A stretch of DNA of 64,000 nucleotides, from assembly GCF_003002815.1 (NCBI RefSeq), contig NZ_PVTF01000001.1, positions 62,001-126,000 of the forward strand, in the 5' to 3' direction. The notes beneath the pieces are model-generated. The model ran no database searches. It was not told where the DNA came from and worked only from the letters and a program-made list of their open reading frames with translations. The DNA is from Umezawaea tangerina. GTDB lineage: Bacteria; Actinomycetota; Actinomycetes; Mycobacteriales; Pseudonocardiaceae. Positions within the stretch are counted from its first letter, which is position 1; each line of letters begins with the position of its first letter. The position numbers and the translations under genes are program-made. Of the stretch, positions 1 to 64,000 are shown piece after piece.

Positions 1-74
1 TTCGTCGCGTGACCAGGCCTACGGCCGATGGCGATGCGCGGTTCAGACCAGTGACGGAAACCTGTGGAGGTCAA

Positions 75-989
75 CTATCGGTAGGCCGAGGCATCAACGC
101 TGGTGGGAGCGGTCCCAGTCGACACCACGTCGGTATTCCACCGACCCCAGTCCGGCTGGGTGCCGTCGAGGTCGGTGACCCCGTACTCGTGCATGAGCGA
201 CCACGACGACAGCGCCCGACCGGCGAACTTCGCGCGGTCCGGGTCCGCCGCCAGCGCGGCCACCCCTCGACCGAGGTAGTGCGGCGTCTCCGCCATCACG
301 TAGTGCGGCTCCTTGGCGATGGCGTCGCGCCAGTTCTCCTCGGTGACGCCGAAGTGCTCCAGCATCTGCTCGGAGCGCAGGAACCCCGGTGTCACCGCGA
401 CCGCCGTGCAGCCGTGCGGTTCCAGCTCCTTCGCCAGCGCGAACCCGAGCCGCCGGATGGCGACCTTCACGGAGTCGTAGGCCATCGACTCGGGGTAGTA
501 GGAGTCGGAGTCGCCGTCGGTCACCTCGACCACGAGGCCGCCCGGCCGCTTGATGACCAGCGGCACCAGCTTGTGCAGCGCCACGAAGTGGGCCTCCATG
601 CAGTTGCGCCACATCCCGAGCTGCCGGTCGAGGTCGGTCTCCCAGAACGGCTTGAACTCGACGTCCTGCTCGCCGCCCCACACGTCGTCCACGAGGACGT
701 CGAGCCTGCCGTCCACTTCGGACTCGATGCGGGCGCGGAACGCGTCCACGTCAGCCGGGACGGTGAAGTCGCAGCGCACCGCGATCCCCCGCCCGCCCGC
801 GGCCGTCACCAGCTCGGCGGTCTCCTCGATCGTCTCGGCGCGCCCCACCCGCGACCGGCTCTCCCGCGTCGAGCGGCCGCCGACGAACACCGTCGCCCCG
901 GCCGCGCCCAGCTCCACCGCGATCGCCCTGCCCGCTCCCCTCGTCGCACCGGTGACCGCGGCCACCTTGTCCCGCAACGGCTTGTCCAT
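75..989 (-). CDS. SDR family NAD(P)-dependent oxidoreductase
   Basis: Predicted cytosolic short-chain dehydrogenase of 304 aa; the substrate is unknown. The N-terminus carries the Rossmann motif TGATRGAG (TGxxxGxG) directly after the first beta strand, and the catalytic YxxxK appears as YDSVK. An upstream in-frame extension is possible, but ATG at 989 is chosen because it overlaps the stop codon of the upstream tetR gene (ATGA). This implies translational coupling and places the Rossmann fold at the usual distance from the N-terminus. The gene is co-transcribed with the TetR regulator, which probably controls it. The family is secure; the reaction is not. Confidence 0.88.
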   Translation of the reverse strand: MDKPLRDKVAAVTGATRGAGRAIAVELGAAGATVFVGGRSTRESRSRVGRAETIEETAELVTAAGGRGIAVRCDFTVPADVDAFRARIESEVDGRLDVLVDDVWGGEQDVEFKPFWETDLDRQLGMWRNCMEAHFVALHKLVPLVIKRPGGLVVEVTDGDSDSYYPESMAYDSVKVAIRRLGFALAKELEPHGCTAVAVTPGFLRSEQMLEHFGVTEENWRDAIAKEPHYVMAETPHYLGRGVAALAADPDRAKFAGRALSSWSLMHEYGVTDLDGTQPDWGRWNTDVVSTGTAPTSVDASAYR

Positions 990-1561
990 CAGACCTTCCT
1001 CCACATCCCCAACACCGAGTCCACGTCTTCGGCGACCCGGTCCGCGAACGCGCCGCGGGGCCGGATCGACCAGTCCATCGAAATGCCGTTGATCAGCCCG
1101 GCGAGCACCCGCGCGGCGAGCTCCGGGGCGGGTGCGCTGGGCAGCGCGGCGGCGCGCACGAGCACGCACAGCTCGTCCTCGACGGCCGCGAAGTGCTCGA
1201 CCAGCAGCGCGCGCAGGCTCGGGTCGACGAGGTCGACGCCGAGCTGGGCCAGGCTGTTCGCCGCGACCTCCGGGTCGGCCAGCTCGCCGAACAGCGTGAG
1301 GAGCGCGGCGCGGAGGCCGTCGACCGGGTCGTCGGTCGCCCCGGCCGCGTCGCGCATCCTCGTCACCGCGATCCGGGTGGTGACCCGGCTGACCTCTTGC
1401 AGGAGGCCGCTCTTGGAGCCGAACCGCTGGGCGATCGTGCCGACGGAGACACCCGCCTCGGCCGCCACCTCCGCGAGGGTGAACTCGGGGCCGCGACGGC
1501 CGATCACCAGCATGGTGGCGTCCAGGAGCCGCTCGTCGGTGATCGTCTTGGGCCTGGCCAC
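989..1561 (-). CDS. TetR family transcriptional regulator
   Basis: A 190-aa one-component repressor. The N-terminal helix-turn-helix is clear (LAEVAAEAGVSVGTIAQRFGSK, roughly residues 28-50), followed by an all-helical ligand-binding domain. It starts with GTG. The gene lies first in an operon with the SDR gene, with a 4-nt start/stop overlap, and is divergent from a HAD hydrolase. The short intergenic gap holds a strong palindrome that is the obvious candidate operator, so it probably represses itself and the SDR, and perhaps the HAD gene. The inducer is unknown. Confidence 0.9.
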   Translation of the reverse strand: MARPKTITDERLLDATMLVIGRRGPEFTLAEVAAEAGVSVGTIAQRFGSKSGLLQEVSRVTTRIAVTRMRDAAGATDDPVDGLRAALLTLFGELADPEVAANSLAQLGVDLVDPSLRALLVEHFAAVEDELCVLVRAAALPSAPAPELAARVLAGLINGISMDWSIRPRGAFADRVAEDVDSVLGMWRKV

Positions 1562-1565
1562 ACGG

Positions 1566-1587
1566 TTATTGAACCATGGTTCATTAA
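1566..1587. promoter_or_regulatory. Palindromic operator of the divergent tetR/HAD intergenic region
   Basis: The perfect 14-bp palindrome TGAACCATGGTTCA occupies 1570-1583. After one mismatched pair it is flanked by TTA on the left and TAA on the right, giving a 22-bp inverted repeat. It lies 4 nt from the tetR start and 3 nt from the HAD start, the usual place for a TetR autoregulatory operator. That the adjacent TetR binds it is an inference from position and symmetry. Confidence 0.75.
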
Positions 1588-1590
1588 TGG

Positions 1591-2418
1591 GTGCCAGTGA
1601 CTATTCTCGACGCGGTGACCACACCTGACTGGCGTCCGCGGCTCATCGCACTCGACATCGACGGAACGATCGCCCGGATGGGCGAGAACGAGATCGCGCC
1701 CGCGGTCCGGGCGGCGATCGGGCGGGCGGTGGGACACGGGACGCACGTGGTGCTGTCCACCGGGCGGTCGCTCATGGGGACCCGGACGATCCTGGACTCA
1801 CTGGGGCTGGAGAACGCCACCGCGCTGTGTTCGAACGGGGCGGTGTGGTGGGACACGACGTCCGCGTCTGTGGTGAAGTGCACGGCGTTCGACGTGGGAG
1901 TGGTGATGGACCGGCTGCTGGGGCTGCTGCCGGGAGCGGTGTACGGCGCCGAGGTGACCGGGGTCGGGAACCTGATGTACGGCCGTTTTCCGGAGGGGAA
2001 CCTGTGGGGGGAGCTGCGGGAGGTCGGCCTGGAGGAGTTCGTCGCGGAGCCGACGCCGCGGCTGGTGGTGCGGTGGCTGGACCACACGCCGGAGGAGATG
2101 GCGTTCCGGCTGATGGACGTGGAACTGCCGGGGGCGGACTGGACGGTGGATCACACGATCGCGTGGTTGACGGCCGGGCCGGTGGGGGTGACGAAGGGGG
2201 CCGAGCTGGAGGAGCTGCGGGTTCGATTGGGGGTGGAGGCGTCGGAGACGTTGGCGATCGGGGACGGGCACAACGACGTGGAGATGCTGCGGTGGGCGGC
2301 GCACGGGGTGGCGATGGGGCAGGCGCCCGCGACTGTGAGGGAGGCGGCGGATGAGGTGGTGGGGAGTGTGTTCGAGGATGGGGCGGCGGGGGTTTTGGAT
2401 CGGTTTTTTCCGGGGTGA
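1591..2418 (+). CDS. Cof-type HAD-IIB hydrolase (sugar/small-molecule phosphatase)
   Basis: A 275-aa cytosolic HAD-superfamily phosphatase. Motif I is LDIDGT near residue 18, motif II is the STGR segment, and the C-terminal motifs III/IV are GVTKG and GDGHNDVEML, typical of the Cof/IIB subgroup with its C2 cap. The GTG start at 1591 follows the TetR-type palindrome almost directly, so the gene may share that regulation. The substrate is probably a phosphorylated sugar or cofactor intermediate, which is a family-level guess. Confidence 0.88.
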   Translation: MPVTILDAVTTPDWRPRLIALDIDGTIARMGENEIAPAVRAAIGRAVGHGTHVVLSTGRSLMGTRTILDSLGLENATALCSNGAVWWDTTSASVVKCTAFDVGVVMDRLLGLLPGAVYGAEVTGVGNLMYGRFPEGNLWGELREVGLEEFVAEPTPRLVVRWLDHTPEEMAFRLMDVELPGADWTVDHTIAWLTAGPVGVTKGAELEELRVRLGVEASETLAIGDGHNDVEMLRWAAHGVAMGQAPATVREAADEVVGSVFEDGAAGVLDRFFPG

Positions 2419-2459
2419 GGGGGTGGGGGTGGGGGGGTCACCCCGGCTCGCCGAGTGTT

Positions 2460-2520
2460 CTATGCCCACCACCGCTTGTCAAGACGATAGGGCTGTCTTG
2501 ACAAGCGGTGGTGGGCATAG
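2460..2520. terminator. 26-bp perfect inverted repeat between convergent genes
   Basis: Two 26-nt arms (2460-2485 and 2495-2520) are exact reverse complements separated by the 9-nt loop GATAGGGCT. The element stands between the HAD gene (+) and the PPOX gene (-), so a bidirectional terminator is the simplest reading. There is no T tract, and the arm length is greater than most actinobacterial terminators, so a mobile palindromic repeat is an alternative. Confidence 0.6.
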
Positions 2521-2588
2521 AGGGGCTTTCTCGTCGGGGTGGGTGGGGGAGGTGTGGGTGGGGAGGGCATCAGGCTGCGCCTGACAGG

Positions 2589-2741
2589 GCATCCTCGCTG
2601 CGCGTCGGACAGAGCATCCTTGCTGCGCGGCGGACAAGGCCCCAGGCGCTCCGCGCCGGATGCGCGCTGGCGGGCTTCGCCCGGTGGGGTGTTGTGCTCG
2701 GCTGCGCCATCGGGGGGAAGGCATCCTCGCTGCGCGTCGGA
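2589..2741 (+). repeat. Short direct repeats (21 bp, three copies) in an intergenic region
   Basis: A 21-nt unit beginning GCATCCTCGCTGCGCG is present at 2589-2609 and identically at 2721-2741, with a two-mismatch copy at 2614-2634. The stretch 2419-2766 has no credible gene, is strongly G-biased on the plus strand, and otherwise holds only the long palindrome at 2460-2520. Confidence 0.7.
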
Positions 2742-2766
2742 TGGGGTGGTAGGGGTGGGGGTGGGG

Positions 2767-3201
2767 TTAGTCGGTTACGTCGAGTTTGGCTACGACCTTG
2801 ATGTCGCGGACTCGGACTACGACCTCGTCGGGGACGCCGTTGCGTTCGGCGAATTCGTCGGCGCGGTGGTCGCCCATGTAGCGGGCGGCGATGCGGCCGG
2901 TCCAGTACTTGACCTGGTCGCGGTTGTCGTCGATTTGGGCGGTGCCGCTGATGGTGGCGAAGGAGAACGGGGGGAGTTCGTCGTCGAAGCAGATGGAGAC
3001 GCGGCCGTCGCGGGCGATGGCCTTGCCCTTGATGGACCGGGTGTTGGTGGTGAAGACCAGGGTGCCGCCGTCCAGGTCGACCCACACGGGGGAGACGTGG
3101 GGGGAGCCGTCCTTGCGGACGATGGCGAGCTTGCCGGTCTTGGCTGGTGCCGCGGAGATGAACTCGCGCCACCAGCCCTCAGGAGCGTCGGTGTAACCCA
3201 T
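2767..3201 (-). CDS. PPOX-class F420/FMN-dependent oxidoreductase
   Basis: A 144-aa split-barrel flavin/deazaflavin protein of the pyridoxamine 5'-phosphate oxidase-like family. The pattern of a short first beta strand (KLAIVRKDG), SPVWVDLDGG, TNTRSIKGKAIARDGR and a C-terminal region with RYMGDH is typical of actinobacterial PPOX-class F420-dependent enzymes. These reduce or oxidise small substrates, and the substrate here is unknown. It stands alone, convergent with the HAD gene. ATG at 3201 fits the family length. Confidence 0.85.
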   Translation of the reverse strand: MGYTDAPEGWWREFISAAPAKTGKLAIVRKDGSPHVSPVWVDLDGGTLVFTTNTRSIKGKAIARDGRVSICFDDELPPFSFATISGTAQIDDNRDQVKYWTGRIAARYMGDHRADEFAERNGVPDEVVVRVRDIKVVAKLDVTD

Positions 3202-3420
3202 GACCGAACACCGTAGAGGCCTCCGTCCCTGAGAAAAATCGGCAAAGGCCTAGGGGGCGACTCAGGGTCACCACTGATTGCTACGACCGAGGTATCGAGG
3301 ACAGTAAGACTGAAGTCGCACCGAACAATCAACTACAGACCGATGTGTCCGACCCCTGCGGAGCGGCAGGCTGTGATCCATCAACCAGGGGAAGCGGCAG
3401 GCGCCGCCAGGGGAGAGATC

Positions 3421-4332
3421 ATGATCGAGGCGATCGGCCTCACCAAGCGGTACGGGAACACGGTGGCGGTGGACGACCTGTCGTTCACCGTGGCTCCCGG
3501 CAGGGTGACGGGGTTCCTCGGGCCCAACGGCGCGGGCAAGTCCACGACCATGCGGATGATCCTGGGGCTCGACCGGCCGACGAGCGGCAAGGCGCTCATC
3601 GACGGGAAGCCCTACGCGCAGCTGGACCGTCCACTGCGGACGGTCGGGGCGCTGCTCGACGCGAAGTGGGTGCACCCCAACCGCTCGGCGCGGGCGCACC
3701 TGCAGTGGCTGGCGAAGTCCAACGGGCTGCCCGCGCGTCGGGTCGAAGAGGTGTTGGAGATGGTGGGGCTCACGGCGGTCGCGAAGCGGCGGGCCGGGGG
3801 CTACTCGTTGGGCATGGCGCAGCGGTTGGGCATCGCGGGGGCGTTGCTGGGGGACCCGCAGGTGCTGCTGTTCGACGAGCCGGTGAACGGGTTGGACCCG
3901 GAGGGCATCCTCTGGATCCGGCAGTTCATGCAGGGCCTGGCGGCGGAGGGGCGCACCGTGCTGGTGTCGAGCCACCTGCTGTCGGAGATGGCGCTGACCG
4001 CGCAGGACCTGGTGGTCATCGGCAAGGGCAAGATCATTTCGCAGAGCAGCACGACGGAGTTCATCGAGCGGGCGACGGAGAACAGCGTCCTGGTGCGCAG
4101 CCCGCAGGCGAGCAAGCTCGGACCGCTCCTGGTCGACAAGGGGTACACGGTCCGCACCGACGACGACGGCTCGCTGTCGGTCACCGGGGCGACCAGCGAC
4201 CAGGTCGGCGACATCGCGGGCGCCAACGCCGTGGTGCTGCACGAGCTGAGCCCGCAGCGCGGATCGCTGGAGCAGGCGTTCATGCAGCTGACCGGCGACT
4301 CCGTCGAGTACCACGCCGAGATCGGGAAGTGA
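3421..4332 (+). CDS. ABC transporter ATP-binding protein (ABC-2 exporter, copy 1)
   Basis: A 303-aa nucleotide-binding subunit of an exporter-type ABC system. It shows Walker A GPNGAGKS (about residues 38-45), the signature region YSLGMAQRLGIAG, Walker B VLLFDEP and the downstream switch His in SSHLLSE. The C-terminal 80 residues are the accessory domain typical of this drug/lantibiotic-exporter-like group. ATG at 3421 matches the paralogue at 6095 residue for residue; a purine-rich GGGGAGAG precedes it. Four nt separate it from its permease gene. The substrate is unknown. Confidence 0.93.
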   Translation: MIEAIGLTKRYGNTVAVDDLSFTVAPGRVTGFLGPNGAGKSTTMRMILGLDRPTSGKALIDGKPYAQLDRPLRTVGALLDAKWVHPNRSARAHLQWLAKSNGLPARRVEEVLEMVGLTAVAKRRAGGYSLGMAQRLGIAGALLGDPQVLLFDEPVNGLDPEGILWIRQFMQGLAAEGRTVLVSSHLLSEMALTAQDLVVIGKGKIISQSSTTEFIERATENSVLVRSPQASKLGPLLVDKGYTVRTDDDGSLSVTGATSDQVGDIAGANAVVLHELSPQRGSLEQAFMQLTGDSVEYHAEIGK

Positions 4333-4336
4333 ATCG

Positions 4337-5098
4337 ATGACTCTGCTCGCAGTCGAACGCATCAAGCTGTTCAGCACGCGCTCGCCGTGGTGGTGCATGG
4401 CGCTGGCCATCGCGCTCACCGTCGGCATGGCCTCGTTGATCGCGGCCAACACGGGTGACCAGTTCCCGCTCAACGTGGCGGTCACCCAGAGCTTCACCGA
4501 CTTCGGGATGGTCGTGATCATGGTGATGGCCGCCTTGGCCGCCACCACCGAGTACCGGTTCGGCACGATCCGGGCCACGTTCCTCGCGGTGCCGAGCCGC
4601 ACCGGGGCGCTGGTCGCGAAGGCCACCGTCGTGGCGCTGCTCGCCGGCGTCGTGGGCGAGGTCGTCGCCTTCGGGTCGTGGGGGATCAGCAAGCTGATCA
4701 AGCCGAACGTCGACCTGGCGATCAACTCCACCGCGGAGTGGCGCAACGTCGCGGGCACCGGCCTGGTGTTCATGATCGCCGCGCTCCTCGCGGTGGCGGT
4801 GGGCATCCTGATCAGGCAGACCGCGGGGGCGGTCGCGATCCTGCTCGTCTACACGATGCTGGTGGAGAACCTGATCGGGCTCATCCCGACGCTCGGCCAG
4901 AAGATCCAGCGCTGGCTGCCGTTCATGCACGCGAACAACTTCCGGACCGCGGACGGCGCACCGGTCACCGACGGACCGGGCGCCGGATCGCAACTGGACT
5001 TCCCGTTCGGCCCATGGGGATCGCTGGCCTACTTCGCGGCCATCGGTGTCGGTCTGCTGGTCGTGGCGCTGGTCGTCGCGAAGCGGCGGGACGCGTAA
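4337..5098 (+). CDS. ABC-2 type permease (copy 1)
   Basis: A 253-aa integral membrane protein with about six hydrophobic segments. It begins with a short cytosolic amphipathic stretch (LLAVERIKLFSTRSPWW) and ends in a hydrophobic segment followed by KRRDA. It is the membrane partner of the ATPase encoded 4 nt upstream. It is strongly similar to the permease at 5303-6055 over its whole length, so the two arose by tandem duplication. The exported substrate is unknown. Confidence 0.9.
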   Translation: MTLLAVERIKLFSTRSPWWCMALAIALTVGMASLIAANTGDQFPLNVAVTQSFTDFGMVVIMVMAALAATTEYRFGTIRATFLAVPSRTGALVAKATVVALLAGVVGEVVAFGSWGISKLIKPNVDLAINSTAEWRNVAGTGLVFMIAALLAVAVGILIRQTAGAVAILLVYTMLVENLIGLIPTLGQKIQRWLPFMHANNFRTADGAPVTDGPGAGSQLDFPFGPWGSLAYFAAIGVGLLVVALVVAKRRDA

Positions 5099-5169
5099 AG
5101 GGGACGCGTAGGGATGAACGGATCCGACCGCACGGGCGCATCGGGGTCGCTCGCGGTCGGAACGGGGGA

Positions 5170-5214
5170 GAAGGAGCTCGGATCACCTCTCGGGGTGGTG
5201 GTCCGGGCTCCTTC
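5170..5214 (+). terminator. Hairpin between the two ABC operons
   Basis: 13-nt arms (5170-5182 and 5202-5214) pair with a single mismatch. A second CACC/GGTG pairing lies inside the loop. The hairpin sits about 70 nt after the first permease stop and 88 nt before the second permease start. It probably ends or attenuates the first operon; no clear T run follows. Confidence 0.55.
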
Positions 5215-5302
5215 AACGTTCTCGGATCGCGAAGATCACCGGAATGCGCGACGGTTGTCCGGAACACCGCGGCAGTCGCCCCAAGGACCGGGAAGTGAAC
5301 CA

Positions 5303-6055
5303 GTGACCCTGCTCGCCGTCGAACGCATCAAGCTCTTCAGCACGCGCTCGCCCTGGTGGTGCATGGCGCTGGCCATGGTGATCACCATCGGCATGGCCGC
5401 GCTGATCTCGGCCAACACCGACGACCGGTTCCCGCTGACCGTGTCGGTGTCGCAGGGGTTCAGCAACTTCGGGATGGTCGTGATCATGGTGATGGCCGCG
5501 CTGGCCGTCACGACGGAGTACAGGTTCGGCACGATCCGGGCCACCTTCCTCGCCGTGCCCGGCCGCGTGCAGGCGCTGCTGGCCAAGACCGCCGTCGTGG
5601 CGCTGCTCGCGGGCGTTGTCGGCGAGGCCGTGGCGTTCGGCTCCTGGGGCATCGGCACGCTGATCAAGCCCGACGCCGACATGGCGATCAACTCCTCGGC
5701 GGAGTGGCGCAACGTGGCGGGCACCGGCCTGGTGTTCGCGCTCGCCGCCGTGCTGGCCGTCGCGGTGGGCGTCCTGGTGCGCCAGACAGCAGGCGCCGTG
5801 GCGATCCTGCTGGTCTACACGATGCTGGTGGAGAGCCTGATCGGGCTCATCCCCACGCTCGGCCAGAAGATCCAGCGCTGGCTGCCGTTCCAGAACTCGA
5901 CCAACTTCCAGACGGCGGGCAACGAGTCGTTCATGAACGAGACCGGCGGCCTGGACTACCCGTTCGGGCCCTGGGGGTCGCTGGTCTACTTCGCCGCCAT
6001 CTGCGTCGGCCTGCTCGTCGTGGCGCTCGTGGTGGCCAAGCGGCGGGACGCCTAG
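5303..6055 (+). CDS. ABC-2 type permease (copy 2)
   Basis: A 250-aa paralogue of the permease at 4337-5098. It has the same N-terminal amphipathic region, six predicted membrane segments and the KRRDA C-terminus. GTG at 5303 is preferred over an in-frame ATG farther upstream (5114), because the resulting protein aligns end to end with copy 1 and GGAAG lies 7 nt before it. The upstream extension would translate the intergenic hairpin. It is followed by its own ATPase gene, so in this copy the gene order is reversed. Confidence 0.88.
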   Translation: MTLLAVERIKLFSTRSPWWCMALAMVITIGMAALISANTDDRFPLTVSVSQGFSNFGMVVIMVMAALAVTTEYRFGTIRATFLAVPGRVQALLAKTAVVALLAGVVGEAVAFGSWGIGTLIKPDADMAINSSAEWRNVAGTGLVFALAAVLAVAVGVLVRQTAGAVAILLVYTMLVESLIGLIPTLGQKIQRWLPFQNSTNFQTAGNESFMNETGGLDYPFGPWGSLVYFAAICVGLLVVALVVAKRRDA

Positions 6056-6094
6056 CTCGTTCGTTCACGCACAACGGACCCGATCGGAGCGGTC

Positions 6095-6997
6095 ATGATC
6101 GAAGCTGCGGGACTCACCAAGCACTACGGCACCACGGTCGCCGTCGACGACCTGTCGTTCACCGTCGAGGCGGGCCGCGTGACCGGCTTCCTCGGCCCGA
6201 ACGGCGCCGGCAAGTCGACCACCATGCGGATGATCCTGGGGCTGGACACCCCCAACAAGGGCCGCGCGCTCATCGACGGCAAGCCCTACGTGGAGCTCAA
6301 GCGCCCGCTCGGCACGGTCGGCGCGCTGCTCGACGCGAAGTGGGTGCACCCCAACCGCTCGGCCCGCTCGCACCTGCGCTGGCTCGCCAAGTCCAACCAC
6401 ATCTCCTACCAGCGCGTCGACGAGGTGCTGGAGATGGTCGGCCTCACCGCCGTCGCCCACCGCAACGCAGGCGGCTTCTCGCTCGGCATGGCGCAGCGGC
6501 TCGGCATCGCGGGCGCGCTGCTGGGCGACCCCTCGGTCCTGCTGTTCGACGAGCCCGTCAACGGCCTCGACCCCGAGGGCATCGTCTGGATCCGCCAGTT
6601 CATGCACCGCCTCGCGGGCGAGGGCCGGACCGTGCTGGTGTCGAGCCACCTGCTCTCGGAGATGGCGCAGACCGCGCAGGACCTGATCGTCATCGGCAGG
6701 GGCAAGCTGATCGCCCAGACCAGCACCGACCAGTTCATCAAGGACGCCACCGAGGACAGCGTCCGGGTCCGGTCGCCGCACGCCGACAAGCTCCGCGAGC
6801 TGCTCGACGGCTCCGCCGCGGTCACCGACGACGCCGTCGACGGCGCCCTCGTCGTGCACGGCATGGACCCCGCGTCGATCGGTGAGCTGGCCGCCGCGAA
6901 CGGCGTCGTGCTGCACGAGCTGAGCCCGACGCGCGGCTCGCTGGAGGAGGCGTTCATGCAGCTGACCAAGGAGTCGGTGGAGTACCACGGAGCGTGA
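6095..6997 (+). CDS. ABC transporter ATP-binding protein (ABC-2 exporter, copy 2)
   Basis: A 300-aa paralogue of the ATPase at 3421-4332, with Walker A GPNGAGKS, signature FSLGMAQRLGIAG, Walker B VLLFDEP and the SSHLLSEM switch. The ATG is preceded by GGAGCGGTC. It lies 39 nt after permease copy 2. The most variable part between the copies is the last 80 residues, which suggests that regulation or partner choice has diverged rather than catalysis. Confidence 0.93.
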   Translation: MIEAAGLTKHYGTTVAVDDLSFTVEAGRVTGFLGPNGAGKSTTMRMILGLDTPNKGRALIDGKPYVELKRPLGTVGALLDAKWVHPNRSARSHLRWLAKSNHISYQRVDEVLEMVGLTAVAHRNAGGFSLGMAQRLGIAGALLGDPSVLLFDEPVNGLDPEGIVWIRQFMHRLAGEGRTVLVSSHLLSEMAQTAQDLIVIGRGKLIAQTSTDQFIKDATEDSVRVRSPHADKLRELLDGSAAVTDDAVDGALVVHGMDPASIGELAAANGVVLHELSPTRGSLEEAFMQLTKESVEYHGA

Positions 6998-7368
6998 GCA
7001 CCCCTCACCCGAACGCGCGCTCACGACCGGCGGATTACGTCCGACCGCACGGCTCCACGACGTTCCGGGCGACCCCTGGAAAACCGCGTTCTCGCACTTC
7101 AAACCTGAAAGTGGTGCCTTTCACACAGTGGGTCTCACCACGAATAATCGATGTCCGACATGTTTCAAGAAGGACACCGGACAGGTCAGGCGTAAGACAT
7201 CCGTTAATAGCACGTGAACTCCGGCACAGCTCCATGACAACGGCCTCCGCACAGGCTCAGATGGAGGTACGGATCGCACGCAGGCCCTGGCACAGCGCGG
7301 TGCTCACCAGGTGTGGCCGCGTCCGCGATCGGATATCCCCCGTCTAGGAACTCCGCGGAGGTGAACCC
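6998..7368. other. Intergenic region, 371 bp
   Basis: No convincing gene is present. The middle (about 7095-7215) is richer in AT than its surroundings, contains a small GAAAG/CTTTC inverted repeat and several possible -10-like hexamers, and is the likely promoter region for the gene at 7369. A 37-codon reading frame at 7234-7347 lacks a ribosome binding site and was not accepted. Confidence 0.5.
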
Positions 7369-7950
7369 GTGACGGTGCTTGACCCCAACCCGGTAGCCGG
7401 ATCCCCGGTTGCCAAGAACGCCCGACCCCGCGCACACGGTGTGCGGGTCGAGCCGATGGTCGGTCTCGAATGGTCGCACGCCATCGAGTCCACGAACACG
7501 GTTGACCTCGCGTTGAGCCCCGCCGACCACCGGCGCTCGTGGATCCACCGCGCGGACGAGGAACAGGTGCTGTCGCTGTTCCGCGCCGTGCACACCGTCA
7601 CGCAGAACCCGCCTTCCCCGTGGTGGCTCAGAGCGCTGCACCGGGGCAAGCTGCCCTCCCGCGCCGCGGGCTTCGCGGTCGAGGACGAGGTGACCGCGCT
7701 GCTGATCTCCCGACCCGGCTGGGTCTACGTGCCCTGGGCGTCGGAGGGGGAGGTCGGCTACTGGGAGTTCGTGCCGTCGGAGAGCGGCGTGTACGGCCCC
7801 TCCGAGCCGACGACGGTCCAGTTCACCGACCTGCACCCCGGCTGGGTCGACCTGCTCCCCGTGCACCGGGGGCCGGGCCTCCAGCAGCCGATCGCGTTCA
7901 CCGCGGCCGACCTGCGCGAGCAGATCGAGGACCTGGAGAACATCGCCTGA
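7369..7950 (+). CDS. Hypothetical protein (193 aa)
   Basis: Not recognised. The protein is soluble, with no signal peptide or membrane segment. It has an arginine- and tryptophan-containing N-terminal half (RRSWIH, PWWLRALHRG) and a beta-rich middle with repeated aromatic residues (RPGWVYVPWA, VGYWEFVPSESGVYGPSE). It ends in an acidic helix. GTG at 7369 follows GCGGAGGTGAACCC, a good ribosome binding site. It lies 36 nt before trmB, but trmB seems to have its own promoter. Confidence 0.75.
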   Translation: MTVLDPNPVAGSPVAKNARPRAHGVRVEPMVGLEWSHAIESTNTVDLALSPADHRRSWIHRADEEQVLSLFRAVHTVTQNPPSPWWLRALHRGKLPSRAAGFAVEDEVTALLISRPGWVYVPWASEGEVGYWEFVPSESGVYGPSEPTTVQFTDLHPGWVDLLPVHRGPGLQQPIAFTAADLREQIEDLENIA

Positions 7951-7972
7951 CGTGTGCTTCGGCGGGGCTTTG

Positions 7973-7978
7973 TAGGCT
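7973..7978 (+). promoter_or_regulatory. -10 element of a leaderless trmB promoter
   Basis: TAGGCT ends 8 nt before the GTG at 7987, the spacing expected if transcription starts at the first base of the start codon. No Shine-Dalgarno sequence is present, which supports this start. Confidence 0.5.
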
Positions 7979-7986
7979 GTGCGGTC

Positions 7987-8709
7987 GTGACCCCCAGCCA
8001 GCAGACCCCGCCGAACCACCGGTCCATCGTCAGCTTCGTCCAGCGCGGCGAGCGGATGACGGTCGGCCAGCAGAAGGCGTGGGACGCGCACTGGGAGCGC
8101 CTCGGGCGGGACGTGAAGGAGCTGCCCGCCGGTCCGGTGGACTTCACCGGGTGGTTCGGGCGGGACGCGCCGGTGCTGCTGGAGATCGGTTCGGGCATGG
8201 GCGAGACCACGTCGCAGCTGGTCGCCGACGCCCCGGACGTGAACTACGTGGCCGTCGAGGTCTACAAGCCCGGCCTGGCGATGCTGATCCTGCGCGCCGA
8301 GCTCCTCGAGGTCGACAACCTGCGCCTGCTGCGCGGCGACGCGGTCGACCTGATCACCGAGCACGTGCCCGAGGCCTCGCTGTCCGGCGTGCGGATCTTC
8401 TTCCCGGACCCGTGGCCGAAGAAGAAGCACCACAAGCGCCGCCTCGTGCAGCCGGAGTTCATCTCGCTGCTGTCCTCGCGCCTGGTGCCCGGCGGGATGC
8501 TGCACCTCGCGACCGACTGGGAGAACTACGCCGACCAGATGATGGCGGTCTGCTCGGCTGAGCCGAAGCTCGACAACCCGCACGCGGACGAGCCCGGTGG
8601 GTGGGCACCGCGACCGGAGTGGCGGCCGATCACCAAGTTCGAACAGCGCGCGGTCGAGGAGGACCGGATCAGCCACGATCTGATGTTCCTCCGGAACACG
8701 CTCACCTGA
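7987..8709 (+). CDS. trmB: tRNA (guanine-N7)-methyltransferase
   Basis: TrmB forms 7-methylguanosine at position 46 of the tRNA variable loop using S-adenosylmethionine. The 240-aa product has the SAM-binding motif EIGSGMG (near residue 60), the substrate region RIFFPDPWPKKKHHKRR with the diagnostic PDPWPKKKH, and the C-terminal TKFE motif. All are characteristic of the family. GTG at 7987 is chosen because of the adjacent -10 element; an ATG 33 nt upstream is possible but has no ribosome binding site. Confidence 0.95.
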   Translation: MTPSQQTPPNHRSIVSFVQRGERMTVGQQKAWDAHWERLGRDVKELPAGPVDFTGWFGRDAPVLLEIGSGMGETTSQLVADAPDVNYVAVEVYKPGLAMLILRAELLEVDNLRLLRGDAVDLITEHVPEASLSGVRIFFPDPWPKKKHHKRRLVQPEFISLLSSRLVPGGMLHLATDWENYADQMMAVCSAEPKLDNPHADEPGGWAPRPEWRPITKFEQRAVEEDRISHDLMFLRNTLT

Positions 8710-8727
8710 CCGTGTACTCAAGTCACG

Positions 8728-8760
8728 ACCCTCAGTGGTCGATGTGCCACCACTGAGGGT
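8728..8760 (+). terminator. Terminator after trmB
   Basis: 12-nt perfect arms ACCCTCAGTGGT and ACCACTGAGGGT with a 9-nt loop, starting 19 nt after the trmB stop. It isolates trmB from the following NOS-like gene. Confidence 0.8.
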
Positions 8761-8802
8761 TTCGGGATCGCTTGATCGGGTGGTGCTTGTTGATCACCCG
8801 GA

Positions 8803-10020
8803 GTGCCCCGTCTGGCAGTGACGAGTAAAGACGTTCCGCAACTACGGTTACCGACCGTGACCGCAGTCCACAACGGAGTCAGAGCGCTCCCCGAGGCACC
8901 AGACCTCGATGCCGCGGAGGGTTTCCTCCGCATGTTCCACATCGCACACCCCGAGGCGGGCGCCATCGGCACCCGGCTGGCGGCCGTGCGTGCGGAAGTG
9001 GCGCAGACCGGTACCTACCGGCACACCACCCAGGAGCTGTCCTACGGCGCGCGGATCGCGATGCGCGACAGCGGCTGGTGCACCAGCGGCCTGCCGTGGC
9101 GCAGGCTGAAGGTGCGCGACCTGCGCGGCCTGCGCAACGCGGCCGCCGTGGCCAACGAGTGCGTCGAGCACCTGCGGCTGGCCACCAACGGCGGTGAGAT
9201 CCGCCCGCTGGTGACGGTGTTCGCGCCGGACTCGCCGTCCGGACCCGGCCCGTGCGTCTGGAACGAGCAGCTCATCCGGTACGCCGGGTACTCCGACGGC
9301 ATCGGCGACCCGCGCTACGCCGCGTTCACCGACGCGGTGCAGGGCATGGGCTGGAAGGCGCCGACCATGCGCAGCAGGTTCGACGTGCTGCCGCTCGTCG
9401 TGGAGACCGCCCACGAGGGACCGCGGCTGTTCACGCTGCCACCTGAGGTGGTGCACGAGGTGCCGATCGAGCACCCCGACCTGCCGTGGTTCGGCGGGCT
9501 CGGGCTGCGCTGGCACGCCGTGCCGGTGATCGGCAACATGCGGCTGTCCATCGGCGGCGTCAGCTACCCCGCGGCGCCGTTCAACTCGTGGTTCGTCGGG
9601 TCCGAGATCGGCACCCGCAGCCTGGGCGACGAGAACGGCTACGCCGCCGCCAAACCCGTCGCGCAAGCGCTTGGCCTGGACACGACCTCCGAGCGCACGC
9701 TGTGGCGCGACCGCGCCGTCGTCGAGCTGAACCGCGCGGTGCTGCACTCGTTCGACCGCGCCGAGGTGACCATCACCGACCACCACGCCGAGTCGCAGCA
9801 CCGGCTGTCGTGGCTGCGCGCCCGGCAGCGGCACAGCGGCAACCGGCCGACGTTCCGCCTCGACCCCGGCTCGGCGCAACGAGCGCGCACCGGTGGCCCC
9901 GCGCGATTTTCCGCATCGGAAAGCGAAACCACCCGACCCCAGTCCCCCGGTCGTTTGGCGGAACTCCTCAGGCACCACAACGACCGCTCGAGCGGACTGC
10001 ACTCCGACGATTCGCGATAA
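8803..10020 (+). CDS. Nitric oxide synthase oxygenase-like haem protein, divergent
   Basis: A 405-aa protein resembling bacterial NOS oxygenase domains, which oxidise L-arginine to citrulline and NO. Conserved landmarks in order: the proximal haem Cys region (GWCTSGLPW, Cys93 and stacking Trp99), WNEQLIRYAGY, GMGWKAP..RFDVLPLVV, WFGGLGLRWHAVPVI, PFNSWFVGSEIGTR, LWRDRAVVELNRAVLHSF and DHHAES. Two features are abnormal. The glutamate that binds arginine in known NOS (NMxLEIGG) is Ser249 here (NMRLSIGG). The C-terminal Trp/pterin-side region (DWxW..PP..HR) is absent, replaced by a basic, low-complexity tail. The canonical RCIGR context of the Cys is also changed. The fold is therefore likely, but arginine oxidation is doubtful. 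GTG 8803 is used; GTG at 8818 or 8857 is possible. Confidence 0.82.
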   Translation: MPRLAVTSKDVPQLRLPTVTAVHNGVRALPEAPDLDAAEGFLRMFHIAHPEAGAIGTRLAAVRAEVAQTGTYRHTTQELSYGARIAMRDSGWCTSGLPWRRLKVRDLRGLRNAAAVANECVEHLRLATNGGEIRPLVTVFAPDSPSGPGPCVWNEQLIRYAGYSDGIGDPRYAAFTDAVQGMGWKAPTMRSRFDVLPLVVETAHEGPRLFTLPPEVVHEVPIEHPDLPWFGGLGLRWHAVPVIGNMRLSIGGVSYPAAPFNSWFVGSEIGTRSLGDENGYAAAKPVAQALGLDTTSERTLWRDRAVVELNRAVLHSFDRAEVTITDHHAESQHRLSWLRARQRHSGNRPTFRLDPGSAQRARTGGPARFSASESETTRPQSPGRLAELLRHHNDRSSGLHSDDSR

Positions 10021-10049
10021 TTACAAGCCGGTAATTCCCGGCGGATTCC

Positions 10050-10148
10050 TCAGCGCTGCGAGTCGACCATCACGCCTGATAGGGCCATCAGGATCAGAAT
10101 GAGCAAGCCGACGACAGCGCCGAACCACGTAGCGATAACCGTGAACAT
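10050..10148 (-). CDS. Small membrane peptide, 32 aa
   Basis: A short frame, normally missed, of 32 codons. ATG at 10148 is preceded by GGAGG with 5 nt spacing. The product has a short N-terminal stretch, one hydrophobic helix (residues about 4-26, including GAVVGLLILILMALSGV) and a polar end DSQR. Its function is unknown. It is transcribed opposite to the flanking NOS-like and sensor kinase genes. The strong ribosome binding site plus membrane-helix composition make it credible. Confidence 0.65.
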   Translation of the reverse strand: MFTVIATWFGAVVGLLILILMALSGVMVDSQR

Positions 10149-10304
10149 GACGTCCTCCGTTTCCCCGAACCTCGCCACTCCAGAATCACCCCTCACCGGG
10201 TGATCCGACATCGGCCAGCGGGGTATTTCCGCAGGGGTCCGGGTCAGCCTTCCGGCTGATGCCGCACCCGACCGGGGGCGGACGCGCTCTCAGCCTCCAG
10301 GTCC

Positions 10305-10310
10305 TACGGT
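10305..10310 (+). promoter_or_regulatory. -10 element of the orphan kinase promoter
   Basis: TACGGT ends 8 nt before GTG 10319. The 170 bp upstream contain two small hairpins, ATCACCC/GGGTGAT at 10185-10204 and TCAGCC/GGCTGA at 10244-10259, either of which may be an operator; nothing else is seen there. Confidence 0.45.
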
Positions 10311-10318
10311 GGCTCCTT

Positions 10319-11506
10319 GTGCAGAGCTCACAGTTGGACTGGCGAGCGTTGGCCAGACGCCAGTGGCCGTTGGTCCTGGCACTGCTGTTCCTGGGGTTCC
10401 TGGAGACCGTGTCCGTCTGGTCCGGCGACCCCGCGCGGCTGCTCCAGATCCCCGGCTCCATCGTGGTGTGCGTCCTCGCGGTGCTGTCGCCCCGCCGCCC
10501 GTTCGACACCGCGCTGGTCACGGCGGCGGCCATCCTGGCCAGCTCGGTGCTGCTCAGGATCGTGAACCAGGCGGGCACCCCGCAGATCCTGGGCGGGCTG
10601 AGCTTCACCGAGACGGCGGCGCTGATGGCGTTGATCGCCATCCTCGTCCGGCAGGCACCGAGGGCGCGGGCGGCGATCGGGGTCGTCCTGCTCATCGCGA
10701 CGGTGGTCGCGGCGAAGCTGATCCGGCCGGACTACTTCGAGCTGCAGGGGTACGAGTCCACCAGCCTGCCCGACGACCTGATCGGCGGCGGCGTGATCCT
10801 GGTCCTCTCGGTGGGGACGGGGCTGTACTTCCGGTCCCGCGACCGGGAGCGCAGCCGCGGCGTCGAGGCCGAGATCCTCGAGGCGCAGCACGCCGAGCGG
10901 ATGGCGTTGGCGCGGGAGCTGCACGACGTGGTCGCGCACTACGTGACCAGCATCGTCGTGCACTCGCAGGCCGCGGAGGCCGTGCTCGAGCTGAACCCGG
11001 ACGCGGCCCGCGAGGTGCTGCCGGTGATCACCAACAGCGGTACCGAGGCGCTGGCCGCGATGCGCAGGCTCGTCGGCACGCTGCGCGGCTCCGAGCTCGC
11101 CGGGCACGGCGCGGTCGACTCGACCAGCGACCTCGCGGGCGACGTGCGGGCCGTGGCCGACCAGTCGAACCTGCCGGTGCACCTGGAGTTCGACCTGTCC
11201 GACCAGGTGCCGCCGGAGTTCGAGCGGTCGGTGCTGCGCCTGGTGCAGGAGTCGCTGACCAACTCGCGCAAGCACGCCTCCGACGTGAGCCGGGTGGACG
11301 TGTCGGTGTCGACGAAGGAGGGGGCGGTGCACGTGCGCGTCGCCGACAACGGCCGCGGCACCCGGCAGGTGCCGATCGGCGGGTCGGGCGGGTACGGGCT
11401 GGTCGGCATGCGCGAACGCGTCGAGCTGCTGGGCGGCACGTTCACAGCGGGCACGCGGCCCGGTGACGGCTGGGAAGTGCGGGCCAGCATCCCGATCACG
11501 ACCTGA
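10319..11506 (+). CDS. Sensor histidine kinase (HisKA_3 type), no adjacent response regulator
   Basis: A 395-aa membrane kinase of the NarL/DesK class. The N-terminal half has about five hydrophobic segments. The dimerisation helix carries the phospho-acceptor His in ARELHDVVAHYVTS. The ATPase domain has the N box (SLTNSRKHA), G1 (VADNGRGT) and G2 (GYGLVGMRER). GTG 10319 is favoured over ATG 10259, which would add 20 residues ahead of the first membrane region, because of the leaderless promoter. No response regulator is encoded nearby, so the partner must be elsewhere. Confidence 0.9.
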   Translation: MQSSQLDWRALARRQWPLVLALLFLGFLETVSVWSGDPARLLQIPGSIVVCVLAVLSPRRPFDTALVTAAAILASSVLLRIVNQAGTPQILGGLSFTETAALMALIAILVRQAPRARAAIGVVLLIATVVAAKLIRPDYFELQGYESTSLPDDLIGGGVILVLSVGTGLYFRSRDRERSRGVEAEILEAQHAERMALARELHDVVAHYVTSIVVHSQAAEAVLELNPDAAREVLPVITNSGTEALAAMRRLVGTLRGSELAGHGAVDSTSDLAGDVRAVADQSNLPVHLEFDLSDQVPPEFERSVLRLVQESLTNSRKHASDVSRVDVSVSTKEGAVHVRVADNGRGTRQVPIGGSGGYGLVGMRERVELLGGTFTAGTRPGDGWEVRASIPITT

Positions 11507-11514
11507 GCGTTCAA

Positions 11515-11546
11515 GAGGCCCGACGCGTCATCGCGCCGGGCCCCTC
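11515..11546 (+). terminator. Hairpin after the kinase gene
   Basis: GAGGCCCG and CGCG pair with CGCG and CGGGCCCCTC around a TCAT loop with a small bulge, 9 nt after the kinase stop codon. A probable intrinsic terminator without a T tract. Confidence 0.6.
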
Positions 11547-11620
11547 GGTGGAGACAGGTCTGGTGACGAGCGGATACCCGGTCCGTGCGGGACCAAACCA
11601 GACCGGGCAGGATTTGCCCC

Positions 11621-12928
11621 ATGTCCTCGCGCCTGCACGCCCCGGTGGTCCTGCCCTGCGATCCGACCTGCGGCGTGCTGCGGGACGCCGTGGTCGACGT
11701 GGCCGACGACGGCCGCATCACCCACGTCGGACCGGCGGCCACCGCGCCCGCGTTCGACGGCGAGCGGCGCGAGCTGACCGGCATCCTCATGCCCGGCCTC
11801 GTGAACACGCACGCCCACAGCCCGATGACCGTGCTCCGCGGTCTGGGCGGCGACCTGCCGCTGCTGCGCTGGCTGCAGGAGGCGATCTGGCCGAACGAGG
11901 CCAAGATGACCCCGCAGGACAGCGGCGCCGGCATGCTCCTCGGCGCCGTCGAGATGCTGCGCAACGGCGTCACCACCAGCGCCGAGATGTACTTCCACGC
12001 CGAACAGCTCGTCGAGTCCGCGCTGGCCGCGGGCTCGCGCACCGTCGTCGGCATCGCCGTGCTCGACCTGCCCGGCATGCCGTGGCGCCCGATGGCCGAG
12101 GCGATCGACAAGTGGATCGACGCCGACGGCCTCCGCTTCGGCCCCGGCGACCGCGTCGAGCTCGGCTACGGCCCCCACTCCGCGTACATGCTCGCACCCG
12201 AGGTGCTCGGCGAGCTCGCCGCCGCTGCCCGGCAGCGCGGCGCCCTCACCCAGATCCACGTCGCCGAGGCCCCGAACGAGGACGCCGCCCAGCGCGCCTC
12301 CCACGGCTCGGTGCCGAAGCTGCTGGAACAGGCCGGCGTCCTCGACGGCCGCGTGCTCTCCGCGCACTCCGTGCACCTGTCCGCCGAGGACATCGCCATC
12401 TACGCGAAGCACCGCGTCGGCGTCGCCCACTGCCCCGGCTCCAACACCAAGCTCGCCTCCGGCATCGCCCCGCTCCGCGCCTACCTCGACGCGGGCGTCC
12501 CCGTCGGCCTCGGCACCGACGGCCCCGCCAGCAACGACGACCTCGACCTCTTCGAAGAAGCCCGCCTGGCCGCCCTCCTCGCCAGGGTCACCGCCCTCGA
12601 CGCCTCCGCCGTCAAAGCCGCCGACGCCCTCCTCCTCGCCACCCGCGGCGGCGCCGCCGCCCTCGGCCGCACCGACATCGGCACCCTGGCCCCCGACCAC
12701 TGGGCCGACCTCGTCCACATCGACGTCGACGACCCCGCCTTCGCCACCGGCCTCGACGCCCCCGACGACCAGATCCTGGCGAACCTCGTGTGGGCCACGG
12801 GTTCCCGGCGGGTGCTCGACGTGTGGGTGGCGGGGGAGCAGGTCGTGGCCGGCGGGGAGAGCACGCGGGTGGACCGGGCGGAGGCTCAGGCGGCGGTGGG
12901 CGCCGTCGCGGCTCGCCTGCGGGGCTGA
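11621..12928 (+). CDS. Amidohydrolase, SAH/MTA deaminase-like
   Basis: A 435-aa metal-dependent hydrolase of the cytosine-deaminase/TrzA/SsnA branch, which deaminates purines or S-adenosylhomocysteine/methylthioadenosine. Metal-site motifs are present in order: NTHAHSPMTVLRG, IHVAEAPNE (His), AHCPGSNTKLASG (His) and LGTDGPASNDDLD (Asp). ATG at 11621 gives a normal family length. The gene is alone, 114 nt after the kinase. Substrate assignment within the family cannot be made from sequence alone. Confidence 0.85.
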   Translation: MSSRLHAPVVLPCDPTCGVLRDAVVDVADDGRITHVGPAATAPAFDGERRELTGILMPGLVNTHAHSPMTVLRGLGGDLPLLRWLQEAIWPNEAKMTPQDSGAGMLLGAVEMLRNGVTTSAEMYFHAEQLVESALAAGSRTVVGIAVLDLPGMPWRPMAEAIDKWIDADGLRFGPGDRVELGYGPHSAYMLAPEVLGELAAAARQRGALTQIHVAEAPNEDAAQRASHGSVPKLLEQAGVLDGRVLSAHSVHLSAEDIAIYAKHRVGVAHCPGSNTKLASGIAPLRAYLDAGVPVGLGTDGPASNDDLDLFEEARLAALLARVTALDASAVKAADALLLATRGGAAALGRTDIGTLAPDHWADLVHIDVDDPAFATGLDAPDDQILANLVWATGSRRVLDVWVAGEQVVAGGESTRVDRAEAQAAVGAVAARLRG

Positions 12929-12970
12929 TCTGCGGGCTGGCCCACCCGCTGGGTTCACGCCATTCGCTTA

Positions 12971-13158
12971 CAGGTCGGGCAGATCCGCCTGGATTGCCGC
13001 ATAGGGGCGTCGAAGCAGGGCTCACGTATCCCGCGCCGACCGGCTTCGCGTTCAAGCCGGTCCTGGTGGCCTGGCTGTGCCGACCCAGGAAGTCGGGAAC
13101 GCGGTTGCGGGCTGGCCGACCGCTCACCGCAGTGGTGACTATCGATGTGCAGCCATCA
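12971..13158. repeat. Diverged direct repeat, left copy
   Basis: A segment of about 185 bp, beginning CAGGTCGGGCAGATCCGCCT, recurs in the same orientation at 13785-13970 at roughly 80% identity with small indels. The copies bracket the transposase remnant. It contains no credible gene. Confidence 0.7.
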
Positions 13159-13179
13159 CGGCGTTCGGTTCCGAAGGCG

Positions 13180-13784
13180 TAGGGCCGTTCCTCGCACAAG
13201 GTGCGATCGACCCACCATTGGTCTCCCACCGGTGGCGACGGCTCCGTTCGCGGACGACCGCGACGGCCCCGTATCGCGGGGACGGCTCGGGTCAAGGGCA
13301 TCAGTTGCGTGACGTCGTTGCGGTTGCCGCCGGTCAGCGACACCGCCAACGGGATGCCGTGCGCCTCGGTGATCAGATGGTGTTTCGAGCCAGGCCTGGC
13401 ACGGTCGACTGGGCTCGGTCCGGTTTTGGGCCGCCCTTCATGGCTCGCAAGTGGGAGTCGTCGATCACCGCCCGCGACCAGTCCAACGCACCGGCCCCGT
13501 TCAACTCGGCCGGCAGCGATTCGTGCAGGCGCTGCCAGACCCCGGCCTCGTTCCAGTCCCGCAGTCGCCGCCAGCAGGTCATGCCCGACCCGAACCCCAA
13601 CTCCTGCGGCAGGAACTCCCAGGAGATGGCCGTGTACAGCACGAACAGGATGCCGCACAACGCTGTGCGGTCATCCAGTCGAGGACGACCAGGGTGACGA
13701 GGGTCGTGTCAGGCGACCGGCAGCAACGACTCGATGCGTGCCCACAACTCGTCGGACACGATCCACGGAGGCTGCTGCCCCTTC
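13180..13784 (-). pseudogene. Decayed IS5-family transposase
   Basis: The remnant reads on the minus strand through at least two frames. An N-terminal piece (WIVSDELWARIESLLP) runs to a stop, then continues in another frame with HPGRPRLDDRTALCGILFVL and AISWEFLPQELGFGSGMTCW. A further frame carries the second Asp-containing core (GSKHHLITEAHGIPLAVSLT, then GGNRNDVTQL). The C-terminal third with the catalytic Glu is deleted after RGRRGRPR. IS427-group elements normally use one programmed frameshift; the extra frame change and the deletion mark this copy as dead. Confidence 0.8.
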
Positions 13785-13970
13785 CAGGTCGGGCAGATCC
13801 GCCTGGCCTGCCGCATAGAGAACGTCAAAGCAGGGCTCACGTATCCCGCGCCGACCGGCTCGCGCTCAGGCCGGTCCTGATGACCTTGCCGTGCCGACCC
13901 CAGGGACATCGGGAACGCGGTTGCCGACCGGCTGACCGCCACCGCAGTACACCGAGACATCCATCAAGAT
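13785..13970. repeat. Diverged direct repeat, right copy
   Basis: Second copy of the segment at 12971-13158. On the minus strand it lies just upstream of the transposase N-terminus, so it may be the 5' flank of an ancestral element; the left copy would then mark a second, lost insertion. Confidence 0.7.
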
Positions 13971-14071
13971 CACCACCACCGCCCCCGATACAGACCCCGC
14001 CCGACCCAGGGGGACAGCCCTGGGCCAGTTTATCGAGGTGGGAGGCCTGGTGGGGGTGGCGGGCGGGGAGC

Positions 14072-14098
14072 TGTGGACAACTTCGAGGCTGTGGACAA
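14072..14098 (-). promoter_or_regulatory. Two DnaA-box-like 9-mers
   Basis: TGTGGACAA (reverse complement TTGTCCACA, the high-GC actinobacterial DnaA box) occurs at 14072-14080 and 14090-14098, exactly 18 bp apart start to start. They lie in a 440-bp stretch (13970-14408) without a gene, where nothing else was recognised. Confidence 0.45.
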
Positions 14099-14408
14099 CT
14101 CGTGGTGGTGGCGCGAGGGCGGGTGACCTGCGCGGAGAGGGCCGACGTGCTCCGGGGCTCGTGTGGAGGTCTGAAAGTCCCGCTGGTCGGGTGAACGCCG
14201 ACCCGCCAAGACATGGCTGCAAGTCCTCCCGAAGCACCGCGGGTCCGGCAGGCAACGACTCCGAGCCTGCCAGCTCCAAAGCAGCACGCCGCGTCAGCCA
14301 GGACCGCGACCAGCTCCAGCGATGCGCCGGTACCGGCCAAGCACCACCGAAGACCCGACACCAGCCAGAAACCACACCTACTGCAGCCAAACCCGACGAC
14401 CGCCCCGC

Positions 14409-15092
14409 CTAGTGCGCCCGTGGCCGGATGACGATGTCGGTGAGGTGGGCGTCGGGGCTGGCGTGGACGGCGGCGGCGACGGCGCGGCCGACCGAGTCCG
14501 CTTCGAGGTAGTACTGCGGTTCGTACTCGCCGCCCTCCTGGGCGCGGACGTCGCGCTGCATGTCGGTGTCGACGCGGCCGGGGTGGACCGAGGTGACGCG
14601 GAGGCCGCCGCGGTCTTCTTCGGCGCGCAGCGAGTCGCCGAAGGCGTGCAGGGCGAACTTGCTGGCGGCGTAGACGCCCCAGTTGGGGTTGGCGCGCAGG
14701 CCCGCGCCGGAGTTGATGAGGACGACGTGGCCCTTGGCCGAGCGGAGGGCCGGGAGGAGGAGGCGGGTGAGCTCGGCGACGGCGAAGACGTTGAGGTCGA
14801 ACGTGCGGCGCCAGACGTCGGGGGTGGCGTCGGCGACGTGGCCGAGCTCGGTCATGCCCGCGCTGTGCACGAGCACGTCGAGGCTGTCGATGTCGGCGGT
14901 GGCCTCGGCGAGCGCGGCGGGGTCGGTGATGTCGACCGGCCAGGTGCGGGCGTCGGGGAGGGAGGCCGCGAGGGACGTGAGGGCGGCGGAGTCGCGGCCG
15001 CCGAGGAGCAGCTGGTGGGTGTCCGCGAGGGAGCGGGCGATGGCGGCGCCGATGCCGCGTGACGCCCCGGTGATCAAAGCGACGGGTGACAT
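14409..15092 (-). CDS. SDR family oxidoreductase
   Basis: A 227-aa cytosolic short-chain dehydrogenase. TGASRGIG lies at residues 8-15, the NAG-type motif appears as HSAG, the catalytic Ser is in INSGAG, and YAASK is the YxxxK dyad. It follows a terminator downstream of the lipoprotein gene and is probably transcribed on its own. The substrate is unknown. Confidence 0.9.
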   Translation of the reverse strand: MSPVALITGASRGIGAAIARSLADTHQLLLGGRDSAALTSLAASLPDARTWPVDITDPAALAEATADIDSLDVLVHSAGMTELGHVADATPDVWRRTFDLNVFAVAELTRLLLPALRSAKGHVVLINSGAGLRANPNWGVYAASKFALHAFGDSLRAEEDRGGLRVTSVHPGRVDTDMQRDVRAQEGGEYEPQYYLEADSVGRAVAAAVHASPDAHLTDIVIRPRAH

Positions 15093-15111
15093 ACCGGAAC
15101 CCTAAGGGGCG

Positions 15112-15149
15112 GGATCGTCCTGCGGCTCGGTGGAACCGCAGGACGATCC
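15112..15149 (-). terminator. Terminator of the DUF3455 lipoprotein gene
   Basis: 14-bp perfect arms (15112-15125 and 15136-15149) with a 10-nt loop, 5 nt after the lipoprotein stop codon on the minus strand and 20 bp before the next gene. Confidence 0.8.
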
Positions 15150-15153
15150 GCCG

Positions 15154-15708
15154 TCACGCGGTGGCGTAGAAGGTGTAGAGCGCGCGGTAGGGAACGGACA
15201 GCTGCGCGTTCGGCTGGCACGTGCCCGCCGGGGCGACGCCGCCCTCGGTGTTCAGCCGCTGCACGTAGGTGACGCCGCCGAGCAGGCCGTCGCCGCGGGT
15301 GGTCTTGGTCTTGAGGAGGAGCTCCGGGATGGCGTCGGGCCGGTCGGCCTTGCCGCCCTCGACCGGGGTCGCGTCGACGGCGCTGCCGTCCACGGTGGAC
15401 ACCCAGACCGGGCCGCGGGAGTGCAGGATGATCGGCTTGCCGTCCTTGTCCACCAGGGTGGCGGCGGGTTCGAGGAGCTTCCACGCGCCGGCGGTGCAGG
15501 TGTAGGCCTGGACACCGCCGGCCTCGTACCTGCCGACGAGCTTGTTGCCGTCCGGGACCCGAACGGCGGCGGCGACGGGGGTGTCGGCCACCTTGACGTC
15601 CGAAGACGGTAGGGCGGTGCCCGCCGTGGCGTCGCCGCCGCACGCCGTCGTCGCACCCGCCAACGCGATGGCGCCGAGGGTCAGTCCGATGAGCTTGATG
15701 CGCTTCAC
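15154..15708 (-). CDS. DUF3455 domain secreted protein / putative lipoprotein
   Basis: A 184-aa exported protein. The N-terminus MKRIKLIGLTLGAIALAG is a signal sequence, and Cys23 in TTACGG may be lipidated, though the lipobox is weak. The mature part matches the DUF3455 pattern: a conserved GVQAYTC near the start, HSRGPVWVS in the middle, and VQRLNTEGGVAPAG..C near the end, with a Cys pair likely to form a disulfide. Function is unknown. It sits downstream of two phosphate-regulated PhoX genes, separated by about 150 bp in which no gene is seen. Confidence 0.78.
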   Translation of the reverse strand: MKRIKLIGLTLGAIALAGATTACGGDATAGTALPSSDVKVADTPVAAAVRVPDGNKLVGRYEAGGVQAYTCTAGAWKLLEPAATLVDKDGKPIILHSRGPVWVSTVDGSAVDATPVEGGKADRPDAIPELLLKTKTTRGDGLLGGVTYVQRLNTEGGVAPAGTCQPNAQLSVPYRALYTFYATA

Positions 15709-15856
15709 TTCGCACTCCTGTGGGATGGCCGTTGGGGGAACCGGCTGTCCGCGGTGCAGCCACCGACAACACGTGCGGTGTTCTGGAGTGGTTCAAGTTC
15801 AGCGCGGAAGTGGCCTGGGACACAGGATGCGCCCCAGGCCACCGTCTCGAGTGGAC

Positions 15857-17962
15857 TCAGCCGCAGATGCGGCCGTTGTCCTTCTTCCACGCCACCACGA
15901 CGGCGGGCCGGGGCTGGCTGGTGCCGCCGTCGGGCCAGTGCGACAGCGGGTTGTCCGCGTTCGCGCCGGTGATCTCACCGGGGTGCTGCACCGACACCAG
16001 CACGAACCGGTCGTTGACCACGGGGCCGCAGGTCTCGGCGCCCTTGGGCACGGTCAGGAACTGCTTCACGCGGCCGCGGTACTTCCCCTCGACGGGCACG
16101 GCGAACAGGCCGTCGTTGGAGCCCAGGGCGTTGCCGTCGGTGGAGATCCACAGGTTGCCCGCGCTGTCGAACGCCACGTTGTCCGGGCACGAGATGGGGC
16201 TGACCTGCGACTTGTCGTAGCCGCCGAAGTAGGTGTCGGCGGTGGCCGGGTCGCCGCAGACCAGCAGCAGCGTCCAGCGGAACGTCGTCGCGGTCGGGTC
16301 GCCCCGGTTCTCCTCCCACTCCAGGACGTGGCCGTTCTTGTTGCCCACGCGCGGGTTGATCTCGGTGCCCGCTTCCTTGCCGGGCTTGCCGCGGTCGGTG
16401 TTGTTGGTCAGCGCGGCGTACACCTTCCCGGTGCGCGGGCTGGCCTCGATGTCCTCCGGCCGGTCCATCTTCGTGGCGCCCGCCTTGTCGGCCGCGAGCC
16501 TGGTGAAGACGTACACCTCCTCGGCGGTGAACCCGTCCACGAACGACCGGTCGCCGCTGACCAGCTTGAGCCACTCGCCGGTGCCGTCGAAGTGGCCGTC
16601 GGACGGCAGCTTGCCGGTGCCGTCGATCTCGGCGGCCGGGCTGTTGCCGCTGAACCTGGCGACGTAGAGCGTGCCGTCGGAGAGCAGCTTCTTGTTCTGC
16701 TCGCGGGCACGCCTGCTGTCGCCCTTCACGATCTTGTTCTTCGACACGTACTTGTAGATGTAGTCGAACCGCTCGTCGTCGCCCATGTACGCGACGACCC
16801 GGCCGTCCTTCGCCACGCGGATGGTGCAGCCCTCGTGCTTGAACCGGCCGAGCGCGGTGTGCTTCACCGGCGCCGCGTCCTTGTCGTGCGGGTCGATCTC
16901 GACGACCCAGCCGAACCGGTTGAACTCGTTGGGCTCCTGCGCCAGGTCGAAGCGCTTGTCGAACCGCTCCCACTTGCGCTCGGTCGCCGCGCCCGGCAGG
17001 CCGTAGCGGGTGGCGCGGGCCAGCGCGACCGGGTCGGTGATCGAGGCGCCACCGGCGAAGTAGCCGTTGAAGTTCTCCTCGCCGGACAGGATCGTGCCCC
17101 ACGGGGTCACGCCGCCCGCGCAGTTGCCGAACGTGCCGAGCACCTTCTTGCCGGTCGGGTCGACCGACGTCTTCAGGAACTTGCTGCCCGCGGCCGGTCC
17201 GTCGACGACGAACGGGGTGGTCGCGGTGATGCGGCGGTTGTACTTGCGGTCCAGCTTCGGCACGAGCTTGCCGCTGCGGTGGTCCTGCTCGACCACGACG
17301 ACGGAGAACCCGTGCGCCGCCCAGCCGATCTTGACCTGCGCCTCGGTGGGGTTGTTGGCGTCGTAGCCCTTGTGCAGGAACGGTTCCGTTGTGTACTCGT
17401 GGTTCGACCCCATCAGCCAGCGGTTCCAGCCGTCGAGCGGGACCAGGCCGCAGAAGTCGTTGTTGTAGCCGAACTGCAGGGCCTGCGCCTCGGGCGTCTG
17501 GTGGTCGAAGTCGAACGCGGGCGCGCCCGGCACGACCGGGTCGCCCCAGCGGATCACGACGGCGGACTCGTAGCCCTCGGCCGTGACGACGCGGTCCTCG
17601 GTGTTCGGTGCCACGGCGGTGAAGTTGAGGCCGTCCCGACGGCGGCCGCCGCCCAGGTCGGCGTCGGCGTTCAGGTCGGCGGAGGGCGGGGGTGTCGCGG
17701 GGGCCGCGGCCGCGCTGCCGGTGCCGAGGGTCGCGGCGCCGAGACCCGCCACCGTGAGCACGGCACCCGCCTTCAGGGCACCGCGGCGGCTGACGACCTC
17801 GCGGACGACGTCGCCGAAGTAGGCGTTGTCCGACGTGTTGGGCGCGTCGTGCGCACAGGCGTTGGCGCAGCGGTAGAGACAGGTCGTCTCCGACCGCCCC
17901 AGGGGGTGGTTGGGCAGCAACAGGGGCAGCAGGCGACGGCCCCGATCGGCGGGTGCGGACAC
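15857..17962 (-). CDS. phoX: PhoX-family alkaline phosphatase (DUF839), copy 1
   Basis: A 701-aa Tat-exported phosphoesterase of the PhoX type, a calcium/iron enzyme that releases phosphate from organic esters outside the cell. The Tat motif is SRRGALKAG around residue 60, followed by a hydrophobic region and an AAA signal-cleavage region. Family motifs include GDPV, NHEYTTEPF, GNCAGGVTPWGTILSGEENF and the DNVAFDSAGNLW segment. GTG 17962 follows GGAGGTCCGC. It is a tandem paralogue of the gene at 18072-20117, with its own PHO-like box upstream. Confidence 0.9.
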   Translation of the reverse strand: MSAPADRGRRLLPLLLPNHPLGRSETTCLYRCANACAHDAPNTSDNAYFGDVVREVVSRRGALKAGAVLTVAGLGAATLGTGSAAAAPATPPPSADLNADADLGGGRRRDGLNFTAVAPNTEDRVVTAEGYESAVVIRWGDPVVPGAPAFDFDHQTPEAQALQFGYNNDFCGLVPLDGWNRWLMGSNHEYTTEPFLHKGYDANNPTEAQVKIGWAAHGFSVVVVEQDHRSGKLVPKLDRKYNRRITATTPFVVDGPAAGSKFLKTSVDPTGKKVLGTFGNCAGGVTPWGTILSGEENFNGYFAGGASITDPVALARATRYGLPGAATERKWERFDKRFDLAQEPNEFNRFGWVVEIDPHDKDAAPVKHTALGRFKHEGCTIRVAKDGRVVAYMGDDERFDYIYKYVSKNKIVKGDSRRAREQNKKLLSDGTLYVARFSGNSPAAEIDGTGKLPSDGHFDGTGEWLKLVSGDRSFVDGFTAEEVYVFTRLAADKAGATKMDRPEDIEASPRTGKVYAALTNNTDRGKPGKEAGTEINPRVGNKNGHVLEWEENRGDPTATTFRWTLLLVCGDPATADTYFGGYDKSQVSPISCPDNVAFDSAGNLWISTDGNALGSNDGLFAVPVEGKYRGRVKQFLTVPKGAETCGPVVNDRFVLVSVQHPGEITGANADNPLSHWPDGGTSQPRPAVVVAWKKDNGRICG

Positions 17963-18023
17963 GCGGACCTCCGTGGTGGGTCGGTGGGAACCGGCCGACC
18001 GTAGGAGGGGAAGCGGTTGTCCA

Positions 18024-18052
18024 GTGGACATCGAGGTGAACGCCGGACGAAC
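18024..18052 (-). promoter_or_regulatory. PHO box (PhoP-binding direct repeats) of phoX copy 1
   Basis: Read on the minus strand, three 7-mers GTTCGTC, GTTCACC and TGTCCAC follow each other at exactly 11-nt spacing. This is the arrangement of actinobacterial PhoP boxes (consensus GTTCACC). A TACGGT -10-like hexamer lies about 20 nt downstream (18003-17998), then the ribosome binding site. Binding by PhoP is inferred. Confidence 0.7.
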
Positions 18053-18071
18053 ACCCGCCGATCAGGGCACC

Positions 18072-20117
18072 TCAGGACCCGATGCCGTCCGGCTGCCGCC
18101 TGCCCGGCTTCCACACCGCGACCACCGACGGACGGGGCTGGCTGGTGCCGCCGTCCGGCCAGTGCGACACCGGGTTGTCCGCGTTCGCGCCGTCCACCTC
18201 ACCCGGGTGCTGCACGCACACCAGCACCACCCGCTCGGTGATGACCGGTCCGCACGTCTCCGCGCCGCGCGGCACGGTGAGGAACTGCTTGAGGTGCCCG
18301 CGGTGCGAGCCCGACACCGGGACGCCGAACAGCCCGTCGTTGTTGCCGTTCAACGCGGCCGCGGAGTCGCTGGAGATCCACAGGTTGCCGTGCGGGTCGA
18401 ACGCCACGTTGTCCGGGCTGGAGATCGGCGACACCTGGTCCTTCGGGAAGCCCGCGAAGTAGGTGTCCGGTGCGGCCGGGTCGCCGCAGACCAGGAACAG
18501 GTTCCAGGAGAACGCCAGAGCGAGCGGGTCGCCACGGCGTTCGGTCACCTCCAGCACCTGGCCGTGCTTGTTGAGCAGCCTCGGGTTCGGCTCGGTCGCG
18601 CCTTCCTTGCCGGGCTTGCCGCGGTCGACGTTGTTGCTCAGCGCGCAGTAGACGACGCCGGTCGTCGGGTGCGCCTGGATGTCCTCGGGCCGGTCCATCT
18701 TGGTGGCGCCGACCTTGTCGCCCGCGAGCCGGGTGAAGACGTAGACCTCCTCTGCCGTCATGCCCTCCACGAACGACCGGTCGCCGGACGCGAGCGGGAT
18801 CCACTCGCCGGAGCCGTCGAAGTTCCCGTCGGACGGCAGCTTCCCGGTGCCGTCGATCTCGGCGGGCGGGCTGTCGCCGGTGAAGCGGCCGACGTAGAGC
18901 GTGCCGTCGTCGAGCAGCGTCATGTTGTGCCTGCGCGCGGCCTTGCTGTCGCCCTTGCGCACCTTGCCGGTGGAGATGAACTTGTAGATGTACTCGAACC
19001 GCTCGTCGTCACCGGAGTACGCGACGACCCGGCCGTCGGCGGCGACCCGGATGTTCGCGGTCTCGTGCTTGAAGCGGCCGAGGGCGGTGTGCTTGACCGG
19101 TGTCGAGGTCGGGTCGTTCGGGTCGAGCTCGACCACCCAGCCGAACCTGTTGACCTCGTTGGGCTCCTGGGCCAGGTCGAACCGCTTGTCGAAGCGCTCC
19201 CACTTGCGCCCGGTCGCCGTGCCGGTGACGCCGTAGCGGGTCAGCCTCGGGTCGTTGAGCGGTCCGGCGTTGGCGAAGTACTGGTTGAAGTTCTCCTCGC
19301 CGGACAGGATCGTGCCCCACGGCGTCACGCCGCCCGAGCAGTTGTTCATCGTGCCGAGCACGCGCTTGCCGGTCGGGTCGACCGACGTCTTGAGCAGGTC
19401 GCTGCCGGCCGCCGGTCCGCGCACCTCGAACGGCGTGTGCAGGGTGAACCGCCGGTTGAAGCGGCTGAACGACGGCGTGAGCTTCCCGGAGGTGGCGGAC
19501 CGCCGGACCATCACCACGCTCAGGCCGTGCGCCGCCCACGCGATGCGCACCTGCTCCTCGGTGGGGTTGTTGGCGTCGTAGCCGTGGAACATCATCGGCT
19601 CGGTCGTGTACTCGTGGTTGGTCACCAGCAGGTTGACCAGCCCCAAGGGGTCCTGGGGGAGCAGCGCGGCGAAGTCGCAGTTGAAGCCGAACTGCTGGGC
19701 CTGCTTCTCGGCGGTCTGGTCGTCGAAGTCGAACTGGGGCACGCCGGGGAACAGCGGGTCGCCCCACCGGATCACGACGTGCTGCTGGTACCCGTCGGGC
19801 ACCACCACCGCGTCCAGCTGGTTGGGGGCCACGGCCTTGAAGTCGAGCCCGCGCGGCGCCTGGTCGGGGCGCTGCCGCTCCTCGGGGTCGGCGGTGGCCG
19901 TGCCGGTCGCGGCGAACCCGGTGCTCGCGGCGAACGCGACCACCGCTCCGGCCTTGAACGCGGTGCGCCGGTCGATCAGCTGCTGGACCACGTCGCCGAG
20001 GTAGTTGTTGGCGGACGTGTTGGGCACGTCGTGGAAACACGCGTTGCCGCACCGGTACTCGCACGTCAGCGCGGCACGGCTGGATGAGTGGTTGGACAGC
20101 AGGGGTAGGTGTCGCAC
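18072..20117 (-). CDS. phoX: PhoX-family alkaline phosphatase (DUF839), copy 2
   Basis: A 681-aa paralogue of copy 1 with the same architecture. It has an N-terminal Cys-containing region, Tat motif DRRTAFKAG, a hydrophobic stretch with an alanine-rich cleavage region, and family motifs NHEYTTEPM, NNCSGGVTPWGTILSGEENF and DNVAFDPHGNLW. GTG 20117 is chosen because GGAGG precedes it by 7 nt. The two copies are separated by 109 bp that holds the first gene's promoter, so each seems independently controlled. Confidence 0.9.
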   Translation of the reverse strand: MRHLPLLSNHSSSRAALTCEYRCGNACFHDVPNTSANNYLGDVVQQLIDRRTAFKAGAVVAFAASTGFAATGTATADPEERQRPDQAPRGLDFKAVAPNQLDAVVVPDGYQQHVVIRWGDPLFPGVPQFDFDDQTAEKQAQQFGFNCDFAALLPQDPLGLVNLLVTNHEYTTEPMMFHGYDANNPTEEQVRIAWAAHGLSVVMVRRSATSGKLTPSFSRFNRRFTLHTPFEVRGPAAGSDLLKTSVDPTGKRVLGTMNNCSGGVTPWGTILSGEENFNQYFANAGPLNDPRLTRYGVTGTATGRKWERFDKRFDLAQEPNEVNRFGWVVELDPNDPTSTPVKHTALGRFKHETANIRVAADGRVVAYSGDDERFEYIYKFISTGKVRKGDSKAARRHNMTLLDDGTLYVGRFTGDSPPAEIDGTGKLPSDGNFDGSGEWIPLASGDRSFVEGMTAEEVYVFTRLAGDKVGATKMDRPEDIQAHPTTGVVYCALSNNVDRGKPGKEGATEPNPRLLNKHGQVLEVTERRGDPLALAFSWNLFLVCGDPAAPDTYFAGFPKDQVSPISSPDNVAFDPHGNLWISSDSAAALNGNNDGLFGVPVSGSHRGHLKQFLTVPRGAETCGPVITERVVLVCVQHPGEVDGANADNPVSHWPDGGTSQPRPSVVAVWKPGRRQPDGIGS

Positions 20118-20129
20118 TCGAACGCCTCC

Positions 20130-20160
20130 TACGGTCAGTCCGGGGAACACACTGACCGTA
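20130..20160 (-). promoter_or_regulatory. Inverted repeat in the phoX copy 2 leader
   Basis: Perfect 10-bp arms TACGGTCAGT and ACTGACCGTA are separated by 11 nt. On the minus strand the first arm begins with the presumed -10 hexamer TACGGT and the second ends at the ribosome binding site. The element could be an operator or a leader hairpin limiting ribosome access. Confidence 0.55.
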
Positions 20161-20167
20161 AGGGGTC

Positions 20168-20185
20168 GTTCACCTTTTGTTAACC
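20168..20185. promoter_or_regulatory. PHO box upstream of phoX copy 2
   Basis: GTTCACC and GTTAACC lie at 11-nt spacing on the plus strand, just upstream of the minus-strand promoter (-10 TACGGT at 20160-20155). The first repeat is an exact match to the actinobacterial PhoP consensus. The site overlaps the final codon and stop codon of the MFS gene. Confidence 0.75.
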
Positions 20186-21397
20186 AACAGCTTCGTCCCC
20201 GACGAGCACCGCTCCGGCGGGCAGCTCACGGGCGTCGGGCTGCTCGGCGCCGATGGACAGCAGACCCGCCGCGATCAAGCACAGCACGGTGGCGGCGACG
20301 AACGGGGCGTGGTCCGAGCCGAACCACTCGGCAACGTGGCCGACCAGCGTCGCGGCCGCGGCACCGCCGAGCCAGCGCAGGAAGTTGTAGCCCGCGCTCG
20401 CGACCGGGCGCGGCGCCGGGCTGATGCTCATGGCGGTACCGGTGAACAGGGTGTTGAGCAGGCCGGACACCACACCGCTGAGGATCACGCCGACGACCAG
20501 CACGGCCTTGTTGTCCACGCTCATCACCAGCATCAGGGCGGCGAAGCCGAGCACCGCGAACACCGTCGCGTGCCGCTCGCCGAACCGCGCGGCCAGCCGG
20601 GGTGCCAGCACGACACCGGCGACGGCGACGCACAGGCCCCAGCCGAAGAAGATCAGGCCGATCTGGACGGCGCCCCAGCGCAGCACGAACGGCGACCAGG
20701 CCAGCACCGTGAAGAACGCGGCGGTGTACAGCGCGGCACCGGCGGACGTGCGGAACAGGCCGCCGTGCCCGAGCGCGCGCAACGGGTCGAGCAGGCCCAC
20801 CCTCGCGCGCTTTTCGGTCGAGTCCGACGGCAGCATCGTCGCGCACAGGACCAGCGCGACGGCCATCAGCGCGGCCGTGCCGAAGAACGGTCCGCGCCAC
20901 GAGATGCTGCCCAGCAGGGCACCGAGCAGCGGGCCGACCGACAGGCCGATGCCGAGCGCCGCCTCGTACAGCAGGATCGCGCCCTTCTGGCCACCGGACG
21001 CGGCGCCGACGATCACCGACAGCGCGGTCGCGATGAAGAAGGCGTTGCCCAGGCCCCACACCGCGCGCAGCCCGACCAGCTGGCCGATCGTGCCCGCCAT
21101 CGCGCAGGCCAGCGTCGCCACCACGATCAGCACGAGGCCGGTCAGGACGGTGCGCTTGGCGCCGAACCGCGCGGCCATCGCGCCGGTGAACAGCATCGCG
21201 AGGACCTGGACGCCCAGGTAGGAGGAGAACAGGAGGGTGACCTGCGAAGGCGTCGCGTTCAGGCCTTCGGCGATGGACAGCAGGATCGGGTCGACGAGGC
21301 CGATGCCCATGAACGCGATCACCGCGGCGAACGCGGTGATCCACACCGGGCGGGGCTGACCCTTGATCGCATCGAGGAGTTTCGGGTGTTCGCTCAC
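20180..21397 (-). CDS. MFS transporter (drug/metabolite exporter type)
   Basis: A 405-aa protein with twelve predicted membrane helices. The MFS motif A lies in the loop after helix 2 (GAMAARFGAKRTV) and motif C-like glycines are in helix 5 (GLSVGPLLGALLG), which favours a proton-driven exporter of the DHA1 type. GTG 21397 directly follows a leaderless promoter whose -10 lies within a palindrome, so it is probably under local repression. The substrate is unknown; it is divergent from a HAD gene. Confidence 0.9.
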   Translation of the reverse strand: MSEHPKLLDAIKGQPRPVWITAFAAVIAFMGIGLVDPILLSIAEGLNATPSQVTLLFSSYLGVQVLAMLFTGAMAARFGAKRTVLTGLVLIVVATLACAMAGTIGQLVGLRAVWGLGNAFFIATALSVIVGAASGGQKGAILLYEAALGIGLSVGPLLGALLGSISWRGPFFGTAALMAVALVLCATMLPSDSTEKRARVGLLDPLRALGHGGLFRTSAGAALYTAAFFTVLAWSPFVLRWGAVQIGLIFFGWGLCVAVAGVVLAPRLAARFGERHATVFAVLGFAALMLVMSVDNKAVLVVGVILSGVVSGLLNTLFTGTAMSISPAPRPVASAGYNFLRWLGGAAAATLVGHVAEWFGSDHAPFVAATVLCLIAAGLLSIGAEQPDARELPAGAVLVGDEAVG

Positions 21398-21398
21398 A

Positions 21399-21413
21399 GT
21401 TAGCTATGCTAAC
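21399..21413. promoter_or_regulatory. Palindromic operator overlapping the MFS promoter
   Basis: GTTAGC-TAT-GCTAAC, perfect 6-bp arms. On the minus strand TAGCAT within it has the -10 consensus, ends 8 nt before the GTG at 21397, and leaves no leader. A repressor bound here would block transcription. No regulator gene is adjacent, so the binding protein is unknown. Confidence 0.65.
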
Positions 21414-21459
21414 GTATTTTGCTTCGCCATCCTAAGTACTTTGTCTCACAGGTACGGTC

Positions 21460-22101
21460 ATGCCCGTGGATGCGGTGGTTTTCGACCTGGACGGCGTGCT
21501 CGTGGACTCCGAGCGCATGTGGGACGAGGTGCGGCAGGCCTTCGCCGCCGCGCACGGCGGGCGGTGGCTGCCCGACTCGACACGGGCCATGCAGGGCATG
21601 AGCACCCCCGAGTGGGCCTCCTACCTGGTCACCGAGGTCGGCGTCGAGCTCACTCCCGAGGAGACGGCCGCGGGCGTGGTCCAGGAGATGGCCTCCCGCT
21701 ACGCCGAGCACGCCCCCGTCATCGACGGCGCCGTCGAGGCGGTCCGCGCCGTCGCCGCCCGCTACCCCGTCGCCATCGCCAGCTCGTCGCCGCCGGTGCT
21801 CATCAAGGCGTTCCTCGTCGCCACCGACCTCACCGCACTGGTTCCCGTCGCCCTGTCCAGCGAACAGACCGGCGCCGGCAAACCCGCCCCCGACGTCTAC
21901 CTCGCCGCGGCCCGCGCCCTCGGCGTCGACCCCACCGCCTGCGCCGCCGTCGAGGACTCCACCAACGGCCTCCGCGCCGCCCTCGCCGCGGGCATGACCG
22001 TCTACGCCGTCCCCAACCCGCACTTCCCCCCGGACCCCGCCGTGCTGACCGACGTCACCGTCGTCAACTCGATCGCGGAGCTACCGGCCGCACTGGGCTG
22101 A
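21460..22101 (+). CDS. HAD-IA family hydrolase (beta-phosphoglucomutase-like)
   Basis: A 213-aa phosphatase or phosphomutase. Motif I DLDGVLVDS, motif II ASSSPP, motif III Lys in GAGKPAPDVYL, and motif IV EDSTNGLRAA are all intact, with the small helical cap of subclass IA. ATG 21460 is listed. GTG 21466 is an equally good start, because TACGGT at 21453-21458 lies 7 nt upstream of it, the spacing for leaderless initiation. The 3' end overlaps the convergent membrane protein gene by 38 bp. Confidence 0.9.
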   Translation: MPVDAVVFDLDGVLVDSERMWDEVRQAFAAAHGGRWLPDSTRAMQGMSTPEWASYLVTEVGVELTPEETAAGVVQEMASRYAEHAPVIDGAVEAVRAVAARYPVAIASSSPPVLIKAFLVATDLTALVPVALSSEQTGAGKPAPDVYLAAARALGVDPTACAAVEDSTNGLRAALAAGMTVYAVPNPHFPPDPAVLTDVTVVNSIAELPAALG

Positions 22102-22642
22102 CGAAGCTCAACGCGGCCAACCCGACCGCGAAGCACACCATGGCCACCACACCCTTCGGCCAGTAGATGTGGCTGTCCAGGAACAGGTACGCCCCGAACA
22201 GCAGCACCACCCCACCCGGCACCGCCTTCCACCCCACCTGCCACGCGATCCCGCCGAACAGCAACGCGGCCGCCACCAGGAAGCACCACGCCCCCGGCGT
22301 CCCCAGCGCGTTGCCCACGTCGAACAACGGGTCGATCACCGCCGTCCGCCCGTTCTGCGCGATCGCCATCGCCCCACCCCCGACACCCGCGATCGTGTCC
22401 AACGCCCCGTAGAGCACCGCGTACCCGAACGCCGCCGCCCGCCCCACCCACTTGACCACGACCGGACTGCCCTCGAGCAACACCCACACCGCCACCGCCA
22501 CCAACGGGAACACGAACGCCAACCCCACATGCATGTCCCGCCAGTGGTGGGCCGTCGACGCATCCAGGTACTGCGGATGAGTCACCCCAACCGCGGCGAG
22601 AACCAGACCGGGCAACGCGACCAGAACGGTGCGAATGTGCAT
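22064..22642 (-). CDS. Polytopic membrane protein, unknown function
   Basis: A 192-aa protein with about five or six hydrophobic segments and no recognised catalytic motif. Possible functional residues are the His/Trp cluster STAHHWRDMHVG near residue 30 and DSHIYWPKG near residue 155. ATG 22642 begins directly with a hydrophobic helix. Its 3' end overlaps the HAD gene on the other strand by 38 bp, an uncommon amount for convergent genes, but both frames look genuinely coding. Confidence 0.75.
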   Translation of the reverse strand: MHIRTVLVALPGLVLAAVGVTHPQYLDASTAHHWRDMHVGLAFVFPLVAVAVWVLLEGSPVVVKWVGRAAAFGYAVLYGALDTIAGVGGGAMAIAQNGRTAVIDPLFDVGNALGTPGAWCFLVAAALLFGGIAWQVGWKAVPGGVVLLFGAYLFLDSHIYWPKGVVAMVCFAVGLAALSFVSPVRPVAPRSS

Positions 22643-23195
22643 CGCGCCAAGCTAACCGCCCCCACCCCAGAACACCCCCGCGGTCACAGACCTGTAAGGA
22701 CTATGGCGGGCAGGCAGGGGAAGGGGAAAGGGAAGCAACCTGCGCCAGACCGGGCCCAACACACCGCCCAACGACGCTGGAAGCAGGACACAAGCCGCCC
22801 AACGACGCTGGAAGCGAGCATGCTCGTCCGCTCGTGCGGTCGGCTTGACTTGGGGTTTTTGGGCTTAGACTTGCGGCGGCGGGCAGGCTCTACCACCTGC
22901 CCTTTTTCGCCCGACGAAGCCCAAAAAAGGGGCCCCAAGTCAAGCCGACCGCACCCGGAGTCCGTGGTGGCGACACCCCGTAGTCCGCTGTAGCGACACC
23001 CCCGGACACGGCCGCAGCGACCCCCGCCGATTGACCACCACAGACGCCCCCACCAGCCACAAGCACCCCGAAGACACACCACCCCAAGGGTCCCCCGCCC
23101 GTGAGAACCCCCCGACGCACACCCTACGACCGGGGTACGACAATTCCCGCCGACAACCCTTCCCACCAGCCGAAACCACCCCCTAACCTCCCCTC
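22643..23195. other. Intergenic region with repeat mosaic
   Basis: A 553-bp stretch without a gene. It holds two direct copies of CAACGACGCTGGAAG (about 22768 and 22801), the 120-nt palindrome at 22834-22954, and a GTAGCGACACCCCCGGA-type module after it. The same three modules occur at 39175-39480 in the opposite orientation. The last 15 bp carry the SDR promoter (TAACCT, 6 nt before the ATG). Confidence 0.75.
22834..22954. repeat. 121-nt palindromic repeat element, copy 1
   Basis: 22-bp perfect outer arms (22834-22855 and 22933-22954), continued inward by T5-GGGCTT against AAGCCC-A6 past a GGGG bulge, with an inner GGGCAGG/CCTGCCC stem. Its reverse complement is identical to 39233-39352 except for one base in a homopolymer run. 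Such conservation in non-coding DNA shows either recent copying or selection for the fold. Confidence 0.9.
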
Positions 23196-23933
23196 ATGAC
23201 CGATCGAGTAGCCGTCGTCACCGGCGCCGCCCAGGGCATGGGTCGCCAGATCGCCGAGGTCCTCCGCGCCGAGGGCTACAGCGTGGTCGGGTTCGACCTC
23301 CAGGACACCGAGGGCGGGATCACCGGCAACGTGGCCTCCGCGGCCGACGTCACCCGCCTCACCGACCACGTCCGCCAGGAGCACGGTCGGGTCGACGTCC
23401 TGGTCAACAACGCGGGCATCGCGGGGATCACGCCGTTCGAGGACACGTCGCTGGAGCTGTGGCAGCGGATCATCGAGGTGAACCTCACGGGTCCGTTCCT
23501 GCTCAGCCAGTCGTTCGGCCGCATGATGCTCGACCAGCGGGCCGGTTCGATCGTCAACATCGCCTCGGTCGCGGGCCTGTCCGGTGTGGCCGACCGCGCC
23601 GCCTACAACACCAGCAAGCACGGCCTCATCGGCATGACGCGCACCCTCGCCGTCGAGTGGGGCGGTCGAGGGGTGCGGGTCAACGCGGTGTGCCCCGGCT
23701 GGGTCAAGACGGAGATGGACGTGGAGTCGCAGGCGGGTGGGTTCTACGTCGACGACGACATCACCGAGCACGTGCCGATGGGCAGGTTCGCGGTACCGGA
23801 CGACATCGCGCAGGCCGTCTCGTTCCTGGCCGACCCCGCGCGCAGCGGTTACGTCAACGGCGTCGCGCTGCCCGTCGACGGCGGGTGGACCGCCGACGGG
23901 TCCTGGCGATCGCTGCGGTTGTCCAAGCGCTAG
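23196..23933 (+). CDS. SDR family oxidoreductase (FabG-like)
   Basis: A 245-aa classical short-chain dehydrogenase with TGAAQGMG at residues 9-16, NNAG, catalytic Ser in IASVAG, YNTSK for YxxxK, and the C-terminal GVALPVDGGWTADGS substrate-loop signature of ketoreductases. ATG 23196 is 6 nt after a TAACCT -10 element, suggesting leaderless initiation. The stop overlaps that of the convergent secreted protein gene by 4 bp. Confidence 0.92.
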   Translation: MTDRVAVVTGAAQGMGRQIAEVLRAEGYSVVGFDLQDTEGGITGNVASAADVTRLTDHVRQEHGRVDVLVNNAGIAGITPFEDTSLELWQRIIEVNLTGPFLLSQSFGRMMLDQRAGSIVNIASVAGLSGVADRAAYNTSKHGLIGMTRTLAVEWGGRGVRVNAVCPGWVKTEMDVESQAGGFYVDDDITEHVPMGRFAVPDDIAQAVSFLADPARSGYVNGVALPVDGGWTADGSWRSLRLSKR

Positions 23934-24340
23934 ACGGTCTGCCAGCGCGTGCAGGTCTCGTACGCGTGCGAGCCCGTCAGCACGAACCCGGTGGCGCACG
24001 CGCGGACCGCGGTGGCGTCGGCGCTGATGACACCCGCGTCGGTCACGGCGCTGAGCTCACCGTTGCCGGTGACCGCCTTCCGCGCGATCGTGAGCGGTTC
24101 GGGCCACATCTCGCGGCGCTGCTGCACCACGACCTCCAGCTGGTCCGGCGCGTCCTTCGCGGCCGGGACGAACCGGCCGTAGCCCGCGAACTCCTTGCCG
24201 CTGTAGGGCAGCAGGTCGACGCACAGCTCGGTCTTGTCCGAGACCGGCGGTTCGAGGCAGGTGGACGGCGGCGCGGCGGCCGCGGCCACGGGCGTGCAGA
24301 GACCGGTCAACAACACGGCTACCAACAACGGCTTCATCAT
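23930..24340 (-). CDS. Small secreted protein, unknown function
   Basis: A 136-aa exported protein. The N-terminus MMKPLLVAVLLTGLCTPVAAAAAP is a signal peptide with a likely AAA cleavage site. The mature part has four cysteines (STCLEP, ELCVD, RACATG, ETCTRW) that may form two disulfides. No family was recognised. Its ribosome binding site (AGGGGG) lies inside the 3' arm of the ino1 terminator, so read-through from ino1 may not be translated efficiently. Confidence 0.7.
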   Translation of the reverse strand: MMKPLLVAVLLTGLCTPVAAAAAPPSTCLEPPVSDKTELCVDLLPYSGKEFAGYGRFVPAAKDAPDQLEVVVQQRREMWPEPLTIARKAVTGNGELSAVTDAGVISADATAVRACATGFVLTGSHAYETCTRWQTV

Positions 24341-24345
24341 GTGAA

Positions 24346-24390
24346 ATACCCCCTGTTCCGCAGGGTATCGGCCCGCGGAACAGGGGGTAT
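24346..24390 (-). terminator. Terminator of ino1, overlapping the next gene's ribosome binding site
   Basis: 16-bp perfect arms (24346-24361 and 24375-24390) with a 13-nt loop, starting 17 nt after the ino1 stop on the minus strand. The second arm ends in GGGGGTAT, followed by TTCAC and the ATG of the secreted protein gene, so the hairpin also hides that gene's Shine-Dalgarno sequence. Confidence 0.85.
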
Positions 24391-24407
24391 CCGCCAAACG
24401 GGGAGGC

Positions 24408-25499
24408 TTAGCGGTCGGCTTCGCCGCGGATGAAGCCCTCCACGGCGAGGTGCGCCTCGGAGTCGGAGTACTGCACGGGCGGGGACTTCATGAAGTACGA
24501 GGAGGCGGACAGGATCGGGCCGCCGATGCCGCGGTCGAGGGCGATCTTCGCGGCGCGGACGGCGTCGATGATGATGCCCGCGGAGTTGGGGGAGTCCCAC
24601 ACCTCGAGCTTGTACTCCAGGCTCAGCGGCACGTCGCCGAAGGCGCGACCCTCCAGCCGCACGAACGCCCACTTGCGGTCGTCGAGCCACGCCACGTAGT
24701 CCGACGGGCCGATGTGGACGTTGCGCTTGCCGAGGTCGCGGTCGATCTGGGAGGTGACGGCCTGGGTCTTGGAGACCTTCTTGGACTCCAGGCGCTCCAG
24801 TTCCTTCATGTTGAGGAAGTCCATGTTGCCGCCCACGTTCAGCTGCATGGTGCGGTCGAGCTGGACACCGCGGTCCTCGAACAGCTTGGCCAGCACGCGG
24901 TGCGTGATGGTGGCGCCGACCTGCGACTTGATGTCGTCGCCGACGATCGGGACGCCCGCGGCGCGGAACTTCTCCGCCCACACCGGGTCGGAGGCGATGA
25001 ACACGGGCAGGGCGTTGACGAACGCGACCTTCGCGTCGATCGCGGCCTGGGCGTAGAAGCGGTCCGCTTCCTCGGACCCCACCGGCAGGTAGGCGACGAG
25101 CACGTCGGCCTTGGTGTCGCGCAGCACCTGCACGACGTCGACCGGCGCCTCCTCGGACTCCTCGATGGTCTCCCGGTAGAACTTCCCGAGCCCGTCGTAG
25201 GTGTGCCCGCGCTGGACCGGCACGCCGAGCGGCGGCACGTCGGCGATCTTGATCGTGTTGTTCTCGCTGGCGCCGATCGCCTCGGACAGGTCGTAGCCGA
25301 CCTTCTTGGCGTCGACGTCGAACGCGGCGACGAACTCGATGTCGCTGACGTGGTAGTCGCCGAACTGGACGTGCATCAGACCGGGCACTCGGACGTTCGG
25401 GTCGGCGTCCCGGTAGTACTGGACGCCCTGCACCAGCGAAGCCGCGCAGTTGCCCACCCCGACGATGGCCACTCGAACAGTGCGGCGGTTTGCGCTCAT
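24408..25499 (-). CDS. ino1: Inositol-3-phosphate synthase
   Basis: Converts glucose 6-phosphate to 1D-myo-inositol 3-phosphate using NAD, feeding phosphatidylinositol, PIMs and mycothiol in actinomycetes. The 363-aa protein has the NAD-binding [13 protein letters not shown] at residues 13-25, the family motifs [12 protein letters not shown] and [11 protein letters not shown], and the C-terminal DSPNSAG segment. ATG 25499 has GAGGA upstream. The PadR gene lies 52 bp upstream in the same direction, the same pair as M. tuberculosis Rv0046c-Rv0047c. Confidence 0.97.
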
Positions 25500-25551
25500 G
25501 CCGAAGTCCTCCTTCTGTGTTCCTGCGGTGGTTGTGCCGTGAGATCGGCGG

Positions 25552-26097
25552 TCATTCCTCGGACTTCCGCTGCTCGGCCTGCTCGTGGGCGATCAGCTCG
25601 TTGAGCCACCGCACCTCGCGCTCGGTCGTGTCCAGCCCCATGCGGTGCAGCTCACGGGTGTAGCGGTCGATCCGGTCGCTCGCGCTCCCCAACGTGGTGC
25701 GCAAGCCCTCCCGGCGTTCCTCGACCCGACGGCGCCTGCCCTCCAGGATGCGCATCCTGACCTCGGCGGGCGTGCGGGAGAAGAACGCCATGTGGACGCC
25801 GAACGAGTCGTCGTCCCACGTCTGCGGTCCCGCGTCGACCAGGAGCTCGGCGAACCGCTCCTTGCCCTCCGCGGTGATCTTGTAGACCTTGCGCGCCCGG
25901 CGGCCCCAGGCTCTCAGGTCGTCCTCGGGCGCCTCCTCCGCGATGAGGTGGGCGCGCTGGAGCTTGCCGAGCGTCGGGTAGAGCGTCCCGTAGGAGAACG
26001 CCCGGAAGGCCCCCAGCAGCTCGTGCAGCCGCTTGCGCAGCTCGTAGCCGTGCATGGGTGCCTCGTGCAGCAGGCCGAGGATGGCGAATTCCAGCAC
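25552..26097 (-). CDS. PadR family transcriptional regulator
   Basis: A 181-aa winged-helix regulator with the PadR signature [23 protein letters not shown] at the N-terminus, the wing region [13 protein letters not shown], and a long C-terminal helical dimerisation domain (PadR_C). GTG 26097 is preceded by GGGAGGTGA. It probably forms an operon with ino1, and the palindrome 42 bp upstream is a candidate autoregulatory site. Whether it controls ino1 is inferred from conserved adjacency. Confidence 0.93.
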
Positions 26098-26138
26098 GAG
26101 TCACCTCCCTACCCAGGCTCCGATGTACGCGGTCAGTA

Positions 26139-26151
26139 TATCGGTCCGATA
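26139..26151. promoter_or_regulatory. Candidate PadR operator
   Basis: TATCGG-T-CCGATA, perfect 6-bp arms, flanked by further partial symmetry (GTA..ACAT). It lies upstream of the padR-ino1 genes and about 110 bp before the divergent DUF5318 gene. Confidence 0.6.
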
Positions 26152-26261
26152 CATCTGCGCCTCCTGTTGAGTGTGTGCTGTGGCACACCGTGATATCGGA
26201 TTCACCGACGCTGCCCTGAACGGACCACCGAAGGCGGGCGGTCGCCACGTACTCTTGTCGC

Positions 26262-26666
26262 GTGGTGACCCAACGACAGGTCGTGGACTACGCGTTGCAG
26301 CGCCGTGCGCTGCTCGCCGACGTGCACTCGGGTCGTGTGGGTACCATGGAAGTCTGCGATGCGAGTCCATACCTACTCCGAGCTGCGAAGTTCCACGGCC
26401 AGCCGAGCGACGTGACGTGCCCGGTGTGCCGCAAGGAACCGCTGACTCTGGTGTCCTGGGTGTACGGCGAAGAGCTCAAGCACGCGGCCGGTTCGGCTCG
26501 AACCGCCGACGAGCTCGCGCGGATGTCGAACCTCTACGAGGAATTCACCGTGTACGTCGTGGAAGTCTGCCGCACATGTAGTTGGAACCACCTGGTGCAG
26601 TCGTACGTCCTGGGAACACGTGGCTTGAAGACCCAGAAGCCACGTCGGAGGACCGCGGCGGAGTGA
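26262..26666 (+). CDS. DUF5318 family protein (zinc-ribbon-like)
   Basis: A 134-aa protein conserved in actinobacteria next to ponA. Two Cys pairs, CPVC near residue 47 and CRTC near residue 104, look like a split zinc ribbon. The C-terminus is basic (TQKPRRR). GTG 26262 lies 6 nt after TACTCT, a leaderless promoter arrangement. Function unknown; position matches the M. tuberculosis Rv0049-ponA1 pair. Confidence 0.8.
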   Translation: MVTQRQVVDYALQRRALLADVHSGRVGTMEVCDASPYLLRAAKFHGQPSDVTCPVCRKEPLTLVSWVYGEELKHAAGSARTADELARMSNLYEEFTVYVVEVCRTCSWNHLVQSYVLGTRGLKTQKPRRRTAAE

Positions 26667-26763
26667 AACCGGCTCCACCCGCGTTCCGCCGCACCCCGAG
26701 AACAGGCGACGTACGACCGCACCGAACCGCGCACACCCGTGCGCCGGTCTGGGAGGCCTTTTC

Positions 26764-29718
26764 GTGAACGACCAGCATGACGACAGGCAGCGTGGCGGGG
26801 AACCGCAGTGGCCGACGGGCGACGACCCGGACGCCGGCGGGGCCACACGGCGCCACGGTGCCCCGGATCAGCCGGAGGATCGAGGCGGCGCCCGGAACCC
26901 GTCCCAGGACGTGAACCGGCCCCCACGACCGGGCACACCGCCCGGTGGTTTTCCACGCCCTCCGCAGGGTGCGGTACCTCCACGTCCGGGCACGCCGCCC
27001 GGCGGCTTCGCGCGCCCGCAGGGCGGACCGCCCGGTCCACCTCCCGGCGCGGCGAACCAGGGGCCACCGCCCCGCCAGCCCGGTGGCCAAGGTGCCCCCG
27101 GCGGTCGTCCGGGCGGTCCGCCTCCCGGCCCGGTCGGCCCCGGCCAGCGCCCACCGGTACCACCCGGCGGCGTGCGCAGGCCACCGATCCCGCCCGGCGG
27201 CAAACCGCCTCAGGGCGTTCGTCCCCCCATGCCCCCCGGCGGCCCGCGCCCCGGTGGTCCTGGTGGTCCCGGCGCGCCCGGTGGACCGGCTGGTCCGCCC
27301 GCCCGCAACAAGGCCGACGAGCTGACCGACCTGCTCCAGCCGGTGCAGCCGCCGATGAAGCGCGAACCCGACCTGCTCACGCACCGGGAGCCCGACGAAC
27401 CGTCGATGTACCTCGAAGAGGACGCCTACGACGAGTACGACGGCGAGGAGCTGAGCGAGGAGGAGGAGCGCCGCTTGCGCAAGAAGAAGATCTGGCGGCG
27501 CGTCCGCCGCATCTCCTACATCGCCGCGGGCCTGATGATCCTGACCCCGGTGGTCGCCTTCGCGATCGCCTACCAGGTCGTCGAGGTGCCCGACCCGGCC
27601 GTGGTCGCGGCGGGCCAGGACAAGGCCGTCACGATCCTGTACTCCGACGGCTCCGAGATGGCGAAGATCGCGCCGCAGGGGTCGAACCGCGAGCTGCTCA
27701 AGGTCGACGACCCGGCGCTGACCGAGGACGTGAAGCACGCGATCTTCGCGGCCGAGGACGCGACCTTCGAGACCAACCCCGGCTTCGACTTCAAGGCCAT
27801 CGGGCGAGCGGTCTGGATCCAGATCAGCGGTGGTGAGAGCGGTGGTTCCGGTCTGACGCAGCAGTACGTCAAGAAGGCCACCGAGAACGAGGACCCGACG
27901 CTGTCGAGGAAGTTCACCGAGGTCGTCAAGGCCTACAAGATGAGCAACCAGAAGAGCAAGTCGGAGATCCTCGCCGCGTACCTGAACACGATCTACCAGG
28001 GGCGGTCGGCGTTCGGCATCAAGGCCGCCGCGCAGATGTACTACAAGAAGGACGTGAAGGACCTCAGCGCGTCCGAGGCCGCCCTGATCGCGGGCATGAT
28101 CCAGAACCCCAGCCGGTCCGAGGAGGAGAAGTACCCCGTCTCCCGGTGGAAGTTCGTGATGGGTCAGATGCTCGACAAGGGGTGGATCACCAAGGAGTAC
28201 TACGACACCCAGACCTACCCCGCGCCGGTGCCGCTGGCCGACGTGCAGCAGAACGCGCTGGAGGGCGTCCGCGCCCACATCCAGGCCCAGGTCGAGGCCG
28301 AGATGGAGAGCCCGGAGATCGGGCTGACCAAGGAGAAGGCGCTCAAGCAGGGCGTCGTCGTCCACACCAGCATCGACCCGAAGATGCAGACCGCCGCCGA
28401 GGAGGCCGTCCAGGAGGTCATGAACGGCCAGCCGGACGTCCTGCGGTACTCGTTGACCGCCATCGAGCCCAGCACCGGCGCCGTGCGCGCCTACTGGGCG
28501 GGCAACGACGGCATCGGCATCGACTACAACAAGGGCACGCTCCAGGAGCCCGGCTCGTCGTTCAAGCCGTTCGACCTGGTCGCCGCGCTCAAGATCGGGG
28601 AAGGTGTCGGCGAGGTCTACGACGGCAGCTCCCCGCGCCCGTTCCCCGGTCGTGAGAACAACCCGGTGAAGAACGCGCAGGGCGTCGCGTGCAACGTCCC
28701 GAAGCAGTGCAGCGTCCGCGAGGCGATGGTCAAGTCGGTGAACACCGTGTTCTACGACATGGCCGTCAACAAGGTGGGCACCGGCGCCGTGGCCAAGGCC
28801 GCCTACCAGGCGGGCATCCCCGAGGACGTCGTCGTCGGCGGCGAGGACCACAAGCTGCTCAAGGGCGAGGACGGCGGTGACTCCCCCGACGGCAACATCT
28901 CCATCGGTGGTGGTCAGACGCTCGTGCGGCCGTTCGACATGACGTCGGCGTACGCGACCTTCGCGGCCAGGGGCACCTACCACGAGCCGTTCTTCATCAC
29001 GAAGATCGAGAGCCCGGACGGGACCCTGCTGCACCAGCACGCCGACAAGTCCCGCTCCGCGTTCGACGACGACCCGTCCAAGAGCGAGCAGATCGCGGAC
29101 AACGTCACCGACGTGCTCAAGGACATCCCGAAGGCCAGCACCCGGACGATCTGCGCCGGCGGCCGCGAGTGCGCGGGCAAGACCGGCACGCACGAGCTCG
29201 ACGGCGTGGACAACTCGAAGGCGTGGATGGTGGGCTACACCCCGTCCCTCGCCGCGGGTGTCTACATGGGCACCGAGGCAGGCAACGTCGCACTGCGCAA
29301 CGCCGACGACGCCCCGATCTTCGGTTCCGGCCTGCCGGGCCAGATCTGGAAGGCCTTCATGGACAAGGCCCTGGACGGCTCTCCGAAGGAGACCTTCCCC
29401 AAGGCCAAGATGATCGGGGTCGCGGTCCCGCCGCCGCCGAGCACGTCCAAGCCCTCTCCGCCGCCCGCGCCGACCTCGGAGCGGACGCAGGAGTCCAAGC
29501 CGGACGACAAGTCGAACACGCCCCCGCCGCCCACGGGCACGAGCACGCCCACCAAGGGCAACCCCGGCAACCCCGGTAATCCGGGCAACTGCCTCCCGCT
29601 CCAGCCGAACTGCCCGAGCAACCCCACCAACACGTCCTCCAACAACAACGGACCGGGCAACGGTGGCGGCGGCGGAGCGGGCGCGGGTACCGAGGCACGA
29701 GATCCGAACGACCCCTGA
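26764..29718 (+). CDS. ponA: Class A penicillin-binding protein (bifunctional transglycosylase/transpeptidase)
   Basis: A 984-aa membrane enzyme that polymerises and cross-links peptidoglycan. The first 185 residues are a cytosolic Pro/Gly-rich region, then an acidic stretch and a single membrane helix at about 255-278. The GT51 glycosyltransferase domain has the catalytic Glu in EDATF (about 330) and the GGSGLTQQYVKK motif. The transpeptidase has SSFK (about 598), SVN (about 658) and KTGT (about 806). No PASTA domain follows; the tail is Pro/Asn/Gly-rich with two Cys. Context and domain layout match PonA1. Confidence 0.95.
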   Translation: MNDQHDDRQRGGEPQWPTGDDPDAGGATRRHGAPDQPEDRGGARNPSQDVNRPPRPGTPPGGFPRPPQGAVPPRPGTPPGGFARPQGGPPGPPPGAANQGPPPRQPGGQGAPGGRPGGPPPGPVGPGQRPPVPPGGVRRPPIPPGGKPPQGVRPPMPPGGPRPGGPGGPGAPGGPAGPPARNKADELTDLLQPVQPPMKREPDLLTHREPDEPSMYLEEDAYDEYDGEELSEEEERRLRKKKIWRRVRRISYIAAGLMILTPVVAFAIAYQVVEVPDPAVVAAGQDKAVTILYSDGSEMAKIAPQGSNRELLKVDDPALTEDVKHAIFAAEDATFETNPGFDFKAIGRAVWIQISGGESGGSGLTQQYVKKATENEDPTLSRKFTEVVKAYKMSNQKSKSEILAAYLNTIYQGRSAFGIKAAAQMYYKKDVKDLSASEAALIAGMIQNPSRSEEEKYPVSRWKFVMGQMLDKGWITKEYYDTQTYPAPVPLADVQQNALEGVRAHIQAQVEAEMESPEIGLTKEKALKQGVVVHTSIDPKMQTAAEEAVQEVMNGQPDVLRYSLTAIEPSTGAVRAYWAGNDGIGIDYNKGTLQEPGSSFKPFDLVAALKIGEGVGEVYDGSSPRPFPGRENNPVKNAQGVACNVPKQCSVREAMVKSVNTVFYDMAVNKVGTGAVAKAAYQAGIPEDVVVGGEDHKLLKGEDGGDSPDGNISIGGGQTLVRPFDMTSAYATFAARGTYHEPFFITKIESPDGTLLHQHADKSRSAFDDDPSKSEQIADNVTDVLKDIPKASTRTICAGGRECAGKTGTHELDGVDNSKAWMVGYTPSLAAGVYMGTEAGNVALRNADDAPIFGSGLPGQIWKAFMDKALDGSPKETFPKAKMIGVAVPPPPSTSKPSPPPAPTSERTQESKPDDKSNTPPPPTGTSTPTKGNPGNPGNPGNCLPLQPNCPSNPTNTSSNNNGPGNGGGGGAGAGTEARDPNDP

Positions 29719-29736
29719 ACGACCTGAGAACGGACG

Positions 29737-29766
29737 AAGGGCCCGGCGCACCAGCGCCGGGCCCTT
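29737..29766 (+). terminator. Terminator of ponA
   Basis: 13-bp perfect arms AAGGGCCCGGCGC and GCGCCGGGCCCTT with an ACCA loop, 19 nt after the stop codon. Confidence 0.9.
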
Positions 29767-29825
29767 CCCGCGTCCGGGGAGGGTCGACTAGTCGGGACTT
29801 GACCCCGGTGAGATCGGGTTGCCCG

Positions 29826-29831
29826 TAGCAT
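29826..29831 (+). promoter_or_regulatory. -10 element of the first GT87 gene
   Basis: TAGCAT ends 7 nt before GTG 29839; no ribosome binding site is present, so leaderless initiation is likely. Confidence 0.5.
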
Positions 29832-29838
29832 CCGGCGG

Positions 29839-31410
29839 GTGTCCAGCCCATCGGATGTACAGCACACCAACGCAGACGACACGGACTCGCTCGGCCCGGA
29901 CGAGCGGGTCATCCCGACGTGGACGGAACCGCTGGCGAAACAGGCCAGCCGTCCGTTCGGCGGACCGGTCGGTCGGCACGCGTCGATCGGGCGGCACTGG
30001 TTCTGGACGCCGCTCCGGGTGGTGCTGCTGCTGGCGGTCGTGACGCTGTCGCTGGCGTGGCTGCAGAAGTCGCCGTGCGTGCAGCAGTACGTGGACGACA
30101 AGGGGCAGGTGCAGCTGGACTGGCGGGGCTCCCGGCAGTTCGTGGCGCTCTGCTACTCCGACGTCGTGCCGCTCTACACGGCCGAGCGGATGGACCAGCC
30201 GGGGACGTTCCCGTACCGGACGTCGTGGATCGACGACGAGGGCAAGCCGACCGCGCACATCCGGTACATGGAGTACCCGGTGCTGACCGGCGTGTTCCAG
30301 TGGGTGAACGCGCGGATGGCGCAGGGGTGGATCTCGCTGGCGCAGTCCGGGTGGCTGCCCGCCCCGATGACGGTGATCGTCTACTTCAACATGACCGCCC
30401 TGTGGCTGGCGCTGGCGTGGCTGGCGACGGCGTGGGCAGTGGCGCGGCTGGCCAGGCGGAGGGTGTGGGACGCGGCCATCGTGGCGCTGTCACCGCTGGT
30501 CGTCGTGCACGCGTTCACGAACTTCGACACGATCGCGACGGCGTTCGCGACGACCGGGATGCTGGCGTGGGCGCGCAAGAAGCCCGTGCTGGCCGGGGTG
30601 CTGCTGGGGCTGGGCGGTGCGGCGAAGCTGTACCCGCTGTTCCTGCTGGGCCCGCTGCTGCTGTTGTGCTGGCGCTCCGACCGGGTGCGCGACGGGCTGA
30701 CCACGGTCGCGTCCGCGCTCGCCACCTGGGCGGTGGTGAACCTGCCGATCGCGCTGCTGTACCGGCCGGGGTGGCAGGAGTTCTTCCGGCTCAACACCGA
30801 GCGCGGGGCTGACCCGGACTCGCTGTATAACGTCGTGGCGCAGTGGACCGGCTGGCAGGGCTTCGACCCCGGCCTGGTGCAGGGTCAGGTGCCGGACGGG
30901 CTGAACACGGTGAGCGCGGCGCTGTTCGTGCTGTGCTGCGCCGGGGTCGGCTACGTCGCGCTGTCCGCGCCGACGAGACCGCGGCTGGCGCAGCTGGCGT
31001 TCCTGGTGGTGGCCGCGTTCCTGCTGACGAACAAGGTGTGGAGCCCGCAGTACTCGCTGTGGCTGGTCCCGCTGGCGGTGCTGGCGCTGCCGCGCTGGAA
31101 GCTGCTGCTGGCGTGGATGGCGCTCGACGCGCTGGTGTGGGTGCCGCGGATGTTCTTCTACCTCGGCACCGACCACAAGGGACTGCCGATCGACTGGTTC
31201 CTCGGCGCCGTGCTGCTGCGCGACGCGGCGGTGGTCCTGCTCTGCGTCCTGGTGGTCCGCGAGGTCTACCGGCCCGCGCTGGACCTGGTCCGCAAGTCCG
31301 GTGAGGACGACCCGTGCGGCGGTGTGCTGGACGGCGCGCCGGACCGCCGGGTGCTGCGGTTCCCGTGGCAGCGACCGGTGCACGAGCCCGCGCACCAGCT
31401 CCAGAGCTGA
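29839..31410 (+). CDS. GT87 family (DUF2029) polyprenyl-phosphate-dependent mannosyltransferase-like protein, first
   Basis: A 523-aa polytopic GT-C enzyme of the family that includes PimE and related mannosyl/arabinosyl transferases of the envelope. After a cytosolic N-terminus of about 55 residues, one helix leads to a long outer loop with a [13 protein letters not shown] acidic motif and YMEYPVLTG, the family's catalytic region, and about ten further helices. GTG 29839 follows a leaderless promoter. The position downstream of ponA matches M. tuberculosis Rv0051. The acceptor is unknown. Confidence 0.85.
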
Positions 31411-31415
31411 CCGAG

Positions 31416-31448
31416 ACCCGGTCGGCGGCAGCGCGCCGCCGACCGGGT
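31416..31448. terminator. Bidirectional terminator between the GT87 genes
   Basis: 14-bp perfect arms (31416-31429 and 31435-31448) with a 5-nt loop, 5 nt from each of the convergent stop codons. Confidence 0.9.
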
Positions 31449-31453
31449 GCTGG

Positions 31454-32884
31454 TCAGATCGGTCGACCCGCTTCGAGCACCGGGTGCTGCTCGACGACCG
31501 GCGGCTCCTCATCACCTTCGGTCACCGTGTCGCGGGCTCTCAGGAACACGTAGAACAGCGCCACGAGCAGCGCGGCCCGACCCCAGACGCCGATCACCAC
31601 GGCCTGCGCGGAGAAGCCGTCGTAGATGCCGGCGGGCTGGCCGAACTCGATCGCGTAGTACCAGCGGAAGATGCCGATGCCCATCGCGAGGTCGGCCGCG
31701 AAGTAGGCGAACGCCCAGCCGAGCGGGATGCGCAGCAGCACGAACATCGGCACCAGCCACAGCGTGTACTGCGGCGAGTGGACCTTGTGCAGCAGCAGGA
31801 ACCCGCACAGCATCGCGGCGGACACCGGGATCCACGGGTAGGTGCCCTCGTGCTTGAAGCGGCGCCAGCCGATCCAGCACGCCAGCACGAACGACAGCGC
31901 CATGCACACCGGCGACAGCACGCTGACCAGCGACTGCATGGTGTCGTCGGCCATGAACGGCCGCATGCCCCAGTACCAGATGGAGTTCGTGGTGATGTCG
32001 ACCTTGCGCTGCCCCTGGAACTCGAACGACGCCTTCCAGCCCTCGTAGCCGAAGATCGCGAACGGCAGGTTCGCCAGCACCACGGTGATGATCGGCGCCA
32101 GCGCCACGCGCGCCATGCCCGACCAGTCGTACCGCTTGCCCGCGGGCAGCTCGCGGCCGCCGGGACCGCCGGTCAGGACGTAGAGCATCAGCGGCAGCAC
32201 GAACAGCGCCGGGTAGATCTTGAACGCGAACCCGATGCCGAGCAGCACCGACGAGACGACGGCCCGGCGCACCAGCGGCCGGTCCGCACCCGCCTTGCCC
32301 CAACCTCGGTGCACCACGTAGACGGCGGCGACCGCGCACAGCACGACCGGCAGGTCCCAGTTGTGGAACGCGTAGAGCACCAGCGGCGGCCCGATGGCCC
32401 ACAGCAGCGCCCGCCACCGCGACAGCTTGCCCAGCAGCCACGCCGTCGCCAGGCCGAACGGGGCCATCAGCAGCGCGGAGAACAGCAGGAAGCCCGCGTC
32501 GGTGTCGGTGAAGATCGCGCCCGCCCAGATCAGCAGGCCGGTGAGCACCGGATACTCGACGCTGCCGCCGATCAGCGTGCCCTTGGCGTTGATGTTGCCG
32601 TGGACGTAGGGGAAGACGTGCCGGTCGACGTCGCGGCCGATCCACAGGTGCTGGATGTCGGAGTAGCAGACGTCCCGCTTGTTCCGCTCCTCGTAGTCGG
32701 GCTGGCTGCGGCCCCACTGGTCGAAGGACGGACCGGTGCAGCGGTCCTTGTTCACGAACCCGATGAGCAGGGTGAGGCCGCAGAGCAGCACCAGCACCGC
32801 CATCGCGGTCCGCGCGAAGTGGTTGGACCGAGGCCCGTCGACGTGCTCGGGCACAACGGCCACCACTTCCTGAGCCATGCTCAC
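31454..32884 (-). CDS. GT87 family (DUF2029) mannosyltransferase-like protein, second
   Basis: A 476-aa paralogue of the previous gene, convergent with it. It has the same plan: one N-terminal helix, an outer loop with DIQHLWIGRDVDRHVFPY and SVEYPVLTG, then about ten helices, with KVHSPQYTLWLVP near the C-terminal third, shared by both. The start GTG 32884 overlaps the upstream endonuclease stop (GTGA); ATG 32878 is possible. Probably acts on the outer face of the membrane with polyprenyl-phosphate sugars. Confidence 0.85.
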   Translation of the reverse strand: MSMAQEVVAVVPEHVDGPRSNHFARTAMAVLVLLCGLTLLIGFVNKDRCTGPSFDQWGRSQPDYEERNKRDVCYSDIQHLWIGRDVDRHVFPYVHGNINAKGTLIGGSVEYPVLTGLLIWAGAIFTDTDAGFLLFSALLMAPFGLATAWLLGKLSRWRALLWAIGPPLVLYAFHNWDLPVVLCAVAAVYVVHRGWGKAGADRPLVRRAVVSSVLLGIGFAFKIYPALFVLPLMLYVLTGGPGGRELPAGKRYDWSGMARVALAPIITVVLANLPFAIFGYEGWKASFEFQGQRKVDITTNSIWYWGMRPFMADDTMQSLVSVLSPVCMALSFVLACWIGWRRFKHEGTYPWIPVSAAMLCGFLLLHKVHSPQYTLWLVPMFVLLRIPLGWAFAYFAADLAMGIGIFRWYYAIEFGQPAGIYDGFSAQAVVIGVWGRAALLVALFYVFLRARDTVTEGDEEPPVVEQHPVLEAGRPI

Positions 32885-33657
32885 GGGCCGACGTGCTCGC
32901 GCAGGAACGCGATGTCGGCGGCTTGACCCTCGTCCGGTGTCTCCACCACGACGGGGGCACCGGCGGCCGCCACGACGGCGACCAGCTGTTCGGCGGGGAT
33001 GGTGCCGGACGCGATGTTCGCGTGCCGGTCGCGCGCCGAGTCGAACTCGTCACGGGAGCTGTTCAGGTGCACCAGGTCGATGCGGCCGGTGATCGCCTTG
33101 ACCCGGTCGACGATGTCGACCAGGTCCTCGCCCGCCGCGTAGGCGTGGCAGGTGTCCAGGCAGAACCCGGCGCCGAAGTCGCCGACCTCGTCCCAGAGGC
33201 GTTTGAGCGAGTCGAAGCGGCGGGCCATGGCGTAGTCGCCGCCCGCGGTGTTCTCGATCAGGATCGGCACGGCGAAGCCGCCCGACTCCTGCTGCCGCTC
33301 GAACAGCTTTCGCCAGTTCGCGAAGCCGTCCGCCGGGTCCTCGCCCTTGGTGACGTGGCCACCGTGCACGACCAGGCCCTCGGCGCCGACGGCCTTGGCG
33401 GCCTCGGCGTGCTGGGTCACGGTCTTGCGGGACGGGATGCGGATGCGGTTGTTGAGGGAGGCGACGTTGAGGACGTACGGCGAGTGGACGAACACGGTGA
33501 TGTCCGAGGCGAGCAGCTCGGCGGTCCGCGGGTGCGGTTTGGGGGCTTTCCAGCCCTGAGGGTCGGCCAGGAAGAACTGGACGACTTCCGCGCCACGGTC
33601 CGCCGCGGCGCCGAGCGGGTCGTCGTCGCGGACATGAGCCCCGATGCGCATGACCAT
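32881..33657 (-). CDS. nfo: Endonuclease IV (AP endonuclease family 2, TIM barrel)
   Basis: A 258-aa DNA-repair enzyme predicted to cut at abasic sites. All zinc-ligand motifs are present in order: His in FVHSPYVLN, His in VVHGGH, Glu in IENTAGG, Asp and His in LDTCHAYAAG, His in VHLNSS, Asp-His in RDRHANIASG, and Glu in VVETP. The SSRDEFDSARDRHANI segment is the family signature. Four-base overlap with the following GT87 gene suggests translational coupling, although no functional link is evident. Confidence 0.88.
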   Translation of the reverse strand: MVMRIGAHVRDDDPLGAAADRGAEVVQFFLADPQGWKAPKPHPRTAELLASDITVFVHSPYVLNVASLNNRIRIPSRKTVTQHAEAAKAVGAEGLVVHGGHVTKGEDPADGFANWRKLFERQQESGGFAVPILIENTAGGDYAMARRFDSLKRLWDEVGDFGAGFCLDTCHAYAAGEDLVDIVDRVKAITGRIDLVHLNSSRDEFDSARDRHANIASGTIPAEQLVAVVAAAGAPVVVETPDEGQAADIAFLREHVGP

Positions 33658-33812
33658 GCAGGGTAGTCGGCTTCGGTGGGGCCCTGCCGCCCCACCGTCG
33701 ATATGCGGCTGGGTGGATGAAAGTCAACCGAAGACGTGACTGCGTCACCACCAGGACCTACGCTCGTTACTTGAAAGTAGGAAACGAAGTGCGGCAGGTC
33801 AGGAGGCACGGC

Positions 33813-34820
33813 ATGCGGACCCGGCTCACCCGGTTGTTCGGGGCGGTCGTCGTGGCGCTCGCGGTCGGCGTGATCGGCGCCGCCGCAGGTCAGGGCACCG
33901 CCGCCGCTGCCGAACCGGTGGTCGTGGGCAGCTGCGCCGCGTCCGTCGAGGGCACCCCCGGCACCCCCGTCTCGCTGAGCCCCGGTGCCGTGGTCGACCC
34001 CGTGGTCAACGTGGTCCGCGCCGTCCCGCTGCTCGGCCCGCCCATCGCGGACCAGCTCCGACCCGTGTTCACCTCGCTGCCGCCGATCCCGATCGGCGCC
34101 ATCCCGGACGGCAAGGGCTTCATCACCGGCGGCCAGATCGCCAACCAGGTGGTCGCCCAGCTGAACAACATCCCGCTGCTCGGACCGGTCATCAGCACGG
34201 TCAGCGGGTCGGTCCAGCAGACCCTGTCCGGCCTGTGCGGCGTGACCGTGAACGGCGTCAACGCCGTCGCCGCGCCCGTCCAGGACGGGACCAGCGCCAT
34301 CGCGGACGCCTCGCAGAAGGCCGTCGAGCAGATCCCCGGCCTCGGCCAGCCCCAGACCCCTCCGCCCGGCGGGCAGCCCTCCACGGGCCAGCCGGGCACC
34401 GGCACGACCCCCGGCACCGGCACGGGCACCGTCCCCGGCCAGCCGGGCCCCGGCAGCATCTTCAGCCCCGTCGGCGGGGTCGGCGCGGGCGACCTGCAGC
34501 TCTACGGCCCGACCGGGCTCGGCGCGAACTTCGGCCGCGTCCCGCTGTTCGGCTACGGCTCGCTGCCGTTCGCGACTCCCGGCCTGTTCTCGCCCTCGCC
34601 CGGCGTCCGCTACGGCGGCCAGGTCCCCGGCTACACCCCCGGCTACGGGCTGCCCACGACGGACCCCGGCGCCGTGCAGACCGCGGGCCGGGCGCAGGCG
34701 CTGCCGGGCACCGGGAAGATGGGCGGCGTCGCGGCCCCCGTGCTGCTCGCCGTGCTCGCGCTGTCCTGCGTGACCGGTGCGCTGGTGCGCACGTGGGTCC
34801 TCCGCCGTTCGGCGGCTTGA
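33813..34820 (+). CDS. Secreted cell-wall protein with LPGTG sorting signal
   Basis: A 335-aa exported protein. A Tat/Sec-like signal peptide (MRTRLTRLFGAVVVALAVGV, cleavage near TAAAAEP) is followed by a hydrophobic-residue-rich domain with two Cys, then a Pro/Gly/Thr-rich linker and a Gly/Tyr-rich segment. The C-terminus is LPGTGKMGG, a hydrophobic helix and RTWVLRRSAA, a sortase sorting signal. ATG 33813 is preceded by AGGAGGCACGGC; longer in-frame starts would place basic residues ahead of the signal peptide. The 155 bp upstream hold its presumed promoter and no gene. Confidence 0.82.
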   Translation: MRTRLTRLFGAVVVALAVGVIGAAAGQGTAAAAEPVVVGSCAASVEGTPGTPVSLSPGAVVDPVVNVVRAVPLLGPPIADQLRPVFTSLPPIPIGAIPDGKGFITGGQIANQVVAQLNNIPLLGPVISTVSGSVQQTLSGLCGVTVNGVNAVAAPVQDGTSAIADASQKAVEQIPGLGQPQTPPPGGQPSTGQPGTGTTPGTGTGTVPGQPGPGSIFSPVGGVGAGDLQLYGPTGLGANFGRVPLFGYGSLPFATPGLFSPSPGVRYGGQVPGYTPGYGLPTTDPGAVQTAGRAQALPGTGKMGGVAAPVLLAVLALSCVTGALVRTWVLRRSAA

Positions 34821-34904
34821 CCCTCCCCGCACCCCGCTGACCGGGGACGGTGCGTGAGCACTGTGCGCGCGCTGTTACCCTGGACAGGTTGCTGACGCGA
34901 CGAC

Positions 34905-34946
34905 CCTCCTGCCACGGATAGTCCGTGGCCGCGAGTCCACAGGAGG
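34905..34946 (+). promoter_or_regulatory. rpsF leader RNA, S6:S18-binding type
   Basis: Stem P1 pairs CCTCCTG (34905-34911) with CAGGAGG (34940-34946), which contains the rpsF Shine-Dalgarno. Inside, hairpin P2 is CCACGGA-TAG-TCCGTGG (34912-34928). The trinucleotide CCG follows P2 at once (34929-34931). P1, P2 and a 3' CCG in the internal loop are the elements of the known S6:S18 autoregulatory motif. A -10-like TACCCT lies at 34876-34881. Confidence 0.75.
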
Positions 34947-34958
34947 TGAGTGGTCCTC

Positions 34959-35303
34959 ATGCGTCATTACGAAGTGATGGTCATCCTTGACCCCAGTCTC
35001 GACGAGCGCACTGTCGCACCGTCGCTCGACACCTTTCTCAACGTGATCCGCACGACTGGCGGAAACGTGGAGAAGGTCGAGGTGTGGGGCAAGCGCCGGT
35101 TGAGCTTCGAGATCAACAAGAGCAGCGAGGGCATCTACGCGGTGCTCGACCTGACCTCGACTCCCGACGCGGTGAAGGAACTGGACCGCCAGCTGGGCCT
35201 GCAGGAGACCGTGCTGCGGACCAAGGTCATGCGGCGCCACCCCCCGAAGGCCACGAAGGCTTCGGCGAAGGCGGCCAAGAACGCCGCCAAGGCCAAGGTC
35301 TGA
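34959..35303 (+). CDS. rpsF: 30S ribosomal protein S6
   Basis: S6 binds S18 in the platform of the small subunit. The 114-aa protein has the family N-terminus [25 protein letters not shown] and VLRTKVMR, and ends in a Lys/Ala-rich tail. ATG 34959 is chosen from family alignment, with AGGAGG 12 nt upstream; GTG 34950 would add three residues. First gene of rpsF-ssb-rpsR-rplI, probably autoregulated through its leader. Confidence 0.97.
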
Positions 35304-35319
35304 GGCAGGGGCTCCCGAC

Positions 35320-35823
35320 ATGGCTGGCGAGACGACGATCACGGTGGTCGGAAACCTGACCGCCGATCCCGAACTCCGCTTCACCCAGTCCGGCGCCGCG
35401 GTGGCGAGCTTCACCGTGGCGTCCACTCCCCGCACGTTCGACAAGGCGTCGGGCGAGTGGAAGGACGGCGAAGCGCTGTTCCTGCGGTGCAACGTGTGGC
35501 GGCAGGTCGCGGAGAACGTGGCCGAGTCGCTCACGCGTGGTTCGCGTGTGCTCGTGACCGGGCGGCTGCGCCAGCGTTCCTTCGAGACGAAGGAAGGCGA
35601 GAAGCGCACCGTCATGGAGCTGGAGGTCGACGAGATCGGCCCCTCGCTGCGCTACGCGACCGCGAAGGTCAACAAGGTCAGCCGTGGCGGCGGTGAGGGC
35701 GGCGGCTTCGGCGGCGGTTCCTCGGCACCCCGCGGTGGTGGCGCTCCCGCTGACGACCCCTGGGGCTCCGCCCCGGCGGCGAGCAACAGCGGCGGCGGCT
35801 TCGCCGACGAGCCCCCCTTCTAG
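35320..35823 (+). CDS. ssb: Single-stranded DNA-binding protein
   Basis: A 167-aa SSB with an N-terminal OB fold ([20 protein letters not shown] to about residue 115), a Gly-rich disordered linker and the acidic C-terminal tip ADEPPF that docks replication and repair partners. It lies 16 nt after rpsF, in the replication-translation operon. Confidence 0.97.
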
Positions 35824-35876
35824 ACCGCGCACCGGTCACCCAGACAACCCACACCGCGTTTACCAGGAGCTAACAC

Positions 35877-36116
35877 ATGGCCAAGCCGCCTGTGCGCAAG
35901 CCCAAGAAGAAGGTCTGCGCCTTCTGCAAGGACAAGAGCGCCACTCAGATCGACTACAAAGACACCACCATGCTGCGGAAGTTCATCTCCGACCGCGGCA
36001 AGATCCGCGCGCGCCGCGTGACGGGCAACTGCTCGCAGCACCAGCGCGACGTCGCCATCGCCGTGAAGAACTCGCGTGAGATGGCACTGCTCCCCTACAC
36101 CTCCACCGCCCGCTGA
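35877..36116 (+). CDS. rpsR: 30S ribosomal protein S18
   Basis: A 79-aa S18 with [19 protein letters not shown] and the C-terminal YTSTAR region. It retains CAFC and NCSQHQ, so it is the Cys-containing (potentially zinc-binding, C+) form. AGGAG precedes the ATG. It is the partner of S6 in the ribosome and probably in binding the rpsF leader. Confidence 0.97.
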
Positions 36117-36141
36117 CACAGAGAGAGACGGAGCCCAGAAC

Positions 36142-36597
36142 ATGAAGCTCATCCTCACTGCTGACGTGAGCGGCCTCGGTGGCCCCGGCGACATCGTCGA
36201 GGTCAAGGACGGTTACGGACGCAACTACCTGCTGCCCCGCGGTCTGGCCATCGTGGCCACCAAGGGTGCGGCCAAGCAGGTCGAGGTCATCCGCCGTGCC
36301 CAGGAGACGCGCCGCGTGCGCGACCTGGACCACGCCAAGGAGATCAAGACCGCGCTCGAGGGCCTCGGCGCGGTCGCGCTCAAGGCCAAGTCCGCCAAGG
36401 GCTCCGGCAAGCTGTTCGGCTCGGTCACCACGTCCGACGTGGTGTCCGCGGTCCGTTCCGCCGGTGGTCCGACGCTGGACAAGCGCGCCATCGAGCTTGC
36501 CGGTCACATCAAGACGACCGGCAAGCACGCGGTGACCGTCCGGCTGCACCCGGAGGTCACGGTCTCGCTCTCGGTGGACGTGTCCTCCGCCAGCTGA
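36142..36597 (+). CDS. rplI: 50S ribosomal protein L9
   Basis: A 151-aa L9 with the N-terminal domain [20 protein letters not shown] and [13 protein letters not shown], the connecting helix, and the C-terminal domain ending [12 protein letters not shown]. It lies 25 nt after rpsR and is the last gene before the operon terminator. Confidence 0.97.
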
Positions 36598-36617
36598 GCA
36601 CCGCAGACAGCTGCACC

Positions 36618-36659
36618 GACAGCGCCGTTCGCCCGGTTCGCCGGGCGGGCGGCGCTGTC
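36618..36659 (+). terminator. Terminator of the rpsF-rplI operon
   Basis: A 42-nt near-perfect hairpin: GACAGCGCCG and CGCCCGG pair with CCGGGCG and CGGCGCTGTC around a TTCG tetraloop, 20 nt after the rplI stop. Confidence 0.92.
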
Positions 36660-36694
36660 GCTCGTTTGCCGTAGTGCGCGGGTAATCGGCCACC

Positions 36695-36918
36695 TGTGGA
36701 CAGCCGGTGTGACAGGTGCCCTGCGACACGCCGAACAGGCGGTTACACGCGACACGCCGCGCCCAAGACCAACAACTTTTTCCACAAGTTGTGCACAGCC
36801 CCTGAGCTGGCGTTATTTCTGTCACACACCAAGTTGTCCACAAGTTGTCCCCACCTTCTCGGCCATCTGTGGCTTGTTGGCGCGGATCATCCACAACCTG
36901 TCCACCGACTTGTCCACA
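36695..36918. other. Cluster of DnaA-box-like 9-mers upstream of dnaB
   Basis: TTGTCCACA occurs exactly at 36834-36842 and 36910-36918. One- or two-mismatch variants occur at 36695-36703 (minus), 36778-36786, 36789-36797, 36845-36853, 36887-36895 and 36898-36906, so about eight sites in 224 bp, nearly all on the plus strand. The segment is AT-richer than its surroundings. It occupies most of the 466-bp gap between rplI and dnaB. It may be a DnaA-controlled promoter, a DnaA-titration site or part of an origin region. Confidence 0.65.
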
Positions 36919-37063
36919 GGCAGGTTTGCTTGCTCCAGTCGGGTGGCTCTAGCGTCCGGTCATAACCCCGGTGCTCGCTGTGCGTCGCGAGCACGCCCGC
37001 GGAATTGTCGGTGGGTCGGGGTAGAACACTTCGAACAGCTCGATGCGTGGAGGTGAGGGCGCG

Positions 37064-39133
37064 GTGGCGCTGGTGGACGACCGAGGAATGGCCGAACCCA
37101 GCTTCGAACGGCAGCCCCCCCAGGACCTGGCCGCGGAGCAGTCGGTACTGGGCGGCATGCTGCTGAGCAAGGACGCCATCGCCGACGTGATCGAGGCGCT
37201 CGCGCCGACGGACTTCTACCGGCCCGCGCACCAGGCCGTGTACGACTGCATCCTCGACCTGTACGGGCGCGGCGAGCCCGCCGACCCGATCACGGTGTCG
37301 GCCGAGCTGGAGCGCCGCGGCGAGCTGCTGCGCGTCGGCGGCGCCCCGTACCTGCACACGTTGATCGCGACCGTGCCGACGGCGGCCAACGCCGGGTACT
37401 ACGCGGAGATCGTGGCCGAGAAGGCCGTCCTGCGCAGGCTCGTCGAGGCGGGCACGCGCATCGTGCAGCTCGGCTACAACGGCGCCGAGGGCGCGGACGT
37501 GGACGAGGTCGTCGACCGGGCGCAGGCCGCCATCTACGAGGTCACCGACCGGCGCACGAGCGAGGACTACGTGGCGCTGGAGGACCTGCTCCAGCCGACC
37601 ATGGACGAGATCGACGCCATCGCCTCGCGCGGCGGCAACTCGCGCGGCATCCCGACCGGGTTCGCCGACCTCGACGAGCTGACCAACGGCCTGCACCCCG
37701 GCCAGATGATCATCGTCGCGGCGCGGCCCGGTGTCGGCAAGGCGCTGGCGCTGGACACCCCGCTGCCCACGCCGACCGGGTGGACGACCATGGGTGCCGT
37801 CGAGGTCGGCCACCACCTGATGGGCGCGGACGGCAGGCCGACCAGGGTCGTCGCGGCCACCGAGGTGATGGTGGACCGGCCGTGCTTCGACGTGGAGTTC
37901 AGCGACGGCACCGTCATCACGGCCGACGCGCAGCACCAGTGGCTGACCGAGTCGTGCAGCGCCACCGGCGGGTTCTGGGCGATCCGCACCACCGAGCAGA
38001 TCCACCGCAGCAGCGCGCGGCACTCCGTGCGGCTGGCGTGCGGCTGGAACCTGCCGACCGCGGCACTGCCCCTGCCGCCCCGCACGCTCGGCGCGTTCCT
38101 CGTGGGCGTCGGCGAACTGGGGTTCGTCGAGGGCGAGCTGACCGACGACGAGATCCACACCGCCAAGGAGCTCGGCCTCGCCGACGACCCGCACATCCCC
38201 GCCGAGTACCTGCGGGCCAGCCGCTCCCAGCGGCAGGAGCTGCTCGACGCGCTCCTGGTCGGCGGCGAGCTCGGCACCAGGTTCGTCCGGCTGGCGCGCG
38301 ACATCGCGGAGCTGCTCCGCACGTTCGGCGGCGACCGCGTCGACATCGTCGCCGTGCGGCCCGTCGAGAGCGTTCCGGTGCGGTGCGTCGAGGTCGACAA
38401 CCACGACCACATGTACCTCGCCGGGCAGACGACGATCCCGACGCACAACTCCACGCTGGGCCTCGACTTCGCCAGGTCCGCCTCGATCAAGCACGGCATG
38501 ACCAGCGCCATCTTCTCGCTGGAGATGAGCCGCACCGAGATCGTCATGCGCATGCTCTCCGCCGAGGCCAAGATCCGCCTCGGCGACATGCGCGGCGGCA
38601 AGATGAGCGACGACGACTGGACCAGGCTGGCCCGCCGGATGAGCGAGATCAGCGAAGCACCCATCTTCGTCGACGACTCGCCCAACCTGACCATGATGGA
38701 GATCCGCGCCAAGGCCAGGCGCCTCAAGCAGCGCCACGACCTCAAGCTCGTGGTCGTCGACTACCTCCAGCTGATGTCGTCGGGCAAGCGCACCGAGTCC
38801 CGCCAGCAGGAGGTCTCGGAGTTCTCCCGAAACCTCAAGCTGATCGCCAAGGAGCTCGAGGTACCGGTGATCGCGATCAGCCAGCTGAACCGCGGCCCGG
38901 AACAGCGCACCGACAAGAAGCCGATGCTGTCCGACCTGCGCGAGTCCGGGTCGCTGGAGCAGGACGCGGACATGGTGATCATGATCAACCGGCCGGATGC
39001 TTGGGAGCGGGACGATCCTCGGGCTGGGGAGGCGGACTTGATCATCGCCAAGCATCGTGCGGGGCCCACGGCGACGATCGTGGTGGCGCATCAGCTGCAC
39101 TACAGCCGGTTCACGGATCTGGCGCATAGTTAG
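37064..39133 (+). CDS. dnaB: Replicative DNA helicase DnaB with intein
   Basis: The hexameric helicase that unwinds DNA at the replication fork. The precursor is 689 aa; removal of the intein leaves a 453-aa DnaB of normal length. The N-terminal primase-interacting domain starts at QPPQDLAAEQSVLGGML; the RecA-like domain has Walker A RPGVGK|ST, interrupted by the intein, Walker B VVVDYLQLM, and the C-terminal SQLNRGPEQR and SGSLEQDADMV motifs. GTG 37064 has GGAGGTGA 7 nt upstream; ATG 37043 is possible. M. tuberculosis dnaB also carries an intein. Confidence 0.97.
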   Translation: MALVDDRGMAEPSFERQPPQDLAAEQSVLGGMLLSKDAIADVIEALAPTDFYRPAHQAVYDCILDLYGRGEPADPITVSAELERRGELLRVGGAPYLHTLIATVPTAANAGYYAEIVAEKAVLRRLVEAGTRIVQLGYNGAEGADVDEVVDRAQAAIYEVTDRRTSEDYVALEDLLQPTMDEIDAIASRGGNSRGIPTGFADLDELTNGLHPGQMIIVAARPGVGKALALDTPLPTPTGWTTMGAVEVGHHLMGADGRPTRVVAATEVMVDRPCFDVEFSDGTVITADAQHQWLTESCSATGGFWAIRTTEQIHRSSARHSVRLACGWNLPTAALPLPPRTLGAFLVGVGELGFVEGELTDDEIHTAKELGLADDPHIPAEYLRASRSQRQELLDALLVGGELGTRFVRLARDIAELLRTFGGDRVDIVAVRPVESVPVRCVEVDNHDHMYLAGQTTIPTHNSTLGLDFARSASIKHGMTSAIFSLEMSRTEIVMRMLSAEAKIRLGDMRGGKMSDDDWTRLARRMSEISEAPIFVDDSPNLTMMEIRAKARRLKQRHDLKLVVVDYLQLMSSGKRTESRQQEVSEFSRNLKLIAKELEVPVIAISQLNRGPEQRTDKKPMLSDLRESGSLEQDADMVIMINRPDAWERDDPRAGEADLIIAKHRAGPTATIVVAHQLHYSRFTDLAHS
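37742..38449 (+). other. Class 3-type intein in DnaB (236 aa), degenerate endonuclease
   Basis: The intein runs from Ala (residue 227 of the precursor) to Asn462 and is inserted in the Walker A motif between Lys and Ser (site DnaB-b). Residue 1 is Ala instead of Cys or Ser. It has the class 3 WCT triad: Trp in HQWL (intein residue 67, two after the block B His), Cys in VRCVEVDN (215, block F) and Thr in PTHN (234, block G). Splicing would use the internal Cys as first branch nucleophile and Ser463 as +1 residue. LAGLIDADG-like remnants (LGAFLVGVGELG and LLDALLVGGELG) have lost their acidic residues. Confidence 0.9.
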
Positions 39134-39232
39134 GTCGGGCGTGTAGTTAGTTCAGGCGCGTAGTTAGCTGGCGGGTTCGAAACGGGTGTCGCTATCCGCG
39201 GACTCCGGGGGTGTCGCTACAGCTGTCTCCGG

Positions 39233-39352
39233 GTGCGGTCGGCTTGACTTGGGGCCCCTTTTTGGGCTTCGTCGGGCGAAAAAGGGCAGGTGGTAGAGCC
39301 TGCCCGCCGCCGCAAGTCTAAGCCCAAAAACCCCAAGTCAAGCCGACCGCAC
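39233..39352. repeat. 120-nt palindromic repeat element, copy 2
   Basis: The inverted partner of 22834-22954, identical apart from one T in a homopolymer. It lies in the gene-free stretch 39134-39483, preceded by GTGTCGCTA modules and followed by four degenerate copies of TTCCAGCGTCG-TTGGGC (from about 39373), the same modules that flank copy 1. Confidence 0.9.
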
Positions 39353-39483
39353 GGCGGACGAGCACCGCTCGCTTCCAGCGTCGCTGGGTGGGCGGCTTGT
39401 TGCTTCCAGCTGGGTTGGGCCGTTTGTCTTTCGTTCCAGCGTCGTTGGGCCGTTTGTCTTTCGTTTCAGTGTCGTTGGTTGGC

Positions 39484-41262
39484 TCAGTTATGTTTGCTGC
39501 TTGGGGTTGTTTCCGGTGCTTTGAGGACGGTGTCCTTGAGCTTGTTGAAGGGTTTGAGGACGACGGTCCAGCCGAGTTGTTCGTAGGCGGGTTGCTGCCA
39601 CTGCTGTGCGGGTTCCAGTACGAGGTAGTCGGCGTGGTAGCGGTGGGCGATGGCGGTGAGCTGGAGTGCGGTGAGGGAGTTGTAGAGGCCGGGGTCTTGT
39701 TTGATGCATTGTTTGATGCCGCCGAGAGCGGTGAGTCTGGCCTCGTAGTCGACGGTGGCGTCGCCGCCGTAGGCGCCGTTCTTGCAGTCGACGACCACGC
39801 CGCGGGCGGTGGCGAGTCTTAGGTCGATGGCTAGTGGGGGGATCAGCATGGTGCTGTCGGGTGGGACGACGGACTGGACGGCTTTGCCCCAGGTGCGGAG
39901 GTCGTCGTTCGGGATGAACGTGAGGTCGAGGGGGCGCCAGACGAAGGAGTGGGCGACGATCACGGACATGGTGAGGCCGGCGAGGATGCCCGTGGTGACG
40001 ATGGTGCGGGGGAGCTTGGCGAAGCCTGCCAGGACCACGGCGGCCAGGGAGAGGTAGAGCCAGTTGCCGCCGTTGGTGCGGTCGAACGGGTAGGCGAACT
40101 CGGTCATCTTGGTGCCGAGCACGAAGTAGGCGAGTGCGGGGACCAGCGCGACGAGCAGCCAGCGGACCCAGGTGGCTCGGCGGGCGAAGACGGGGGTGAG
40201 GGCGCCCCAGACGGCCATCGGCATGAGGACGACGTCGAGCCGGTAGATGTTGAGGCCCTGCGCAAGGGTGCCCCAGGTCGGGACGTTGAAGCGGTCGAGG
40301 AGCACGCCCGCGGTGAGGCCGATGGCGGGCAGCGCGACCAGCACCAGCCACAGGGAGCGGCGACCGGGGCGGAAGTGGGCGATGCTCAGCAGGGCCAGGC
40401 CGACCAGGGCGAACCCGCCCCACATCATCTGCGGCGACCAGCTCGTGGCCTCGCAGTGGTACGGGATGAGGTCGCGGCAGACCTTGGCGAACTCCTCGGT
40501 GTCACCCGCGACGGGCCGCGCCACGAGGTTGGCGGCGACGATGCCGAACGTCACGACGGCCGTGCCGAGCAGGGGCCAGTGGATCCGACGGTCGCGTGCG
40601 GCGTGCACCAGGACGACGGCGAGCAGCAGCACGCCGACGACGGCGCCCTGCTGGACGTGCACCAACGCGGTCGCGATCGCGGCGATAGCGGCGACGACGT
40701 GGTGCTCGGTGACGAGCGCGGCGACGGCCAGGTAGATGAGGAACCCGGCGAGCACGCCGGGGAGTGCGATGGCGAGCATCGGGGAGCCGGTGCCGAGCAG
40801 CCACCACGGGGTGACCGCGCCGATCGCCGAGACGGCGATGGTCGCCAGCCAGGTGTGCCGCGGCGCCCAGGCCCGTGCGAGCAGAGCGGTGGCGAAGCCG
40901 AACACGAGCAGGCCGAGCACCCAGTAGCCGAAGTAGACGGCCTCCAGGGTGCCCGTGGCCGTACCCGCCCAGGTGACGACGTCGAACAGCCAGTGCGGCT
41001 GGGGCGCGTTCGCGATGACCCAGTCGTCGCCGAACAGGTCGGGGTTCGCCCAGTGCATGCCGAGCGCGGACAGGACCAGGTGGTCACCGGTGCCCGCGGT
41101 GTAGCCGTAGCGCATGTGCAGCAGGAGGCCGACGATCGCGGCGCTGAGCAGCGTCTGCGCGGCGGCAGCCGCCCGGCGTCTCGATCTTCCGGGCGGGTCG
41201 GGATCGTCGCGTTCGGGACGCTCGATCACCGGGGCCGGCGCGGCCTTCAGCGCAGTGGACAA
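39484..41262 (-). CDS. Polytopic membrane protein, GT-C-like, unknown function
   Basis: A 592-aa protein with about twelve hydrophobic segments and a soluble C-terminal domain of roughly 120 residues with few Cys. After the first helix comes GDHLVLSALGMHWANPDLFGDDW, a first-loop acidic motif seen in many GT-C transferases. The specific family was not recognised. The start is a TTG at 41262, preceded by GGGGGAACG. It is divergent from the exonuclease gene; the 199-bp gap between them holds no gene, only a possible TACATT promoter hexamer at 41415. Confidence 0.7.
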   Translation of the reverse strand: MSTALKAAPAPVIERPERDDPDPPGRSRRRAAAAAQTLLSAAIVGLLLHMRYGYTAGTGDHLVLSALGMHWANPDLFGDDWVIANAPQPHWLFDVVTWAGTATGTLEAVYFGYWVLGLLVFGFATALLARAWAPRHTWLATIAVSAIGAVTPWWLLGTGSPMLAIALPGVLAGFLIYLAVAALVTEHHVVAAIAAIATALVHVQQGAVVGVLLLAVVLVHAARDRRIHWPLLGTAVVTFGIVAANLVARPVAGDTEEFAKVCRDLIPYHCEATSWSPQMMWGGFALVGLALLSIAHFRPGRRSLWLVLVALPAIGLTAGVLLDRFNVPTWGTLAQGLNIYRLDVVLMPMAVWGALTPVFARRATWVRWLLVALVPALAYFVLGTKMTEFAYPFDRTNGGNWLYLSLAAVVLAGFAKLPRTIVTTGILAGLTMSVIVAHSFVWRPLDLTFIPNDDLRTWGKAVQSVVPPDSTMLIPPLAIDLRLATARGVVVDCKNGAYGGDATVDYEARLTALGGIKQCIKQDPGLYNSLTALQLTAIAHRYHADYLVLEPAQQWQQPAYEQLGWTVVLKPFNKLKDTVLKAPETTPSSKHN

Positions 41263-41461
41263 CGTTCCCCCAGAGTTTGGCGCCGAGGTGGAAGCACCCG
41301 TCGGCTACACCCTGAAGACGCTTGGGTGACCGGATTCGTTGCAGGATCTCCGACACGTTACGAAATCCGACGGAACTCCGCGCGCCAGGGCGGAGCGACC
41401 AACATCATCCGGGGTACATTTCGATCATCCTCGGTCGGCATCGGATCTCGTCTGTGTGGGT

Positions 41462-42349
41462 GTGTCGCTGGTGAGTGCGGGTTACGCGGTCGTCGACACC
41501 GAGACGACCGGCTTCGCGGCGCGGGGTGGTGACCGGATCGCGGAGGTCGCGGTGGTGCACCTCGACGAGGACGGTGTGGTCACCGACGAGTGGTGCACGC
41601 TGGTCAACCCGGTCCGCGACCTCGGGCCGCAGCACGTCCACCGGATCAGCGCGGCCGAGGTGTGGCACGCGCCGACGTTCGCCGAGGTCGCCGGAGCGCT
41701 GGCCGCGCGGCTGGCCAACCGGGTGCTGGTGGCGCACAACCTCGCCTTCGACGCCCGCTTCCTGACCGCCGAGTTCGGCAGGCTCGGCGTCGAGTGGCCG
41801 ACCCCCGGCCTGTGCACGATGCGGCTGGCCGCCGACTACCTGCCCGGACGCGCCGGTCGGTCGCTGCGCGCGTGCTGCGACGCGGCGGGGGTGTCGCTGC
41901 TCGACGCCCACTCCGCGCTGCACGACGCGCACGCCGCCGCGGGCCTGTTCGCCGACTACCTGCGCAAGGCCGGGCGGCCCGAGCCGTGGCGCGGCCTGCT
42001 CGACGACGCCGAGCGCGCGCCGTGGCCGGTGTTCGCCTCCGACCAGGCGCAGCTCGTGCGGCGCGGCGAGGTCGTGGCGCAGCGGACCACCGGTACCGAG
42101 CTCGTCACGCTGGTGCGCGGCGACACCGTCGTGTTCACCGGCCAGATGCTCGACCCGCGCGACGTGTGGGTCGACCGCGCCTCGGCCGCCGGACTGCGCG
42201 TCGTCCAGGGCTACGTCACGAAGGCCACCCGCGTCCTCGTCGCGGCCGATCCGTTCACCTTGTCCAGCAAGGCGCGCCGTGCTCGCGCATATGAGGTGCC
42301 GATCGTGTCCGAAGAGGACTTCGGGTCCATGCTCGCCCGGTTGGCCTAG
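41462..42349 (+). CDS. DEDDh exonuclease with C-terminal BRCT domain (DnaQ-like)
   Basis: A 295-aa protein. The N-terminal 3'-5' exonuclease domain has ExoI VDTETTGF, ExoII AHNLAFDARFL and ExoIII AHSALHDAHAA. The C-terminal 80 residues, from GDTVVFTGQMLDPRD to VPIVSEEDF, form a BRCT domain as in NAD-dependent ligases. This architecture is common in actinobacterial DNA-repair proteins. GTG 41462 is a compromise; GTG 41471 is also possible and no ribosome binding site distinguishes them. Confidence 0.85.
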   Translation: MSLVSAGYAVVDTETTGFAARGGDRIAEVAVVHLDEDGVVTDEWCTLVNPVRDLGPQHVHRISAAEVWHAPTFAEVAGALAARLANRVLVAHNLAFDARFLTAEFGRLGVEWPTPGLCTMRLAADYLPGRAGRSLRACCDAAGVSLLDAHSALHDAHAAAGLFADYLRKAGRPEPWRGLLDDAERAPWPVFASDQAQLVRRGEVVAQRTTGTELVTLVRGDTVVFTGQMLDPRDVWVDRASAAGLRVVQGYVTKATRVLVAADPFTLSSKARRARAYEVPIVSEEDFGSMLARLA

Positions 42350-42478
42350 CAGGTCACGGCGTTACAGCCAGGGCGAAAGATCACCGAACTGGGTGTCATT
42401 GGGCCTATTGAAAACGTCGCTACCTGCGGGGAAGCTCGTCACGAACAGGCCAGGCAGCCAGCGGAAGGTACGAGCGAC

Positions 42479-43318
42479 ATGCGTACCGTGCAGACAGCCC
42501 CCACCCGCCCGGTGTGGGAAGAACTCGTCGCGGAGTTACCGGTCGGCGTGCTGCTGATGGATGCCGTGGGGAACGTGCTCGCCGGGAACCGGTTGGCGGC
42601 GGACCTGCTGGGGTTGCGGCAGGAGGACCTGCTGTCCAGCGGACGGCCGGTCGGGTGGGACGTCCAGGACGACTCCGGCGCCCCGCTGCCCTCGCGGGCG
42701 GAGCTCGCCGGTCAGGTGCTGCGGACCGGGGCGCTGACCATCCCCCTGGTCGTGACGCGGCACGGTCGGCGGCAGGCTCAGGTGTGGGCCGAGTACCACC
42801 CGCTGGTCATCCGCGGGGAGCAGCGCCTGCTGGTGCTGCTCCAGCCGGTGACGGTCGACGTCCCGCACAGCCGCGGGTTGCTGGACCCGTTGACGGGGCT
42901 GCCGGGGCGGGCGCTGCTGCACGACCGGCTGGACCAGGCGCTGGCACGGGCGCGGACGCACGGGACCGTGGTGACGCTGGTGCTGGTCGACGTGCACAAG
43001 ATGGCCGCGGTGAACGCGGAGCACGGGTTCCAGCGGGGGGACGAGCTGCTGGCGGTGCTCGGCGGGCGGCTGCGGGAGGGGCTGCGGGAGGACTACACCG
43101 TGGCCCGGTACGGCGGGGACGAGTTCGCCGTGGTGGCCGAGCACAGCTGCGGGTCCGGGGAGGCCGTGGCCGAGCGGGTGCGGGAGCTGGCCGGGCGGGC
43201 GGTTCGGGTGGGGAGCAGCCGGGTCCGGCCGGGGGTGCGGGTCTGCTGGGTGACCAGCGACGGGGCCGCACCCATGCACGCGGTGATCGCGCACGTGGAG
43301 GAGAGGCTGCGCCGGTGA
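42479..43318 (+). CDS. PAS-GGDEF diguanylate cyclase
   Basis: A 279-aa cytosolic protein. An N-terminal PAS-like sensor (about residues 10-130) precedes a GGDEF domain with the active-site motif YGGDEFAVV, so it should make cyclic di-GMP. The substrate region NAEHGFQRGDELL is intact but the second half is short. No inhibitory RxxD is obvious. ATG 42479 is preceded by GGAAGG at 10 nt. It stands alone, ended by a strong terminator. Confidence 0.87.
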   Translation: MRTVQTAPTRPVWEELVAELPVGVLLMDAVGNVLAGNRLAADLLGLRQEDLLSSGRPVGWDVQDDSGAPLPSRAELAGQVLRTGALTIPLVVTRHGRRQAQVWAEYHPLVIRGEQRLLVLLQPVTVDVPHSRGLLDPLTGLPGRALLHDRLDQALARARTHGTVVTLVLVDVHKMAAVNAEHGFQRGDELLAVLGGRLREGLREDYTVARYGGDEFAVVAEHSCGSGEAVAERVRELAGRAVRVGSSRVRPGVRVCWVTSDGAAPMHAVIAHVEERLRR

Positions 43319-43341
43319 ACGGCGTCGCGAGGCGGGAAAGG

Positions 43342-43377
43342 ACCGAGCCCCCGACGCTGGTGCGTCGGGGGCTCGGT
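43342..43377. terminator. Bidirectional terminator
   Basis: 16-bp perfect arms (43342-43357 and 43362-43377) with a TGGT loop, between the convergent GGDEF and chaplin-repeat genes. Confidence 0.92.
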
Positions 43378-43418
43378 GTCTAGCTACCAGGTACTACAGG
43401 TGGAACGGTCCGTCACCG

Positions 43419-46400
43419 TCAGATGCGGGGCATCTGGATGGTGTCCTCGAGGTTGCCGAAGAGGGACCGGGTGTCCAGACCCGCGAGGGCCGGGGCGGTG
43501 GGGAGGGAGCGCTCGCCGTCGGCGGCCTTGAGGGCGTCACCGGTGGCGTCGAGCTTCAGACCGCTCAGCGACGTGGTCGGCAGGGCCGGCAGGGCCGGGG
43601 TGCCGAGCGCGCGGGGCTGGGCGACGGGGACGACCGGGACGACGACCGGCAGCGTGGCCGGAACGGCGACCGGGGCCGCGGGGACGGTCGGCAGGCTGCG
43701 GCCGGCGGGCGTCAGGGGCAGCAGGCCCTGGACGACCGGGGTGAAGCCGAAGTTGCCGCCGACCAGGGGCAGGGTGCCACCGAAGGAGCGCTCCTCCGGC
43801 AGGCCCAGCTCGTCGGTCGGGAGGGACAGGTCGCCCGCGGGCAGGTCGAGGCCCTGGGTGGGGAGCTCGACGCCGCTCAGCTGGTCGGTGTCGGGGAGCT
43901 GGTTCACCGGGAGGGTGCTCAGCATCTCCGAGCCGACGGGCAGGCGGTTCAGGTTGGTCAGGCTCGGGACCTCGGTCGCGCCGAGCAGGCTGTCCACGCC
44001 GACGGGGAGGTCGACGCCGCGGGCCACGTCGGCCGCGCGAACCGCGTCGGCGTCCTCGCCGGTGACCTGGGTGGTGTTGGTGTAGACGAGAGCGGTGGCC
44101 TCGCCGAGCACCTCGACCGGCACGTCGTAGACCTGCGCTGCGGCCTCGACCGGCACCGGGATGTCGTGGGCCGTGAGGGCGCCGCCGTTGCCGGTGGTGT
44201 CGGTGTCGCCGCCTGCCTGGCTGAGCAGGGTGCTGTCCGAGGTGGTCTTCGAGATGCCCGCGGCCGAGATCGGCTCGCCGAACACGGTCGGGACCGCGTT
44301 CACCGGGACGGTGACCAGGTTGCCCGCGAGCGAGGCGTCCTTGCCCGACGAGGTGCTGTCGCCACCGGCGATGACGGTGGTGTCGCCGAACGTGTTGGAG
44401 TAGCCGTTCGCGGCACCGGTGACGGTGTCCGCGAAGACCTGCACCGGCGCGGCGGCCTGGGCGGCCACCCCGTTGCCCGACAGGGAGCCGCGGTCACCGG
44501 TGGTGGTGACGTCGCCGCCCGAGATGGAGCTGTAGTGGTTGGCGGCGTCGCTCTCGACGTTGCTGCCGGCACCGACCGCGTTGCCGAAGACCTCGAGGGC
44601 CGTGGCCTCGGGGGCGGAGACCACGTTGCCCGCGATGGCGCCCGCGGCACCGTCGCTGGTCGCGTCGCCACCGGAGGTGGACTCCAGCGTGGAGTCGACG
44701 TTCGACGAGCCGTTGCCGACCGCGACGACGGTGTCGCCGAAGACCTGCGCGGGGTTCGAGGTCGGGACCTGCACGATGTTGCCCGACGCGGAGCCGTGGT
44801 GGCCGGTCGCGTTGGACGGGCCGCCCGCGGTCAGCGTGGTGTCGCTGGCCGTGTCGGTGTTCGGGTTGCCGACGAGCGCGGCGGCGTCGCCGAAGGCCTG
44901 CGCGCCGACGGCCGTGGGCGCGGTGACGATGTTGCTCGACACCGTGCCGTTGTCGTCCTGGCTGTTCGGCGTTCCGCCGGACGTGATGCTCTTGTGCTCT
45001 TCGGTGGTGCTGGTCGGCGTGCCCACGATGCTCGCGGCGGCGCCGTACACCTCACCCGGAACCACGACGGGGACCTGGCCGATGTTGCCGGAGCCCACGC
45101 TGTCGTTGCCGGTCGTGCCGTTGTAACCACCGGTCTCGGAGGTCACGTCGTTGTCGCACAGCGCGGCGGCGTTGCCCGCACCCGCGACGGCGTCGCCGCA
45201 CACGTCGACGGCGCCCGCGGGTGCGGCGGTGACGGTGTTGGCGCCGAGCACCGAGTCGTCGCCGTTGGTGTACGTGCCGTCGCCCGCCTTGGCGGTGACG
45301 TCGTTGCTGTGCTGCGCGGCCGTGTTGCCGATCGCCGAGACGGCGTTGCCGCCACCGGAGACGGGCAGCGCCACGGGCGCGTCGGCCAGGTTGCCGGAGA
45401 GCGTGGAGCCCTCACCGGTCGTGCTGGTGAAGCCGCCGGCCTCGGCGTCGTTCACCGTGCTGCTGGTGGCCGTGGAGTTGGCCGCACCGGCGACCGCGTT
45501 GTCGTCGACCGACACCGGGCCCGCGAGCTGCGGCTGGACCACGTTGCCCGCGAGGGTGGCGGGGTCGCCGCTGGTCTGCGTCCACGAGGGGATGCCGTTG
45601 ATGCCGGTGCGCGTGGTGCCCGCGTCGGCGGTCGCGCTGTTCTTCGCGACCGAGTCCGCGTTGCCGGCACCGGCGATGCCGTTGCCGTTCACCGCGGCGA
45701 TCGGGGCCAGCGGCACGCCGACGACGTTGCCGCCGCCGGAGCTGTTGTCGCCGTCGGTCTTCAGCGAGCCGAGGGACTCGGCCGAGTTGCTGGCGTCCGA
45801 GTCGGTGTAGGCGTTGCCGCCACCGCCGACCGCGTTGTTCGTCACCTGGATGGGCAGTGCGCCCTGGACGGCGGCGATGTTGCCGGACAGCGTGCTGCGC
45901 TCGCCCGACGTGGTGATGTCGCCACCGGTGGAGGCCGACTGGTCGGCCGAGGTGTTGGCGTAGGCGTTGCCGAGGACGGCGATGGCGTTGCCGGTGACCT
46001 GCGCCGGGACGGCGAGGCCGACGGCGACGACGTTGCCCGCGAGGGAGCCGTTCGACCCGTCGGTCAGCACGGCGTCGGGCTGCGCGACGGACTGGCTGCA
46101 CGTGGTCTCGACGCCCGCGTTGCCGCCGGCGGCGATGGCGTTGCCGCAGATGTTGACCGGCACGACGGCGTTCGGCTGGACCACGTTGCCGCGGAACACC
46201 GACGAGTCGTAGCGGTCGCTCACGTCGCGGACCAGCGGGTTCGCGCCGGTGAGCTGGTTGGTGCTGATCTCGCGGTGGATCTCGGGCAGCTCACGCTGGC
46301 CGACGGGGGTGCCCAGCGCGTTCTTCTCGATGTCGATCGGCACGGTGATGCCGCCGTCGATCGTCGAGGGAGTGGCGTCGGGGTTGACGTTCTCCTGGGC

Positions 46401-46481
46401 AGAAGCGATGCCCGTACCGAGCATCAGCAAACCACCAGTTACAAGCGCGGACTGGATTCCGCGCTTTGCCCAGGTCTGCAT
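43419..46481 (-). CDS. Giant secreted chaplin-like repeat protein (1020 aa)
   Basis: Signal peptide of about 28 residues ending GIASA. From about residue 95 to 790 there are some 14 repeats of 45-60 residues with the pattern (L/S)SGNxV..P...PxxVxGNAVAAxGN, followed by a Ser/Thr/Gly/Asp-rich spacer. The core resembles the chaplin domain of Streptomyces surface amyloids (SGNxxQVPxxxPVNxCGN..G). Only repeats 1 and 7 keep the two chaplin cysteines; later repeats use VFGD. The last 230 residues are Leu/Pro-rich without a sorting signal or membrane anchor. Probably a hydrophobic cell-surface or aerial-structure protein. ATG 46481 follows AAAGGAG. Confidence 0.82.
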   Translation of the reverse strand: MQTWAKRGIQSALVTGGLLMLGTGIASAQENVNPDATPSTIDGGITVPIDIEKNALGTPVGQRELPEIHREISTNQLTGANPLVRDVSDRYDSSVFRGNVVQPNAVVPVNICGNAIAAGGNAGVETTCSQSVAQPDAVLTDGSNGSLAGNVVAVGLAVPAQVTGNAIAVLGNAYANTSADQSASTGGDITTSGERSTLSGNIAAVQGALPIQVTNNAVGGGGNAYTDSDASNSAESLGSLKTDGDNSSGGGNVVGVPLAPIAAVNGNGIAGAGNADSVAKNSATADAGTTRTGINGIPSWTQTSGDPATLAGNVVQPQLAGPVSVDDNAVAGAANSTATSSTVNDAEAGGFTSTTGEGSTLSGNLADAPVALPVSGGGNAVSAIGNTAAQHSNDVTAKAGDGTYTNGDDSVLGANTVTAAPAGAVDVCGDAVAGAGNAAALCDNDVTSETGGYNGTTGNDSVGSGNIGQVPVVVPGEVYGAAASIVGTPTSTTEEHKSITSGGTPNSQDDNGTVSSNIVTAPTAVGAQAFGDAAALVGNPNTDTASDTTLTAGGPSNATGHHGSASGNIVQVPTSNPAQVFGDTVVAVGNGSSNVDSTLESTSGGDATSDGAAGAIAGNVVSAPEATALEVFGNAVGAGSNVESDAANHYSSISGGDVTTTGDRGSLSGNGVAAQAAAPVQVFADTVTGAANGYSNTFGDTTVIAGGDSTSSGKDASLAGNLVTVPVNAVPTVFGEPISAAGISKTTSDSTLLSQAGGDTDTTGNGGALTAHDIPVPVEAAAQVYDVPVEVLGEATALVYTNTTQVTGEDADAVRAADVARGVDLPVGVDSLLGATEVPSLTNLNRLPVGSEMLSTLPVNQLPDTDQLSGVELPTQGLDLPAGDLSLPTDELGLPEERSFGGTLPLVGGNFGFTPVVQGLLPLTPAGRSLPTVPAAPVAVPATLPVVVPVVPVAQPRALGTPALPALPTTSLSGLKLDATGDALKAADGERSLPTAPALAGLDTRSLFGNLEDTIQMPRI

Positions 46482-46676
46482 TGAGACTCCTTTTTCCTTT
46501 GTCCCTTGCGGGGGGATTTGGCGGGTGGCCGGACGCGAGGCGTCGGAAGCGGACCACCCAGATCGAGGGAGGCTGGGTGCGCGGCATCTCGACCAACAAA
46601 GGAGCGCATGGAGAAAGAGCGCGCCGGTCGATTACCCGGAACAGCGTTGGAAGCTGTTCAGGACCGCGCGCTCAGA

Positions 46677-47522
46677 TCAGTCAGGGGTGCTGCCGGGCTG
46701 CTTTCCCGGAAGCACGGAGATCCGCTCGGTGGTGGGCTTGAGCGCCCGAGCCACAGCGGAGTTGTAGGCGTTGACGAACGCGGCCTGGGAGGCCGAGTTC
46801 TGGCTGCCTGCCGAACCGGAACCGTCGCCACCGCAAGAGCAGTGCACCGGCGTGTTGACCGGCGGAGCGAACGGGGCGAACGGCACCGGAGAGCGGTCTC
46901 CGGGGAAATCCGGGCGAGACTCGTCGCCCTGCGCGGTGCGCGGGGGGACGGGCTGCTGCGCCCACTGGTCGCCGAACCGCGAGTGGTGCGTGGCCGGGGC
47001 CTCCACGACGGGCGTGCCGACCGTTGCCGGTGCGACGACGTCACTGGTCGTGGGGGACACCTGGGACACGGCGCTCGCGGTCTTGCCGACCGGGAGCAGA
47101 GCGCTGGGGTCGAGGACTTCCGCCCAGCGCGGCTCGAACCAGGAACCCACCTCGTCGAAACCGCCGCGGAGCTGGTCCGCGACCTCTTCGAGCTTCGGGG
47201 TGGTGGCAGCGCGCGCTTTCTCCTGCTCGGCGCGCAGTGCCTGATCGATCCCAGCAACGGTCTGGGTGGCCGGCGCGACGACCGGATCGACCGCGGTGTT
47301 CATGCGGGCGGGCAGCACCTCGTCGAACTGGTGCTGCGACGCCCCGGCGGAAACCGCCGTCACCACGTCGGACTCCGGCGCCTCGGCGGCTGCCGTGGCC
47401 GTGGAAAGCACCCAGGCGGCGGCAGTGCCTGCCGCCGCACCGCCGAGGACGAGCAGAGCGCGGCCGAGGGCACGCCGAACTCGGCGCGCCCCCATCCCCG
47501 CTCGCTCGTCCACGGCAGACAA
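46677..47522 (-). CDS. Secreted/membrane-anchored protein, unknown function
   Basis: A 281-aa exported protein upstream of, and in the same direction as, the chaplin-repeat gene (195 bp apart). The N-terminal basic stretch GARRVRRALGRALLV leads into one hydrophobic segment and an Ala-rich cleavage region. The mature part is Ala/Pro/Val-rich, with a HCSCGGDGSGSAG motif and a conserved-looking QAAFVNAYNSAVARALKP near the C-terminus. The start is TTG 47522, chosen for GGAGGT 8 nt upstream. May act with its repeat-rich neighbour; no family recognised. Confidence 0.65.
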   Translation of the reverse strand: MSAVDERAGMGARRVRRALGRALLVLGGAAAGTAAAWVLSTATAAAEAPESDVVTAVSAGASQHQFDEVLPARMNTAVDPVVAPATQTVAGIDQALRAEQEKARAATTPKLEEVADQLRGGFDEVGSWFEPRWAEVLDPSALLPVGKTASAVSQVSPTTSDVVAPATVGTPVVEAPATHHSRFGDQWAQQPVPPRTAQGDESRPDFPGDRSPVPFAPFAPPVNTPVHCSCGGDGSGSAGSQNSASQAAFVNAYNSAVARALKPTTERISVLPGKQPGSTPD

Positions 47523-47687
47523 CCTGGGTACCTCCACCTTGACTGGGTCGCCGACCGAAGTGATCAAGTCGACGTCGTGAGCCTGCCAGGAGGACGGCGT
47601 CGAACGCACGCCGCAGAGCGACGGTTCGTCACATCGTGTGACGGACACTCTGTGAAGTCAGGCGTGACTTCCAGTAGTCGACGCTGG

Positions 47688-49901
47688 TCAGATCCTCTTC
47701 AGCACCCGAGCCGCACCCGCCGCGGCGGTCGAGGCGAGGATCCAGCCGACCGCGATCTGCACGCTGGAGATCCACTGGGACGCCCCGGTGAACCGCCACT
47801 TGCCGTCCTGGCCGAGGTCGACGATCGGGATCAGCAGGTCCATCGACAGCAGCCAGGCGTTCCACACCGGCTCCTCGTCGGTGTTGAGCCGCTCCATGAC
47901 GTGCCAGTTGAACCACAGCGACCCGGCCAGCCAGAACACCAGCAGCCAGGTGATCGCGAGCCACGGCCGGTAGCCGTAGCCGACCGTCCAGCGCTGGAGG
48001 AACCCCCAGACCCGGCCCGCGCGGCCCAGCTCCGAGTAGCGCCGGTGCTGCTTCTCCAGCTGCACGTGCTGGGCGAGCTCCTCCTCGCCGCCGTTGCGGT
48101 AGACGGCCGCGAGCTGCTCGTACGGGCCGGGCGCGAAGTCCGGCTGCACCTCGCGCAGCCAGCGCAGCCGGGTGTGCACGTCGACCCCGGCCGTCGCGGA
48201 GATCGAGTCGAACGTGAAGTCCTCCACGTCCACGCCGCCGGTCGCCGCCCACAGCCCCGGCCCGTCCGACACCGAGGTGGCCCTCGCCCTGGTCAGCACG
48301 ACCCGGCCGACCGGCACCCGGTCGGCGTCGAGCCGCAGCACCAACTGGTGCACCTGGAGGCCGTAGGCGTTGAGCGCGATCTCGCTGCCCGGTCCGCCGA
48401 GGCGCGCGCCCGCGAACGTGGCCATCTTGCTGACCTCGGCCAGCCGGATCCGCACGCCGCCGTCGGCCTGGAAGCCGAAGCTGCACAGGAGGTCCTTGCC
48501 GATGGTGACGACCCGCGCGTCCAGCGACGGCTTCGCGGTGCCGTCGCCGCGGCGGCGCGGGTGGGTCAGGCGTGCGCCGGAGCAGTCGAGGGTGGAGCCG
48601 ATGTTCGCGTTCTGCAGCCGGATCGAGCCCTTGGCCCGGAGGTCGCGCAGGAACAGGGTGCCGCCGACGCGCAGCCGGTCGGCGAACAGGACGTCGATGC
48701 CGGGGCCGTTGAGCTGCACCCCGGACAGGCTCATGCTGCCGCGCACGTGCGCGTCGACCAGCCGCACCTGGCCGTAGGCGCGCAGTGCCGTCTCGTACGC
48801 GCCGTCGCCGGTGAACCCGCCGTTGACCGCGCCGCGCGCCTCCACGTCGCCGCGGACCTGGATGCCGTCGGCGTGCAGCGCGACCGGGATGCGGCTCACC
48901 ACCAGGCCGGTCAGGTCCTCCAGCTCCTCGACGACGTCCTGCCTGCCGATGACCGCTCCGGACAGCCGGAGGTAGCCGCCGATGTCGGCGTTGGGCAGCC
49001 GGACCGCGCCGGAGGAGGTGAACCCGTCGTCGAGCTCCACGTTGCCCTCGACCTTGATCCGGTCCGCGACCAGCGCGGCGGACTCGTCGGCCGTGCCGCG
49101 GGGGATGACCAGCACCGGCCGGTCCACCGTGCTGGCCGACCGCAGGCGCGCGCCGGAGAAGATGACGTCACCGCCGACGCGGGCGCCGTCGAGCAGGATC
49201 CGGCCCTCCGCGGTGAAGCGGCCGCCCTCGGCGTCGCAGAACAGGTTGCCCGCGATGACGACGCCGGAGGCCTCCAGCGCGTCCTGGGACGGGTTGACCA
49301 GCCGGGCGCCGCCGAGGTGGACGCTGCCGCCGATGTTCGCGCCGCGCAGCCGCACCTCGCCGTTGGCGCGCAGGGCGATGGCCTGGATGGAACCGGACAC
49401 CCGGATGCGGGCGGCCAGCAGCGCGTGGTCACCCCGGCTGCGCAGCACCGCTCCCGCGAGCCGGAACGTGCCGTCGACCGTCGCGTCGGTCAGGTCGACC
49501 ACGCCGTCGCTGGTGAACCCCGCCTCCAGCACCAGGTCGCTGGCCACCCGGAGGTTGCGGCCCCACAGGCCCGGCACCCGGCAGCCGCGCATCCGCAGGC
49601 CGACCAGGTGCGCCATCCGGAAGTCCGGCGGCTGCTCGAACGCGCAGTCCAGCAGGTCGATCACGGTCCGCAGCCGGGCGCCTTCGAGGTCGAACCGGCC
49701 GACCACGTCGGCGCCGCGCAGCCGCAGCGCGGGCACGCCGGGCGCGCGGACCCGGTACACGCCGTTGAGCAGCCCGGTCAGCACGGAGCCGCGGACGGTG
49801 CGCTCGGCCCGCTCCTTCGTGTCCTTCCTCAGGTCGATCGGGGTTCCGGACGCGTACGCCACGCATACCCGGCGCTCGACCTCGGTCAGCTCTTCGTCCA
49901 T
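47688..49901 (-). CDS. Beta-helix repeat protein with C-terminal membrane segments
   Basis: A 737-aa protein. Residues about 40-560 are built of short repeats such as GxVxLxGAxIGGxVxLxGAxL, which predict a right-handed beta-helix like pentapeptide-repeat or bactofilin proteins. Near the C-terminus a helical domain (LAQHVQLEKQHRRYSELGR) leads to two or three membrane helices. Similar actinobacterial proteins are often labelled membrane-associated oxidoreductase, but no redox motif is visible. ATG 49901 follows GGGGGAGGGTG. Possibly a membrane-tethered scaffold on the cytosolic side. Confidence 0.72.
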   Translation of the reverse strand: MDEELTEVERRVCVAYASGTPIDLRKDTKERAERTVRGSVLTGLLNGVYRVRAPGVPALRLRGADVVGRFDLEGARLRTVIDLLDCAFEQPPDFRMAHLVGLRMRGCRVPGLWGRNLRVASDLVLEAGFTSDGVVDLTDATVDGTFRLAGAVLRSRGDHALLAARIRVSGSIQAIALRANGEVRLRGANIGGSVHLGGARLVNPSQDALEASGVVIAGNLFCDAEGGRFTAEGRILLDGARVGGDVIFSGARLRSASTVDRPVLVIPRGTADESAALVADRIKVEGNVELDDGFTSSGAVRLPNADIGGYLRLSGAVIGRQDVVEELEDLTGLVVSRIPVALHADGIQVRGDVEARGAVNGGFTGDGAYETALRAYGQVRLVDAHVRGSMSLSGVQLNGPGIDVLFADRLRVGGTLFLRDLRAKGSIRLQNANIGSTLDCSGARLTHPRRRGDGTAKPSLDARVVTIGKDLLCSFGFQADGGVRIRLAEVSKMATFAGARLGGPGSEIALNAYGLQVHQLVLRLDADRVPVGRVVLTRARATSVSDGPGLWAATGGVDVEDFTFDSISATAGVDVHTRLRWLREVQPDFAPGPYEQLAAVYRNGGEEELAQHVQLEKQHRRYSELGRAGRVWGFLQRWTVGYGYRPWLAITWLLVFWLAGSLWFNWHVMERLNTDEEPVWNAWLLSMDLLIPIVDLGQDGKWRFTGASQWISSVQIAVGWILASTAAAGAARVLKRI

Positions 49902-49966
49902 CACCCTCCCCCGCGACGACACGATCTGATCACCTGAACCACGGTGCTGACCAGGGATTCGCGGGA

Positions 49967-49972
49967 TACGGT
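49967..49972 (+). promoter_or_regulatory. -10 element of the AI-2E transporter gene
   Basis: TACGGT ends 7 nt before GTG 49980; no ribosome binding site is visible, so a leaderless transcript is likely. Confidence 0.5.
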
Positions 49973-49979
49973 GACCAGC

Positions 49980-51131
49980 GTGACTGCACCCGAATCCGAG
50001 ATCAGCAACCGCGTGCCGAGGCTGCTGCGGGTGAGCGCGGCGCTGAGCTGGCGGTTCGTCGCCGTGGTCGCCGCCCTCTACGTGGTTGCCAACGTCGTGT
50101 CGTTCCTGGCCACGATCGTCATCCCGGTCGCGATCGCGCTGCTGCTCGCGGCCCTGCTGTCACCACTGGTCTCCCAGCTCGTGCAGCTGCGGGTGCCGCG
50201 CGGCGTCGCCTCCGGACTGGTGCTGATCGGCGGCATCGCCGTGGTCGGCGGCGTGCTGACGTTCGTGATCACCGAGTTCTCCAAGGGCCTTCCCGAGCTG
50301 CAGACCCAGGTGTCGGCGAGCCTCGACACCATCCGCGGGTGGCTGAAGGACGGCCCGCTGCACCTGAGCGACGTCCAGCTCCAGGCGTACCTGGACCGGA
50401 TGCTGAACACGATCAAGGAGAACCAGTCCGAGATCACCTCGGGCGCGCTGACCACCGCGGCGACCGTCGGCGAGCTGCTGACCGGTGTGCTGCTGGCGCT
50501 GTTCACCCTCATCTTCTTCCTGCACGACGGCGACGGCATCTGGCGGTTCGTCATGCGCGGCGTGCCGGGCGACGTCCGCCCGCGCGCCGACGTCGCGGGC
50601 AGGCGCGGCTTCGCGTCGCTGGTCAGCTACGTGCGGGCCACCGCCGCCGTGGCGGTCGTGGACGCGGTCGGCGTCGGCATCGGCCTGTGGGCCGTCGGGG
50701 TCCCGCTGATCGTGCCGCTGTCCGCGCTGGTGTTCCTCGGCGCGTTCATCCCGATCATCGGCGCGGTGATCACCGGCGCGGTCGCCGTGCTGATCGCGCT
50801 GGTCGCCAACGGCCCGGTCGCGGCGCTCGTGGTGCTCGCCGTGCTGATCGGCGTGATGCAGCTGGAGAGCCACGTGCTCCAGCCGCTGCTGCTCGGCCGC
50901 GCGGTGAAGCTGCACCCGCTGGCCGTGGTCCTCGCGATCACCGCCGGGTTGGTCGTCGGCGGCATCGCGGGCGCGCTGCTCGCCGTGCCGCTGCTGGCGG
51001 TGCTGAACTCCGGCATCCGCTCGCTGCTGTCGGACTCCGACGCCGACGTGAGCCCGTCGCAGGTCGACGTGCACGCGCCGCAGGAGAGCGGACCGGAGGA
51101 CGGGTCGGGCGACCGGGTCAAGGACCTCTAG
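49980..51131 (+). CDS. AI-2E family transporter (PerM/TqsA type)
   Basis: A 383-aa membrane protein with about eight helices, an N-terminal pair, a long middle loop (LQTQVSASLDTIRGWLKDGP) and the conserved C-terminal half with LGAFIPIIGAVITGAVAVLI and ESHVLQPLLLGRAVKLHPL, the family signature. The family exports diverse small molecules or sodium; AI-2 export is not implied. The stop codon TAG at 51129-51131 is shared with the IS630 element: TA is target sequence and G is the first base of the IS. Confidence 0.9.
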   Translation: MTAPESEISNRVPRLLRVSAALSWRFVAVVAALYVVANVVSFLATIVIPVAIALLLAALLSPLVSQLVQLRVPRGVASGLVLIGGIAVVGGVLTFVITEFSKGLPELQTQVSASLDTIRGWLKDGPLHLSDVQLQAYLDRMLNTIKENQSEITSGALTTAATVGELLTGVLLALFTLIFFLHDGDGIWRFVMRGVPGDVRPRADVAGRRGFASLVSYVRATAAVAVVDAVGVGIGLWAVGVPLIVPLSALVFLGAFIPIIGAVITGAVAVLIALVANGPVAALVVLAVLIGVMQLESHVLQPLLLGRAVKLHPLAVVLAITAGLVVGGIAGALLAVPLLAVLNSGIRSLLSDSDADVSPSQVDVHAPQESGPEDGSGDRVKDL

Positions 51132-52258
51132 TGTCCTGAGTCGTTAGTTCGTGTGCAGGCGTAGGGTTCGGTGGCATGCCGAATCCGAAGCTGCCCGAGC
51201 TGGTGTTGTCCGACGACGAGGCGGGCGTGTTGCGGGGCTGGACGCGACGTCGCAAGACTGCGCAGGCGCTGGCCCTGAGGGCTCGGATTGTGTTGCGGTG
51301 CGCCGAAGGCGGCTCGAACAGTGAGATCGCCGCGGAGCTGGGGATTCAACGGGCGACGGTGGCGAAGTGGCGTTCACGGTTCGTGCTCGATCGGCTGGAC
51401 GGGCTGCTCGACGAGGCGCGTCCCGGGCGTCCGCGCACGATCACTGACGAGCAGGTCGAGGCGGTGATCACCGCGACGCTGGAGTCGGCACCCGTGAACG
51501 CCACGCACTGGTCGACCCGGTCGATGGCCGCGGAGTCGGGGTTGACCCAGACCGCGGTGACGCGGATCTGGAACGCGTTCGGTCTGCAGCCGCATCGCCG
51601 CGAGGCGTGGAAGTTGTCCAAGGACCCGTTGTTCGTGGACAAGGTCAAGGACGTCGTAGGACTCTACCTCGCACCACCGGAGCGGGCGGTGGTGCTGTGC
51701 GTGGACGAGAAGTCCCAGATCCAGGCACTCAACCGCACCGCCCCGATCCTTCCGATGCTGCCGGGCACTCCGCAGCGTGCCACGCACGACTACACCCGGC
51801 ACGGCACGTCGAGTCTGTATGCGGCCCTGGACATCGCCACCGGCAAGGTCATCGGCCGGCTGCACGCGTGGCACCGCGCGATCGAGTTCAGGAAGTTCCT
51901 GATCGCCATCGACAAGGAGGTGCCCGCGGATCTGGCGGTGCATCTGGTGATGGACAACGTCGCGACCCACAAGACCCCGATGATCAAACGCTGGCTGGCT
52001 GCCCACCCGCGCTTCACCGTGCACTTCACTCCGACCTCGAGTTCCTGGCTCAACCTCGTCGAACGCTGGTTCTCCGAGCTGACGACCAAGAAACTCCAAC
52101 GAGGAAGCCACACCAGCGTCCGCGCGCTCAACCGCGACATCCGTGCCTGGATCGAGACCTGGAACGACGAGCCACGGCCCTACGTCTGGACCAAGACCGC
52201 CGACCAGATCCTCGACTCCATCGCACGCTACTGCACACGAATTAAGAACTCAGGACAC
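51131..52258 (+). mobile_element. Complete IS630-family insertion sequence
   Basis: A 1128-bp element with 28-bp terminal inverted repeats (51131-51158 and 52231-52258; 25 of 28 match), starting GTGTCCTGAGT. It is flanked by duplicated TA dinucleotides (51129-51130 and 52259-52260), in the CTAG context preferred by IS630 elements. One intact transposase is inside. The ends and gene look functional, so the insertion is probably recent. Confidence 0.95.
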
Positions 52259-52261
52259 TAG
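51176..52261 (+). CDS. IS630 family transposase
   Basis: A 361-aa DDE transposase. An N-terminal helix-turn-helix (NSEIAAELGIQRATVAKWRSRF) and a second HTH precede the catalytic domain, with Asp in CVDEKSQIQAL, Asp in LVMDNVATHKT and Glu in WLNLVERWFSELT. It is a single uninterrupted frame. The stop codon TAG consists of the target duplication TA (52259-52260) plus a host G (52261), so the coding region runs out of the element. Confidence 0.95.
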   Translation: MPNPKLPELVLSDDEAGVLRGWTRRRKTAQALALRARIVLRCAEGGSNSEIAAELGIQRATVAKWRSRFVLDRLDGLLDEARPGRPRTITDEQVEAVITATLESAPVNATHWSTRSMAAESGLTQTAVTRIWNAFGLQPHRREAWKLSKDPLFVDKVKDVVGLYLAPPERAVVLCVDEKSQIQALNRTAPILPMLPGTPQRATHDYTRHGTSSLYAALDIATGKVIGRLHAWHRAIEFRKFLIAIDKEVPADLAVHLVMDNVATHKTPMIKRWLAAHPRFTVHFTPTSSSWLNLVERWFSELTTKKLQRGSHTSVRALNRDIRAWIETWNDEPRPYVWTKTADQILDSIARYCTRIKNSGH

Positions 52262-52264
52262 GAA

Positions 52265-53461
52265 CTAGGCCATCTCCACCAGGTTGCGGCCGTAGCCCTT
52301 GGCGGTGAGCAGGGCGGCGTCGGCGGCGACCAGGAGGTCCGGCAGGTCGTAGCCGAAGCGGTCGGTGGTGGCCACGCCGATGCTGACGGTGAGCCCGGTG
52401 AGGGTGTGCTGGTTGCCGTCGGTGGCCACGGTCGGGACGGTGAGGCCCGCGACGGCGTGCCGCATCCGCTGGGCGACGGCCTCGGCGACCGCGGGCTCGG
52501 CCTCGGGGAGCAGGACCACGAACTCCTCGCCGCCGAACCGGCCGACGAGGTCGCCGCGCCGGGTGGTGCTGCTGAGCAGCAGGGCGACGGCCGCCAGCGC
52601 CGCGTCGCCCGCGAGGTGGCCGAGCTTGTCGTTGACCCGCTTGAAGTGGTCGAGGTCCATCAGCATCACGGCCATGGCCCTGGTCTCGCCCCGGCCCTTC
52701 GCCAGTTCGGCGCGGGCCCGGCTGTCCCAGTGGACGGCGTTGGAGAGCCCCGTCTTGGCGTCGCGCTGCGCGGACCGGCGCCACTGCGGCAGCTGCGCCG
52801 CGCGTTCGAGCAGCGCCATCGGCGGCCCGGCGACGAGGGTGTGGATGGCCATGGCGGTGGCGACGCAGCCCATCAGGCCGCCGATGCTGACGGCGACGAC
52901 GCCGAGGATGGCGTCTATCGGCTCGCCGACGGTCTCCTCGAACGGCGCGCCCGGTTTGCGCAGCCGCAGGCCCGCGGCGATGAGGCCCGCGCGCACCACC
53001 AGCAGCACGGTGGCGCCAGCGACCATCATGTAGATGCTGTCCGACGGCTCGGTCCAGCCGTAGGCGAAGCGGGTGGCGAACACGGCCAGCGCGGTCGCGG
53101 AGAGCGTGAACAGCCAGCGGTGCGACTCCGGGCGCTGGGTGAGGACGCCGTGCAGCGCGGGGCCGAACAGGAGCAGGACCAGCAGGTTCGGCGGAAGCGC
53201 GATGATGCCCGCGGTGAGGTAGCACAGGTGCGCGGCCCACGGGTTGCGCTCGGTCTCGCCGAGGTGGTGGCTGTAGATGGAGCTGCCGATGATGACCGCG
53301 CCCGCGGTGCCCGCGATGGCGGCGAACCGGCCGACGTCGGCGGGTTCCGGGGTCGGGGTGGCCGCGATGACGAAGACGACGACGCCCAGTGCGGCCAGGT
53401 CGACCACGAGCCAGTAGACGAGTGCGGGCCAGCGCAACGTCCACAGGGGCCAGTCGCGCAC
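52265..53461 (-). CDS. Membrane GGDEF diguanylate cyclase
   Basis: A 398-aa protein with an N-terminal region of seven or eight hydrophobic segments (about residues 10-240) and a C-terminal GGDEF domain with FGGEEFVVL, a catalytically competent variant, and DLDHFKRVND for metal and substrate binding. GTG 53461 is chosen because GGGAGG lies 6 nt upstream; longer frames exist without a ribosome binding site. Its 3' end lies only 4 bp from the IS630 target duplication. Confidence 0.88.
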   Translation of the reverse strand: MRDWPLWTLRWPALVYWLVVDLAALGVVVFVIAATPTPEPADVGRFAAIAGTAGAVIIGSSIYSHHLGETERNPWAAHLCYLTAGIIALPPNLLVLLLFGPALHGVLTQRPESHRWLFTLSATALAVFATRFAYGWTEPSDSIYMMVAGATVLLVVRAGLIAAGLRLRKPGAPFEETVGEPIDAILGVVAVSIGGLMGCVATAMAIHTLVAGPPMALLERAAQLPQWRRSAQRDAKTGLSNAVHWDSRARAELAKGRGETRAMAVMLMDLDHFKRVNDKLGHLAGDAALAAVALLLSSTTRRGDLVGRFGGEEFVVLLPEAEPAVAEAVAQRMRHAVAGLTVPTVATDGNQHTLTGLTVSIGVATTDRFGYDLPDLLVAADAALLTAKGYGRNLVEMA

Positions 53462-53623
53462 CGCTTCCCTCCCCGCCGTGGGAGTGCCGATGTGGTGGCC
53501 CACCACCGGGCCGCCAGGGCTCGGCGCCAGCCTTGCACATCCCGGTGGCTCGGAGTAGTCGTCCACCTGGGGGTTAGCTGGGCCACTCCGACACGGCAGG
53601 ATGGGGTGCGAAGGGAGCGCACC

Positions 53624-54781
53624 GTGCACATCAAGTCCGACGCCGAGGGGCCATCTGTGCTCGAGGACCCCGTCGCGCACCTGTGGCGGGGGACCGTCGC
53701 GCTACGCGTAGTCACCTTCCTCTTCGCGCTGGGCAACGTCGCGGTGCACGCCACCGGTTACGAACGGCAGTGGCTGGCCTGGGCGGTGATCGGCGTGATG
53801 GCGGGGTGGACCGCCTTCACCACCAGGGCGTACAGCCGGGAGTCGGGCAGGCAGCCGTGGGTCGTGCTCGCCGACCTGGTCGTGTCCTGCGTCCTGATGT
53901 CGCTCTCGCCGCTGGCCATGACGGACCTCCAGCTGCTCGCGAACGTCCCGCTGCTCACCACGATCTGGGCGTGCGGTCCGGCGGTGGCCGCGGGTGCGCT
54001 GGCGGGCCGGTACGCGGGCGCGGCGTCCGGCGGGGTCATCGGGCTGTGCACCTACCTCAACCGCGGGGCGATGAGCGTCGACCTGGTGCGGGACGTGGTG
54101 CTGCTGGCCGGGGCCGGGTTCGTGGTCGGCATGGCGTCGTCCACGGCGCGGCGGTCGGCCGTGCGGCTGGCGCAGGCGTTGCGGACCGAGGCGGCCACGG
54201 CGGAGCGCGAGCGGCTGGCCCGCTCCATCCACGACGGCGTGCTCCAGGTGCTGGCCCGGGTGCGCAAGCGCGGCATGGAGCTGGGTGGCGAGGCAGCCGA
54301 ACTGGCCGAGCTGGCCGGCGAGCAGGAGGTGGCGCTGCGGTCGCTGGTCGCCGCGTCGCCGGTCGAGTCGACGGTGGACGGCGAGTCCGACCTGAACCCC
54401 GCGCTGCAGATCCTGGCCACCCAGAAGGTGCAGGTGTCCACACCCGCCACGCAGGTGATGCTGCCCGCCGTGGTCGCGCTGGAGCTGACCGCCGTGGTGC
54501 GGGAGATGCTGTCGAACGTGGACAAGCACGCCGGTCCGGGCGCCAAGGCGTGGGTGCTGCTGGAGGACCTGGGCGAACAGGTCGTGGTGAGCATCCGCGA
54601 CGACGGCCCCGGCATCCCGGAGGGCCGCATCGACGACGCCGAGGCCGAGGGCCGGATGGGGATCGCGAAGTCGATCAGGGGACGGGTCGCGCTGCTCGGC
54701 GGCACGTTGGAGCTGCAGACCGGGCCCGGCGAGGGCACCGAGTGGGAAGTGCGCGTGTTCCGAGTAGGGGGAGTGCGGTGA
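53624..54781 (+). CDS. MacS-type sensor histidine kinase
   Basis: A 385-aa membrane kinase. The N-terminal half has about five or six helices; the HisKA_3-type acceptor His is in RLARSIHDGVLQVLARV, and the ATPase domain carries REMLSNVDKHAG (N box), RDDGPGIPEG (G1) and GRMGIAKSI (G2). GTG 53624 follows AAGGGAGCG. The stop overlaps the start of the response regulator gene (GTGA), so the two form a translationally coupled two-component system. Confidence 0.9.
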   Translation: MHIKSDAEGPSVLEDPVAHLWRGTVALRVVTFLFALGNVAVHATGYERQWLAWAVIGVMAGWTAFTTRAYSRESGRQPWVVLADLVVSCVLMSLSPLAMTDLQLLANVPLLTTIWACGPAVAAGALAGRYAGAASGGVIGLCTYLNRGAMSVDLVRDVVLLAGAGFVVGMASSTARRSAVRLAQALRTEAATAERERLARSIHDGVLQVLARVRKRGMELGGEAAELAELAGEQEVALRSLVAASPVESTVDGESDLNPALQILATQKVQVSTPATQVMLPAVVALELTAVVREMLSNVDKHAGPGAKAWVLLEDLGEQVVVSIRDDGPGIPEGRIDDAEAEGRMGIAKSIRGRVALLGGTLELQTGPGEGTEWEVRVFRVGGVR

Positions 54782-55431
54782 CGGTTTCGGTGATGGTGGT
54801 CGACGACCACCCGCTGTGGCGCGACGGCGTGGCCAGGGACCTCGCCGAGCGCGGGTTCGAGGTGGTCGCGACCGCGGGCGACGCGGCGTCGGCGACGCGG
54901 ATCGCCCGCGCGGTGCGACCGGACGTGGTGCTGATGGACCTCAACCTGGGGGAGCTGTCCGGGGTCGACGCCACCGCGATGATCACCGGTGAGCTGCCGG
55001 GGACGCGGGTGCTGGTGCTGTCCGCCAGCGGCGAGCACGACGACGTGCTGCAGGCCGTGAAGGCGGGCGCGTCGGGGTACCTGGTGAAGTCCGCGTCCGC
55101 CGAGGAGCTCGTGGACGCGGTCAACCGGACGGCGGCGGGCGACGCGGTGTTCACCGCCGGTCTGGCGGGCCTGGTGCTCGGCGAGTACCGGCGGATGGCG
55201 GCGACCCCCGACGAGGAGGACAAGCCGCAACTCACCGAGCGCGAGACCGAGGTGCTGCGACTTGTGGCGAAGGGCCTGACAGCGCGGCAGATCGCGACCA
55301 GACTGGTGATCTCGCACCGGACTGTGGAGAACCACGTGCAGTCCACGTTGCGGAAGCTCCAGCTGCACAACCGGGTCGAGCTGGCCCGCTACGCGATCGA
55401 ACACGGCCTCGACGCCGAACCGGAGGCTTGA
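54778..55431 (+). CDS. LuxR/NarL family response regulator
   Basis: A 217-aa DNA-binding regulator. The receiver domain has VVDDHPLW, phospho-acceptor Asp in VLMDLNLGE and Lys in GYLVKSAS. The C-terminal HTH is TERETEVLRLVAKGLTARQI with HRTVENHVQSTLRKL. Partner of the overlapping kinase; DUF1707 follows by 2 nt and is likely part of the operon. Confidence 0.94.
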   Translation: MTVSVMVVDDHPLWRDGVARDLAERGFEVVATAGDAASATRIARAVRPDVVLMDLNLGELSGVDATAMITGELPGTRVLVLSASGEHDDVLQAVKAGASGYLVKSASAEELVDAVNRTAAGDAVFTAGLAGLVLGEYRRMAATPDEEDKPQLTERETEVLRLVAKGLTARQIATRLVISHRTVENHVQSTLRKLQLHNRVELARYAIEHGLDAEPEA

Positions 55432-55433
55432 CC

Positions 55434-56045
55434 ATGACCGATCCCAAGGACTACCGGGTGTCGGACGCCGAGCGCGAACACGTGATCGGCCTGCTCCAGA
55501 AGGCCATCGGCCAGGGTCTGATCACCCTGGACGAGTTCTCCACGCGCACCGACACCGCGCTGGTCGCGAAGACCAGGGCCGAGCTGAACGCGGTCCTGCT
55601 CGACCTGCCGGGCATGACGCACAACGAGCAGGCGCCGAAGGCCCTCGTGCCCAAGGACCGGGTCGAGATCAAGAGCACCATGTCGTCGGTCAACCGCAAG
55701 GGCCACTGGTCGGTGCCGCGGGAGCTGGTGGTGCTCAACAGGATGGGCTCGACCGACCTCGACTTCAGCGAGGCCGAGATCCCGCACGCGGTGGTGACGA
55801 TCGAGCTGGACGTGACGGCCGGGTCGGTGTCGATCCTGCTGCCCGAGGGCGCGACCGTGGACACCGACGACGTCCAGATGGCGGCGGGCAGCGTCACGGA
55901 CAAGTCGGGCGCGGGCGACGGCAGGCCGCACTTCGTGCTGACGGGTGTGGTGCGCGCGGGCTCGGTGAACATCAAGCGGGTCCGGATGATCCGGATGGGC
56001 GCCTACCTGGTGCGCATGCCGGGGTTCCGGGTGACCAGGGCCTGA
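55434..56045 (+). CDS. DUF1707 domain protein (LiaF-like C-terminus)
   Basis: A 203-aa cytosolic protein. The N-terminal DUF1707 motif is YRVSDAEREHVIGLLQKAIG..GLITLDEFSTR, and the C-terminal part is a beta-rich region with repeated GSVSILLPEG and GSVNIKRV units, as in the cell-wall-active antibiotic response domain. Third gene of the kinase-regulator operon, so it probably modulates or reports on that envelope response. ATG 55434; TTG 55428 is possible. Confidence 0.85.
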   Translation: MTDPKDYRVSDAEREHVIGLLQKAIGQGLITLDEFSTRTDTALVAKTRAELNAVLLDLPGMTHNEQAPKALVPKDRVEIKSTMSSVNRKGHWSVPRELVVLNRMGSTDLDFSEAEIPHAVVTIELDVTAGSVSILLPEGATVDTDDVQMAAGSVTDKSGAGDGRPHFVLTGVVRAGSVNIKRVRMIRMGAYLVRMPGFRVTRA

Positions 56046-56253
56046 CCCCGTTCCCGGACGTTCCGAGTGGCGCCCGCGCCGGGTCGCGGGTCCACTTGTC
56101 GGCAGCGCGGTGCCGTCCGCGGTGGCCGTCGCACGTGATCGTCCTCGACACCCCGGTCCGCGGCGTCGCGCGTCGCCCTTGTGAAGAAGGGCTAACAAGC
56201 GATTGCAGAAAGTCCTGATGGACTGAACAGCGGGGACAGGTGAGACTGCGCGG
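56046..56253. promoter_or_regulatory. tdh-kbl promoter region
   Basis: A 208-bp gap without a gene. The AT-richer part (56180-56230) includes a CTTGT..ACAAG inverted repeat and AGTCC-TGAT-GGACT (56211-56224), a small palindrome that may be an operator, 30 nt before the tdh start. Confidence 0.45.
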
Positions 56254-57285
56254 ATGAAGGCACTGGTCAAGGTGGCCGCAGGGCCGGGACTCGAGCTCGT
56301 GGACGTCCCAGACCCCCTCGCGGGCCCCGGTGACGTCGTCGTGCGGGTGCTCCGCACCGGCATCTGCGGCACCGATCTGCACATCGACTCCTGGGACGAC
56401 TGGGCCGCGCGCAACGTCAAGGCGCCGCTCGTGCTCGGCCACGAGTTCGTCGGCGAGGTCGTCGAGATCGGCATCGCCGTGACCGGGGTCCGGGTCGGCG
56501 ACCTGGTGTCCGGCGAAGGGCACCTGGTCTGCGGCACGTGCCGCAACTGCAAGGCGGGCCGCAGGCACCTGTGCGCGAACACCCGCGGCCTCGGCGTGCA
56601 CGTCGACGGCGCGTTCGCCCAGTACGCGGTGCTGCCCCAGGAGAACGCCTGGGTGCACCGCGACAAGGTGGACCTGGACGTGGCCGCGATCTTCGACCCG
56701 TTCGGCAACGCCGTGCACACCGCGCTGTCGTTCCCGGTCATCGGCGAGGACGTGCTGATCACCGGCGCGGGCCCGATCGGCATCATGGCCGCGGCCGTCG
56801 CCAAGCACGCGGGCGCGCGCAACGTCGTGATCACCGACGTGAGCGAGCACCGCCTGGACATCGCCCGCAAGGTCGGCGTTGACCTCGCGCTGAACGTCGC
56901 CACGGCCACGATCGCCGACGCGCAGGTCGAGCTGGGCATGTCCGAGGGCTTCGACGTCGGCATGGAGATGTCCGGCAAGCCCGTCGCGATGCAGGACATG
57001 ATCGCGAACATGTCCCACGGCGGCCGGATCGCGATGCTCGGCCTGCCCGCGGAGGAGTTCGCGGTCGACTGGAGCAGCGTGGTGCTGAAGATGCTGCACA
57101 TCAAGGGCATCTACGGTCGTGAGATGTTCGAGACCTGGTACTCGATGTCCGTGCTGCTCCAGCGCGGCCTCGACCTGACCCCGGTGATCACCCACAAGTT
57201 CGGCTACCGCGACCACGCGCAGGCGTTCGCGACGGCTCGTGAAGGCAAGTGCGGCAAGGTCGTGCTCGATTGGACGGAGGCCTGA
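56254..57285 (+). CDS. tdh: L-threonine 3-dehydrogenase
   Basis: Oxidises L-threonine with NAD to 2-amino-3-ketobutyrate. The 343-aa medium-chain dehydrogenase has the catalytic zinc Cys in [16 protein letters not shown], His in LGHEFVGEV, the structural-zinc loop [15 protein letters not shown], and the NAD-binding [18 protein letters not shown]. The WDDWA motif and the adjacent kbl gene distinguish it from other zinc dehydrogenases. It overlaps kbl by one base (TGATG). Confidence 0.95.
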
Positions 57286-58463
57286 TGTTCGGCGCGATGA
57301 AGGACGACCTGCTCGCCGGGATCGAGGACATCAGGGCGGCCGGCCTGTACAAGGCCGAGCGGGTGATCGGCAGCCCGCAGAACGCCGAGGTGCGGGTCGG
57401 CGACGGCGACGAGGTGCTGAACTTCTGCGCCAACAACTACCTGGGCCTGGCCGACCACCCGGTGCTGGTGAACGCGGCGAAGGACGCGCTGGACCGCTGG
57501 GGCTTCGGCATGGCGTCCGTCCGGTTCATCTGCGGCACGCAGGAGCCGCACAAGCAGCTCGAGGCCCGGCTGGCCCAGTTCCTCGGCACCGAGGACACGA
57601 TCCTCTACAGCTCCTGCTTCGACGCCAACGGCGGCCTGTTCGAGACCCTGCTGTCCGACCAGGACGCGGTGATCTCCGACGAGCTGAACCACGCGTCGAT
57701 CATCGACGGCGTCCGGCTCTGCAAGGCGCGCCGCTACCGGTACAAGAACCGGGACATGGACGACCTGGAGCGGCAGCTCAAGGACTCGGCCGACGCCCGC
57801 TACCGGCTGATCGCGACCGACGGCGTGTTCTCCATGGACGGCTACTTCGCGCCGCTCGACGAGATCTGCGACCTGGCCGACCGGTACGACGCGCTGGTCA
57901 TGGTCGACGACTCGCACGCCGTCGGCTTCATCGGCCCGAACGGCGGCGGCACGCCCGAGCTGTTCGGCGTCCAGAACCGGGTCGACGTCGTCACCGGCAC
58001 GCTGGGCAAGGCGCTGGGCGGGGCCAGCGGCGGGTACACGTCGGGCCGCCGCGAGATCATCGAGATGCTCCGCCAGCGCTCGCGCCCGTACCTGTTCTCC
58101 AACTCGCTGGCCCCGTCGATCACCGCCGCGTCGATCGCCGCGCTGGACCTGATCGGCTCCTCCGGCGCCCTGCACGCCAGGCTGCGCGAGAACTCGGCGC
58201 TGTTCCGGGCCCGGATGGCCGACGAGGGCTTCGACCTGCTGCCCGGTGAGCACGCGATCATCCCGGTCATGATCGGCGACGCGGCGAAGGCGAGCCGGAT
58301 GGCCGACCTCCTGCTGGAGCAGGGCGTCTACGTCATCGGCTTCTCCTACCCGGTCGTGCCGCACGGCAAGGCCCGCATCCGCACCCAGATGTCCGCGGCC
58401 CACTCGACCGCCGACGTGAACCGGGCCGTGGACGCGTTCGTCACGGCCCGTTCCCGGATGTAG
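57285..58463 (+). CDS. kbl: Glycine C-acetyltransferase (2-amino-3-ketobutyrate CoA ligase)
   Basis: PLP enzyme that splits 2-amino-3-ketobutyrate with CoA to glycine and acetyl-CoA, completing threonine degradation with Tdh. The 392-aa protein shows [53 protein letters not shown] and the PLP lysine in [17 protein letters not shown] 57285 overlaps the tdh stop. Confidence 0.96.
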
Positions 58464-58475
58464 GTCGCGCCCGTC

Positions 58476-58500
58476 GACGCCGCGCCGGTCGCGCGGCGTC
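58476..58500. terminator. Bidirectional terminator after kbl
   Basis: 10-bp perfect arms GACGCCGCGC and GCGCGGCGTC with a 5-nt loop, between the convergent kbl and SDR genes. Confidence 0.8.
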
Positions 58501-58506
58501 GGCGGG

Positions 58507-59409
58507 TCAGCCCACGAGCCGGGTCGCCGTGGTCCAGAGCCGTTCGGCGTTGGCCGGGTCGACCGCCCACGCCGCCACGCCGCCGCCGAACACCTCCGGC
58601 GGCCCGGTGAGCACGGCGGACTCGGCGCAGTCCTCGAAGTAGCGCCCACCGACGCCCTCCACCAGCGGCGACGCCGCCAGCAGCACGGACGTCGCCGCGC
58701 CCTGGGCGACGGTCTTGCGCTTCTCCACGGGCGTCCGCATGCCGCCGATGTGCTTCTGCAGGCCGGTCGGGATGGCGCCGGGGTTCACCGCGTTGGCCAG
58801 GACGCCGTCGTCGGCCCAGTGCGCGGTCGCGCCCACCGCGAGCAGCACGTCGGCGGTCTTCGACTGGCCGTAGGCGAGCCACGGGTCGTAGGCGCGGTGC
58901 GCGAAGGCGAGGTCGTCGTGGACCACGTCGGAGTAGTGGTGCGCGTTCGAGCTGAGCGAGACGACCCTGGCGCCCCCGGCCTCCGCGAGGGCGGTGCGCA
59001 GGCCCGTGGTCAGGGCGAAGTGGCCGAGGAAGTTCGTGGCGAACTGCAGCTCGTGGCCCTCCGCGGTCAGCTGGAGCTCTTGGAGGGCCATGATCCCGGC
59101 GTTGTTGACGAGCACGTGCAACGGCCCGGTCCAGTCGCGGACGAACGCGGCCACCGACGACGGCACGGCGAGGTCGAGCGGTCGGGCCGTGACGAGCGGG
59201 TTGCCGGTGCGCTCGGTGATCAGCGCCGCGGTCGCGGGCCCGTCGCGCCGGACCGCGAGGACGACCTCGGCACCGGCCGCCGCCAGCGCCCGCGCGGTCT
59301 CGAAGCCGATGCCGGACGACGCGCCGGTCACCACCGCCCGCCGCCCGGTCAGGTCGACGCCCGCCAGCACGTCGTCGGTGGTGGAGGAGAAGCCGAAGGA
59401 AGTGGTCAT
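58507..59409 (-). CDS. SDR family oxidoreductase (retinol dehydrogenase-like)
   Basis: A 300-aa short-chain dehydrogenase with TGASSGIG near residue 28, NNAG, catalytic Ser in SLSSNAHHYSD and YGQSK for YxxxK. The NNAGIM and NFLGHFALT segments resemble the WWOX/retinol dehydrogenase-like branch. Divergent from an XRE-type regulator gene 102 bp away that probably controls it, a common pairing in actinobacteria. Confidence 0.9.
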   Translation of the reverse strand: MTTSFGFSSTTDDVLAGVDLTGRRAVVTGASSGIGFETARALAAAGAEVVLAVRRDGPATAALITERTGNPLVTARPLDLAVPSSVAAFVRDWTGPLHVLVNNAGIMALQELQLTAEGHELQFATNFLGHFALTTGLRTALAEAGGARVVSLSSNAHHYSDVVHDDLAFAHRAYDPWLAYGQSKTADVLLAVGATAHWADDGVLANAVNPGAIPTGLQKHIGGMRTPVEKRKTVAQGAATSVLLAASPLVEGVGGRYFEDCAESAVLTGPPEVFGGGVAAWAVDPANAERLWTTATRLVG

Positions 59410-59511
59410 GGCACCAGCGTGCGCCGGGCCGGACGGCGTGGCCAGGTCCCCGTCGACCCTGGTGCCGGCAGGGACAGGATCAGCCGGCGGGACCGGGTTA
59501 CTGTCGATCCC

Positions 59512-60339
59512 ATGGCCCTGAGCAGCACACTCGGCGACTACCTGCGGGCGCGGCGCGAGCTGGTCCGCCCCGGTGACGTCGGGCTGCCCGCGGGGGAGCG
59601 GCGGCGGGTGCCGGGGCTGCGGCGCGAGGAGGTCGCGCTGCTGGCGGGCATCAGCGCCGAGTACTACCTGCGGCTGGAGCAGGGCCGCGACCAGCACCCG
59701 TCCGACCAGGTGCTGGACAGCATCGCGAGCGCGTTGCGGCTGGACGCCGAGGCGTCGGCCTACCTGCACGACCTGGCCCACCCAGTGCCGCCCAGGCGGA
59801 GGCCGCCGAAACCGGAGAAGGTCGGCGCGGGCGTGCGGACCCTGATCGACAACTGGACCACCACCCCGGCGTACGTGCAGGGCAGGACCATGACCGTGCT
59901 CGCGGCGAACCCACTGGCCATCGCCCTGTCCCCGTTCTTCGCGCCCGGCGTGAACACCCTGCGCGCGGCCTTCCTCGAACCCGCGATGCGGACCTTCTAC
60001 CGCGACTGGGACGAGATGACCGCCAAGGTCGTCCCCTACCTGCGCTCGGTGGTCGGCACCGCCACCGACGACCCCCGCCTGGTCACCCTCATCGGCCAGC
60101 TCAGCCTGCACAGCGACCGCTTCCGCACCCTCTGGGCCCGCCACGACGTCCGCCAGAAGTCCAGCGGCCCCACCCACCTCCTCCACCCGCAGGTGGGCCC
60201 CCTCGACCTGCACTACGAGAAGCTCGTCCTCCCCGAGGCCGACCAGGTCCTCATCACCTACCACGCCGCCCCCGGTTCGGCGTCCGAGGAACGCCTGCAC
60301 CTGCTCGGCACGCTGGCCAAGGGCACTATGGGCGCGTGA
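59512..60339 (+). CDS. XRE-type regulator with MmyB-like ligand-binding domain
   Basis: A 275-aa repressor-type protein. The N-terminal HTH (residues about 5-75) has LGDYLRARRELVRP, PGLRREEVALLAGIS and YYLRLEQGRDQHPS, the signature of this regulator group. The C-terminal PAS-like MmyB domain contains DNWTTTPAYVQGRTMTVLAANPLA and may bind a fatty acyl ligand. ATG 59512 lies 7 nt after TACTGT (59499-59504), a leaderless arrangement. Divergent from the SDR gene. Confidence 0.92.
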   Translation: MALSSTLGDYLRARRELVRPGDVGLPAGERRRVPGLRREEVALLAGISAEYYLRLEQGRDQHPSDQVLDSIASALRLDAEASAYLHDLAHPVPPRRRPPKPEKVGAGVRTLIDNWTTTPAYVQGRTMTVLAANPLAIALSPFFAPGVNTLRAAFLEPAMRTFYRDWDEMTAKVVPYLRSVVGTATDDPRLVTLIGQLSLHSDRFRTLWARHDVRQKSSGPTHLLHPQVGPLDLHYEKLVLPEADQVLITYHAAPGSASEERLHLLGTLAKGTMGA

Positions 60340-60341
60340 TC

Positions 60342-60377
60342 GTCTGGTGGGGCGGTGAAAACACCACCCCACCAGAC
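60342..60377. terminator. Terminator between convergent genes
   Basis: 16-nt arms GTCTGGTGGGGCGGTG and CACCACCCCACCAGAC pair with one mismatch around an AAAA loop, just after the regulator's stop codon and just before the end of the small membrane protein gene. Confidence 0.85.
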
Positions 60378-60382
60378 AAGGA

Positions 60383-60661
60383 TCAACCGCCCAGGCGCTT
60401 GCCCACCCATCGCAAGACCGCGGCACCCACCGCAGCCGCACTCGCCGAAGCCGCGCCCCAGAGCCAACCCGCGCAAAGTGCGAAGACCAGGACGAGCAGC
60501 AACGCCACCATGAAGCGCCGGAACATCGCCCGGTCGCCGAAGATCATGACGAAGAAGCGGACCCAACCGCGATCGTCATCCGCCCACTTCTGAACGTCAT
60601 CCGATTGGGCACGGTCGGCGACCCCCTCAGTCTTGCTGCCACTTTCACCCTCCGTGTGCAC
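60383..60661 (-). CDS. Small membrane protein, unknown function
   Basis: A 92-aa protein. The first 45 residues are polar and acidic (HTEGESGSKTEG, DDVQKWADDDRGW), followed by a long hydrophobic region (about residues 54-84, FMVALLLVLVFALCAGWLWG) and a basic end RWVGKRLGG. GTG 60661 is chosen for AAGGAG 8 nt upstream; the longer in-frame version lacks a ribosome binding site. No family recognised. Lies in a lower-GC islet, divergent from the unknown coiled-coil protein gene. Confidence 0.65.
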   Translation of the reverse strand: MHTEGESGSKTEGVADRAQSDDVQKWADDDRGWVRFFVMIFGDRAMFRRFMVALLLVLVFALCAGWLWGAASASAAAVGAAVLRWVGKRLGG

Positions 60662-61144
60662 GGCGCAACTCCTTGCCCATACTGCTTTTCCGATGTTCAG
60701 CGAAACCGCCGAACCGGCAGGCCAATGCACGGCCAGGCCGTCAAGTCCATCCGGAAAGCCAAGATGTGGACGGCTCGCTGAGCACAATCGAAGCATCTCG
60801 ATTGCCAGATACGTAATCGGCAGGGATCACTCCATCGAGAACACTCCAGTCACCCGAAAGGCAAAACAAGGTCATACAACCACCGAGATTGCCGATAACC
60901 CGAACATTCCTCTCCCAGCCACCCGAGGCGCCCAACGCTCCTGTGGTCAACTATGGTGTGGGCAACGAGGGAGAAGCCGACCCGCCGAAGCCCAAGTCCC
61001 ACCAGGTCGTCATTGATTCGGGGGCATCGTCGAAGACGTCGCTCGAGTTCTTCCAAGGCTTAACCACGCGCGGCGAGACGGGAAGAGCGTGCGGGAGAAG
61101 CGCTTTTATTCTCCCATCGCGTCGGACGGATACTAGGAGCGAAC
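60662..61144. other. Lower-GC divergent promoter region
   Basis: 483 bp without a credible gene. Contains CAATCGA-N6-TCGATTG (60785-60804), a possible operator, and near the right end TTTTATTCTC with AGGAG 6 nt before the ATG of the next gene. AT content is visibly above that of the neighbouring housekeeping genes. Confidence 0.55.
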
Positions 61145-62125
61145 ATGTCACGTGACGACGACCACAACCCTAGGAAGCCACGGGCCTCATCGCAGAAGCC
61201 TGCGACCAACGCGCTGGTGTACAAGCTCACCTCCACCGAGTCCATCACGAAGCAGGCGCTGCATCTCGACGAGCAAGGGCTGGCCCGCCGCAAGTTGAGT
61301 CTTTTCCTGGCTACGACACTGGTCGACCACCGCGGCACCATGACCACGGCCTACAGGGCGGTGAAGGACCGCTGGGAGATGGAGGCCGGACACTGGGCCT
61401 ACGGCAAGAACGTCAACAAGCTCCAGTCCGAATGCGGGAAGTTCGTCGGCACGGGGATCGAAGCGAGGCCTTTGGACTGGGCCAAGATCCGAGACCTCCT
61501 GGTGGCCAACCAGAAGGAAGACCTCATCCCGCAAGCCGCGTACCTCTTTCGCCGAGCGGCGAACATCGGCGAGTCCGAACTCGATGACGTGAAAGCGGTC
61601 ACACGGCCGGAGTGGGACGTTGACGGAGTCGAAGTCGTTACCTCGTTGATGATTGGCGGCCATAAATGGGCACTTCAATTCTGGGATTTCCAAGAGGCCA
61701 TGTTGACCAACACCCAAGAGGTCGACCTCCTCAAAGCACATCTTCCAGTGACCTACGAATTAATTATGGGCCTTGCCAGGGAGCAGCTCCGGCTGGACAC
61801 AGGTCTCGCCAAAGCCAAGCGGGACCTGGAGGCTGCACAGCGGGAATTGAGCTTGCTATACGAGCAGTTCAAGATTCGGGAGGAGCATGCGCAGAGGGCC
61901 TTCGAACATCGAATGCGACGAGTTGGCGATGAGGTCGGGAGACAGAGTTCGGAGTTGCTACTGGAACGCAATGCCCTTCTCGAACAGTGCGCGAAGCTCC
62001 GGACTGTGAACGCCCTCCTAGAAAGACAACTTAACTCCGCAACGGAAGAGCGCGAGTGGGCTCAGAGGAGGCTCCGCGCGCTGGGTGACGACGAAACGAC
62101 TGAAATGCACCTCCAGCTCACCTAG
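61145..62125 (+). CDS. Unknown coiled-coil protein of a lower-GC islet
   Basis: A 326-aa soluble protein, not recognised. The N-terminus is polar and basic (NPRKPRASSQKP). A helical region at about 30-110 includes ALHLDEQGLARRKLSLFLA and TAYRAVKDRWEMEAGHWAYG. The C-terminal 120 residues are a heptad-rich coiled coil (LAKAKRDLEAAQRELSLL to LERQLNSATEEREWAQRRL). Codon use is more AT-tolerant than in flanking genes, suggesting transfer. AGGAGCGAAC precedes the ATG. The leading possibilities are a structural or regulatory protein; no catalytic motif is seen. Confidence 0.7.
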   Translation: MSRDDDHNPRKPRASSQKPATNALVYKLTSTESITKQALHLDEQGLARRKLSLFLATTLVDHRGTMTTAYRAVKDRWEMEAGHWAYGKNVNKLQSECGKFVGTGIEARPLDWAKIRDLLVANQKEDLIPQAAYLFRRAANIGESELDDVKAVTRPEWDVDGVEVVTSLMIGGHKWALQFWDFQEAMLTNTQEVDLLKAHLPVTYELIMGLAREQLRLDTGLAKAKRDLEAAQRELSLLYEQFKIREEHAQRAFEHRMRRVGDEVGRQSSELLLERNALLEQCAKLRTVNALLERQLNSATEEREWAQRRLRALGDDETTEMHLQLT

Positions 62126-62141
62126 CGCCTATGTTGGGCGC

Positions 62142-63005
62142 GTGATCGATCCTCGGCGGTTGCCGGTGCTGCGCGCGTTGGCCGACCACGGCACGGTGAC
62201 GGCGGCAGGGAAGGCGTTGCACCTGACGCCGTCGGCGGTGTCGCAGCAGCTCACGGCGTTGGAGGCGGAGACGGGGCAGGAGCTGTTGCGGCGGCGGGGG
62301 CGGCGGGTGTCGTTGACGGCGGCCGGTGAGCTGCTGGTGGGGCACGCGAACGCGGTGGCGGCGGAGCTGGAGCGGGCGCAGGCGACGTTGGCGGCGTTCG
62401 CCGAGGGGACGGCCGGGCAGATCAAGGTGGCCGGGTTCGCGTCGGCGATCAGCCAGGTGGTCGCGCCCGCGATCGCGGAGCTGCGCCGGACCGCGCCGGG
62501 GCTGAAGGTGGTGGTGCGGGACGTGGAGGGGCACGCCAGCCTGCCGTTGCTGCTGGACGGGGAGATCGACCTCGCGATCACCGAGGAGGACCGGCCGGGT
62601 GACCTGCGGGTGACGCGGTTCCCGCTGTACGCCGAGCCGTTCGACGTCGTCGTGCCGGCGGACCACCGTCTCGCTGAGCGGACGACGATCGACGTGCGCG
62701 ACCTGTCCGACGACGACTGGGTGGCGCCGCTGCCCGGCAACCCGTGCCGCGACGTCGTGACGCTGGCCGTGCCGCACGCGCGGATCGTGCACACCTCGGA
62801 CGACTTCCGGGCCGTGGTGGCGCTGGTCGCGGCGGGCGCCGGGGTGGCGCTGGTGCCGCGCAACGCGCTCGCGGACGTGCCGGGGGCGATCGTCGTGCCG
62901 GTGCGGGGCACGCCGCCGTTGCGCCGGGTCTGCGCCGCGATCCGGCAGGGCAGCGAGGAGCACCCGCTGGTCAAGGCCGTGGTCGACGCGCTCGCGCGGG
63001 TCTAG
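62142..63005 (+). CDS. LysR family transcriptional regulator
   Basis: A 287-aa LysR-type regulator. The N-terminal winged HTH contains LPVLRALADHGTVTAAGKAL and TPSAVSQQLTALEAETGQEL, and the C-terminal periplasmic-binding-like effector domain follows from about residue 90. GTG 62142 lies 6 nt after TATGTT, suggesting leaderless initiation, and avoids a 19-residue extension into the previous gene. Its stop overlaps that of the convergent HxlR gene by 4 bp. No divergently transcribed target is adjacent. Confidence 0.92.
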   Translation: MIDPRRLPVLRALADHGTVTAAGKALHLTPSAVSQQLTALEAETGQELLRRRGRRVSLTAAGELLVGHANAVAAELERAQATLAAFAEGTAGQIKVAGFASAISQVVAPAIAELRRTAPGLKVVVRDVEGHASLPLLLDGEIDLAITEEDRPGDLRVTRFPLYAEPFDVVVPADHRLAERTTIDVRDLSDDDWVAPLPGNPCRDVVTLAVPHARIVHTSDDFRAVVALVAAGAGVALVPRNALADVPGAIVVPVRGTPPLRRVCAAIRQGSEEHPLVKAVVDALARV

Positions 63006-63358
63006 CGGGCGTCGTAGGCGGCCTGGGCCTCGGTCACCTCGTCGATGTGGGTCTCCGCCCACAGCCGCAGGCCGTCGACCAGGGTGAGCAGGCTGCGGCC
63101 GAGCCCGGTCAGCTCGTAGTCGACCCGCGGCGGCACGACCGCGTGGACAGTGCGGGTGAGCAGTCCGTCCCGTTCCAGGGTCCGCAGGGTCTGGGTGAGC
63201 ATCTTGGGGCTCACGCCGCTGATGCGCCGCGCCAGCTCCGTGTAGCGCATCGGGCCGTCGGCCAGCGAGCCCACGACCATCACGCTCCAGGTGTCGCCGA
63301 TGCGGTCCAGCACCTTGCGACTCGGACACCCCTTGTCGGCGTACACGCTCGTCTCCAC
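63002..63358 (-). CDS. HxlR/QorR family transcriptional regulator
   Basis: A 118-aa winged-helix regulator. Its N-terminal Cys in YADKGCPSRKVLDRIGDTWS is the redox-sensing Cys of the QorR type. The HTH region is MRYTELARRISGVSPKMLTQTLRTLERDGLL, the family signature. GTG 63358 is chosen by family length. Divergent from the QorB-like gene, the classical redox-responsive pairing. Confidence 0.9.
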   Translation of the reverse strand: METSVYADKGCPSRKVLDRIGDTWSVMVVGSLADGPMRYTELARRISGVSPKMLTQTLRTLERDGLLTRTVHAVVPPRVDYELTGLGRSLLTLVDGLRLWAETHIDEVTEAQAAYDAR

Positions 63359-63414
63359 CAGGACACTATCCCTCAGGTGCGTACTGCACTTCAAGGTGCT
63401 CACTCTCCATTGGG

Positions 63415-63425
63415 AACTTAGTTCT
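63415..63425. promoter_or_regulatory. Candidate QorR operator
   Basis: GAACT-T-AGTTC, 5-bp perfect arms, in the 131-bp divergent gap between the HxlR regulator and the QorB-like gene, about 65 nt before the latter's start. Binding is inferred from position. Confidence 0.5.
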
Positions 63426-63489
63426 GACCTGCGTGGTTGTCCGAGGTGGCGGTCGGACGACCGCCTGTCACGCACGTGAGGAGCTACCA

Positions 63490-64000
63490 ATGACCATCGT
63501 CGTCACCGGCGCCACCGGACCGTTCGGCCGTCTCGCCGTCGAGAGCCTGCTGGCCCGCGGGGTCGCCGCCGACCGGATCGTCGGGGTCGGCCGGAGCGTC
63601 GGGAGGATCCAGGACCTCGCGGACCGCGGCGTCGTCGTGAGGCAGGCGGGGTACGAGGACCCGGACGCGCTGCGGGCGGCGTTCGAGGGTGCGGACAAGC
63701 TGCTCTTCGTCTCGGGCAGCGAGATCGGCAAGCGGGTCCAGCAGCACACCAACGTCGTCGTGGCGGCCAAGGACGCAGGCATCGGGCAGGTCGCCTACAC
63801 GTCCATCCCGCACGCCGACACCTCCACGATGGTCCTGGCGCGCGAGCACCTGTTCACCGAGCGCGCGCTGACCGACTCCGGCATCCCGTCGGTCTTCCTG
63901 CGCAACAGCTCCTACCTGGAGGTCTTCGACGTCAGGGGCGCCGTCGAACGCGGCCTGTTCGGCGCGGCGGGTGGCGGCAGGGTCAGCATCGCCACCAGGC
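63490..64000 (+). CDS. NmrA/QorB-like NAD(P)H-binding protein (3' end outside the window)
   Basis: The first 170 residues of an atypical SDR. The Rossmann motif is TGATGPFG at residues 7-14, followed by DKLLFVSGSEIGKRVQQHTN, AYTSIPHAD and HLFTERALTDSGIPSVFLRN, typical of NmrA-like quinone oxidoreductases such as E. coli QorB. GAGGAG lies 5 nt before the ATG. Divergent from a QorR-like regulator, so induction by quinones or thiol stress is likely. Incomplete: the window ends inside the gene. Confidence 0.88.
   Translation, partial: MTIVVTGATGPFGRLAVESLLARGVAADRIVGVGRSVGRIQDLADRGVVVRQAGYEDPDALRAAFEGADKLLFVSGSEIGKRVQQHTNVVVAAKDAGIGQVAYTSIPHADTSTMVLAREHLFTERALTDSGIPSVFLRNSSYLEVFDVRGAVERGLFGAAGGGRVSIATR

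Follow-up and report, generated by a model that had tools for sequence, protein, structure and literature searches.

The genome of the actinomycete Umezawaea tangerina (10.68 Mb in 34 contigs) contains two genes that match the nitric oxide synthase (NOS) profile PF02898. One of them, on contig 18 (locus L001), encodes an ordinary NOS with a score of 505.8 bits, while the other lies in the window analyzed here, a stretch of 64,000 nucleotides, and encodes a homolog of unusual anatomy. What does such a protein bind, and what can it still catalyze? An initial annotation had described it as a NOS-like heme protein with Ser249 in place of the arginine-binding Glu and without the DWxW region, and had proposed that it may define a subfamily with another substrate or a sensing role. 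In this study, we compared the protein with NOS of known structure and with its homologs in related genomes. The reading frame, the family, Cys93, the changed RCIGR loop and the missing DWxW region were borne out, but the interpretation of Ser249 as a lost clamp was not.

Identification of the gene and its homologs

The gene is located at 8803..10020 on the plus strand, with a GTG start codon at 8803 and the stop codon ending at 10020, and encodes 405 amino acid residues. The start is supported by GTG or ATG at the equivalent position in 12 relatives. The product matched PF02898 (NO_synthase) with 360.8 bits (E = 9.4e-108; curated cut-off, 22.7) over profile positions 8–318 of 362, and its top PDB sequence matches were NOS chains (2flq at 4.6e-81). 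Among named relatives, the nearest comes from Umezawaea endophytica (89%). Judged from its sequence, this is a real gene whose product belongs to the NOS family by fold and differs in anatomy from ordinary NOS. It resembles bacterial NOS oxygenases (Bacillus subtilis 2an2; 2flq) in core fold and length, in the heme Cys, in the substrate-helix Trp and Glu and in consisting of the oxygenase domain alone, but it lacks their proximal Trp, RCIGR loop and pterin/dimer segment. Unlike mammalian eNOS, nNOS and iNOS, it has neither a reductase region nor the pterin segment. The contig 18 paralog is 52% identical and shares with it His238 and a residue other than Glu at position 249 (Arg in the paralog); in the paralog, however, the proximal Trp and the motifs RCIGR, WYMGTE and DWTWIVPP are all present, in contrast to the window protein.

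NOS homologs from the retrieved loci were aligned in 221 rows, after six fragment pieces had been dropped (two each from L258 and L210 and one each from L216 and L206). Rows with the proximal Trp, the heme Cys and a DWxW-type motif were designated as ordinary NOS (122 rows), and rows with the Cys and neither the Trp nor the motif were assigned to a paralog class (78 rows, or 77 distinct ones, since the window gene was entered twice, as P0001 and L002). The defining residues are uniform within these groups by construction. When the residues were cross-tabulated independently of the definition, 79 of the 221 rows were without the proximal Trp. The motif occurred in none of these, and 78 had kept the Cys, the exception being L206, a broken NOS copy (5926..7073) at the trmB locus of genome G004. 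Among the 21 rows that belonged to neither group, 20 keep the Trp without matching the motif pattern, 15 because their segment is the variant DWSW, and the last is L206. The alignment showed a paralog class in which the proximal Trp is lost, the heme-Cys loop is remodeled, the pterin/dimer segment is absent and the presumed heme Cys is kept.

Heme-binding loop and proximal Trp

Cys93 aligns with the heme-thiolate Cys of the NOS chains, in agreement with its earlier assignment as the putative heme ligand. It lies in the loop Trp92-Cys93-Thr-Ser-Gly96-Leu97 (9076..9093, plus strand), in which WCTSG replaces RCIGR. The heme site is occupied by Cys in 216 of the 221 rows and by Gly in four, and L206 has no residue there. 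The four rows with Gly (L177, L178, L179 and L180 from genomes G401, G414, G423 and G431, among the 21 unassigned rows) form a remote NOS-like group from another family of the same order, with 208–214 bits to our own profile.

The proximal Trp is the residue six positions N-terminal of the Cys (W188 and C194 in iNOS). In the window protein this site is Met87 (9061..9063, plus strand); it is Trp in 142 of the 221 rows, and the 78 class rows have Leu (72), Met (4) or Val (2). Trp99, which had been listed as a kept landmark, is not the proximal Trp. Two other apparent peculiarities did not distinguish the class. His238, which replaces a Tyr of iNOS, is also carried by ordinary NOS of the same family. 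Likewise, low model confidence at the heme loops did not indicate lost structure: models of the window protein and of an ordinary NOS control (L015) built from the same 17 sequences had mean pLDDT values of 68.3 and 65.9, and the control was about equally poor at these loops.

Position of the guanidinium clamp

Given that the initial annotation rested on the Glu of the LEIGG motif, we located the clamp from published residue numbers. The residues described in PMC10648232 place the site of human eNOS at Phe353, Ser354, Trp356 and Glu361, the last being the clamp, and those of nNOS and iNOS at Trp592 with Glu597 and Trp372 with Glu377, respectively. A second iNOS numbering, taken to be murine, lists Phe363, Asn364, Gly365, Trp366, Tyr367, Met368, Thr370 and Glu371 (PMC3472740), and a docking study names nNOS Glu592 and eNOS Glu363 as guanidinium partners (PMC10343299). 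The residues given in these sources thus identify the guanidinium clamp as the Glu five positions beyond the Trp in PFNGWYMGTE (PFNGWYMGTEIG). An index count on the eNOS PDB chain assigned number 361 to this Glu and 342 to the LEIGG Glu.

In the window protein, the clamp segment (9589..9606, plus strand) reads W263-F-V-G-S-E268, so that by alignment a Glu is predicted at the guanidinium site. All 122 ordinary rows have Glu here. Ser249 (9547..9549, plus strand) aligns with the LEIGG Glu in both the PDB-chain and the 221-row alignments, which is the observation that speaks for a clamp lost through a Glu-to-Ser249 change. However, the corresponding position in the 122 ordinary rows is Glu in just 40, Arg in 36, Ser in 19, Val in 13 and another residue in 14, and it changed at least 41 times on a 91-row tree; across the ordinary and divergent rows of the tree, exchanges between Glu and non-Glu at position 268 number at least two. 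The published numbering together with the invariant Glu at the 268 site rules out Ser249 as the clamp, and the changes on the tree, as well as the 19 ordinary NOS rows with Ser, rule it out as the mark of a clade. Loss of arginine binding through Ser249 is accordingly hardly credible, and Ser249 is, as far as the alignments tell, uninformative about substrate binding.

The divergent class is less uniform at the clamp itself, which is Glu in 58 of the 78 rows, Ala in 9, Asp in 5, Thr in 5 and Gly in 1. The 20 rows without Glu belong to sister lineages and include L099–L101 (genus g2; such codes denote the genera, and f1 and the like the families, of the genome set), L094–L096, L111 and L112 (g23) and L102–L104, L197–L199 and L203 (g4, g6, g22 and g25). 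The replacements are Thr, Asp, or Ala/Thr/Gly accompanied by Trp263 to Val/Ile. The window protein keeps Cys93, Trp263, Glu268, Gln156, Arg159 and Arg272, the last three being retained together in 54 of the 58 class rows with Glu, while the proximal loop, Tyr264 (now Phe) and the pterin segment are altered relative to ordinary NOS.

Pterin/dimer segment and C-terminal tail

The segment DWxWIVPP...F presumably bears the Trp and Phe residues that contact the pterin. In agreement with the initial annotation, no such motif was found in the window protein, and the alignment showed the segment to be absent: compared with ordinary Crossiella NOS (L015), about 30 residues are gone between residues 347 and 348 (9843..9844, plus strand), where the window protein reads ...RHSGNRPTFRLDPGSAQRARTGGPARF. 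Residues 348–370 (RPTFRLDP...GGPARF; 9844..9912, plus strand) resemble the tail of the Crossiella protein when aligned by eye, which rules out a wholly new C-terminal tail for the window protein. The gap is common to many relatives, and in a number of other members of the class the tail is shorter or of another kind.

A pterin site could in principle be regained if the protein were still an arginine NOS that forms a heterodimer with the contig 18 paralog or adopts some other arrangement. The retained guanidine clamp and the ordinary paralog in the same genome are consistent with this, as is the finding that 84 of 95 genomes bearing the class motif (see below) have at least two PF02898 matches, some of which are possibly fragments. 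The remaining 11, however, have a single match, which indicates that an ordinary paralog is not required and a partner not obligatory, and the proximal Trp has been lost as well. We regard this arrangement as improbable.

Distribution, descent and selection

A DNA pattern for RDSGWC-x4-PW was present, with a single match per genome, in 95 of the 390 genomes of the family and in 14 of its 46 genera, and the reversed control of the pattern gave no match among the matches listed. Since the pattern misses members in which the motif varies (e.g., those of g40), 95 is a lower bound. No class member was found in 38 of the 39 matching non-family genomes of an order sample or in 51 further genomes of a class-rank sample, both samples being drawn from larger groups; G420, G516 and G757, with only fragments, were left unclassed, and a weak match in G428 was not included. 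Two short weak NOS-like matches near 4577064 of contig 1 in G084 may be remnants. Within the genomes sampled, the class appears only in the family of the window. Searches of an open-access library listed no paper whose title or abstract describes it.

In a quick tree without bootstrap, from which the two motif blocks were excluded, the 30 divergent rows used were separated from all other rows by a single branch (SH-aLRT 94, not starred). They were nested in a 45-row group (96, starred) together with 15 ordinary rows, of which 14 belong to the family of the window and one, L188, to a different family. The Crossiella NOS adjoins the divergent class (86). Descent of the class from NOS of genus g31 was not rejected when the class was grouped with three g31 rows (p-AU 0.169), although the best tree lacks this grouping. 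Judged by its residues, the class is a distinct NOS-like subfamily. The proposal of a subfamily with changed chemistry survives in this respect, because such a subfamily exists and keeps the heme Cys; the loss of the clamp Glu, given as its reason, does not.

Over the protein core, dN/dS of the window gene (Nei–Gojobori) was 0.12 against L050, 0.20 against L003, 0.30 against L004 and 0.35 against L014, and ranged from 0.09 to 0.41 in the 15 class pairs tried and from 0.05 to 0.28 in four ordinary pairs. Against one and the same relative genome, the window gene gave 0.12, compared with 0.047 for the ordinary paralog. The class gene is under purifying selection that is weaker than that on the ordinary NOS of the genus. 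These values bear on the view that the class is a slowly decaying NOS duplicate without a selected function. Many residues that are near-invariant in ordinary NOS have been lost, and the broken copy L206 and the possible remnants in G084 point in the same direction. Nevertheless, the dN/dS range of the class, the occurrence of the class motif once per genome in the 95 genomes and 14 genera and the 38 positions at which the 78 class rows do not vary and at least 95% of the ordinary rows have the same residue all argue against decay, which we consider unlikely.

Genomic neighborhood

The gene is preceded by a trmB-type methyltransferase gene (PF02390; 7954..8709, plus strand) and followed by an amidohydrolase gene (11585..12928, plus strand), both recognized with Pfam. 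Among the 51 class loci of at least 6.5 kb, 46 have a trmB homolog (>40% identity, anywhere in the locus), and 34 have both neighbors. The trmB gene is 0.8–1.3 kb upstream in 36 of the 46, 2.2–3.6 kb upstream in nine and on the other side in L199; the five loci with neither neighbor (L094, L095, L096, L111 and L112) are all from g23. Of the 24 ordinary NOS loci of this length, four, all from g31 (L194, L259, L260 and L261), have trmB 1.0–1.3 kb upstream, and three of these also have the amidohydrolase gene; the same spot is thus occupied by ordinary NOS in a related genus. Long loci are available for 15 class members that have lost Glu268, and 10 of these are still near trmB, so that a function shared by the class need not involve a guanidine.

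The window gene shares its annotation and its actinobacterial origin with the NOS of biosynthetic clusters, namely TxtD, PtnF, RufN/IlaM and the lajollamycin NOS (PMC10831120). Compared with these as they are described there, it adjoins trmB, sits in no recognized cluster and lacks the pterin segment. No gene for an electron donor, pterin or substrate was recognized among the few neighbors scanned with Pfam.

Several further features were observed around the gene. A terminator-like hairpin with a 10-bp stem (8729..8759, plus strand, by folding) lies between trmB and the NOS gene and is, by eye, common to L003 of the same genus and not to the other aligned loci. An inverted repeat, CGGGTG..CACCCG (8777..8800, plus strand), directly precedes the start codon and is partly conserved in relatives. 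It falls within strongly conserved DNA at 8777–8820 (GATCACCCG..TGCCCCG..NGGCAGTGACG) that spans the start codon in 12 aligned sequences and has no clear ribosome site; this may be an operator or a leaderless start. On the minus strand, 10148–10050 encodes a 32-residue, one-helix membrane peptide (MFTVIATWFGAVVGLLILILMALSGVMVDSQR), convergent with the NOS gene and divergent from a histidine kinase gene. The peptide is also found in L003–L014, L079–L081 and L117. Similar peptides (E of 1e-4 or better) occur in 18 of the 51 class loci, 16 of them at most 54 bases 3' of the NOS gene, while the matches in L087 and L107 are weaker and more distant. At these 16 loci, a histidine kinase gene is located close downstream. 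Further upstream, at 3343–6997, a gene for an ABC-transporter ATPase is paired with a membrane gene, and a similar pair lies next to it, which suggests a tandem duplication. The two pairs are also present upstream in several relatives.

The histidine kinase gene, located downstream in the window's genus and several others, is one reason to ask whether the protein is a heme-based sensor or ligand-binding protein, in which the NOS fold would hold heme and a gas or another small ligand and catalysis would have been abandoned. The near-universal retention of the heme Cys in rows without the proximal Trp, while substrate residues drift in sister lineages, would also fit this role. On the other hand, many class loci have the kinase gene several kb away or gave no match to it, the Pfam search of the protein showed no output domain, and a sensor would not need the Glu268, Gln156 and Arg159 that are kept in the window lineage. 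We consider a sensing role rather unlikely.

Proposed function and significance

In NOS chemistry, the pterin gives an electron during oxygen activation. Without a pterin site, the normal two-step NOS cycle should fail, and because the pterin-binding stretch is absent, the usual NO production is probably gone. In the window protein, heme would be bound through Cys93, and a guanidino compound may still be held above the iron. Without the hydrogen bond from the proximal Trp, the thiolate should be a stronger donor, closer to that of a P450. The protein might then act as a pterin-independent heme-thiolate oxygenase or peroxygenase, in which a guanidine is N-hydroxylated in a single step. From the retained and lost residues, we tentatively read the protein as a pterin-independent heme-thiolate protein that works as a single-step oxygenase on guanidine, which we judge a real possibility somewhat short of an even chance. 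Against this reading stand the loss of Glu268 in sister lineages, some of them near trmB, the lack of a recognized electron-donor, pterin or substrate gene among the few neighbors scanned, the broken copy L206 and the higher dN/dS relative to ordinary NOS. The wider proposal, that the class is a conserved and widespread pterin-free NOS with P450-like single-step guanidine chemistry, from which the clamp-less sisters moved to other substrates or to sensing, is doubtful in its entirety.

The strong match to the NOS-family profile despite the absence of two defining parts calls for caution in annotation. One clade has lost both the pterin segment and the Trp–thiolate bond, while the heme Cys and often the substrate Glu remained, and it provides a natural experiment on the roles of the pterin and of this bond in NOS.
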